Part shown: positions 1 through 38,217 of the stretch, piece by piece
Layout: the number at the start of each line of letters is the position of its first letter
Position numbering within the stretch: position 1 is the stretch's first letter
Position numbers and translations under genes: made by a program
Assembly (NCBI GenBank): GCA_017629515.1
Contig: JAGBXB010000127.1
Span: forward strand, 1-38,217
DNA: 38,217 bases
Direction: 5' to 3'
From: Lentisphaeria bacterium
GTDB taxonomy: Bacteria > Verrucomicrobiota > Lentisphaeria > Victivallales > UBA1829
Notes under the pieces: generated by a model
The model's database searches: none
What the model saw: the letters and a program-made list of their open reading frames with translations, nothing else
What the model was told of the DNA's origin: nothing

Positions 1-11
1 GTGTATGTAAT

Positions 12-205
12 CCCCGGGTTGAAACCCGGGGCTGGGTTCCTGCGTCCCTACGGGACTTGAAAATTCCTTTACCTGTATTATTCCCCCGAACTTGAAACCC
101 CGCCCTGGGTTCTTGACGTCCCTGCGGGACTTTTTTCGTAGGGGGATACATAATATACCCGAACTTGAAACCCCGCCCTGGGTTCTTGACGTCCCTGCGG
201 GACTT
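12..205. repeat. Three copies of a hairpin-forming REP-like intergenic repeat
   Basis: Three related units of about 45-50 bp lie at roughly 12-58, 83-132 and 158-205. Units 2 and 3 are nearly identical and start 73 bp apart. Each unit ends in a small hairpin (GTCCC, three-base loop, GGGAC). Unit 1 also opens with a perfect 8-bp stem (CCCCGGGT with loop TGAA), which has decayed in units 2 and 3. The spacers differ. This is the architecture of REP or small palindromic elements. No transposase is visible in the window, so the family is unassigned. No convincing gene lies between 1 and 389. Confidence 0.75.
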
Positions 206-328
206 ATCCTGTACTTTTGTTTTCCGTTTCAATCAGAGTTTCCTGATCCTTTTATGGAATATATAGGAAAATTATGGAAGAACTGTGCTTTTTTATTGTC
301 AAACGGCATAAAATATTACTTTTGGCTA

Positions 329-356
329 TTGAAATTTCAATTTTCCATGTTATTAT
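329..356 (+). promoter_or_regulatory. Promoter of the prepilin-like gene
   Basis: TTGAAA at 329-334 and TATTAT at 351-356 are separated by 16 bp. The next gene starts 34 bp downstream, with a Shine-Dalgarno AGGGGA at 375-380. The -35 box is the left half of a 12-bp palindrome (329-340), which might also act as an operator. Confidence 0.6.
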
Positions 357-389
357 GTAGAAAGAATATAAGAAAGGGGAACTGTTACT

Positions 390-1142
390 ATGAATTTTGT
401 ACGCAAAACAAATTTTACTTTGATCGAACTTCTTGTTGTTATTGCCATCATCGCCATCCTTGCCGGGATGCTTCTTCCGGCACTGGGGAAAGCAAGGGAA
501 ATGGCGCGTTCCGTCAACTGCAAAAACAATATGCGCCAACTCTTTCTCATGCATTATACCTATGCAGACTCCTACAAGGATTGGGCATTTGCAAATTCTT
601 ACAGCACGGCAAGAACATATCCAAATTATGTTGCAGCCTACTGCAAAGACAATCTGGGGATCGGTACATGGAAAAGTGTCAATGCCGGAGTAGGCCCCAG
701 TAAAGTCCTGCATTGTACTACGGGAAGGACATTCTCCCAGGCGGTGGGCTGGTTCAGCAACAGTACCTCCTTTACCAGTTATCCTCTCTGTACAGCATTG
801 AGTTACGGTAAAGGGATCACCGGGGATACTCATAACTGGATCGCCATCCGGAATCAATATTTCAAACCATCCACAGCAAAACTGCCTTCCACCCTGCATT
901 GGAGTCATTGTGCCCCCCAGTACAGTTATGAAAATTTTTACGGCTGGCACGGTCAGGGCGGTAAAGGGGCGAATCTTCTTTTTGTAGCCGGTAATGTCCA
1001 TACCATTGATATTGCGAAAGCAAAAAAGGTCACAACAACCACCCGCGGCTGGCAGTACGGTATTTATGTCTCCCCCGGAACAGCAAGCAACGGAGCCACC
1101 GCCCACGAGATCTGCACGGGAGCGGCAAAACGCATTGATTGA
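390..1142 (+). CDS. Prepilin-type N-terminal cleavage/methylation domain protein
   Basis: This 250-aa protein starts with a short basic leader, then [24 protein letters not shown], written here only as the class III prepilin signal: Phe+1, Glu+5 and a hydrophobic helix of about 20 residues. The residue before the cleavage point is Asn (RKTN|FTLIE), not the usual Gly. The rest resembles the large family of Lentisphaerae/Planctomycetes pseudopilin-like proteins that normally carry a C-terminal H-X9-DG motif. Here the motif is degenerate: His187 is followed by Gly201-Asn202. These proteins are presumably exported by a T2SS or type IV pilus-like machine and exposed at the envelope; their function is unknown. 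The start is supported by AGGGGA nine bases upstream and by a promoter at 329-356. It is followed by a decayed relative at 1212. Confidence 0.85.
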
Positions 1143-1211
1143 TTCGCTCCACTTGAAAGACAATAAAACGGGAAATAACGAATAAGAAAATGGAAGGGAG
1201 AACAATTATTT

Positions 1212-1294
1212 ATGCAACATAAAATTTTACACTGCCCGGACTTCTTACAGTTATTGCCATCATCACCATCCCTGCCGGGATGCTTCTTCCGTAA
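1212..1294 (+). pseudogene. Remnant of a second prepilin-like gene N-terminus
   Basis: An ATG at 1212 follows a purine-rich GGAAGGGAG. After a frameshift, the frame beginning at 1241 reads LLTVIAIITIPAGMLLP and then a TAA at 1292-1294. This matches the [17 protein letters not shown] helix of the intact gene just upstream almost residue for residue. DNA identity to positions about 430-480 is also obvious by eye. After the stop the same frame continues open to a TAA near 1345, possibly a fused 3' remnant. It is best read as a tandem duplicate that has lost its body by deletion. Confidence 0.75.
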
Positions 1295-1377
1295 CCGGGC
1301 AATATCGCCAACGCTTCCGGCAAGTATCCCCATAATGAAAAATCGAGATAATTTTTTTATAAAGAAAGGAAAGTAAA

Positions 1378-1995
1378 ATGAAAAAAATTTTTATCGCCGC
1401 CCTCATGACTGCTGCAGCATCCCTTATTGCTGCAGGAACACCGGAAAAAGTTGAAGCCAAACCTGCCGCAAGCAAATCTGCCGCGACAAGGGAAGGCGCA
1501 ATCAAAGCCGGTTTTGATGAAAAAGTCTGGGGCAACCCTGAATTTGACGGCAAAACTTATGTCCTCAAAAAGACCTCCTGGAAAGTAACAGATAATAAAG
1601 TACCTTCCTCCTGGTATATTATGGAACGCAATAAAGGGGACAGAACTTTTGCAATCGTTCCCCATGCAGACAATAACGGTTCCTTTATCCGCATAAGCGG
1701 CGGAACTATAAGTAAAGACTTGCGTAAAGTCGGTGAAAAAAATACTTTCCATATCCGTTACAAAGGCAAAGGAAGCGGTTATCTTTACGTTATCCGCTAT
1801 AATCAGAAAACAAGAGGCAATCTTAAAAGCGAACTTTTCCATCACTTCAACAATGTGGATGTGAAAGAGTGGACAGATGCCGTTTTTGAAGTAAATATGC
1901 CTGTTCACAAAGACGGGGAAAGACGGGTTTTCTGGTTCACCGCCTTTGACAAGTCCACCTTTGAGATCGATTCCATCTATCTTACAACAAAATAA
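1378..1995 (+). CDS. Secreted protein with CBM-like C-terminal module
   Basis: A 205-aa protein with an N-terminal signal peptide (MKKIFIAALMTAAASLIAA) and a strong AAAGGAAAG ribosome binding site. An Ala/Lys-rich linker leads to a beta-rich domain at about residues 70-205. The last 85 or so residues align by eye with the C-terminus of the large protein encoded next. Shared landmarks are the RYKGKG turn, YVxRY, the KxWT step and the closing (E/D)IDxIYL-type strand. Such jelly-roll modules commonly bind carbohydrate. It lies 15 bp upstream of the DUF4838/CBM9 gene and is very likely co-transcribed with it. Family knowledge stops there; a role as a carbohydrate-binding accessory to the neighbouring enzyme is inferred. 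Confidence 0.75.
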   Translation: MKKIFIAALMTAAASLIAAGTPEKVEAKPAASKSAATREGAIKAGFDEKVWGNPEFDGKTYVLKKTSWKVTDNKVPSSWYIMERNKGDRTFAIVPHADNNGSFIRISGGTISKDLRKVGEKNTFHIRYKGKGSGYLYVIRYNQKTRGNLKSELFHHFNNVDVKEWTDAVFEVNMPVHKDGERRVFWFTAFDKSTFEIDSIYLTTK

Positions 1996-2010
1996 AATAA
2001 AAGGTTGAAA

Positions 2011-4899
2011 ATGAAAAGTAAATTGTTTCTTTCCATTCTTTTCGCCGCCGGGGGGCTTTTTCTCCTGAACGCAAAAGATTATGTCCTTGTGGACAATGGC
2101 AAAGTAAAAACCTCCATTGTCATCACCGATAAAGATTGTCCTGTGCAGAATCATGCCGCACAGGAACTGGCAACATATCTTGCCAAAATTTCCGGCAGCA
2201 AGGATAAAGTAGCCATCGGTACAGCCGCCCTCAAAGGCACTTATCCCATCATCCTCAAACTGGATACGAAAGACAAGGCAAAAGCCGACGGCTATACCCT
2301 CAATGCCACAGATAAAGGCATTACGGTAAGCTCCATCAATAAATTCGGGATTTTAAGCGGTTCTTACGCAATTCTCAAAGACAATACCTCCATTATCTGG
2401 GTATTCCCCGGTGCAGATGGCGAATACTTCAAAATCCAGCCCACCATCAAAGTAAAAAGCGGGAAAAAGACGGTGAACCCCTCCTTTACCCACCGTGATC
2501 TTTCTTTCCATGCCATGGCGGTAACAAGTCAGATCTTTGACACATGGAACTGGATGGCAAGAAACAATCTGCGGTACAGCGGTTATCAGTTCCACTTTTC
2601 CGGCAAATATCCGGTTCTGACAAGAGAGATGAAAAAACGGGATTTCACATTAGGCACCAATCCTGCATTCTCCTGTCTGCTTTCCGGTTACACCTGGGGG
2701 GATAAGAGAAAAAATCCCGCCATTGACAAACTCTTTAAGGAACATCCGGAATATTTCCCCCTGATCAACGGTAAACGCACCAAACTTACCGGACAGAAAT
2801 ATCAGCCCTGTACCAGCAATAAAGATGTGATCCGTATTTCCGCAAAAAATATTGTGGAAACCAATATGAAAAAGGTCTATTCTTTAGGTGAGAAAAAAGG
2901 GACAACAATCGTGTTCAATGATGACGGTACCGGCTGGTGCCAGTGTGAAAACTGTAAAAAGATCGATACCCCCAGAGATAAAAAGAACGGCTTTGTTTCC
3001 AACCGTTTCTGGACATTTATGAATGCCATGGCTGCCGAAGTAGCCAAATTGGACAAAAAAGGCGAACTTTACGGAATGGCGTATCAGAACTTTGTTGCCC
3101 ATCCGGAAATCCCCATCCATCCCAGAGTCAATGGAGCGATATTGAGTTACAACCGCCTCTGTTACCGGCACAAAGTGGATGATCCGGATTGTATGCTCAA
3201 CCGTCCTTTCCATTCTTATTATGAAGGATGGGCAAAGAAAGGCATCGGATTGCGGGGCAGAGAGGAACTTGCCACCCACGGCAACTATTTCCAGCCTGCG
3301 GAAGAAACATATGTTCATCTGCTTAAATACTATAAAAAGAAAAATTTTGAAGGCACACATATCGCCATTGCCCCTCCCGACGGCTGGTATTCCAAACGCA
3401 CGGAAAAAAGCGGCAAAGAGCAGTGGAGAAGCATGTGGCAGACTATGTATCTGCACGCGATCTACCTCTGGGACATCAATACCGACTATGCCAAAGTATA
3501 TGAGAAAATGAATTCCTGTTACTACGGCAAAGGCTGGGAAGGCGGTATGCGTGAATTCCGTAAACTTCTCAATGAAACCGCCCATGCCACTCCCGGCTGT
3601 TTCGGGCACGGTTTTTCCGCTCCCCTGGGCAGACTTCTGGATAAACCTCTTGTGCAGGAAAAATTGAATAAATATCTTGCCTCTGCAGAAAAAGCAGCGG
3701 CAAAAGATCCTGACCCCAGAGCATTGGCACATGTGAAGTTTGATATCAAAAGATTCCGGGAAACATGGGAGAAAGAGAGAGAATCCTATGTAAAAAATTA
3801 CCGGGAACTGCGTGCTTATGAAAAGACCGCTCCCATCAAAATCGACGGAAATCTGGATGATAAGGACTGGAAAAATGCCGACATCATCTCCCAGTTCAAA
3901 TCCCGTTTCGACACAAGCCAACTGGCAGAGCATCAGACCTATATGCGGGTGGTCTATGAACCCGAATACTTCTACTTTGCCGCAGAAATGGTAGAGCCGG
4001 ATGTAAAAAATATTGAAACAAAGATTTTCAAACGGGATGGTGCAGTATGGGGGGATGATACCATTGAACTCTTCCTTTCCCATCCGGATATGGGCTCAAC
4101 CTACTATCAGTTCATCATCAATTCCGCCGGAACGGTCTATGACAGAAAAGGCTTCCCCGGCGAACTGGGCGATCCCTCTTTCAATGCGGATATTCAGCTG
4201 AAAACAAAAATCCTGAAAGACCGCTGGGTGGTGGAAGGCCGTATCCCCACAGCACAGCTGGGGGAAAAGTGCTTTACCGGTCAGAGCTGGAAGATGAATG
4301 TACTGCGGGTACGGAAACCCAAAGGCAAACAGGGGGTAGGTTCCACCCTTTCCGGCGGAGCTCCCTTTGATACAGGAAGTTTCCTTTCCATTGCCTTCTC
4401 CGGCAAACGGGGCATTGCCGCCTCTCTGCATGAAGCGGACAACCGCCTCTGGAAAAATGGTTCTTTCAATGAAGAAGCCAAACGCCCCAACAAAAACTTT
4501 AAAGACGGCAAAGCCCCCTCCGGCTGGGGATTCAGCAAATATAAAGGCGGTTCTCTTGCCTGGGAACCCATTGCCCCCGGAAGTCCCAATAAGGTTTTCC
4601 ACGGAGTCAACTGCCGTATCATGAACGACATTGTATCCAAAGCCAAAAACTTCAAAGTCAATTTCAGATACAAAGGCAAAGGCGATCTTCTTTTCTATGT
4701 TTACCGGTATGACAAAAAGAACCGCAACCGTCCCTCCAAGATCATTCATCAGGTGAAAGTGGATGCCAAAGACTGGACAAGCGGTAAATTTGAATATGCA
4801 AATCCCGCCATTGATGATACAGAGCGTCAGGTCTTTGCCGTTCACATTAATGGTGATGTAAGTTTTGATGAAATCTATCTTTCCCCCAAACAAAATTAA
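2011..4899 (+). CDS. Secreted DUF4838 / CBM9 glycoside hydrolase-like protein
   Basis: A 962-aa protein starting at ATG 2011, chosen because AAGG at 2001-2004 is correctly spaced; an in-frame TTG at 2005 is less likely. A signal peptide covers about residues 1-21. Residues 22-155 look like the zincin-like N-terminal domain found before GH67/GH20-type barrels. Residues of about 170-470 fit DUF4838, with a conserved CxxC pair near the middle (CQCENC). Residues of about 609-790 are a type 9 carbohydrate-binding-like domain (IDGNLDDKDW at its start, DDTIELFL inside). Residues of about 815-962 repeat the CBM-like module of the upstream 205-aa protein. It probably acts on complex glycans outside the cytoplasm; substrate and catalytic residues cannot be read from sequence alone. 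It forms a cluster with the upstream gene and the SGNH hydrolase 12 bp downstream. Confidence 0.82.
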   Translation: MKSKLFLSILFAAGGLFLLNAKDYVLVDNGKVKTSIVITDKDCPVQNHAAQELATYLAKISGSKDKVAIGTAALKGTYPIILKLDTKDKAKADGYTLNATDKGITVSSINKFGILSGSYAILKDNTSIIWVFPGADGEYFKIQPTIKVKSGKKTVNPSFTHRDLSFHAMAVTSQIFDTWNWMARNNLRYSGYQFHFSGKYPVLTREMKKRDFTLGTNPAFSCLLSGYTWGDKRKNPAIDKLFKEHPEYFPLINGKRTKLTGQKYQPCTSNKDVIRISAKNIVETNMKKVYSLGEKKGTTIVFNDDGTGWCQCENCKKIDTPRDKKNGFVSNRFWTFMNAMAAEVAKLDKKGELYGMAYQNFVAHPEIPIHPRVNGAILSYNRLCYRHKVDDPDCMLNRPFHSYYEGWAKKGIGLRGREELATHGNYFQPAEETYVHLLKYYKKKNFEGTHIAIAPPDGWYSKRTEKSGKEQWRSMWQTMYLHAIYLWDINTDYAKVYEKMNSCYYGKGWEGGMREFRKLLNETAHATPGCFGHGFSAPLGRLLDKPLVQEKLNKYLASAEKAAAKDPDPRALAHVKFDIKRFRETWEKERESYVKNYRELRAYEKTAPIKIDGNLDDKDWKNADIISQFKSRFDTSQLAEHQTYMRVVYEPEYFYFAAEMVEPDVKNIETKIFKRDGAVWGDDTIELFLSHPDMGSTYYQFIINSAGTVYDRKGFPGELGDPSFNADIQLKTKILKDRWVVEGRIPTAQLGEKCFTGQSWKMNVLRVRKPKGKQGVGSTLSGGAPFDTGSFLSIAFSGKRGIAASLHEADNRLWKNGSFNEEAKRPNKNFKDGKAPSGWGFSKYKGGSLAWEPIAPGSPNKVFHGVNCRIMNDIVSKAKNFKVNFRYKGKGDLLFYVYRYDKKNRNRPSKIIHQVKVDAKDWTSGKFEYANPAIDDTERQVFAVHINGDVSFDEIYLSPKQN

Positions 4900-4911
4900 A
4901 GGATTTATATT

Positions 4912-5586
4912 ATGGGACTTATCCGTACCTGCATTCCTGCTTCCAAAATCGAGAACGATGCTTATGACTGGTGGGAACGGCATGAAAGCAAAATGCAATG
5001 GAGCAGAAAAAACAAGGCAAAAGCCATTTTCTTCGGTGACTCCATCACCCACTTCTGGTCAAAGGAAGATAATATCAATTACGGGGAGGATTCCTGGGAT
5101 GAACTTTTTGCCGGAAAAGATGTATTGAATATGGGATACGGCTGTGACCGTATCCAGAATACTTTGTGGCATATTGAAGCTGGAGAGGTGGACAATCAAA
5201 ACCCCTCTGTCATTGTGGTCAATATCGGCACGAACAATTTTTCCCCGACAAAAAATTACCCGGGAGACAATGAGGAAGATACCGCAGAAGGCCTCCTTTT
5301 CCTTACAAAGAAACTGCATGAAAAATTCCCTTCAGCGCATATTGTTGTCATGGGGATATTGCCCAGAAGAGGCAGACTGGAAAGGCTCCGGAAGGTCAAT
5401 GCTTTGCTGCAGGAAAAACTCTCCCCCCTACCCTATGCGGAAATGGTGGATGCCTCAAAGGGTTTTCTGGACGAAAATGGTCAAATCGATCCGGAGTGTT
5501 ACAGAGCAGACCAGTGCCATCTCTGCAGGAAGGGTTATATGGTTTGGTATGATGCCATAAAGGATATTCTGGGAAAATATCTCTGA
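4912..5586 (+). CDS. SGNH/GDSL-family hydrolase
   Basis: A 224-aa protein with the blocks of SGNH hydrolases (PAF-acetylhydrolase-like branch): block I GDSIT with nucleophile Ser44, the Gly of block II in NMGYGCDR near 73-80, block III GTNN with Asn108, and block V D200-Q-C-H203 as the Asp/His pair. No signal peptide is evident, so it may be cytoplasmic. AAAGGA sits eight bases before the ATG. It follows the DUF4838 gene by 12 bp, so a carbohydrate esterase (deacetylase) role acting with that enzyme is plausible. The family also contains lipases and lysophospholipases, so the substrate is inferred. Confidence 0.88.
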   Translation: MGLIRTCIPASKIENDAYDWWERHESKMQWSRKNKAKAIFFGDSITHFWSKEDNINYGEDSWDELFAGKDVLNMGYGCDRIQNTLWHIEAGEVDNQNPSVIVVNIGTNNFSPTKNYPGDNEEDTAEGLLFLTKKLHEKFPSAHIVVMGILPRRGRLERLRKVNALLQEKLSPLPYAEMVDASKGFLDENGQIDPECYRADQCHLCRKGYMVWYDAIKDILGKYL

Positions 5587-5605
5587 AACGCCTTTTATTA
5601 TCCTC

Positions 5606-5642
5606 AAAAGTTCCCTGCATACTCTGCAAGGGAACTTTTTTT
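5606..5642 (+). terminator. Rho-independent terminator of the carbohydrate cluster
   Basis: A 14-bp stem (AAAAGTTCCCTGCA paired with its complement, one bulged A) is followed by seven T residues. It lies 20 bp after the SGNH hydrolase stop, closing the 1378-5586 transcription unit. Confidence 0.9.
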
Positions 5643-5693
5643 GTCCGCAAATGTCTATCTCCCGGCAAAGAGAAAGAGAGGGAGGATAGAGAT

Positions 5694-6260
5694 ATGAAGA
5701 AAAAAAATTTTCCGGCAAGAACAGTAATAAACTATTTTTTTTCAATATGTATATTGCTTTTATCCTCCTGCACAGGGGAGAAAAATCCTCTCCCGCCTGT
5801 AAAAACTTTTGATGTGGCAAAATATACAGGAGAATGGTATGAGGTGGCAAGAACGCCAAATCCTTTTGAAAAAAATCTTTCTTCCGTAACGGCAACTTAT
5901 ACTCTTGAAAAAGATGGATCTGTGAAAGTTGTCAATAGCGGTTTTCTTCCTGACGGGAAAAGAAAAAATATTACAGGCAAAGCCCTTTTGAATGATAAAA
6001 ACGGCGCAGGTCTATTGAAAGTTACCTTTTTTCCGCCCTTCTACGGGGAATACAAAATTGTAAAACTTGCGCCGGATTACAGATACAGTGTGGTCGTTTC
6101 CGGAAAAAAATATCTGTGGATCTTATCCCGTACAGCAGAACTTTCCGGAAAGGATAAAAAGGAGATCCTTTCTTTCCTCGAAGAAAACGGCATTGATACG
6201 GGAAAAATCCTTTTCCGTAATCAGGAGTCAAGGGGGAAAGAAACTTCACCAATATCCTGA
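5694..6260 (+). CDS. blc: Outer-membrane lipocalin (Blc-like lipoprotein)
   Basis: A 188-aa protein with a lipoprotein signal peptide ending in LLSSC (lipidated Cys26) and the lipocalin GxW signature (Y44-T-G-E-W48-Y-E-V-A-R). The size and the tail end pattern (YSVVVS, YLWILSR) match the bacterial Blc/Dib lipocalins, which bind fatty acids or lysophospholipids at the outer membrane. GGGAGGA lies seven bases before the ATG. The last 40 bp overlap the 3' end of the convergent epmA gene, so the two mRNAs are complementary there. Confidence 0.88.
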   Translation: MKKKNFPARTVINYFFSICILLLSSCTGEKNPLPPVKTFDVAKYTGEWYEVARTPNPFEKNLSSVTATYTLEKDGSVKVVNSGFLPDGKRKNITGKALLNDKNGAGLLKVTFFPPFYGEYKIVKLAPDYRYSVVVSGKKYLWILSRTAELSGKDKKEILSFLEENGIDTGKILFRNQESRGKETSPIS

Positions 6261-7153
6261 TGATCTGTCAGAAGCATCACAAGTCTGTCCAGTCCCAGTG
6301 CCGCACCGGCAGAGGGGGGAATCCCGTAATCCATACTTTCCAGAAATGCCGTCGCTTCCGGATACTCCCGCAACCCCATTTTCTTCCGGGTAAGGGAAAA
6401 AGCCTCAAATCTTTCCCGCTGGATTTTCGGATCAATAAGTTCCCCGTAAGCATTGGCAAGTTCCAATCCTCCGCCATAGATCTCCCAGCGTTCCACCAGT
6501 GTCGGATCGCTTTCTTTCACCCGGGCAAATGCCCCGAAACGAACAGGATAATCCAGAAGGACGCACAATCTTTCCTGCGGCAGATTCGGCTCTACTTTAT
6601 CCACAAGCACCATTTCAAAAAGAGCATCTTCTTCCGCACATTTATCCGCATCCTCACCGGCGAAACACTTGAAAGCCTCCCGTACACTGATGATTTCCGG
6701 ATGGTCAAGAAAGATTTTTTTCCCGTTGAAAAAAATCTCATCTTTTCCATAAAGATCGATCGCCGCCTGCCGGATATAAGCAAAAGTATGGTCAAGCAGA
6801 GTCATATAGTCGGAATATGCCTCATAATATTCCAGCATGAAAAATTCGCTTCTGTGCTTACGGCCGTTTTCCCCCTCCCGGAAACAGGGACCGATCTGAT
6901 AGATCTTTTCCATTCCGGCGGCAAGAAGCCGTTTCATCTGCAATTCCGGACTTGTCCGCAGGAAAAAACTTCCGGCACAGGGGGCTTCAATATACTCTTC
7001 AGCGGCAGGAGCAATGATCCCGCAGGGGGTATGGATCTCACAATACCCCATTTTATCCAGTGTACGGCGGACAGAAGAAAAAATATCCCTGCGCTGTTTC
7101 AATGCAGGAATGATTTTATTTAATTTAGCCACACTTTCCGGCATACTTTTCAT
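6221..7153 (-). CDS. epmA: EF-P lysine lysyltransferase EpmA (PoxA/GenX)
   Basis: A 310-aa class II LysRS-like protein without an anticodon-binding domain, close to the usual EpmA length. Motif 1 lies near TPCGI, motif 2 is CFREGENGRKHRSEF with the Arg that contacts ATP, and motif 3 is GAALGLDRL near the C-terminus. EpmA attaches (R)-beta-lysine to a lysine of elongation factor P. The substrate gene efp is directly upstream on the same strand, 86 bp away, which strongly supports the call. GGGAG is eight bases before the ATG. A terminator-like hairpin separates it from efp, so its expression may depend on read-through. The aminomutase EpmB is not in the window. Confidence 0.93.
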   Translation of the reverse strand: MKSMPESVAKLNKIIPALKQRRDIFSSVRRTLDKMGYCEIHTPCGIIAPAAEEYIEAPCAGSFFLRTSPELQMKRLLAAGMEKIYQIGPCFREGENGRKHRSEFFMLEYYEAYSDYMTLLDHTFAYIRQAAIDLYGKDEIFFNGKKIFLDHPEIISVREAFKCFAGEDADKCAEEDALFEMVLVDKVEPNLPQERLCVLLDYPVRFGAFARVKESDPTLVERWEIYGGGLELANAYGELIDPKIQRERFEAFSLTRKKMGLREYPEATAFLESMDYGIPPSAGAALGLDRLVMLLTDHQDIGEVSFPLDS

Positions 7154-7180
7154 GCTTGTTCTCCCAAAGCTGCTTTAAAA

Positions 7181-7220
7181 TAAAAAACAGGAAAGAACCC
7201 CATTACAGATTCTTCCCTGT
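7181..7220 (-). terminator. Terminator or attenuator between efp and epmA
   Basis: On the minus strand an 11-bp stem (ACAGGGAAGAA with one wobble pair) is followed by a run of six T residues (forward A-run 7182-7187). It lies just after the efp stop and before epmA. It should end most efp transcripts and let a fraction continue into epmA. Confidence 0.75.
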
Positions 7221-7239
7221 ATGGATGCACAATACTTTA

Positions 7240-7809
7240 TCAGCCTTTGCTTACGCGTTCAGCATAAAGACCGGTACGGGTATCCACTTTCACCAGGTCG
7301 CCCTGATTGATGAAAAGGGGAACCATAAGTTCATAACCGTTATCCAGTTTGGCAGGTTTCTGTACGTTGGTGCTGGCGGTATCGCCTCTGGCACCGGGTT
7401 CAGTTTCTGCAATGGTACGGGTGATGAATGTGGGCAGAGAGATATCAATGGGTTTGCCATTGAAGAAAAGGATATTGCAGGTCATATCGTCGATGAGGAA
7501 GTAGGTTTTCTGACCGAGCTGTTCGGCAGAGATCTGTACTTCTTCAAAAGTTTCAGCATCGCTGAACACATAGTTTTCACCGTCGTTGTAGGAGTAGAAC
7601 ATTTCTTTTTCCTCCACATCGGGCACATCCACTTTATCCACGGGACGGAAAGTACGGTCCATGGAACTGCCGGTAATCATGTTTTTGAGTCTGCAACGGT
7701 AGAGAGCGGTTCCTTTACCGGGTTTGCAGAATTCAAAGTCTGTGATCACATAGGGATCACCATCGATCTGGATCTTCAATCCTTTTTTCAAATCAGCTGC
7801 AGAATACAT
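7240..7809 (-). CDS. efp: Translation elongation factor P
   Basis: A 189-aa protein with the three beta-barrel domains of EF-P in full length. The domain I loop has CKPGKG with Lys32 at the tip, the residue that EpmA modifies. EF-P relieves ribosome stalling at consecutive prolines. The C-terminal TRTG(L)Y(A)ERV signature is present. GGAG lies seven bases before the ATG. Its modification enzyme epmA follows on the same strand. Confidence 0.96.
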   Translation of the reverse strand: MYSAADLKKGLKIQIDGDPYVITDFEFCKPGKGTALYRCRLKNMITGSSMDRTFRPVDKVDVPDVEEKEMFYSYNDGENYVFSDAETFEEVQISAEQLGQKTYFLIDDMTCNILFFNGKPIDISLPTFITRTIAETEPGARGDTASTNVQKPAKLDNGYELMVPLFINQGDLVKVDTRTGLYAERVSKG

Positions 7810-7975
7810 AGTTTCTCCATTTATTTAGTTTGATTCTATATGGTTTTACAAAATAATAACACATTAATATACACCCACATGACAAAAATGCAAGCAGATG
7901 GAAAGATTTTCAGCATGGGAAAGATGGTTCTTTACGTTGAAAAAGATTTTTTTACAGGATTTTCACGCTTCGCGC

Positions 7976-8003
7976 TTGATTTTATCCTTTCAGCAGTTAA
8001 ACT
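7976..8003 (+). promoter_or_regulatory. Possible promoter of rph
   Basis: TTGATT at 7976-7981 and TAAACT at 7998-8003 have 16-bp spacing, 40 bp before the rph start. The match is moderate and unconfirmed. Confidence 0.35.
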
Positions 8004-8043
8004 AATAGCAACGATTTTTCAACACTGTAACAAGGATTTGATT

Positions 8044-8769
8044 ATGACAAGACAAGACGGCAGAAAGAATGATGAATTGCGCACTGTAAGTATCACCCCC
8101 TCTTTCCTCACACATCCGGCAGGTTCCGTACTTATTGATGTAGGCGGTACAAGAGTCATTTGTGCAGTAAGTCTGGAACAGGGTGTGCCCTCCTGGATGC
8201 GGGCGCAGAATGTTTCCGGAGGGTGGGTTACCTGTGAATATGGACTTTTGCCCGCCTCCACCCATCAGCGTTGTCAGCGGGAAGCGGCAAAGGGCAAGCA
8301 GAGCGGCAGAACGATGGAGATCCAGCGGCTTATCGGCCGCTCTTTCCGTTCGGTGATCGACATGGAAAAACTGGGAGCCAATACTCTGCATATCGACTGT
8401 GACGTGATCGACGCCAATGGCGGTACAAGATGCGCCTCCATTACCGGTACATCCGTAGCCTTGTTCCTTGCATTACGCAAAATGGTGAAAGAAGGAATCC
8501 TTCCGGAGATCCCCATGAAAGAAAATGTTGCCGCTATCAGTGTGGGGATGCTTAACGGCGAATGTATCCTTGACCTCTGTTATGAAGAAGATTCCGCAGC
8601 CGAAGTGGATATGAATATTGTTATGACCGAATCCGGAAAATTTGTGGAGATCCAGGGAACTGCCGAAGAACAGCCCTTCTCCGATGAAGAGTTGGCAAAA
8701 ATGCTTTCCTATGCGAAAAAAGGTCTGGCAGAGATCTTTGAAATGCAGAGAAAAGTTCTGGCAGAATAA
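8044..8769 (+). CDS. rph: Ribonuclease PH
   Basis: A 241-aa protein beginning [13 protein letters not shown], with AAGGA placed correctly before ATG 8044; an in-frame extension to 7840 lacks family similarity and is rejected. It has the RNase PH fold signatures: the phosphate-binding region around [15 protein letters not shown] and the [12 protein letters not shown] block with catalytic Asp residues. The enzyme trims the 3' ends of tRNA precursors by phosphorolysis. It is monocistronic, bounded by a shared terminator at 8794-8830. Confidence 0.96.
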
Positions 8770-8793
8770 GAAAATTCTTCCATAAGCAATTTT

Positions 8794-8830
8794 AAAAGCA
8801 GAGAGAACATTTGTTTCTTTCTGCTTTTTT
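8794..8830. terminator. Bidirectional terminator between rph and the EamA transporter
   Basis: AAAAGCAGAGAGAACA pairs with TGTTTCTTTCTGCTTTT, leaving a minimal loop and flanked by T-runs in both directions. It separates two convergent genes. Confidence 0.82.
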
Positions 8831-8848
8831 TACTTTGGAATCAGATAC

Positions 8849-9742
8849 TTACTTTGCCAGTGCAAGAATAATGATCCCGGCAAGGATGGAGGCAAGGGCA
8901 AATGCTTTTTTCCATACATGCTGATCCCGGAAATATTTTGCACCGATGGCAAAAGTAAGCACACAACTGCTTCTGCGGACAAGGGAAAGAATGGAAATGT
9001 GGGTTTCCGGTATGCTTACTGCATAAAAATAGAGAAAATCGGCGGCAATGAGCAGTATCCCGGTAAGAGGTACCGACCATCTCCACTCATACCCACAGCC
9101 TTTCTTAAAGCAGAATTTCCGTATGAGGAAAGCCGCCCCCAGCACAAAAACAAGATCTATGGAAAAATAGAGCTGCAACATTCCCCGGGGGATCTGCAAT
9201 ACATTCAATAAATATTTATCATAAAGAGCCGATGCCGCCCCCAGAAGAGTACACCCCATGATAAGAAGCATCCCTTTGTGCCGTAAAGAGAAACCTTCCA
9301 GTTTTCCCAGTACGGAAAAAGCATAATATCCGGCAAAGATGAAAAGCATGGCAAAAGCCTGAAAAAGTGTGGGGATCTCGCTATACAGAACCAGTCCTCC
9401 GATAAAAGTCCATAAAGGGGCACTTGCCCGGATGGGGGCGGAAATGGATATGGGAAGTTCCCTTACTGCATAATATCCTAAAATCCAGCTTGCCGATACG
9501 ATGAGAGTTTTCAGAAAAACATATAAAAACTGTGGGAGAGTACAGATAAAAGAAGATGCAAGAGCCCCCAGACAGGCGGAAATGGCGATATAAAAAAGGC
9601 TTCCGGAAAGCGTGGCGAAAAAAAGTACCGGCATAACGGAATTATCCCGTACCGCATGTTTTTTACATATATCGTAAAATCCCAGGGAAAATGCGGAAAG
9701 CAATATGGGAATGAACCATTGAGGAAGAATTTGTGTAAACAT
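8849..9742 (-). CDS. EamA/DMT-superfamily membrane transporter
   Basis: A 297-aa very hydrophobic protein with about ten predicted transmembrane helices arranged as two five-helix halves, typical of EamA/RhaT drug/metabolite transporters. The end of the first half carries the usual ISAPIRASAPLWTFIGG-type segment. The family exports or imports metabolites, and the substrate cannot be told. AGGAG precedes the ATG. A clear promoter lies at 9778-9806, so it is its own transcription unit, divergent from the glycosidase-like gene. Confidence 0.85.
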   Translation of the reverse strand: MFTQILPQWFIPILLSAFSLGFYDICKKHAVRDNSVMPVLFFATLSGSLFYIAISACLGALASSFICTLPQFLYVFLKTLIVSASWILGYYAVRELPISISAPIRASAPLWTFIGGLVLYSEIPTLFQAFAMLFIFAGYYAFSVLGKLEGFSLRHKGMLLIMGCTLLGAASALYDKYLLNVLQIPRGMLQLYFSIDLVFVLGAAFLIRKFCFKKGCGYEWRWSVPLTGILLIAADFLYFYAVSIPETHISILSLVRRSSCVLTFAIGAKYFRDQHVWKKAFALASILAGIIILALAK

Positions 9743-9777
9743 AAGACTGCTCCTGTTGCAAAATAAATCACCTCTAT

Positions 9778-9806
9778 AATATACGGTAAAAATAGTCTTT
9801 TTTCAA
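9778..9806 (-). promoter_or_regulatory. Promoter of the EamA transporter gene
   Basis: On the minus strand TTGAAA (forward 9801-9806) and TATATT (forward 9778-9783) are 17 bp apart, 36 bp upstream of the start codon. Confidence 0.7.
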
Positions 9807-9862
9807 GTTGTCCATCTATTTTCCTTATCATAATGTAAATCAGACTTTTTTTCTTTTCTTTC

Positions 9863-9890
9863 TTGACTTTCCACCTGTTTTATGTTACAT
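9863..9890 (+). promoter_or_regulatory. Promoter of the glycosidase-like gene
   Basis: TTGACT at 9863-9868 and TTACAT at 9885-9890 are separated by 16 bp, 45 bp upstream of ATG 9935. Confidence 0.5.
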
Positions 9891-9934
9891 TTTACCGCAA
9901 GAAAAAACAAACCATAAAAATAACAGGATCATTT

Positions 9935-12586
9935 ATGAAAGAAAATATCCTTCCGGAACTGAATTTTCCCTTTGTGGAAGAAATGAAAAAATTTTCCCGT
10001 CCTTTTTTTCCCGATAAAAAAGCATCCGCAAGTTACGGTAAATGGCATTTAAAAGCAGCGTTCCCCGATGAAAAAAATCTTCTGGAAACCGCCTATGAAA
10101 GCTGCCGCCGTTATATAAGCAGCGGAGGGTATGAAGAGTGTGACTTTGATGGGTATTTACTGGAAACCAAACAGGAAAAAACAGAAAAATTTGAAGCATA
10201 TTTTCTTACACTTTCTCCCGGTAAATGTGTGATTTCCGCAAACGATACAGAAGGCATACGCCGGGGGCTGTATGACTTTCTGGATCTGTTTTGCGCCAAT
10301 GAAGGAGTTTTGCCGGAAAAAGAGGAAGTCATTACAAGAAAACCCTTTCTCTCCATCCGGCTGGGCAGATGTCCTTTCAGTCCCATTAAAAGATGGCCGG
10401 TCAATACCGATGAACTTCTGGACGATATTGATTATTATCCCGATGCCTATCTTGAAACACTTGCCCGTGACGGGATCAACGGTATCTGGCTTGTCACCCA
10501 GTTGCAGGAACTTGGAGTAAGTTCCTTTACACAGGAAGATCCCCACCGGAAACAACGACTGGCAAAATTGAGTCGTGTAGCAGAAAAATGCAGCCGTTAC
10601 GGTATAAAAGTATGGCTTTTCATGATTGAACCCTTTGCCCTGCCTGATGATGCTCCATTGTATCAGAAACACCCGGAACTTTTCATGCGCGCAAAGATCC
10701 CCGGGATGAAAAACTGTTTCTGCCCGGCTTCGGAATCAACAATTCAATACCTGCGGGAAATTACAAAAGACATATTTTCCTCTGTCCCCGCATTGGGCGG
10801 GATCGTGGATATCGTGTACGGAGAACGGCCCACCACCTGTCCTTCCACAAAATTCTCCCATGATGACTCCCCCATTCTCTGTCAGGATCAGTGCAAATTG
10901 AATACCAATGAGATCATGCAGAAAGCCCTGCAAGCGATTTCCGACGGGATCAAAGCAGGGTCAAAAGATGCAAAACTTATCGCATGGTACTATATGCCCC
11001 ATGCCGCCCCCCTCGCCTCTTTTTGCAGAAATTTTGCAAAATATACCCCGGAAGATGTTATCGCCCAGTTCAATTTTGAATCCGGAGGCGAAAAAATCCA
11101 GCTTGGCAAAAAACATTGTGCAGGGGATTACTGGGTCTCTTATGAAGGCCCTGCGGAAAGATACAGGGAAGCTGCCTTGCAGCGTACCAATGGCCCAATG
11201 GGGGCAAAACTGCAACTGGGATGCGGCCATGAACTTACCCCGGTACCGTATATCCCCGTTCCGGAGATCGCTTATAATAAGTATAAAGCCATGTATGAAT
11301 TGAATGTAAAAAGCGTGATGCAATCCTGGTATATCGGCAATTTTCCCGGTCTTATGGAACAGGCATGCGGCCGCCTTGCATTTGAAGATTTCACAGGAAG
11401 CAAAGAAGAATTCCTTTTGCGTCTTGCCCGGCCATTCTGGGGGAAATATGCAAAGGAAGTGATGCAGGCATGGAGTATCTTCAATAAAGCGTACCAGTTG
11501 TTTCCCTTTTCTCTTCTCTTCCAGTATTATGCTCCGCAAAACGCATTTATGATGTGGAAATACCATTTTCTGCCGGATCTGGATCCCCTTGCTCCGCCGT
11601 GGAAACCCAATTTTGAATTCGGCGGAGATACCATCGGGGAAGCAATGGCAGGCTTTACGCTGGAAGATGCAGCGATCCTTATGAATGAAATGAGTTCAGA
11701 ATGGAAGAAAGGTATGGAAAAACTTCTTCCTCTCAAAGAAATTTACAAAGAAAGTATTGAGCATTTGCGGGATATCGGCAATGCGGAACTTCTGGGCTGT
11801 CTCATACAGGGTACAGGATGTCTTCTGGACTTTTTCCTTTTAAGGAAACGTCTTTATACAGAAAAACTTATACAAAATGAATATATCTCCCTTATTGAAG
11901 AGATGAAACAATTGCTTTCACAGCATAAAGAGCTTTGCAAAAAATGTATTCCCATTCTCGAAGCCGACTCCCGGCTCGGATATCACGGGGAAGCCTTGTG
12001 CAGGATCTTTGATGAAGAAAAAACTGCAAAGGCTCTTCTTACTGCAGAGGAATCCATGAAAGAAGCTCAAATGCTGCTTGATGCGGTAAAAAGCGGGATG
12101 ACGCCCTTGCAGTATGCGGAAAAAACCATACTGGATGTTCTGCCGCAAAATACAGAACAGAAAGCAGAAAATTTCAAGTGGAAATGGCAGGTGGAGAAAG
12201 ATAAATTCCTCCTGAATGTTTATGATCTTCCCGCCGGAAAAGATGTAAGTATAAAAGCATACTTTACAGATATGACCGGCACCTGCTTCCCCATGCAGGA
12301 TGTATTCAATATTGAAAAAGGCGAATGTATCCGCAAACAGAACATTCTTCTTATCCTTACCGGAGAAAATTTTGACTCCAACTTCAATGTAGAATTCCAT
12401 AATAACAGCCTTATTGCCGCATGGCCTTTAAGTTCCATTCCCGGAGCAGTCAGGGATAAAATGTTCCGCTTTACATTCTCCATAAATATTGCAGGAACCA
12501 ACACTCTGGCAAAAGGAGAAGGCGGCATCGGCAGATTGTATTTAGGCAATATCAGACCCAATGAGACTTATGCGATGTATGTTTAA
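9935..12586 (+). CDS. Large cytoplasmic glycoside hydrolase-like protein
   Basis: An 883-aa protein starting at ATG 9935 after an AGGA; the in-frame extension to 9863 overlaps the promoter and is rejected. No signal peptide is seen. The N-terminal part, to about residue 130, ends in a segment (NDTEGIRRGLYDFLDLF) like the one that precedes the catalytic barrel in GH20/GH67/GH84-type enzymes. Residues of about 140-480 look like a TIM barrel, with alternating strands such as GIKVWLFMIEPF, AKLIAWYYMPH and SVMQSWYIGNF. The remainder is mostly helical, with a small beta C-terminal domain. It probably degrades imported oligosaccharides. I cannot assign catalytic residues or a CAZy family. It is a single-gene unit closed by a hairpin at 12661. 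Confidence 0.7.
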   Translation: MKENILPELNFPFVEEMKKFSRPFFPDKKASASYGKWHLKAAFPDEKNLLETAYESCRRYISSGGYEECDFDGYLLETKQEKTEKFEAYFLTLSPGKCVISANDTEGIRRGLYDFLDLFCANEGVLPEKEEVITRKPFLSIRLGRCPFSPIKRWPVNTDELLDDIDYYPDAYLETLARDGINGIWLVTQLQELGVSSFTQEDPHRKQRLAKLSRVAEKCSRYGIKVWLFMIEPFALPDDAPLYQKHPELFMRAKIPGMKNCFCPASESTIQYLREITKDIFSSVPALGGIVDIVYGERPTTCPSTKFSHDDSPILCQDQCKLNTNEIMQKALQAISDGIKAGSKDAKLIAWYYMPHAAPLASFCRNFAKYTPEDVIAQFNFESGGEKIQLGKKHCAGDYWVSYEGPAERYREAALQRTNGPMGAKLQLGCGHELTPVPYIPVPEIAYNKYKAMYELNVKSVMQSWYIGNFPGLMEQACGRLAFEDFTGSKEEFLLRLARPFWGKYAKEVMQAWSIFNKAYQLFPFSLLFQYYAPQNAFMMWKYHFLPDLDPLAPPWKPNFEFGGDTIGEAMAGFTLEDAAILMNEMSSEWKKGMEKLLPLKEIYKESIEHLRDIGNAELLGCLIQGTGCLLDFFLLRKRLYTEKLIQNEYISLIEEMKQLLSQHKELCKKCIPILEADSRLGYHGEALCRIFDEEKTAKALLTAEESMKEAQMLLDAVKSGMTPLQYAEKTILDVLPQNTEQKAENFKWKWQVEKDKFLLNVYDLPAGKDVSIKAYFTDMTGTCFPMQDVFNIEKGECIRKQNILLILTGENFDSNFNVEFHNNSLIAAWPLSSIPGAVRDKMFRFTFSINIAGTNTLAKGEGGIGRLYLGNIRPNETYAMYV

Positions 12587-12660
12587 GAAATAAGTACAGA
12601 ATATATATCAGCATTATTTTTATCTATCCTGTCAGGTATATCAGGAACAGCAGAAAAAAC

Positions 12661-12708
12661 AAACAGGGCTGGTGCATACGTTTTACCATTTGCATCAACC
12701 CTGTTTTT
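12661..12708. terminator. Bidirectional terminator between convergent genes
   Basis: A stem of about 16 bp (AAACAGGGCTGGTGCA with its complement, one mismatch and one wobble) has T-runs on both sides. It separates the glycosidase-like gene from waaP. Confidence 0.82.
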
Positions 12709-12729
12709 CTCTGTGGATGAAAGAAAAAT

Positions 12730-13551
12730 TCAAAAGATTTGCGGCATCTTTCTTCCGTTTTCTTTCTCATATAACTTTTCCGCTGCTTTCTGCACTTTTT
12801 TCAGTAAAGGACCATGTTCAGAAAAAATTTGCCGCAGGGAAGAGGAAGAAACAAAATAACTCTTTAAAAAACGGCAGACATCTTTTTTATCCGGAAACAT
12901 ATAGGTCATTGCGGAAAAATATAACCCGGCAAGATCTTTCACCAGAAAGTGTAAAGGCACTTTTTTCCGGATCTGCGCCCGGTGAAGATCGATCACATAT
13001 AAAACTACTTTATCTTCCTCTGCAAGTAATTTTTCATCCAACAGGAAGTGACAGATATAACAATCCCGGTGATTCAATCCTGCCCGGTGCATCTTTCCGG
13101 CACTTTCCGCCAATGCTTTGATGATTTTTTCCCGTAAAGGAAAGGAAATCTTCCCTTCATTATTTTTTGCCAGATCTTCCAGACTTTTCACATGACACAA
13201 TTCTTCAGTAACAAGAAAACTTTTTTCGTATGCTTTGAGCCATCCCCTGCACCCGAAAGCAGCCTCCGTCATGGTGGGAACGCCTGTTTTATGCAGATGA
13301 ATAAGAGCATCAAACTCCTGACCGGCCCCGGTAACAGGCTTTTTCAACTGGAAAATATCTTTGAAATATTCTTTCCATCCTATCCCGGAATGCAGTTTGA
13401 TGAAATACCCTTTCCCGTCATATTCAAAGCGGGTCGTCCTTCTTGCTTTCACTTCCCGGAAATCTTCCCCGGTAATGGCAAAAGCCTCAACGAGAGGATC
13501 TTTCCCCTCCCACAGCATCTGAAATTTTTTATTGAGAAAAAGTCTGCACAT
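12730..13551 (-). CDS. waaP: LPS core heptose kinase WaaP/RfaP-like
   Basis: A 273-aa member of the WaaP/Kdo kinase family with a eukaryotic-like kinase fold: substrate-lobe Lys in GKGYFIKLH (Lys52), catalytic loop NHRDCYICH (Asp163) and metal-binding VIDLHR (Asp188). WaaP phosphorylates heptose I of the LPS inner core in the cytoplasm. It starts inside the waaG stop codon (TAATG, 1-nt overlap), so translation is coupled. It is the last gene of the minus-strand envelope operon. Confidence 0.88.
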   Translation of the reverse strand: MCRLFLNKKFQMLWEGKDPLVEAFAITGEDFREVKARRTTRFEYDGKGYFIKLHSGIGWKEYFKDIFQLKKPVTGAGQEFDALIHLHKTGVPTMTEAAFGCRGWLKAYEKSFLVTEELCHVKSLEDLAKNNEGKISFPLREKIIKALAESAGKMHRAGLNHRDCYICHFLLDEKLLAEEDKVVLYVIDLHRAQIRKKVPLHFLVKDLAGLYFSAMTYMFPDKKDVCRFLKSYFVSSSSLRQIFSEHGPLLKKVQKAAEKLYEKENGRKMPQIF

Positions 13552-14684
13552 TATATACTTTCCCTTTCAAGAATATCCAGAGCCGCCGCCGCACGGGAAT
13601 AAAAATCGACTGTTTTACTGTATGCCATTGTCCGTTTACGCATTTTCCGCAAAGTGGAGGGATCTGCAAGAAGCGTGATAAGTGCCGCAGAAAGATCCTG
13701 GGGTGAAAATGGTTCGGGAAGAACGATATTGCCGGATTCCCGTACAAAAGAAGCAAAGCCGCAAGCTCCGGAACAGGCAACAGGCAATCCCATGGCAAGC
13801 GCCTCAACAAGAACTGCTCCAGCAGCCTCTTCTCTGGCAGGATGCACCATAAGATCGGCGGCAAGCAGAAGTTCCGGTACATCTTTCCTTGCACCGCCGA
13901 AAATGACTCTGTCTGTGATCTTCAATTTTTCAGCCAGAAGCCTGCACTTTTTTTCCGCAACACTTCCGGCAAGGAAAATTCTGCACTTTCTCTGGATCTT
14001 CTGGGGAAGAGCAGCAAAAGCCGCAATAAGTCTGTCCGCCCCTTTGCCTACCAGATTTGCCCCTACAAGCACGATCAGGCGCAGTTCCGGATCAATAAGA
14101 ACTTCATTGCGCTTTTTTTCCCGGCGGAGGAGATGATCTTCCGGCAGAGCGCACTCTCTATCGATCCCCGGCGGCAGATAATAGAAGCGTTCCTCCGGAG
14201 TTTGATAGATTTTCTGATACTCCTTTTTCTGGGTATCCACAATATAAAAGATCTTGGTTTTTGCTTTTGGGGAAAGTACCTCTTCTTCCAGTTTCAGCAT
14301 GGTTCTGTACCGGGGATTAAGGGCAAGATTCAGTTTGGAGTGCTTTCGTGCGGCGCGTTCTGCAAGGCAGTTATCGGCGGCAAAATAAAAATCCGCGCCA
14401 CCGAAACGGTTGAACGCCACAAGGGTAAGAGAAACCCCTCCTTTACGCATCTCCCTGACCTTCTTCCTTACTTCCCTGCCGAAGGATGCCATTTTTGCAT
14501 GATTGGTCAATCCTTTTGTTTTCAGCAGGATAAGATCCACCTCCGGGGGCTTTTCCCCCTCCCATTCCGCGGCAAGCACAGTCACGGGATGTCCTCTTTT
14601 TCCGGCTTCTTCCATCATGCGGAAAAAATCTTTCTGCAAACCGCCGTAGGGGAAATAGGAATATATGGCAAAAACAAGATTCAT
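13551..14684 (-). CDS. waaG: LPS core glycosyltransferase WaaG-like (GT4)
   Basis: A 377-aa GT-B fold protein. The N-terminus has the acceptor-domain glycine turn YGGLQKDFFR. The C-terminal half has the nucleotide-sugar site GANLVGKGADRLI and the GT4 EX7E motif (EEAAGAVLVEAL). The length and the GGLQ start match WaaG, which adds the first glucose of the outer LPS core. No strong ribosome binding site is seen. It lies 31 bp after lptE and overlaps waaP by one base. Confidence 0.87.
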   Translation of the reverse strand: MNLVFAIYSYFPYGGLQKDFFRMMEEAGKRGHPVTVLAAEWEGEKPPEVDLILLKTKGLTNHAKMASFGREVRKKVREMRKGGVSLTLVAFNRFGGADFYFAADNCLAERAARKHSKLNLALNPRYRTMLKLEEEVLSPKAKTKIFYIVDTQKKEYQKIYQTPEERFYYLPPGIDRECALPEDHLLRREKKRNEVLIDPELRLIVLVGANLVGKGADRLIAAFAALPQKIQRKCRIFLAGSVAEKKCRLLAEKLKITDRVIFGGARKDVPELLLAADLMVHPAREEAAGAVLVEALAMGLPVACSGACGFASFVRESGNIVLPEPFSPQDLSAALITLLADPSTLRKMRKRTMAYSKTVDFYSRAAAALDILERESI

Positions 14685-14715
14685 TTTGATTTTTCTGCGT
14701 TACTGATTTCCGGTT

Positions 14716-15243
14716 TTACCACGCTTCCGTAGTATATTGCACGATCATATTTGCCATCTGCAGGCAAGCCTGGGTAAGTCCGCTTTCCTTACCAACGGCA
14801 GGGTCAGTAAGGAACTGATAGGTACAGGAACCGGAAACAGAACGTTTCTTGACCAGAGGAACTGTTTTTCCTGGCAGAAGCACAGTAAATTCGCCATTGA
14901 CCGTAAGATTGAATTCAGAGGGTCTGTCCTCCTCATCATCCTCATCCCAGGCAACAGCCCTCTGGGATACGGAATTGATCTGACAATAAACGATACAGTC
15001 GGCTTTGTCCATGGTGGTAAGTTTGAGAGAACCGTCAAACATGAAACGCTCTGCAAGAAGTTTACGCATGACCACAGAGGCAAGCACCTCTCTGGAAGAG
15101 TTCTTCACAGGAGCAATAGCTATACTTTTGATCTGCGGGTGCATCATACTGCCCATGCGGTATCCGCAGGAAGTGCAGAAAAGAAGTGGCAGGAAAAGAA
15201 GAGTAAAAAGAGATTTTTTCCAGTTGCAAAACATATATTTCAT
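14716..15243 (-). CDS. lptE: LPS-assembly lipoprotein LptE-like
   Basis: A 175-aa lipoprotein with the signal peptide ending FCTSC (Cys26), followed by GYRMG and the typical IKSIAIAPVKNSS strand of LptE/RlpB. LptE plugs the LptD pore that inserts LPS in the outer membrane. Its start overlaps the stop of the upstream TPR gene (ATGA). Context with waaG and waaP supports an LPS role. The acidic stretch at residues 100-108 (DEDDEEDR) is unusual. Confidence 0.8.
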   Translation of the reverse strand: MKYMFCNWKKSLFTLLFLPLLFCTSCGYRMGSMMHPQIKSIAIAPVKNSSREVLASVVMRKLLAERFMFDGSLKLTTMDKADCIVYCQINSVSQRAVAWDEDDEEDRPSEFNLTVNGEFTVLLPGKTVPLVKKRSVSGSCTYQFLTDPAVGKESGLTQACLQMANMIVQYTTEAW

Positions 15244-16319
15244 CGGGCTGCCTCCATTTCCGTTTTTCCTTTTTCATTGAGGTATTTTTTCCGGTTCTCA
15301 TCCAGTTCTTCCGGTTTGAGGATCACTGTTTTATTCAAGTTCCGTACAGGAAGGAACCATTTGCCATTGCTTTCTTCCGGAGAGATCATTACAGGGGCAG
15401 CAATTTCTTTGTTTTTTTCTTTTACGACCGGATATTTATAAGGAGAATACTCTTTTTTACCATTCTGTATCACATATTCTTTTTCCAGTGCGGCAAGTTT
15501 TTCCTCTGATTTTGCCGCCTGACGGGTGTCGGAATAGTTTTTTACAACCTCCGCAAAATACTGTCCGGCAGTCTCTTTTCTGCCGATGCTCTGATAATAA
15601 CTGCCGATGGCATCGAGTCTTTCGGCGACAAAATCCAACACTTTCTGCCGGTGTTTTTTCACCCAGAAAAGTTGTGGGGAAGAGGGATATTTTTTCTCAA
15701 ACTCATCCAATACTTCCAATGTTCTGCGGCTGTAAGCGTTATCCCCGTCGCCATTTTTTGCCAGTTGGAAAAGGATGCTTGCCAGTTCCAGAGTGGCGTC
15801 ATGGGCGGCCTGGGTATCGGGATAAAGTTTTCCTGTTTCCGCAAGATGGTGCATTGCCTTTTTGATGTTTTGTGTGTCGATATAAAGCCGGGCAAGGCGC
15901 AAGCGGGATTCCGGAGCGCGGGCGGCACAGGGAGCGTGGGTGAGAGCTGCTTCATATACTTCAATGGTACGGTCTTCTTTCTGCAGAAAAGGCAACCATT
16001 TCACGGGGGTATCCCGGTGGCCCCGGAAATAAAGATCGCCGATTTCAAACTGCCGTTCCACGACCGAAGTAAAATCAATCCCGCTTAAATGTTCCCGGAT
16101 CAGGAGTTCCAGACAGTTGAATTCCTCTCCATACAACTTTTCCTTCCGGAAATTTCTTGCGGCGGCAATAAGAGAATTGCCTTTGACTGTCATGCTGTCT
16201 GCAAGGATTCTTGCCTCTTTATAACATGCGGCGGCTTTCTGATATTCACCCTTTTTTTCCAGTTCACGCCCTTTGAGAAAAGCCTTGTTGGCATCTTCAT
16301 CATTTGCCATTACCGGCAA
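15240..16319 (-). CDS. BamD-like TPR protein with interrupted signal peptide
   Basis: A helical TPR protein of about 359 codons in the open frame from TTG 16317-16319, or 356 from ATG 16310. TPR-like units occur near residues 10-45, 115-165 and 195-290. The latter resembles BamD/YfiO, with YPSSPQ, a helix pair, and a final NYSDTRQA step. BamD is a periplasmic outer-membrane lipoprotein of the BAM complex. Here no lipobox is seen; the likely export signal lies upstream and is broken by an in-frame TGA. It is the first gene of the operon with lptE (4-nt overlap), waaG and waaP, so an envelope-assembly role is likely. Without the upstream segment the product would stay in the cytoplasm. Confidence 0.75.
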   Translation of the reverse strand: MPVMANDEDANKAFLKGRELEKKGEYQKAAACYKEARILADSMTVKGNSLIAAARNFRKEKLYGEEFNCLELLIREHLSGIDFTSVVERQFEIGDLYFRGHRDTPVKWLPFLQKEDRTIEVYEAALTHAPCAARAPESRLRLARLYIDTQNIKKAMHHLAETGKLYPDTQAAHDATLELASILFQLAKNGDGDNAYSRRTLEVLDEFEKKYPSSPQLFWVKKHRQKVLDFVAERLDAIGSYYQSIGRKETAGQYFAEVVKNYSDTRQAAKSEEKLAALEKEYVIQNGKKEYSPYKYPVVKEKNKEIAAPVMISPEESNGKWFLPVRNLNKTVILKPEELDENRKKYLNEKGKTEMEAAR

Positions 16320-16397
16320 AAGAAAGACTCAGAAAACAAAGAAAAATAAAAAAGCCAACCACTTTCCTTTTACGGGAAAATGCACATTTCTATCCAT
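16317..16397 (-). other. 5' end of the TPR gene: good start, then in-frame TGA
   Basis: On the minus strand GGAGGA (forward 16406-16411) lies eight bases before ATG 16395-16397. The frame runs through 22 codons with a basic start and a hydrophobic core (WLAFLFFFVF), then reads TGA at 16329-16331. It continues VFLLPVMA|ND into the open TPR frame. With Trp in place of TGA this is an excellent signal peptide with a VMA cleavage site. The true gene therefore starts at 16397 and carries one nonsense change, or the base is a sequencing error. Confidence 0.85.
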
Positions 16398-16581
16398 AAA
16401 AAACGTCCTCCGTTTCGGTTTATTTAAAATTAATACAAGGAAATTTAGCACAATTTTTCAAAAAGGCAAATCTTCAAGTAAAAATTCTTTCAGAAAAAGT
16501 TTCTTTATGGAAGGAATTGCAAGTTATGAAAGAAGTAAACACATATTTTCTCTCCCGCAGAGCGGATTACAGATTGCAATT

Positions 16582-16611
16582 TTGAAAAAAAGTGCTATTT
16601 TATGATATTAT
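16582..16611 (+). promoter_or_regulatory. Promoter of the PQ-loop protein gene
   Basis: TTGAAA at 16582-16587 and TATTAT at 16606-16611 are 18 bp apart, 20 bp before ATG 16632. Confidence 0.5.
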
Positions 16612-16631
16612 ACAAATTGAAAGGAGTCATT

Positions 16632-16928
16632 ATGGAATTTTCCCAAATCCTCGAAGGGATCATGCTTATCGTTTTCGGTGCCAGCTGGCCCGCCCAGATC
16701 ATCAAAACCATCCGGGTCAAAAATCCTGCCGGAAAGAGTTTTATTTTTCTTTATCTGATCATGTTCGGGTATTGCTGCGGGATCGCCAGTAAATTTGTAC
16801 CCGGCGGCAAGATCAGCTGGGTGCTGTATATCTACTTTATTGATGTACTCATGGTCGCTACGGATACGGCTCTTTCCCACTATTATATCTGGAAAAATAA
16901 AAAGAACGCAGAAATTACTGCCGGATAA
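16632..16928 (+). CDS. Small PQ-loop / SemiSWEET-like membrane protein
   Basis: A 98-aa protein with three hydrophobic helices at about residues 8-28, 41-60 and 67-88. The first ends in SWPAQIIKTIRVKNPAGKS, a PQ-loop-like turn. AAGGAG sits five bases before ATG 16632, which decides the start. Half-size three-helix PQ-loop proteins include SemiSWEET sugar transporters, which act as dimers. Transport of a small solute is inferred. The gene stands alone with its own promoter. No clear terminator was found between it and 17133. Confidence 0.7.
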   Translation: MEFSQILEGIMLIVFGASWPAQIIKTIRVKNPAGKSFIFLYLIMFGYCCGIASKFVPGGKISWVLYIYFIDVLMVATDTALSHYYIWKNKKNAEITAG

Positions 16929-17132
16929 TGTATTTCCTGTCTCCCCAAATCAGAAAAGCTGTAATTTCTTTCTGCCCAAAGGGAGGATATACCTTGTTCA
17001 ATAAGAAAAAAAATGCCGGAAAAAGTTTTTTTCAGGAGTTTCATACAATAAAATGCGCTGTTCATCCGTTATAAGAACATCAGAGATGATTGAAAACAGG
17101 AAAAAACAAACGCAACCAAAGAGGGAGCAGAT

Positions 17133-18020
17133 ATGAAAAAGATTTTTACAGCAATACTGGCAGTTTCTTTAAGTGCTGCCACAATTCTCACCGCAGAAGC
17201 CCAGAGACGCTCTTCCGGAGAAAACCGCAGCAGCCGGATGAGGGGCAACCGCTCTGTGGAAATGAATGATACCACAAAAAAAGAGTGGGCCAACCTTCAA
17301 AAGGAACTGGAAAAGAAAGACCCGAAGGAATTTCAGGAAGTAAAGGAACTTGCCAAAACAAATCTCCCTGCCGCATTCCATAAAATGCAGCTCCTGATAC
17401 AGAAAACGGGTCTGAAAGCACCCCGCAGTCCGTTTTCCGGCATGCCCCGCAGGGGAAGAGCTGAAAACGGGGAAGGTTTCGGCGGAAGAAGAGAGGGAAT
17501 GATGCGGGGCGGATTTCCCGGAGGCAATTTCCGTGGAGGTATGGGGATGCGCCGGGTGAATCCCGGAGAAAAACGCGCAGAAGCGGAAAAAAAGATTGCT
17601 GAAAAATTCCCCGCAGAATATGCTGCATATAAAAAAGCGGAAGAGGAAAACAGACTCAAACTCAAAGATCTTGCCGCCAAAACCGGGATCAAACTGCCTG
17701 CCAATGCCGTGGAAATGGCTGTTATCACAAAGAAATATGAAAAAGAACTTTCCGGACTCCAATGGCAGGAACGCTTTGCAAAATTGAATGAATTTCTGGA
17801 AAAAGAGGGTTATGAGATCTCTTCCGGCAGATTTCGTAATCCGATGAGGGAATCCCCCCGTCCGGAAGCACCTGCAAAAAGAGATTTTTCCAGAAACGAC
17901 CTTGCCCGGAAAGCCAAACAGCAGTTTCCGGAAGAATGGCAGGAATATGTGCGCCTTTCCAGGGAAGATAAAAAAGCGGCAAATGCCAAACTGGAAGAAC
18001 TTTTCAAAAAGGTAAAATAA
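17133..18020 (+). CDS. Secreted, highly charged repeat protein upstream of the T2SS
   Basis: A 295-aa protein with a signal peptide (MKKIFTAILAVSLSAATILTAEA), then a basic linker. Three imperfect units of about 33 residues follow: one from KDPKEFQEVKEL, one from KFPAEYAAYKKAEEE, one from QFPEEWQEYVRL. Each has an F-P-x-E-(Y/W) start and a K-L-x-x-L-x-x-K ending, predicted as helical hairpins. Between units 1 and 2 is an Arg/Gly/Met-rich low-complexity segment (about residues 98-148). I do not recognise the family. It lies 57 bp before gspL on the same strand with a stem-loop between, so it is probably transcribed with the T2SS genes. It may be a periplasmic accessory or a secreted substrate. 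Confidence 0.8.
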   Translation: MKKIFTAILAVSLSAATILTAEAQRRSSGENRSSRMRGNRSVEMNDTTKKEWANLQKELEKKDPKEFQEVKELAKTNLPAAFHKMQLLIQKTGLKAPRSPFSGMPRRGRAENGEGFGGRREGMMRGGFPGGNFRGGMGMRRVNPGEKRAEAEKKIAEKFPAEYAAYKKAEEENRLKLKDLAAKTGIKLPANAVEMAVITKKYEKELSGLQWQERFAKLNEFLEKEGYEISSGRFRNPMRESPRPEAPAKRDFSRNDLARKAKQQFPEEWQEYVRLSREDKKAANAKLEELFKKVK

Positions 18021-18029
18021 CAATCAGAA

Positions 18030-18060
18030 CGGCAACGCTTTCCCGCCGGAAGAGTTGCCG
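18030..18060 (+). other. Stem-loop between the repeat-protein gene and gspL
   Basis: CGGCAAC (18030-18036) pairs with GTTGCCG (18054-18060), and an inner TTCC/GGAA pair extends the stem. No T-run follows, so it is not a standard terminator. It may stabilise or process the mRNA. Confidence 0.55.
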
Positions 18061-18077
18061 GCAATAAGTGAGACTTT

Positions 18078-19367
18078 ATGAATATAGGCAAGTACAAAAC
18101 CTTTGCAGTGATCTCGTTCAGCAAAAACTGTTTGCAGGCGGCACTTTTCCGCCGTCTGAAAACAAAGTATGAACTTATCCGGCACAATTCCTTTACAACA
18201 GATCCGGCAGATCCTGTAAAAAGCTGGAAAGATCTTTTCCGGGTTCTTGCCCTTTCCAAAGACGCTCCCCTTATTCTTTGCGGTGCATTGAAAGAGGGGT
18301 TCTTTTTCCGTACACAGATGCCGTCGATCCCTGCGAAAGCGATCCGCGGGGCGTTGGAACTGGAACTTCCCAGAAGAATGTTTGTACCGGGGGATGAAGA
18401 ACTTCTTACGGCTTTTTCCCTTTTTTCCCCCGCAGCATCTTCTGATTCTGACAACGGGCAGAATCCTGCAAAAGAAGAACTTATTACAGTAAATGCTTAT
18501 ACTCTGCCCGCCAAAAGTCTTGAAAATCTTTCCCAGATCCTGCAACAGTGCGGCCGCAAGGCGGATGCCTATATTTATCCATTCCTCGCTCTTGAAGGAT
18601 CTGCTCCGCCCCTTTATCTGGCGGATGTGGAGGAAAAATATTATTTTGAAGCGGATAACTGGCAGGTGGCTTCCCCTTGTGGGGAAAAAGATCCGGCAGG
18701 AAGCAATGAAAAATGGGAAAAGATATTTAAAAGCACATTCAAACTTCCCGAAGACCTGCCTCTGGAAAAGTTCTTCTCCATTCTTCTCTGTGCAAGATTT
18801 GTTCTCAGCAAGGCCTTTTCCGCCAGTGAAGAGGGCTTGGATATCCTGCCTGCCAAATTACGGCCGAGCCGGTTGAGATCCCAGATCAAACTGGGAGTAT
18901 TCCTCCTTATATTGCTTCTTGCCAATATCCTGTGGAGTTGTTCCGGTCAATGGATAAGCAATGCAAGAGAGTATAAGAAACTCACCCGGGAAAAAGCCGT
19001 TTTACAGGAACAGAACAGAAAATACAAAAGTGCCATCCGCAAGGCGGAAAAAGCCGGCAGGGAAAGACAGAAAGGCTCTGCGATCAAAGCGGGTGAAAAC
19101 CAGGTGGTGAAAAAACTGTATGATCTGACCACGTTCCTGCCCTCCGGAGTAATGATTTCCAGTATGCGTTGGAGCGATTCCGGATTGGATCTTACTATGT
19201 TCAGCGAAGAAAATTCTGCCATTTCTGAAATCTTCCGGACAAAATTCCCCTATTGGAAATTAGCCAATATCCAGCAGAGGAATTTCGGGAGTGCGGCTAC
19301 CATGATCACGGTCAAACTTTCCAATGTGGATGAAAATGAAAATACGGAGGAGGGCAGAAAGAGATGA
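18078..19367 (+). CDS. gspL: T2SS inner-membrane platform protein GspL-like (PilM/PilN-like)
   Basis: A 429-aa protein. Residues 1-265 form a cytoplasmic actin-like part, with PSIPAKAIRGALELELPRR matching the PilM/GspL helix that follows the active-site-like segment. A single transmembrane helix lies at about 271-288. A coiled region (about 295-335) and a ferredoxin-like periplasmic end follow, with the LPSGVMISSMRW step typical of PilN/GspL. GspL couples the ATPase GspE to the inner-membrane platform. It begins the secretion operon and overlaps gspM by ATGA. Confidence 0.78.
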   Translation: MNIGKYKTFAVISFSKNCLQAALFRRLKTKYELIRHNSFTTDPADPVKSWKDLFRVLALSKDAPLILCGALKEGFFFRTQMPSIPAKAIRGALELELPRRMFVPGDEELLTAFSLFSPAASSDSDNGQNPAKEELITVNAYTLPAKSLENLSQILQQCGRKADAYIYPFLALEGSAPPLYLADVEEKYYFEADNWQVASPCGEKDPAGSNEKWEKIFKSTFKLPEDLPLEKFFSILLCARFVLSKAFSASEEGLDILPAKLRPSRLRSQIKLGVFLLILLLANILWSCSGQWISNAREYKKLTREKAVLQEQNRKYKSAIRKAEKAGRERQKGSAIKAGENQVVKKLYDLTTFLPSGVMISSMRWSDSGLDLTMFSEENSAISEIFRTKFPYWKLANIQQRNFGSAATMITVKLSNVDENENTEEGRKR

Positions 19368-20188
19368 ATACAGCAAAGATAAAATCTTTCCTTTCCACTC
19401 CTGCGGGCAAACTTATTATCAGTTGTTCCGTCATCCTTATCGGATGCTGGACATTTATGTTTATCCAGTTTTCCGGAGGTTTTGCCTCCCTTTTCCCGTC
19501 GGAGGAAAAGATCAAGAACTTGAAACAGGAGATACGCAAATTACGCAGTCAGGTGGAGGAGAACCGGAAAAAAGCCCTTTCCTATGAAAAACAGAAGCGT
19601 TTATACAGGGAAAAACTCATTACCTACTGGAACGAGGAACGTGACGGCCTTGTGGATACCGTTTTACGCAATACAATCCAGAATGCGGCAAAAGAACTGG
19701 AACTTACACTTTCCGCACTGGGGTCGGTAAGGATCACAAGGATCAATCATGAGTTGTATTTTGCAGAGGTGGACAATCTTTCCGCAAGCGCGCCCTTTGA
19801 TGTGCTTATCAAGTTTTTCACAAAATTGGAAGAGAGCAGTTTTTCACTCCATTGGAGGAGACTTGACCTGCGTCCGGATCAGGGAAGATGGAACAGGGGA
19901 AACAGAAACAATCCCTCTGTGTTCCAGATCACTCCGGCAACGACCCGTATGCGTTTTCACGGGGCGGTGAGAGTGATCGGCTATGATGGAAAACTCACCT
20001 TGAAAGAGATGGAAAAAGCTGTGAAAAACACTTCTGCAAAGTCCAAGAAAACTGTTCAGACAAAAGTTCTTCCCGCCACGCCTTTAAAAGATTCCGGAAA
20101 AACGATTTCTCCAGCAACAAAAAAAGTCCCTGCCGGAGAGAATAAGACTTTATCCCAACCCATTACGGCAAAGGAGAATGCAAAATGA
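19364..20188 (+). CDS. gspM: T2SS platform protein GspM/PilO-like
   Basis: A 274-aa bitopic protein with a short cytoplasmic N-terminus, one transmembrane helix (about 17-36), a coiled coil (about 45-85) and a ferredoxin-like fold (about 100-215). A Lys/Thr/Pro-rich tail follows. This plan matches GspM/PilO, the partner of GspL/PilN. Assignment relies mainly on position between gspL and a GspC-like gene and on this architecture, since sequence conservation is low. It overlaps both neighbours by ATGA. Confidence 0.65.
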   Translation: MNTAKIKSFLSTPAGKLIISCSVILIGCWTFMFIQFSGGFASLFPSEEKIKNLKQEIRKLRSQVEENRKKALSYEKQKRLYREKLITYWNEERDGLVDTVLRNTIQNAAKELELTLSALGSVRITRINHELYFAEVDNLSASAPFDVLIKFFTKLEESSFSLHWRRLDLRPDQGRWNRGNRNNPSVFQITPATTRMRFHGAVRVIGYDGKLTLKEMEKAVKNTSAKSKKTVQTKVLPATPLKDSGKTISPATKKVPAGENKTLSQPITAKENAK

Positions 20189-21162
20189 AAATTTTTCTTA
20201 TGATCCTTAATATACTCCTTGCCGGAGCGGTTCTTTTCGGCACTGTGGAAAATCTGCGCCGTACGTTTTCCCGGAAAGCGGATACAGATCTTGCAGTAAA
20301 GAAAAAGCCAAGGGACGGGAAAATATATACTGATCCAGCAAAATCCACCCGGCAGAGCCTGCCTCCCCCCTCAAAGGAGGAAGTCTTTAAAAAAATCACA
20401 GAAAACAATCTTTTCTACACAGGCCGCAGTCCCAATGCCAATATGAGAAGCTCCAGAAATATGACGCTCACCCTTGTTGGCACATTTACCATTGGAAAAG
20501 TTTCCGGAGCGATCATCAAACACAATATCCAGCAGGACAACCGGACAAATGCGTTCGGCATGTGGCGGAGAAATGCTTACGGCATGATGGGCGCAATGGG
20601 GCCGGGAATGATGCCTCCGATGGGAGGAAATAACGCCGCCAACAGCGGGCTGCCGCAGAGAAATGTAAATCAGAGGAGAAATGGCAATGTTTCCGGAAAT
20701 GCAGATAACTCTCTTTCCGGTCAGAGAGGCTCTTTCCGCAGAAGATTTCAGGGAGGTAATAACAATATGCCCCTTCCCCCCGGTATGATGCCGGGAATGT
20801 TTACAGGCATGAATCAATCCCGCAGTACGGCTGCCCAGGTTCAGAGGCAGTATGTGCGTATCGGGGAAACATTATCCAATGGTTATACACTTGTGGAAGT
20901 CACCCGCACAACAGCCACCCTTATGAGAGGAAGCGACAAAATGGAACTGGAATTACAGGAATCCTCCAAAGGACTTACCTCCGCCAGAAGAACTGTAAAC
21001 AGCAAACAGACCTCCCAACAGATTTTGCAGCAGGGTATGCAGCAGATGCAGAATATCCTGCGGCAGCAGGGTATGCAGCAGAATTTCATGATGCGGCAGA
21101 TGATGAGGAACAATTCTTCCAATCAGAACCAGAGGGGTACACCCGCCGCCCGCAGAAGATAA
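20185..21162 (+). CDS. gspC: GspC-like protein with low-complexity insertion
   Basis: A 325-aa protein with one N-terminal transmembrane helix (about 2-20) and a linker. Residues 73-118 (ITENNLFYTG, MTLTLVGTF, GAIIK) and 222-257 (YVRIGETLSNGYTLVEVTRTTATLMR) together make the beta-rich homology region of GspC/PulC. That region connects the platform to the secretin N0 domain. Between the halves lies about 100 residues rich in Met, Gly, Asn and Arg, and the tail from 258 is Gln/Met-rich. No PDZ or coiled-coil end is seen. The position before gspD supports the call. It is 59 bp from gspD. Confidence 0.7.
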   Translation: MKIFLMILNILLAGAVLFGTVENLRRTFSRKADTDLAVKKKPRDGKIYTDPAKSTRQSLPPPSKEEVFKKITENNLFYTGRSPNANMRSSRNMTLTLVGTFTIGKVSGAIIKHNIQQDNRTNAFGMWRRNAYGMMGAMGPGMMPPMGGNNAANSGLPQRNVNQRRNGNVSGNADNSLSGQRGSFRRRFQGGNNNMPLPPGMMPGMFTGMNQSRSTAAQVQRQYVRIGETLSNGYTLVEVTRTTATLMRGSDKMELELQESSKGLTSARRTVNSKQTSQQILQQGMQQMQNILRQQGMQQNFMMRQMMRNNSSNQNQRGTPAARRR

Positions 21163-21221
21163 AACAGACGGTCATTCATAAAAATAAAAGTTATTAATAT
21201 ACAGAAAAAAAGGTCGTGAAA

Positions 21222-23606
21222 ATGAAAAAAAATCTTTCTTTCAAAAAGTGTTTTCCACTTTTCCTTGCTTGTTCCTTTGTGATCTCTGCTTCTTTTTTAA
21301 GTTCCTGCCAATTCTTTGAAGAGGATGGGAAAGAGAAGAAAGAAGAGAAAAAAACGGAAAAACAAAAGACCCGTTTCCGCTTTCTGGAAAAAGAACAGAG
21401 GCAGCATGTTTCCACCCCCAAAGAGACTATGGAACAGGAAAGAGTCACGATTTCCGCCCGTGCTTTCAATGAGAAAAAATTGAAACAGCTGGAAGAAATG
21501 ACGGCAAAAGATACCAGAAAAGCCCTTATGGAAAACAAAAAAAGCCCCTGGCGCAATCCCTCTCTTTCCGGGCCCCGGTTCTATGATGATTTCATTCTCC
21601 TCAATGCCGATGAAGTTCTGGATGTCTACCTTGTATTCGACAGTGCTCCCATACTGGATGTGATCCCTGCTTTTGCGGATGTACTGGGATTTAATTTTGT
21701 AGCGGACAGCGACCTGCGGGGCGTTGTCACCCTCAATCTCAATTCCAAGATGACCAGAAAAGAATTGTGGGCGACCTTTGAAAGTCTCCTTCTTCTTTCC
21801 AACGCCACCGCAAAAGCACAAGGCTCTCTTCTGCGGGTGATGCTGCAAAGCAAGGTAAACCAGCAGCCGGACAGCACTCTTGCCAGTCCCGCAGGCGGAG
21901 AAATATATTACAGACAGCTGCAATTCGCAACAGCAAGGGAAGCCATGCAGCAGTTGAAACCTTTCCTGCGCAGGGATGCTATCTGCGTGGAAATGACAAG
22001 ACCCAACGCCGTCATGGTCTGCGATATAGCGGAAAATATTCCCAGGATCCGTCAGATACTGGAACTGGTGGACAGCCGCAGTAAAAGTTCCTGGGTACGG
22101 ACACTTATCCCCTGCCGCAATATCCTGCCCAGCAAAATTGCCGATGAATTGCGCGTCATCCTCCCCACTCTGGGCTTTACGGTCTATCAGACCCTTGACC
22201 GGACAGAAGCACCCGGAGCCATTCAGGTTTCCGGTATCGACCGTATTCAGGTTCTGGCGGTCACTGCCGCCACCGATGAAGCCATGAATGAGATCAAAAA
22301 GTGGGTGGAATTACTGGATTCTTCCGATTCATTGGATCAGGAAATGGTCTTTGTATATAAGGTGAGACATGGAAAGGTGGAACAATTGGCGCAGGCTCTG
22401 GCGGTCATCTATGATTCTTCCGGATCCACACTTACCATCGACACAAATTCCGGCAGACAGCGTACCACCAATTTGAGTGCGCCCCGTTTGAATACCAATA
22501 ACCGTTACAATGCCTCCCGTATGACAGCCAATACCACTGCCACCGGGGCAAGAGGTTCTGTGGTCAATGCCCAGAGTGTGCAGACAGACCAGCACTCCTC
22601 TCTTTTCAATACCTCCATCCGTATTTTTGCCGATGGAGTCCTCAACAGAATGATCGTCAGAACCACCCCCCGGACTTACGCCTCCATAAAATCTCTCCTT
22701 GACCGACTGGATGTTGTACCTGCCCAGGTACTTTTGCAGGTTCTTGTAGTGGAAGTCACATTGAGTGACGCCAATAAATTCGGTATAGAGTGGTCCATGT
22801 CCTCCGGACGGGGGGATGCAGATTCTCTTTTCGGGACAAATTACAGCGGTTTGAATCCGGATGTGAATACCGTCGGCGGCGCTGGCGACCGGGGATTCAG
22901 TTTTCTGATCTCCAACCCCAAAAACCCCTCCCAGAAATTCGGTTACATCAAAGCCCTTGCCGGCAACAGTGCCCTGAAAGTTGTTTCCAGTCCCCAGGTA
23001 CTTGTTTCCAGCAACACGGAAGCAAAGATACAGGTTGGGCAGAAAGTTCCTTACATCAAACAGGGTACCAGCAGTACCTCCTCCACCGAAATATTGCAGA
23101 ACTATGATTATGAAGATGTAGGTGTGATCCTTACCGTCACCCCCCAGATCACCAGTACCGAACTTATTTCTCTGGAAGTAAAACAGGAACTTTCTGAAAA
23201 AGTGGATACCATCGATCTGAATATCCAGTCCCCCACCTTCAACAAGCGGATCGTGGAAACTTCCATGACCATTGCCAACGGTCAGACCATGGTCATCGGC
23301 GGTCTTATCCAGGAAAAGACCAAAGATACTCTTGACGGACTTCCTTTCATCAATCAGATCCCCATCCTCAACCGCCTTACCGGCAGCACGGATGCAAGTA
23401 TCGAAAGAACAGAACTTTTAGTTATGATCACAGGGCATATCATCAATGAAAAAAGTCCTGTGAAAGATATGATCAAGCGTTACAATTCCGCCATTGATCT
23501 TCTGGATGAGTACAGTGACAATCTGGGGGAAAGCGGTGAAAACGGCGGTAAAAGTTCCGCTTCCAAAAGACCCTCCCTCTTTTTAGATAAGGATTTCTGG
23601 CTGTGA
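21222..23606 (+). CDS. gspD: T2SS outer-membrane secretin GspD (lipoprotein)
   Basis: A 794-aa protein from ATG 21222; AAAGG is eight bases upstream, better than the in-frame GTG at 21216. The signal peptide ends in FLSSC (Cys29), so this secretin is itself a lipoprotein and may not need a separate pilotin. A charged segment of about 70 residues follows. N-domains cover about 125-490, starting near LNADEVLDVYLVF. The secretin core covers about 495-755, with the VPAQVLLQVLVVEV entry, the VGQKVPYI gate region and the TMVIGGLIQE signature. It forms the outer-membrane exit pore. Its stop overlaps gspE by GTGA. Confidence 0.95.
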   Translation: MKKNLSFKKCFPLFLACSFVISASFLSSCQFFEEDGKEKKEEKKTEKQKTRFRFLEKEQRQHVSTPKETMEQERVTISARAFNEKKLKQLEEMTAKDTRKALMENKKSPWRNPSLSGPRFYDDFILLNADEVLDVYLVFDSAPILDVIPAFADVLGFNFVADSDLRGVVTLNLNSKMTRKELWATFESLLLLSNATAKAQGSLLRVMLQSKVNQQPDSTLASPAGGEIYYRQLQFATAREAMQQLKPFLRRDAICVEMTRPNAVMVCDIAENIPRIRQILELVDSRSKSSWVRTLIPCRNILPSKIADELRVILPTLGFTVYQTLDRTEAPGAIQVSGIDRIQVLAVTAATDEAMNEIKKWVELLDSSDSLDQEMVFVYKVRHGKVEQLAQALAVIYDSSGSTLTIDTNSGRQRTTNLSAPRLNTNNRYNASRMTANTTATGARGSVVNAQSVQTDQHSSLFNTSIRIFADGVLNRMIVRTTPRTYASIKSLLDRLDVVPAQVLLQVLVVEVTLSDANKFGIEWSMSSGRGDADSLFGTNYSGLNPDVNTVGGAGDRGFSFLISNPKNPSQKFGYIKALAGNSALKVVSSPQVLVSSNTEAKIQVGQKVPYIKQGTSSTSSTEILQNYDYEDVGVILTVTPQITSTELISLEVKQELSEKVDTIDLNIQSPTFNKRIVETSMTIANGQTMVIGGLIQEKTKDTLDGLPFINQIPILNRLTGSTDASIERTELLVMITGHIINEKSPVKDMIKRYNSAIDLLDEYSDNLGESGENGGKSSASKRPSLFLDKDFWL

Positions 23607-25213
23607 GTGACAATATACAAAATACCAATTTCCGCGCCTGCGGGGCAAAACTGGAAGAACTCCTTGCCCCTTACGGTGAAAAACTGGAAAGAAAACGCTT
23701 TTTGAAAGAAGCGGAAGAGTTTGACAGGGAACTTGTCCGTAACGGGCTCATTACCGAAACGGAACTGGTAAAAATCTACTCTCTCGCCTATGCTTCCCCG
23801 TTTACAGAAGAGGAAGACCTTGCCATGCCGGAACTTTATCCGGGTGCACCGATGGATTATTTCAATGCCTTTCCGGCATTGCCCTTCATGTGGGATGAGG
23901 AGGAGATCACATTTCTTGTTTCCTCCCCCTATAAACTCGGGGAACTTATTCTGCAAACGGAACGGGTCTGGCAGAAAAAGGCAAAATTTCTTTTTGTCCG
24001 CCGCACATTCCTGGAACGGCTTTTAAGTTCTTTAATGAGTAAAGATGATGAAAATGATCTTACCAGTACAGATGCGGAAGATGAAAATACTTTGCGTACC
24101 ATGGCAGGGGAAGCAAGGATCGTAAGACTTGTAAATGATATTTTCACCCGTGCCATTGAACTGGGGGCAAGTGATATCCACATTGAACCCGGTGAAGATT
24201 ATGTTTCTGTCCGCTGCCGTGTGGATGGAGTGCTTACCGAGATCATGACCTGCCCCCTCCCCCAGTTTCCTGCTATTGCCTCCCGTATCAAATTGATCGG
24301 AAAACTCAATATCGCAGAAAGCCGCCTCCCCCAGGATGGACGGGCGGATGTGACGCTGAACGGACAGATTCTGGATATGCGTATAAGTACATTGCCCATT
24401 CTCACCGGGGAAAGTATCGTATTGCGTCTTCTGAACCATGAGGCAGTTTCTTTCGATCTTCAGGAACTGGGGATGTTCCCGGAACATCTTTCCCAGTTCA
24501 ATAAATTGATCAACATCCCCCATGGCATGATCCTTGTCGTAGGTCCCACCGGAAGCGGAAAGACCACTACATTGTACAGTGTCATCAATTCCCTCAATGA
24601 CAGAAGAAAAAAAATCATTACCATTGAAGACCCTGTGGAATATAAAACCGAAGGCTTGTGCCAATGTCAGGTCAACCCGAAAATCGGGGTTACTTTTGCC
24701 GAGGGCTTGCGCAATATTGTCCGTCAGGACCCGGATATCATTCTTGTCGGGGAGATCCGTGACCGGGAAACAGCGGATATTGCCATCAATGCAGCCTTGA
24801 CAGGACATCTGGTATTAAGTACATTGCATACCAACGATGCCGTGGGAGCAGTCACCCGTCTTGTAGATATGGGAGTGGAAAACTTCCTTGTTTCCTCTGC
24901 GCTTTTCGGTGTTCTTTCCCAGCGTCTTGTCCGGAAGATCTGTACTTCCTGCAACGGAACGGGCAAGGATGCCGATGGACAGAAATGCCGCAGATGCAAT
25001 GGTACAGGCTATAAAGGAAGAAGCGGGATTTTTGAACTGCTTTTTATGAATGATGAGTTGCGCCAGGCTGTAAACAGAAATGCTTCCAGTTCCGAATTGG
25101 AAAGTATTGCTGAAAAACACGGAATGGTAACGCTCAAACAGGATGGCAGAGCCAAGGTGGAAGCAGGTATCACCACAGAAGAGGAACTCAACCGTTCCAC
25201 AGCCAATCTGTAA
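23603..25213 (+). CDS. gspE: T2SS assembly ATPase GspE
   Basis: A 536-aa hexameric secretion ATPase. Walker A is GPTGSGKTTT at residues 314-323, the Asp box is around ITIEDPVEY, and Walker B is near DPDIILVGEIRD. The His box includes STLHTND. A tetracysteine zinc module is present (C447, C450, C462, C465) with only 11 residues between the pairs and CNGTG repeats, so it looks like a DnaJ-type zinc knuckle. It powers pseudopilus growth. It starts with GTG inside the gspD stop codon. It could be mistaken for PilB, but the operon fixes the role. Confidence 0.95.
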   Translation: MSDNIQNTNFRACGAKLEELLAPYGEKLERKRFLKEAEEFDRELVRNGLITETELVKIYSLAYASPFTEEEDLAMPELYPGAPMDYFNAFPALPFMWDEEEITFLVSSPYKLGELILQTERVWQKKAKFLFVRRTFLERLLSSLMSKDDENDLTSTDAEDENTLRTMAGEARIVRLVNDIFTRAIELGASDIHIEPGEDYVSVRCRVDGVLTEIMTCPLPQFPAIASRIKLIGKLNIAESRLPQDGRADVTLNGQILDMRISTLPILTGESIVLRLLNHEAVSFDLQELGMFPEHLSQFNKLINIPHGMILVVGPTGSGKTTTLYSVINSLNDRRKKIITIEDPVEYKTEGLCQCQVNPKIGVTFAEGLRNIVRQDPDIILVGEIRDRETADIAINAALTGHLVLSTLHTNDAVGAVTRLVDMGVENFLVSSALFGVLSQRLVRKICTSCNGTGKDADGQKCRRCNGTGYKGRSGIFELLFMNDELRQAVNRNASSSELESIAEKHGMVTLKQDGRAKVEAGITTEEELNRSTANL

Positions 25214-25245
25214 GATATTGTCCGGCACCGGGAAGGAAAGAAATC

Positions 25246-26463
25246 ATGGGATTATATAAGTACAGAGCCATCCCCGCAGGGGAAAAAGAAAAAACAGTTC
25301 TTATCGAAGCGGATTCCCGCAGGGAAGCCGACGATAAACTGCGGGCAAGCAATATTACTCCCATAGAATTTCTGGGAGAATCTTCCGATGAAAAAAAGAG
25401 TATATTCTCCCTGAAACGCAGCAGGATCGATACTTATGACTTCACCAGGCAGCTTGCTCCTCTTCTGGATGCCTATATCCCTCTGGAACGGGCATTGGGG
25501 ATCATTGCAGAAGGTGCGGCGGAACCGGAACAGAGGGATTTTGTCAATTCTCTGCGCAGGGGATTGCATGAGGGGAAAACCTTTTCATTTCTGGTGCGTT
25601 CCCACGGCACTCTTTTCCCCTCCTATTATGCAAACCTTATTGAAAGCGGTGAGGAAACAGGCTGTCTTCCGGAGGCGGTACGGCAGTTGTATAAATTTAT
25701 GGGAGAGTCCAGAGAACTGAAAGATTTTATCGTATCCAGTTCCATTTATCCCCTTGCGATCCTTGCGGTTACCCTTCTTGTTTCCATACTTCTTTTTACA
25801 GTTTTCGTACCCAGATTTGCAAAAATCTTTACGGATATGGGCAAAGGGATGCCCCCTTCCATGGAATTTCTGCTGGCAGTAAGTTCTTTTGCCTCTTACG
25901 CATGGTGGCTCATTCCCTGCCTGCTTTTCATTGTATGGCAGATTTTAAAGAAGAGTATGGGTAAAGAAATGCTTTCTCTGAAAATCAGCCAGGGAGTTTT
26001 GAAAATCCCTGTATTCGGCAGGATCGTTTCCGATCTGGAAATGTGCCGCTACATCCGTACCCTTGCCATTCTCATCGGCAACCACGTGGAGATCATTAAA
26101 ACAGTACGCATTGCGGGAAAAATCATCCGCAATCCGGTTATTGCCAACACTTTTGCCCATGTGGACAGAAAACTCAAAGGCGGGGAAAAACTTTCTGCCG
26201 CATTTACAGGAAATATTTTTCTTCCGCCGGGAACTGTCCCCATGCTCCGTGTCGGGGAGGAATCCGGTACGGTGGGAGAGATGATGGGCGGGATCGCTTC
26301 AAGACTGGAAAATGATACCAGACAGAAGATCAAAAGGCTGTTGAGTCTTTTTGAACCCTTTGTCATTATTTTCCTTGCAGTGATCGTGCTTATTGTTGTT
26401 GTATCGATCTTTATCGCCATGATGGAAATAAATTCAATAGGTCAGGGAGGACCAAAATTATGA
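25246..26463 (+). CDS. gspF: T2SS inner-membrane platform protein GspF
   Basis: A 405-aa protein with the N-terminal YKYRA..G sequence typical of GspF/PilC, two T2SSF helical domains (about 70-190 and 275-395) and three transmembrane helices (about 160-190, 208-232, 367-393). GspF is the polytopic core of the platform that GspE turns or pushes. GGAAGGAAAG precedes the ATG. Its stop overlaps gspG by ATGA. Confidence 0.93.
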   Translation: MGLYKYRAIPAGEKEKTVLIEADSRREADDKLRASNITPIEFLGESSDEKKSIFSLKRSRIDTYDFTRQLAPLLDAYIPLERALGIIAEGAAEPEQRDFVNSLRRGLHEGKTFSFLVRSHGTLFPSYYANLIESGEETGCLPEAVRQLYKFMGESRELKDFIVSSSIYPLAILAVTLLVSILLFTVFVPRFAKIFTDMGKGMPPSMEFLLAVSSFASYAWWLIPCLLFIVWQILKKSMGKEMLSLKISQGVLKIPVFGRIVSDLEMCRYIRTLAILIGNHVEIIKTVRIAGKIIRNPVIANTFAHVDRKLKGGEKLSAAFTGNIFLPPGTVPMLRVGEESGTVGEMMGGIASRLENDTRQKIKRLLSLFEPFVIIFLAVIVLIVVVSIFIAMMEINSIGQGGPKL

Positions 26464-26918
26464 AAACAAACATGAATAAAGAAAAAATCGCAAAGAAAGT
26501 CATTTGCAGACACAATCCTTTTACCCTTATTGAAGTGGTGGTGGTCATCATTATCCTTGTGACCCTTGCCTCCATTGCGACCCCCATGTATTTAAGTTAT
26601 GTAAAAAAAGCCAATGTGGGGGCGGCGCGCACGCAGCTCAAACTTTTACAGGATGCCATTACCGGGTACAAGCTGGATACCGGCAGTTTCCCGGAATCTC
26701 TGGAAAATCTTGTCACCAAAGATGAACAGAATGAAAAATGGGATGGCCCCTATATCCAGCGGATTCCCAAAGACCCCTGGGGCAATGATTTTATTTATAC
26801 TTTCCCCGGAGAAAACGGAGAATATGACCTTATGAGTTACGGAGCGGATGGTCAGGCCGGCGGCAGCGGGGAAAATGCGGATATCACCTCCTGGGATAAT
26901 ACCGCTGAAAAAGAGTGA
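26460..26918 (+). CDS. gspG: T2SS major pseudopilin GspG
   Basis: A 152-aa prepilin with a leader of 20 residues and the N-methylation helix FTLIEVVVVIIILV. The residue before the cleavage site is Pro rather than Gly. The body has the GspG landmarks: RTQLKLLQDAITGYKLDTGSFPESLENL, then KDPWGNDFIYTFPGENGEYDLMSYGADGQ in the calcium-binding loop region, cited only as landmarks. AGGGAGG is nine bases before the ATG. It forms the shaft of the pseudopilus. Confidence 0.95.
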   Translation: MKTNMNKEKIAKKVICRHNPFTLIEVVVVIIILVTLASIATPMYLSYVKKANVGAARTQLKLLQDAITGYKLDTGSFPESLENLVTKDEQNEKWDGPYIQRIPKDPWGNDFIYTFPGENGEYDLMSYGADGQAGGSGENADITSWDNTAEKE

Positions 26919-26944
26919 TTATTAGGTCAAAAGGGTTCAGCAGG

Positions 26945-27514
26945 ATGAAGAACAAGGGCAGAAGAAATTGCTTCCATTTACCTTTTACCCTTATTGAACT
27001 TGTTGTCGTCATTGCTGTTATTGTCCTTACCCTCGGACTTGTTGCAGCAACCTTCCGCGGGGAATCCGCTGCCAGACAGATGGAAAATCTTGCCATAGGT
27101 TTTGAGTCTTTCTGTGCAAGGGCGCGCTTTCAGGCACAGGAGCACGGGGAAGATATATTGGTATGTTTTTCTCCTGACACAAAGGAATTTATCACAAGAA
27201 GGACTTTGACGGATGAGGAACTTGCCGCAGAAGAACGCAGGCGGGAGGAAGTGAAAGAGGGGGAGGAAGTGGAAAAAGAGCCTCCGGTGCAGTTAAAATG
27301 GAAACTTCCGGAAAAGATCACTGTGGGGGAGGACGATTTTGCAGAAGAGGATGCAGATGAAGAACACTTTTTTGAAGTATTCCGTTTTTTCCCTGACGGC
27401 GGGGCTTCTTCCATAAGAAAATTTCATGTGCAGTGCAAAAATCTCTCCCGCACCTACGATATATCCCCCATTACCGGGCTTCTTGTTACTGTAAAAGAGG
27501 AGAATATGCCATGA
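26945..27514 (+). CDS. gspH: T2SS minor pseudopilin GspH-like
   Basis: An approximately 189-aa prepilin from ATG 26945; an in-frame GTG at 26915, overlapping the gspG stop as GTGA, would add ten residues. The leader ends in HLP|FTLIELVVV, again with Pro instead of Gly at -1. After the helix comes the GspH/FimT-like MENLAIGFESFCARARFQAQEHG segment. A strongly acidic insertion (about residues 90-135, many Glu and Lys) is unusual. Position between G and I supports the call. Confidence 0.82.
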   Translation: MKNKGRRNCFHLPFTLIELVVVIAVIVLTLGLVAATFRGESAARQMENLAIGFESFCARARFQAQEHGEDILVCFSPDTKEFITRRTLTDEELAAEERRREEVKEGEEVEKEPPVQLKWKLPEKITVGEDDFAEEDADEEHFFEVFRFFPDGGASSIRKFHVQCKNLSRTYDISPITGLLVTVKEENMP

Positions 27515-27930
27515 AAAAACATTTTCTTTTTTCTTTTACGCTTCTGGAAGTAGTTATAGCCCTTGCCATTCTTGCCATCAGTCTTACGGGGATATTGGAA
27601 ATGATGACCCAATCCCAGAGAAGATTGAGTAAAAGTTACGAAAAATGGGAAAGGATGCATGTTCTTTCCCAGGCGGCGGAATTTTATCTTATGCAGAATG
27701 ATGATCCGCCGGATATCCCTGAATTCATTTTCCCTTACAGGGATTATGAAGTGGATATGAGTATGGAGGATGTGCCGGATCTCCCCGAAGAACTCAATGA
27801 CCTTATGGGGCAGGTTCCGTTGAAATGCCTTACTTTACAGTTGCGGAAAGTACCGGAAAATGAAGTGGTGGATATATTACGCATCGACCGTTTGAGTTAT
27901 GATTCGGAGGGTTCTTTTGATGAAAACTGA
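27511..27930 (+). CDS. gspI: T2SS minor pseudopilin GspI-like
   Basis: A 139-aa prepilin starting at ATG 27511 (ATGA overlap with gspH, AGAGGAG upstream). Leader MKKHFLFS|FTLLEVVIALAILAI has Ser at -1 and Glu at +5. The TLLEVVIALAIL sequence is the common GspI/PulI form. The body is acidic with several Pro residues. It belongs to the I-J-K tip complex. It overlaps gspJ by 11 bp. Confidence 0.85.
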   Translation: MKKHFLFSFTLLEVVIALAILAISLTGILEMMTQSQRRLSKSYEKWERMHVLSQAAEFYLMQNDDPPDIPEFIFPYRDYEVDMSMEDVPDLPEELNDLMGQVPLKCLTLQLRKVPENEVVDILRIDRLSYDSEGSFDEN

Positions 27931-28597
27931 TAAGAGTATCCTTCCGGAAAAACGATTTTTCACACTTGTTGAAATGATTGCAGCCATGGCGGTAATGATC
28001 TTTGTAGCGTTGATCATCGGCACAGCCTCCATGAGTTTCTACAATACCTGGGCAAGAACCGGGAAAATCACTTCTTTTCTGAAATCAGCCCAGGCAATAG
28101 ACAGGATCGCCGATAATTATTTCCGCAATATGATCCCTTTCAAATGGAAAGATGAAGAGGACAACAACAAAGAAAAATTTGTCTTTGAGGGCAAAAGTGA
28201 TTCCATACTTTTTACCGCCCTGAGGAGAAGTCACGGCGGGGATAAAGGGGGACTTATCTTCATAAAATTATATGTGGAAAATGATGAACTTATTGCGGAA
28301 TATTCCCCCTATCCCTTTCTCCCCTGGGAGGAGGAAGGTGTCCATGAAACAAAAAAAGAGGTGATCACGTCCAATGTGGCAAGCATCAGTTTTCTCTATG
28401 CGGAACGGGATGATGAGGAAGATTCCGGCATGGAATTTCTGGAAGAGTGGGAGGAAGAGGAGCATGAGGCGATCCCGCTGGCTGTCCAGATGACTGTCAC
28501 ATGGAAAAACGGAAGAAAAGAACAATGGCTGCGCCGCACTGCCGGTACAAGTAAATACAGTACTCTCGGATACAGACAAACGCCAACATTGGATTAA
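27920..28597 (+). CDS. gspJ: T2SS minor pseudopilin GspJ-like
   Basis: A 225-aa prepilin; ATG 27920 was chosen because GGAGGG lies nine bases upstream. The leader ends PEKRF|FTLVEMIAAMAVMIF, with Phe at -1. The body continues like GspJ with AQAIDRIADNYFRNMIP and a late beta strand ending IPLAVQMTVTWKNG. A Glu-rich loop at about 165-185 is notable. GspJ forms the pseudopilus tip with I and K. Confidence 0.85.
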   Translation: MKTDKSILPEKRFFTLVEMIAAMAVMIFVALIIGTASMSFYNTWARTGKITSFLKSAQAIDRIADNYFRNMIPFKWKDEEDNNKEKFVFEGKSDSILFTALRRSHGGDKGGLIFIKLYVENDELIAEYSPYPFLPWEEEGVHETKKEVITSNVASISFLYAERDDEEDSGMEFLEEWEEEEHEAIPLAVQMTVTWKNGRKEQWLRRTAGTSKYSTLGYRQTPTLD

Positions 28598-28600
28598 AAT

Positions 28601-29677
28601 ATGCAGAAACTTGCCCGAAAAAAATTTTTACAGCTCATACAGCACAGAAAACGGCAGAAGCATGAAAAAGGTTCTGCACTTGTAGCCGTCCTCTGCCTTG
28701 TATTTCTCGGAGGTATGCTGGCGGCGGCGGTGGCGGGAATGACGTTTATAAGTACGATGGATATGGCGGCACATACAAGTATCCAGAGATCCTGTTACAT
28801 CAACGAGGGAGTAATGAACCGGGTAAGTTTCCTTATTTCCGCCGACAGAAACCAGAATGGTACAAATCAGATCCTGGGGGATGTGGATTACGAAGAATAT
28901 GAGTATGACCGTTTTCTGCCGGACGGGGTCATCCATGAAGTGGATTATTATGGAGATAAGGTACGGGTAACGGTTTATGATGCCATCTCCGGCTGGGATC
29001 TTTCTTCTGCTTCCAACAGATACCGCAATACACTGCGTGCCTTTACCACCGAACTGGATACAGAGCAGGAGATCATTGATGCCGTCAATGACCTTACTGC
29101 CCGCATTGCCGACTATGTGGACAGTAATGATACAGTAAGTACAAGTTCCAATGCCGGAAGTGAATCTTCCGAAGGGATGGAAAAAGAGGATTATGAATCC
29201 GAAAAGATGCGTCCCCTGCCCCGGAACGGAGCGATGCAGTACAGGGAGGAACTCTATTACATCAAAGGCCTGACCGATTTTTTCCCCCCGGACAGATTTG
29301 GAAGATTAAGTCAGATCCGGTTGATTCCGCCGGAGGGGACAGTGATACTCAATGGAACGCCCTCATTCTTTTCCGCCACGCCGCAGATGATCGCACTTCT
29401 GGCGGATCTGGAAGAGGATGAACTTGCCTCTGTCCTTGCAGCAAGGGAAAAACTGCGGAAAGAGCGTATCAAAATAAGTGATGAACTGGATATGGGGATC
29501 CCGGCAAAACTGCAAAGGAATATGTCCTGGGTTCCCAGCAATTATTATACCGTAAATATCGAACCCTCCCCCAATGCCAAACGCCCCTCCAAACGCCTGA
29601 CTGCTACTTTCGGCGCACTGGATATTTCCGGAGCAAATGAAGAGATCCAGGAATATCTGGAATGGGTCATTTACTGA
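28601..29677 (+). CDS. gspK: T2SS minor pseudopilin GspK-like
   Basis: A 358-aa protein whose N-terminus KHEKG|SALVAVLCLVFLGGMLAA is the GspK-type prepilin signal, with Gly at -1 and no Glu at +5. The large body contains the helical domain with ADYVDSNDTVS and the later IKGLTDFFPPDRF segment found in GspK. It closes the operon. No terminator is visible before the convergent recO, whose stop lies 15 bp away. No prepilin peptidase (gspO) follows. Confidence 0.85.
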   Translation: MQKLARKKFLQLIQHRKRQKHEKGSALVAVLCLVFLGGMLAAAVAGMTFISTMDMAAHTSIQRSCYINEGVMNRVSFLISADRNQNGTNQILGDVDYEEYEYDRFLPDGVIHEVDYYGDKVRVTVYDAISGWDLSSASNRYRNTLRAFTTELDTEQEIIDAVNDLTARIADYVDSNDTVSTSSNAGSESSEGMEKEDYESEKMRPLPRNGAMQYREELYYIKGLTDFFPPDRFGRLSQIRLIPPEGTVILNGTPSFFSATPQMIALLADLEEDELASVLAAREKLRKERIKISDELDMGIPAKLQRNMSWVPSNYYTVNIEPSPNAKRPSKRLTATFGALDISGANEEIQEYLEWVIY

Positions 29678-29692
29678 TTGAAACAGTATTGC

Positions 29693-30313
29693 TTAAACAA
29701 GTCCGTGATAACGGCGCAAGGCTTTCACCCATTCTGCAAGTCTTTTTTCATATTGAGGAGTCATAAGGGGTTTTTCTTTATCCTCCTGCAAAGCATAGGT
29801 AAGGATCTGCTGCAAAAGAAAATTGTTCTGCATATTTTTTCCGGCATTTTCCGGAAGAAGCCCGGATTCTTCCAGAAAGACAAGTTCCGCGGCAGTAAGT
29901 TCAAAGGAACAATCCTCTTTTTCTGTTGCGCGTTTCAACAACAGGAACAATGCTTCATAGGTTCTGGGCAGAACGAGAAAAGGGGCGGTATGTTTCAGAA
30001 GAAACGAGGCATAATCACATAGAAGCAGATAATTGGCGGTATGCCGGGCAATGGCATCAAAAGAAGTGATATATTCCATTTCCTTCGGGTTGAAAATATC
30101 AGATGAGGAAGAATTTTTCCCTTCTTTATGGGCAAAAGAAAGATGAAAGACACGGAAAAGTCCGGCGGAGGGACAGTGTTTTGCTGTAACACTCCTTCCT
30201 CCTTTCAACATAAGATCGATCCTGCCGAAATCTTTTGTAAAAGTATTTACAATAAGACTTTTTTCCCGGTAAGGGATCATACGCAAAATAATGCAAAAAG
30301 TTTTTTCTTCCAT
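29693..30313 (-). CDS. recO: DNA repair protein RecO
   Basis: A 206-aa protein starting at ATG 30313; a TTG further upstream is unlikely. The N-terminal OB-fold reads CIILRMIPYREKSLIVNTFTKDFGRI and LMLKGGR, typical of RecO. The rest is the helical C-terminal domain. The zinc cysteines present in many RecO proteins are not visible. RecO loads RecA in the RecFOR gap-repair pathway. A promoter lies at 30441-30469. It is convergent with gspK. Confidence 0.85.
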   Translation of the reverse strand: MEEKTFCIILRMIPYREKSLIVNTFTKDFGRIDLMLKGGRSVTAKHCPSAGLFRVFHLSFAHKEGKNSSSSDIFNPKEMEYITSFDAIARHTANYLLLCDYASFLLKHTAPFLVLPRTYEALFLLLKRATEKEDCSFELTAAELVFLEESGLLPENAGKNMQNNFLLQQILTYALQEDKEKPLMTPQYEKRLAEWVKALRRYHGLV

Positions 30314-30440
30314 ATTTTTTTCTTTCTTTATAAGAGGCAATTAAAAAAGTCATCCGGAAGATTGACAATCGCCGGAAATGCTCCATTTGCAGAAAAAGTC
30401 AATACTGACAGCCTTTTGAAGACTTTTAAAATCACCTCAT

Positions 30441-30469
30441 AAATTAGCACAGAAAAAGTTGTTTTTCAA
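30441..30469 (-). promoter_or_regulatory. Promoter of recO
   Basis: On the minus strand TTGAAA (forward 30464-30469) and TAATTT (forward 30441-30446) are 17 bp apart, and a TGC just before the -10 makes it an extended -10. The 389-bp gap between recO and the kinase gene holds this and the divergent promoter at 30598 and no gene. Confidence 0.5.
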
Positions 30470-30597
30470 GGCAGAAGTCCGGTTCTTTTCAAAAAAGGGA
30501 TATGGGAAAAATTTTTCCCGGTCCATTTCCTTTGCCCATAAATCTTCTTACATAAAGATAAAACAGACAATAAACCGGATTTTTTTACGTTTTCTGC

Positions 30598-30625
30598 TTG
30601 AAAAATCAGAAAAAAAGTTTATAAT
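30598..30625 (+). promoter_or_regulatory. Promoter of the kinase gene
   Basis: TTGAAA at 30598-30603 and a consensus TATAAT at 30620-30625 are 16 bp apart, 78 bp upstream of the start codon. Confidence 0.72.
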
Positions 30626-30702
30626 TAGAATGTGGGAAAGAGTGAGAAAACAGGAAAGAAGCCTGTGGCCTCAAATAATTCTGTCCGGAGGAAAAAGCAT
30701 AT

Positions 30703-31941
30703 ATGAGGATCATCTGTCCTTATTGTAAAATAGATCGGGAGATCGAACACACAAAAGGCCCCTGCAATATTGAATGTGTCTGCGGGCAGAAATTTCCTTT
30801 GGACGAAAAGTGTATCATTGAAGAATTTTCGGAAGTGGATACCGTTCTGCCGGATCACATAGGGAAATATAAGGTACTGGATCTTATAGGCTTTGGCGGC
30901 ATGGGCAAGATCTATAAAGTATTTCACCCCCAGTTGCAGATCGCCGTAGCGCTGAAATCCCTGAAAAATGAGTTTGCCGGTGATGAACGCTCCTGCGGGC
31001 GTTTTATCCGGTCAGCGAAGATCTGTGCAAGGATCAGCCACCCGAATGTGGTAAGGATCTATGATTGCAATTATACAGAGGAAAATACTCTTTTCCTTGT
31101 TATGGAATACCTTACCGGCGGAAGTGTGCAGGATATTCTGGATAAAAATGGATATATTTCCGAAAAAGAAACAGCCCAAATCGCCTCCGGAGTATGCAAA
31201 GGACTTATCGAAGCAGAATCCAGAAATATTGTCCACAGAGATATCAAACCCGAAAATTTGATGTTTGATGCCAATGGCGTTGTAAAGATCCTTGATCTGG
31301 GACTTGCCAAAATCTCCAATGATGCAAGGATCAATAATGAAACAAGATTTGCAGAAACCCTTATCAATACCTCACTGGGAACGGCAGAATATATGTCTCC
31401 GGAACAGACTCTGGATGCAAAAAGTTGCGATTGCAGAAGTGATATATATTCTCTGGGAGCTACAATGTATCATATGCTTACAGGAAAATTTCCTTTCGGA
31501 ACAGGGGATGCGGCAGAATTGAAAAAGAAACACGCTTTGCAGGAATTGAGTCCGCCCTCATCCGTTATGGAAAATATCTCACCTCTTATGGATATGATCA
31601 TTTTGAAATGTATGGCAAAAAACCGTTCCCAACGATACCAGAGTGCCGGAGAATTGTATAAAGATCTCATAGCATTTCTGGATGGGGAAACGCTTTTGCC
31701 TTCTTTCCGGAAAGATAAAACAAAATCCCTTCCGCATTGGAAAAAACTGGAATTTTCTTTCAATTATTTCTTTTTCAAAAAATACCCCTCATGGGAAAAA
31801 TTGGCACAGGAAGCAAGATTTCTTTCGCCATTTTCCCTTTTTCTGCTCCTTCTGCTTATAATTCTGACGGCATTTTTCAGTGCTTATCTTACTATGGAAG
31901 CCACTCCGGGATTGCCGGTGGATCTATTGCTCCATGAATAA
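30703..31941 (+). CDS. Transmembrane Ser/Thr protein kinase with N-terminal zinc ribbon
   Basis: A 412-aa protein. Cys5, Cys8, Cys25 and Cys27 form a zinc-ribbon-like start. The kinase domain covers about 56-320, with the glycine loop GFGGMG (63-68), Lys85, catalytic HRDIKPEN (Asp180), DLG at 198-200 in place of DFG, and SPE in the activation segment. A transmembrane helix lies at about 373-397 with only 15 residues after it. There is therefore no extracellular sensor, and regulation probably comes through the zinc ribbon or the membrane. PVC bacteria have many such Hanks-type kinases. GGAGG precedes the ATG. The gene overlaps the glycosyltransferase gene by 8 bp. Confidence 0.9.
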   Translation: MRIICPYCKIDREIEHTKGPCNIECVCGQKFPLDEKCIIEEFSEVDTVLPDHIGKYKVLDLIGFGGMGKIYKVFHPQLQIAVALKSLKNEFAGDERSCGRFIRSAKICARISHPNVVRIYDCNYTEENTLFLVMEYLTGGSVQDILDKNGYISEKETAQIASGVCKGLIEAESRNIVHRDIKPENLMFDANGVVKILDLGLAKISNDARINNETRFAETLINTSLGTAEYMSPEQTLDAKSCDCRSDIYSLGATMYHMLTGKFPFGTGDAAELKKKHALQELSPPSSVMENISPLMDMIILKCMAKNRSQRYQSAGELYKDLIAFLDGETLLPSFRKDKTKSLPHWKKLEFSFNYFFFKKYPSWEKLAQEARFLSPFSLFLLLLLIILTAFFSAYLTMEATPGLPVDLLLHE

Positions 31942-33337
31942 AAATCATTATAAACAAGGCAAATTTTTCCCTATGAATATCTTTCAATTTTTTCACAGTC
32001 CCTTTTTACAGAAAAACAGGAAAAAAATCCTGTTTTGTGCCATTATTCTTCTGCTTCTGACAGGAACACTTGTACGGATGATTGCCATGAACTATGCACC
32101 CGGTCATTTTCTTCATCATGACGGAGGCGATTATCTGAATATATCGGAACAGCTTGTCAAAGGCAACGGATTTTCCAAAACCAATATTTTATGGTACGAA
32201 GCCACGCCCCCGGGGTATAATGGAGAACCCCATACCGCTTTTCACAGACCGCCACTTCTGCCGTTACTGGGAACGGTGTTTTACATTCTGCCTTTTGATG
32301 TGATTTTTTCAGCCAAAACAGCGGTATTTCTTATGAGTATGCTCTGTACTCTTATGGTTTATTTTCTTGCAAAAGAGATTTTTGAAAGCAGGAAAACAGC
32401 TTTCCTTGCGGCATTGATCTATACGTTTTACCCATATTCCATTTATTACAGTCTTTATTATTCCTCTGAAAAACTGTTTCTTTTTTTGCTGTGCGGGAGT
32501 TTCTATTTTCTTTCCCGGTGTATCAAAAAAGATTATTCCCTGCTTCATGCAACTCTGTGCGGAGGAATGATGGCACTTGCCACCCTTACCCGTCCCCAGG
32601 GATTCGGACTCTTTCTGTTGCTGGGTTTTACAGGAACTCTTTTTATGCTTTTCAATAAAAAACTCCGTTATAAATTATTCAAAAGCCTTGTTTTTTATAC
32701 GCTGGGAGCCTTTCTTCTTCTTTCCCCGTGGATGTTGCGCAATTACCTTGCCGCAGGCAAACCAACGCCCCTTACTTTTTTTGATGCCTATTCCTTTGCA
32801 CAGGCATCCAGCGATGTTTCCTATATGAGTTACCGCTATGTGGATACGCTGCAATATAAAGAAATAACAGATAAAACCTGGATTGCGTTTCACCATGAAA
32901 AAAGAGAGATTTTGGCACGGAAAGGAATATATGATCTGCCGTCAAGTAATCCTTATTGGAAAAAATGGGCATGGGAATATATCCGGCAGAATCCGCAAAA
33001 GATGGCATATATCGTATGGAACAGAATATTGCATTGCTTCCGGGCAGTCCCCAATACAGCGGCGACGGGAATGATGGTTACATATTTAATCCGGCTGTAT
33101 TTCATTCCCTTTATTCTCCTGTTTTTTGTTGGAATATATTTTGCAAGGAAAAATATCCGTGCGCTTTTGCTGCTCCTTTCCCCTGTGACGGTTTTATTTT
33201 TTGCAATACCTTTTCTGATGCTTTTGCGTTACCGTTATCCTTTTTTTGCCCCTGTTGCGGCATTGTTTGCTTCTTACGGTCTGATCAGCGTGATAGAACA
33301 GTATTTTACTTTCCTGCATAAAAGACAAAAAATGTAA
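31934..33337 (+). CDS. GT39/ArnT-like polytopic membrane glycosyltransferase
   Basis: A protein of about 467 residues with 10-12 hydrophobic helices. The first periplasmic loop has HHDGGDYLNISEQLVKG and FHRPPLLPLLG, the acidic and Arg-Pro landmarks of PMT/ArnT (GT39-type) enzymes. These transfer sugars from polyprenyl-phosphate donors to lipid A, LPS or protein. The start is uncertain: ATG 31934 overlaps the kinase end, and ATG 31973 gives a slightly shorter protein. Coupling to the kinase suggests joint regulation. No strong terminator was found after it, only a weak stem at about 33346-33366. Confidence 0.8.
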   Translation: MNKNHYKQGKFFPMNIFQFFHSPFLQKNRKKILFCAIILLLLTGTLVRMIAMNYAPGHFLHHDGGDYLNISEQLVKGNGFSKTNILWYEATPPGYNGEPHTAFHRPPLLPLLGTVFYILPFDVIFSAKTAVFLMSMLCTLMVYFLAKEIFESRKTAFLAALIYTFYPYSIYYSLYYSSEKLFLFLLCGSFYFLSRCIKKDYSLLHATLCGGMMALATLTRPQGFGLFLLLGFTGTLFMLFNKKLRYKLFKSLVFYTLGAFLLLSPWMLRNYLAAGKPTPLTFFDAYSFAQASSDVSYMSYRYVDTLQYKEITDKTWIAFHHEKREILARKGIYDLPSSNPYWKKWAWEYIRQNPQKMAYIVWNRILHCFRAVPNTAATGMMVTYLIRLYFIPFILLFFVGIYFARKNIRALLLLLSPVTVLFFAIPFLMLLRYRYPFFAPVAALFASYGLISVIEQYFTFLHKRQKM

Positions 33338-33438
33338 AAATAATACTTCCGACACTCTGTGTTTGGAAAAATTGAACACTCCTTGTCATTCGTGGTGATG
33401 CGTTTAGTTTTACTATGGTCATTTCAACAAAAGAAAGC

Positions 33439-33498
33439 AAAAAAACGGCAAAAAAATCAAAAAAGGACTTGAAAAAATCAAAAAAGAGGATATATTAT
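33439..33498 (+). promoter_or_regulatory. Promoter of the initiator tRNA gene with phased A-tracts
   Basis: TTGAAA at 33469-33474 and TATATT at 33491-33496 are 16 bp apart, 12 bp before the tRNA. Five A-tracts of 6-7 bases centred near 33442, 33453, 33461, 33474 and 33482 lie in and above it at about helical spacing. They should bend the DNA and act as an UP-like element. Confidence 0.7.
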
Positions 33499-33508
33499 AT
33501 GACATCAT

Positions 33509-33583
33509 TGCGGGGTAGAGCATTGGTAGCTCATCAGGCTCATAACCTGAAGGTAGTAGGTTCGATTCCTGCCCCCGCTACCA
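33509..33583 (+). tRNA. Initiator tRNA-fMet (anticodon CAT)
   Basis: A 75-nt cloverleaf: acceptor TGCGGGG/CCCCGCT, D stem GAGC/GCTC, anticodon stem TCAGG/CCTGA with loop CTCATAA (CAT at 33541-33543), T stem GTAGG/CCTGC with loop TTCGATT, A73 and an encoded CCA. Initiator hallmarks are a mismatched 1-72 pair, here T-T, and a purine11-pyrimidine24 pair (A-T). The three G-C pairs of the anticodon stem are relaxed to AGG/CCT. It is followed by a terminator at 33595. Confidence 0.92.
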
Positions 33584-33594
33584 ACGATTTTTAC

Positions 33595-33623
33595 AGGACT
33601 TGTTAACGCAAGTCCTTTTTTTA
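33595..33623 (+). terminator. Terminator after tRNA-fMet
   Basis: AGGACTTG (33595-33602), loop TTAACG, CAAGTCCT (33609-33616), then a run of T residues. It ends the tRNA transcript 12 bp after CCA. Confidence 0.9.
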
Positions 33624-33727
33624 CGCTCAAATTAAGGAAGTTGCAGCAGAAACGTCTTGGTTTTCCACGCTGCCTTTGTTGTTTTGAATGATCCTCTGTT
33701 AATGTCGAAAACCGGGAAATCTACCGC

Positions 33728-33771
33728 TTTTTGTGTTCAATCTGTGTGCAATCTGTGTGCAAAATGTGTGC
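33728..33771. repeat. 11-bp iterons near the tRNA (possible recombinase or regulator sites)
   Basis: Four tandem units of 11 bp: a divergent TTTTTGTGTTC, two identical AATCTGTGTGC and one AAAATGTGTGC, each one helical turn apart. Such face-aligned repeats are typical of cooperative protein binding by Xis-, Rep- or arm-type factors. The stretch from 33624 to 34063 holds no convincing gene, only these iterons, an inverted promoter-like pair and two hairpins. Confidence 0.65.
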
Positions 33772-33782
33772 AAAATTCCCGC

Positions 33783-33820
33783 CTTGACATTAAAATAACA
33801 CCTCTTAAAGAAAAGTCAAG
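33783..33820. promoter_or_regulatory. Face-to-face promoter-like elements in an inverted repeat
   Basis: CTTGAC (33783-33788) and GTCAAG (33815-33820) form an inverted repeat. Plus strand: TTGACA 33784, 16 bp, TAAAGA 33806. Minus strand: TTGACT (forward 33814-33819), 16 bp, TATTTT (forward 33792-33797). The two would exclude each other, as in a switch. This is suggestive only. Confidence 0.4.
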
Positions 33821-33890
33821 CAACTTTATTCACCTGACTCGCTACAACTGCTCCACCCGCAACATCTCACAATATATCAAAAGGTATTCC

Positions 33891-33924
33891 ATGCAGGGGA
33901 ACGCAACAACGGTTCCCCCTGCAT
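33891..33924 (+). other. Hairpin 1 with GCAACAACG loop
   Basis: A 12-bp stem (ATGCAGGGGAAC with its complement and one bulged C) closes a 9-nt loop GCAACAACG (33903-33911). The same loop recurs in hairpin 2, about 100 bp downstream, on a different stem. Confidence 0.75.
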
Positions 33925-33993
33925 TTAATCATATATTCACCTGCCATGACTTCCCAGGCTCCGATTGCAGCCGGAGAAGTCTATCTTTATTTC

Positions 33994-34026
33994 ATAACGG
34001 AGAGCGCAACAACGGCTCCCCGTTAT
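33994..34026 (+). other. Hairpin 2 with the identical GCAACAACG loop
   Basis: A 12-position stem (ATAACGGAGAGC against GCTCCCCGTTAT, one A-C mismatch) closes the same 9-nt loop (34006-34014). Near the loop, A-T in hairpin 1 is replaced by G-C in hairpin 2, a compensatory change. It could be part of a small structured RNA or a protein-binding pair. Confidence 0.75.
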
Positions 34027-34063
34027 ACCTTTTGACTAATCTCATGGATTAAATGGAACTATT

Positions 34064-34180
34064 ATGGAATTTTTAATTGAAATTCATCATTCAAGGAGTA
34101 TATTACAGGAGGTTCCGGATGGTCCGGTACCGTTAAAACAGGAGAAGCAGATTATTGACAGAATGGAGAAGCTGCATTAA
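34064..34180 (+). CDS. Possible 38-aa ORF of unknown function
   Basis: An open frame from ATG 34064 to TAA 34180, encoding a short charged peptide (MEFLIEIHHSRS at its start). There is no good ribosome binding site, and I recognise no family. It may be a gene fragment at the island edge or not translated at all. Confidence 0.25.
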   Translation: MEFLIEIHHSRSILQEVPDGPVPLKQEKQIIDRMEKLH

Positions 34181-34270
34181 AAATAAAATTAAAGATAGAT
34201 TGATTCGTGTCTTTTAGTTTGTGGGTAAGGAAACGCCAAATCATTATTACAACACAGAAACGAAAAGGAT

Positions 34271-34301
34271 GCGTCCGATATTATTCGGGCGTATTTTTAT
34301 T
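34271..34301 (+). terminator. Terminator upstream of the island operon
   Basis: CGTCCGA and TCGGGCG (one wobble pair) enclose TATTAT, and TATTTTTATTG follows. It would end transcripts entering from the 33.8-34.2 kb region before the TerB operon. Confidence 0.65.
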
Positions 34302-34319
34302 GTTTGTGTTGTCGGTATT

Positions 34320-34352
34320 GGCGTACCTCTTACCCGAGCTTTGATGTACGCC
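34320..34352 (+). promoter_or_regulatory. Operator-like inverted repeat before the TerB-like gene
   Basis: GGCGTAC (34320-34326) and GTACGCC (34346-34352) are perfect inverted 7-mers with centres 26 bp apart. They end 41 bp before ATG 34394. They could bind a dimeric regulator or form a long 5'-leader hairpin. Confidence 0.5.
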
Positions 34353-34393
34353 CTCTTTATTGGTCCGGATCTGTGTTGAAACGGAGAAACGAG

Positions 34394-35044
34394 ATGAAGA
34401 GTTTTTTTGACAAAGCTGTTGCGAAAATAAAGAAGGATGTTGTTGAAAACAAAGAAGACCTGAAAGAGAATTTGAAAACTGCCGGTTACATAGCCGGGGG
34501 AGTGGCTGCAATCTCTATTGCTCCTGTCGCGGCAGTAGGTATAGTTGGCGGTTTAGCAGTTAAACATTTTGTCGATAAGAAGAAGGCTCAAGATGATGCT
34601 GCCAATGCAGAAGTGGAGCAGCAAAAGGCAGAAATTAGTTTAAAATTCGAAGAGGCTAAAAAACAATTTATTGAGCTCTACTCTGCTTTTAATGATAATT
34701 GCAACGATGATGATGTGCGTGAAAATATGTTGTTTACGTTGGCGGCAATAGCAACAGCCACTGCCGGATATGATGGACATATTTCTGATGATGAAAAGTC
34801 CAAATTGGCAACTATCATACAATCCGCACAAGACTCCAATATGGCACAGAGACGAAAGGATAGAATCAATGATTTCCTCAATCATCCGCCCAAATTGCAA
34901 GAGGCCATTGAATCTATAAATGCCATTCCTGGGTGCGACAAGAATATATTCCGCAATTTGATAATTATGATAAGTTGCTGTGATGGTGAATATTCAGAGG
35001 AAGAGCGAGCAGTTTTGACCACCTGGGATACTCTAAACGCTTGA
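34394..35044 (+). CDS. TerB-like protein with N-terminal glycine-rich hydrophobic segment
   Basis: A 216-aa protein starting at ATG 34394 (GGAG seven bases upstream). Residues of about 1-30 are amphipathic and charged. Residues 30-58 (AGYIAGGVAAISIAPVAAVGIVGG) form a Gly/Ala-rich membrane-like segment, and a Lys-rich stretch follows. Residues 85-216 are helical and carry two acidic TerB-type motifs: D127-G-H-I-S-D-D-E134 and D197-G-E-Y-S-E-E-E204. TerB folds bind metal and are linked to tellurite resistance, stress and phage-resistance gene sets. It is first in a three-gene operon; the EEP gene starts 8 bp after its stop. Confidence 0.75.
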   Translation: MKSFFDKAVAKIKKDVVENKEDLKENLKTAGYIAGGVAAISIAPVAAVGIVGGLAVKHFVDKKKAQDDAANAEVEQQKAEISLKFEEAKKQFIELYSAFNDNCNDDDVRENMLFTLAAIATATAGYDGHISDDEKSKLATIIQSAQDSNMAQRRKDRINDFLNHPPKLQEAIESINAIPGCDKNIFRNLIIMISCCDGEYSEEERAVLTTWDTLNA

Positions 35045-35051
35045 GGATAAG

Positions 35052-36101
35052 ATGGATATCATTTTAGGTTCCTTTAATGTATTGAATCTTAATACCAAAG
35101 ATGACGAAAAGAGCAATTTCAAAGAAGACAAATGTCGTAAAATTGCTGACATCATACGTCATGAAGGATTTGATATTATTGCACTTCAGGAAATCCAAAC
35201 GGATGATGCCGTTTCGAGAATCATTCATTACCTGAATGGCAACGACAACGAATCTCCATATCAATATTGTCATTGCGGATCTTTATATCAGGAACTGAAT
35301 GATGCCGGAATATTAAACCGTAATGGAGCTAAATTTAAGAGTGATTACGGTTTTATTTGGAATACCGACAAAGTATACCTCTATGGGGATAAAGCTCTCT
35401 ATAAAGCGTTAGATGACATCGAAAAGAAGGAATGGGATTCATTCATCGAACATCTCATTGATATTCTGGTGGAAACTTACAAAAGCATGAGCAGTCAAAC
35501 CGGTTTGAAATCCGGACTTTTCGCAAGGTTGCCTCAAGGAGAAGCTTTGAGCAAATACCGTTCGACACTTCGCAATACACTGCATCAAACGTTGCGTCCG
35601 CCATTAATCGCCTGCTTCAGACCATCAGGTATGTTCGGTTCTTTACTTCATGAGATCAGGATTATCAATACGCATACCCAGTGGAGCAAGGGCAAAAGTG
35701 ATGAAAAGACTGCAAAGCAAATACGTATGGAAGAGATGAATTTTATCCAACGTACATTGCACAATAAGGTCAATGAATTGCGTACGGGATCTTTCAATTC
35801 AGTATATACATTTGTAGCAGGTGATTTTAATTTAAGTGCCGCTGAAATAGGCAATTCCATAGAAGGAATGATAACGGTTCAAAATGCTCCTTCCACATGT
35901 AAGTGGGATGCGGAACAAAACAGTATGACGTTTAAAAGTAATTATGACCATTTCGCCTATAATGAAGAGAGAATAGCGAATTTTGTCCATGACGGAGCTA
36001 AAACAATAGGCGTAGAAAATGATAATTTTACGTTAAATAAATCAAATAAAACAGTAACTGTTTCCGATCATATCCCGATTAAAATGAAAATCAGCTTTTA
36101 A
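35052..36101 (+). CDS. Endonuclease/exonuclease/phosphatase (DNase I-like) family protein
   Basis: A 349-aa EEP-fold enzyme with all expected catalytic positions: Asn9 in SFNVLN, Glu47 in LQEIQ, His208 in NTHTQW, Asp258 and Asn260 in GDFNL, and the closing S338-D339-H340. Between the second and third blocks is a helical insertion of about 80 residues (about 110-190) not usual in this family. It lacks a signal peptide. Substrates of the family include DNA, RNA and phospholipid or inositol phosphates; a nuclease is favoured because of the TerB partner and the island setting. GAGGA precedes the start, with seven bases between genes. Confidence 0.85.
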   Translation: MDIILGSFNVLNLNTKDDEKSNFKEDKCRKIADIIRHEGFDIIALQEIQTDDAVSRIIHYLNGNDNESPYQYCHCGSLYQELNDAGILNRNGAKFKSDYGFIWNTDKVYLYGDKALYKALDDIEKKEWDSFIEHLIDILVETYKSMSSQTGLKSGLFARLPQGEALSKYRSTLRNTLHQTLRPPLIACFRPSGMFGSLLHEIRIINTHTQWSKGKSDEKTAKQIRMEEMNFIQRTLHNKVNELRTGSFNSVYTFVAGDFNLSAAEIGNSIEGMITVQNAPSTCKWDAEQNSMTFKSNYDHFAYNEERIANFVHDGAKTIGVENDNFTLNKSNKTVTVSDHIPIKMKISF

Positions 36102-36115
36102 AACAGGAGTTTTCT

Positions 36116-37999
36116 ATGAATACAACAAACAATGAACAATTGAAAGCCGCTTATGCATTAAATATGTGCATGGTGTCATTGTCGCAAATCGTTGATTATA
36201 ATGATATAAATATTCTCAAACAGGAATACGATGCCATACTCAATAATTTGAATGTAGAGAATATTATCAAGGATGAAGCAATGCTTGAAGCATTGAAAAA
36301 GATTCTCGACACCTGCCATTTTTACATCCTTCATGAGAAAGATAAGGAGTTGTTGAAAAAGAAGCAAGCAGCCCGTATGAAAAGTGCTCTCACAAATGCC
36401 CTGGCAAATGGAGGTCGGGTAATTGCAATCTTCAGTAATCCTAATCCCTGGAGCATTGCAGCAACAGCAGGAATTATGCTGGGAGCTGCTGCAATAAGTT
36501 ATAAATCGGAGAAGAATAAAGCGTTGATGGAAAATGAAGCCGAGGCATGGGAACTGGAGAAAAGTGCCTTGGAACAACTTCATAATTTACGCAGAACTCT
36601 TTTTGAAACAGCTTGGAGACTTTCAGATCACTATAAGTTTCCGGATGAATTACGGTTGACCGAAAAGCAGATAACTATTTACAACAATGCGGTTGCAGAT
36701 CCCGATCCACAGAGTCGTTATATTCGTTTGGACTTGTTGAGGGATAAATTTCAAGCATATCCTTTATTTTGGTATTATCTTGCCAGAGCGGCTCTGGAGA
36801 CTTCGGAGCTTTATCGTAAATTAGGACCAGATGAAAAGGAACGCCGCATCAATCCCAGAAAGCCCAACAGTGGTATTTATAATTATTATCGTAATGAAGC
36901 CAAAACGGCACTGGATGAATTTGTCGCCAAACACAGTGAAGTTCAACTTTTGCGGGAAGATATAATTGCGGCCTCGGCCTATATCGATTCATCCCTGTTT
37001 TACGAAGATAATCCTGAAGAAATGAAGAGAAGAATCGACTATGCTCGCAAGATCGCCGGATTTGATTTGGAAATAATCCAAACTTGCTCATTTCGCTACT
37101 GCCAACTTATTAAGATGTTTGCCGACAAAGGACAAGCTGAACAGGCGATGGAATGTCGGCAGTCTGCAGAATACTGTCTTAAATTGTTGCTGCATGAAGA
37201 CTATAATGCCGATCTGAATGGAATGGCATTGAGTCAGATTTACAAAGAATCGAATGCGAAAGATGCAAAACTAAAATATGATCTGCTCAAAGATTGTATC
37301 GGACAAAAGACGCCTTTCGTTTATAATAATTTGCTTCCATGGGATGAGGATTGTTATAGGCAAGACCTGAAAGAATATCTTGACGGGAACCAATTATTCC
37401 ACTCCATAGGTCAATACTTTGAAGGCCGTATCCGATGCCTTTTGATTGATCTTTATCAGGCAATATACAAAAGCAGCAATCTTGATGATAATACTCCTCT
37501 GGTTGAATTGAAAGGGTCTGTTGAAGCAGAAAATTGGAAGTCGGATATTTGCGGTAAAATAATTATGCAGGATGTTGACTCGATATCTCCGGATATTCAA
37601 AAGATCAGGAAACTGTTGTGTTGTTCCCAGAAAGCAGAAGATGCAATCAATGCTTATCTTGAGCAAATAAAAGTATTTTTGGAATCTGCCAGCACAACTG
37701 AACGTCGCGGAAAATCCCTGTGGATGAAATCGTATCTTGTCAATTTTGAACGCAGTGAGTTGGATAAATGGCAGGAGAAACTCAATAAAGCCTTATACAA
37801 AGCTGTTTCAGAACTTGCTGTTGGAGTAACAAATCAGCTGCGTGATCAAGCCCCAGGAGAAAAAGAAGAATATATCCTTGATCTTGCAAGTTTTATAACA
37901 GCAGAAACTTTAAGAATGAAGGCTATTATACAAGATTTTACAATAGGTAAATTCAAATATCATAACTATACTCCGCCCAAAGGAATATTTACATTATAA
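36116..37999 (+). CDS. 627-aa helical protein of unknown family, third gene of the cassette
   Basis: Almost entirely alpha-helical by composition. Residues of about 1-95 form a charged helical N-domain. Residues 96-130 contain a Gly/Ala-rich hydrophobic hairpin (AATAGIMLGAAAISY) followed by Lys/Glu-rich helix. Residues of about 140-627 show TPR- or HEAT-like helical repetition with many Tyr, Leu and Glu but no nucleotide-binding or metal motif that I can see. AGGAG lies before the ATG, 14 bp after the EEP stop, so it is co-translated with it. It may be a membrane-anchored scaffold or sensor for the nuclease. That is inference; I do not recognise the family. Confidence 0.8.
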   Translation: MNTTNNEQLKAAYALNMCMVSLSQIVDYNDINILKQEYDAILNNLNVENIIKDEAMLEALKKILDTCHFYILHEKDKELLKKKQAARMKSALTNALANGGRVIAIFSNPNPWSIAATAGIMLGAAAISYKSEKNKALMENEAEAWELEKSALEQLHNLRRTLFETAWRLSDHYKFPDELRLTEKQITIYNNAVADPDPQSRYIRLDLLRDKFQAYPLFWYYLARAALETSELYRKLGPDEKERRINPRKPNSGIYNYYRNEAKTALDEFVAKHSEVQLLREDIIAASAYIDSSLFYEDNPEEMKRRIDYARKIAGFDLEIIQTCSFRYCQLIKMFADKGQAEQAMECRQSAEYCLKLLLHEDYNADLNGMALSQIYKESNAKDAKLKYDLLKDCIGQKTPFVYNNLLPWDEDCYRQDLKEYLDGNQLFHSIGQYFEGRIRCLLIDLYQAIYKSSNLDDNTPLVELKGSVEAENWKSDICGKIIMQDVDSISPDIQKIRKLLCCSQKAEDAINAYLEQIKVFLESASTTERRGKSLWMKSYLVNFERSELDKWQEKLNKALYKAVSELAVGVTNQLRDQAPGEKEEYILDLASFITAETLRMKAIIQDFTIGKFKYHNYTPPKGIFTL

Positions 38000-38013
38000 C
38001 ATTTGTATATGGC

Positions 38014-38056
38014 AAAAAATAGATGCTCCCTCTGCCGGTATCATTCCGGCAGAGGG
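38014..38056. terminator. Hairpin terminator between the cassette and the 50-aa gene
   Basis: A perfect 11-bp stem CCCTCTGCCGG (38028-38038) with its complement (38046-38056) and a 7-nt loop. On the minus strand it is followed after some bases by six T residues (forward A-run 38014-38019). It serves two convergent genes. Confidence 0.7.
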
Positions 38057-38062
38057 GTGCGG

Positions 38063-38215
38063 TTATTTGTTTACGAGCTTGCTGACAAGTTTGATTGCGG
38101 CGATAGTTGCTCCGACACCGGCAGCAAAGGCGGTTGTCAGTGCAGCAATAATCCAAGAATCATCTTGATTATCTTTAAGCGGATTATGGTCGCGATTCTC
38201 ATTTTCATTCTCCAT
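38063..38215 (-). CDS. 50-aa single-span membrane peptide
   Basis: From ATG at forward 38213-38215 to TAA at 38063-38065. A hydrophilic Asn/Asp/Glu-rich start (about 20 residues) is followed by one Gly/Ala-rich transmembrane helix (WIIAALTTAFAAGVGATIAAI) and a Lys-rich end. The bases before it read TGATG, so an upstream gene outside the window probably overlaps its start. Upstream DNA is missing, so a longer N-terminus is possible. Gly-zipper helices like this occur in phage holins, toxins and pore or anchor peptides. I do not assign a function. Confidence 0.55.
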   Translation of the reverse strand: MENENENRDHNPLKDNQDDSWIIAALTTAFAAGVGATIAAIKLVSKLVNK

Positions 38216-38217
38216 CA

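Follow-up and report, generated by a model that had tools for sequence, protein, structure and literature searches.

What are two hairpins with different stems and one common 9-nt loop doing in a Lentisphaerae genome? The question is raised by positions 33891-34026 of the window, by which we mean the whole 38,217-nucleotide stretch of DNA analysed here, where the first-pass annotation had noted such a pair and had suggested selection on the structure of an RNA or of extruded DNA.

Three hairpins and two identical loops

Strong stems around a common 9-nt loop are present at both places on the plus strand. HP1 (33891-33924) reads ATGCAGGGGAAC-GCAACAACG-GTTCCCCCTGCAT, with 12 pairs, one bulged C and its loop at 33903-33911, and HP3 (33994-34026) reads ATAACGGAGAGC-GCAACAACG-GCTCCCCGTTAT, with 11 pairs, one A.C mismatch and its loop at 34006-34014. 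The stems had been given 12 positions each, a length that holds, but each has one flaw in the window; 12 perfect pairs are seen in relatives. The closing C-G pair and the A-T to G-C swap at the second pair are both as claimed, and between intact copies of HP1 and HP3 4 of the 12 pairs differ, every one of them compensated. Between the two lies a middle hairpin, HP2 (33948-33981, plus strand), with a TCTTT-rich stretch after its stem that makes it a possible terminator; it was absent from the earlier listing, as were four orthologous copies of the block described below. The window holds exactly two copies of GCAACAACG, a number reached or exceeded, with no stem required, in 4 of 100 shuffles, and the folding energy of the 171-nt hairpin region is -59.2 kcal/mol, where shuffles average -33.7 (z -7.2, 0/200).

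Two wider readings of the region were rejected: the outer stem (TCAAAAGGTAT/ATACCTTTTGA) of a candidate three-way junction is missing in G010 and G016, and a 131-aa open reading frame spanning the block (33657-34052) belongs to no family and is crossed by indels in relatives.

The block is found at five orthologous loci

The first-pass annotation had proposed a covariance-model search and a look at the proximity of copies to tRNA genes or integrases, and had let its case depend on the existence of further copies and on the constancy of their loops and stems. A DNA search of 149 related genomes recovered four further copies, in G016, G010, G086 and G060, all at orthologous places, and a covariance model of the block (R1) returned the same five loci as its sole strong matches. 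Together with the window (G000), these loci span two families and at least four genera of rumen Lentisphaerae, and the MAGs SIG77, SIG79, SIG84 and SIG93, which are among the block relatives, carry the public name Lentisphaerae. An Acido-Lenti-1 RNA match at 12-57 of the window (RF01687, 45.3 bits) is also consistent with a Lentisphaerae host.

Within the host genome the block is single-copy (a 186-nt DNA query recovers itself alone), and CGCAACAACGG occurs at two other places only, with no flanking stem of at least 7 found at either. Loop-plus-stem patterns run over 85,000 species genomes, a viral collection and 198 genomes of the class gave no additional homologous copy; in IMG/VR there were ten loop-motif matches, none with a stem of at least 7, and no match to the HP2 pattern, and a search by DNA for plasmid and phage relatives found none. 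Pattern matches in Pseudomonas, Nocardioides and elsewhere were not homologous, and most had no stem; actinobacterial matches with 9-11 pairs lay in one common sequence of a different kind, a match in G013 (L006) sat in unrelated sequence and one in G017 was terminator-like.

In an alignment of the five loci with 37 stem pairs (A4), paired cells amounted to 97.8%, against 95.0% in shuffles (0/500), and five of the 37 pairs had changed on both sides, against 1.4 in shuffles (0/500) and none in slid controls; nearly all of these double changes set G016 apart from the rest. The HP1 and HP3 loops are invariant at 18 of 18 positions in all ten copies, and in the linkers G016 diverges from the other loci by 23-31%. 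Stems that vary in a paired fashion around fixed loops, as had been proposed, are therefore seen across all five loci. Flaws occur in 4 of the ten HP1 and HP3 stems, namely the HP1 bulge and HP3 mismatch of the window, a single mismatch in HP1 of G060 and a 3-nt deletion in HP3 of G086. At the four other loci the expected constancy is thus complete for the loops, which never vary, and partial for the stems, two of the eight hairpins there having a flaw.

The block lies at one end of a tRNA-Met island

The copies adjoin a tRNA gene and are part of an integrase-type island, in line with the surroundings that had been suggested: every one of them lies at the left end of an island inserted into a tRNA-Met gene of the initiator type. 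In the window this target gene, called by ARAGORN, lies at 33509-33583 on the plus strand (CAT anticodon, initiator-like 1-72 mismatch), and is followed by a tRNA terminator with a stem and T7 (33595-33622, plus strand) that is conserved in the orthologous islands. Homology between islands begins exactly at the 5' end of the tRNA-Met gene, the 3' part of which comes from the island, and runs rightwards, the DNA upstream being dissimilar; it extends over 4.7 kb at 94% with G016 and stops at ~34183 in G060 and ~34362 in G010, with different DNA beyond these cargo junctions. The far ends are marked by displaced tRNA 3' fragments from about nt 26-32 on (G027, G028, G060, G127 and others), and in G027, G028, G032, G007 and G060 an integrase gene reading into the island stands ~65-100 bp from this fragment (attR). 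Homology that starts from the tRNA and a displaced 3' fragment at the far end, which characterise a tRNA-targeted island, are found across the related islands. No tyrosine integrase was seen in the window, the contig ending at 38217 before the far end of the island. The far end of G060, a hairpin carrier, has TGTGTGCAAAATTCCG beside attR and int, matching the arm-type repeats at the hairpin end (33732-33773), which connects the hairpin end with an integrase end of matching type. Judged from sequence, HP1-HP3 are a real, conserved and locus-specific block of the tRNA-Met island.

On the cargo side, a promoter-like sequence directed inward, toward the cargo (TTGAAA-16-TATATT, 34077-34104, plus strand), is largely conserved at the five loci. 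The cargo genes, all on the plus strand, encode a DUF533/TerB-like protein (34394-35044, ATG start inferred), a protein of the endonuclease/exonuclease/phosphatase fold (35052-36101) and a 627-aa protein of no family (36116-37999). Elsewhere in the order, islands at this tRNA gene have type IIG (G090) or type I (G114) restriction-modification, or satellite-like replication genes (G098).

Several side observations belong to this region. A leader that contains the inverted repeat GGCGTAC...GTACGCC and a terminator-like hairpin occurs at 34195-34362 of the window, once more in this genome (G000:C126:81638-81766) and at 2312-2437 of L088, ahead of different cargo in different islands. The interval from hairpins to cargo holds an apparent decayed coding remnant (34110-34180) ending ...KQEKQIIDRIEKLH*; a small hairpin at 34111-34131, in which G016 shows compensatory changes, overlaps this remnant. 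At L081, L084, L085 and L086 a second copy of the tRNA 3' end, of the CCAGCCCCCGCTACCA type, lies ~170 nt downstream of the tRNA behind a short insert; here a further element seems to have targeted the 3' end of this tRNA gene as well, so that the islands are stacked.

An inverted half tRNA and a putative outward promoter

Read leftwards, the hairpins are followed by an inverted half tRNA (C2), an outward promoter-like sequence (P*), arm-type repeats and the tRNA gene. C2 (33826-33863, minus strand) repeats the 5' half of the tRNA-Met gene in inverted orientation, as far as the anticodon loop, P* (TTGACT-16-TATTTT, 33792-33819, minus strand) points toward the tRNA and, in an excised circle, toward int, and the repeats (33732-33773, plus strand) are four copies of the integrase arm-type direct repeat TGTGTKCAA with 11-bp spacing. 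Promoter calls are consensus matches only, with 3 found against 2.2 expected by chance. On the minus strand of 14 islands the same module runs from C2 through 10-14 nt, TTGACTTT (present in 13 of the 14 islands inspected), 16-17 nt and a -10-like box to arm-type repeats, the sequences of which vary by island (TTGCACACA, TTGCGTACA, TTGCTTACA, TTGATTACA, TTGTTAG).

Across 14 loci with a full tRNA, C2 matches at 20-29 of 29 positions and lies 189-387 nt from the tRNA, mostly ~190-250 nt inside the island end; a fifteenth, in G060, has no tRNA on its contig. These loci are the window, L047-L050, L081, L082, L084, L090, L130, L131, L136, L137, L173 and L175, and the other tRNA-Met loci inspected reach at most 19 of 29. 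Where the local tRNA departs from consensus, C2 tracks the local tRNA (six loci); in the window it tracks a foreign one, which fits a recent transfer. On this comparison C2 is a real feature, and we found no literature match for inverted tRNA fragments at island ends.

HP1 starts 28 nt behind C2; from the end of HP3 to the inward promoter-like sequence it is 50 nt. Because the block sits between two divergent promoter-like sequences, transcription from either of them would not run through it. The first 200 nt behind C2 are enriched in strong hairpins: 4 of 11 de-duplicated islands have one there, compared with 9 of 147 control windows (rank test p 0.0005). Islands of genus g6 carry 2-4 copies of an unrelated hairpin, GCGACGGG-RATAG-CCCGTCGT, at the corresponding position, a hairpin that is absent elsewhere in the g6 genomes, and G114 and G098 have at this place different long stems with similar A-rich loops. 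No strong hairpin was found in the C2 islands L084, L090, L130 and L137, and such a hairpin is therefore not essential to the module. This recurrence of same-loop hairpins with unrelated sequence, four C2 islands without them notwithstanding, is what speaks most strongly for a function of the block.

Possible functions of the block

The architecture of the block and its homology can be read from the DNA; its function we infer. The hairpins probably serve the island as a control site or a structural one, and we favour a cis-acting DNA or insulator role over a role as RNA. The reading we put first, tentatively and at somewhat under an even chance, is that HP1, HP2 and HP3 are a cis-acting DNA element: extrudable palindromes in the interval between divergent promoters, recognised by their loops or shielding integrase control and cargo from each other. 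Divergent transcription from P* and the cargo promoter would leave this interval negatively supercoiled, and the palindromes could extrude there, or form on single-stranded DNA, so that fixed loops could be recognised on stems that matter by shape only. The hairpins would then keep the integrase switch apart from the cargo operon, be of use to the excised or transferred form, or do both.

A possible though less likely function is that of a transcription insulator, HP2 being an intrinsic terminator on the plus strand and HP1 and HP3 helping to keep transcription of the tRNA/int side and of the cargo from running into each other. The place of the block between divergent promoter-like sequences would suit this role, as would the recurrence of unrelated strong hairpins there and the sequence that follows HP2, TCTTTATTT or TCTTTTTTT. 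The combination of a GC-rich stem and a direct T-run that defines an intrinsic terminator is, however, partial in HP2 and absent in HP1 and HP3; the hairpins of g6, G098 and G114 also lack a proper T-run, while the adjacent tRNA terminator has its T7, and terminators do not need identical loops.

That the palindromes are passive, functionless duplicated hairpins kept perfect by template switching, we consider unlikely, but this alternative does bear on how covariation is read. Template switching at palindromes produces compensatory changes without selection, and loop inversion and arm homogenisation are among its products (PMC8794818, PMC8604942). In G060 the HP2 loop (L048 216-249) is the exact reverse complement of the HP2 loop at the other loci, a natural inversion of the template-switch type inside a conserved palindrome and the signature described in those papers. 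Since template switching can mimic it, the covariation of the block does not by itself prove selection, and more generally covariation among a handful of sequences is no proof of RNA where template switching operates. The persistence of flawed stems (HP1 and HP3 of the window, HP1 of G060, HP3 of G086) and the loss of the outer stem in G010 and G016 would also suit passive palindromes. Against this stand the HP1 and HP3 loops, constant in ten copies despite the drift of the linkers, and the enrichment of hairpins, some of them in several copies, at the corresponding position of unrelated island clades. The invariant loops appear to be a better functional argument than covariation, with few sequences behind it.

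The idea, considered in the first-pass annotation, that the block belongs to a structured non-coding or protein-binding RNA is more doubtful still. Covariation, fixed loops and the low fold energy would be expected of such an RNA, but there is no conserved promoter to transcribe the block, the flanking promoter-like sequences missing it; searched against Rfam 15 at the gathering score it gave no match, and the stem deviations show no G-U excess (1 of 5). An RNA product is thus not supported.

It is most improbable that the hairpins are the core recombination site of the island integrase: they adjoin the tRNA, the arm repeats and the inverted tRNA half, but at the right ends the crossover falls in the tRNA anticodon loop, between AAAAATAAGCC and CTCATAACC, ~350 bp from HP1, and the cargo junctions of G060 and G010 lie outside the hairpins. 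A type III toxin-antitoxin RNA was rejected, as the cargo changes while the hairpins remain and there are just two diverged repeats, 103 nt apart, and so was a retron-type RNA, no reverse transcriptase being seen.

The end module and comparison with known systems

The module around the hairpins is a more informative find than the hairpins themselves. Since int lies at the far end and reads inward, P* would drive its expression only once the island has been excised as a circle. An integrase that binds core and arm sites could, we infer, clamp its own promoter at a P* flanked by C2 and arm repeats. An undescribed end module, in which C2 as a core-site mimic and the arms flank a circle-activated P* that the integrase clamps, and in which the array of same-loop hairpins is an extruded or single-stranded DNA-structure site for the mobile stage, is in its entirety a rather unlikely proposal. 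If the module is real, DNA alone would tell which end carries the promoter, when the integrase is made and why an inverted half tRNA is retained; as the islands carry cargo, restriction-modification systems included, from one rumen bacterium to another, it would also mark their ends.

Single-strand DNA origins and transfer origins are multi-hairpin structures, and the block resembles them in having several stem-loops within ~140 nt of non-coding mobile-element DNA; it differs in that no replication or relaxase gene was seen in the sequenced part of the window island. REP-type palindromes are short and have common loops, as here, but the many genomic copies expected of REP or dispersed palindromic repeats were not found, the block being undispersed, with two copies at one genomic place.

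The tRNA islands of Islander (PMC4383910), mapped from split and restored tRNA genes, likewise have an intact tRNA at one end, a displaced 3' fragment at the other and a tyrosine integrase; they differ from the islands here, in which an inverted copy of the 5' half lies 190-390 bp inside the left end. By sequence, the islands here have the ICEclc-type layout of an outward promoter at one end and an inward-reading int at the other. In ICEclc, as summarised in PMC2704930 (citing Sentchilo et al. 2003), the outward promoter drives intB13 only once the element is circularised, and a state-dependent int promoter is described for ICEKp1 (PMC13023037). Both elements, in these accounts, resemble the present islands in being integrated at a tRNA gene, with an end promoter facing outward and an int at the opposite end that starts near att and is driven through attP in the circle. 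In contrast to ICEclc and ICEKp1 as described there, the predicted promoter here has an inverted tRNA 5' half on one side and arm-type repeats on the other, with a hairpin block behind.
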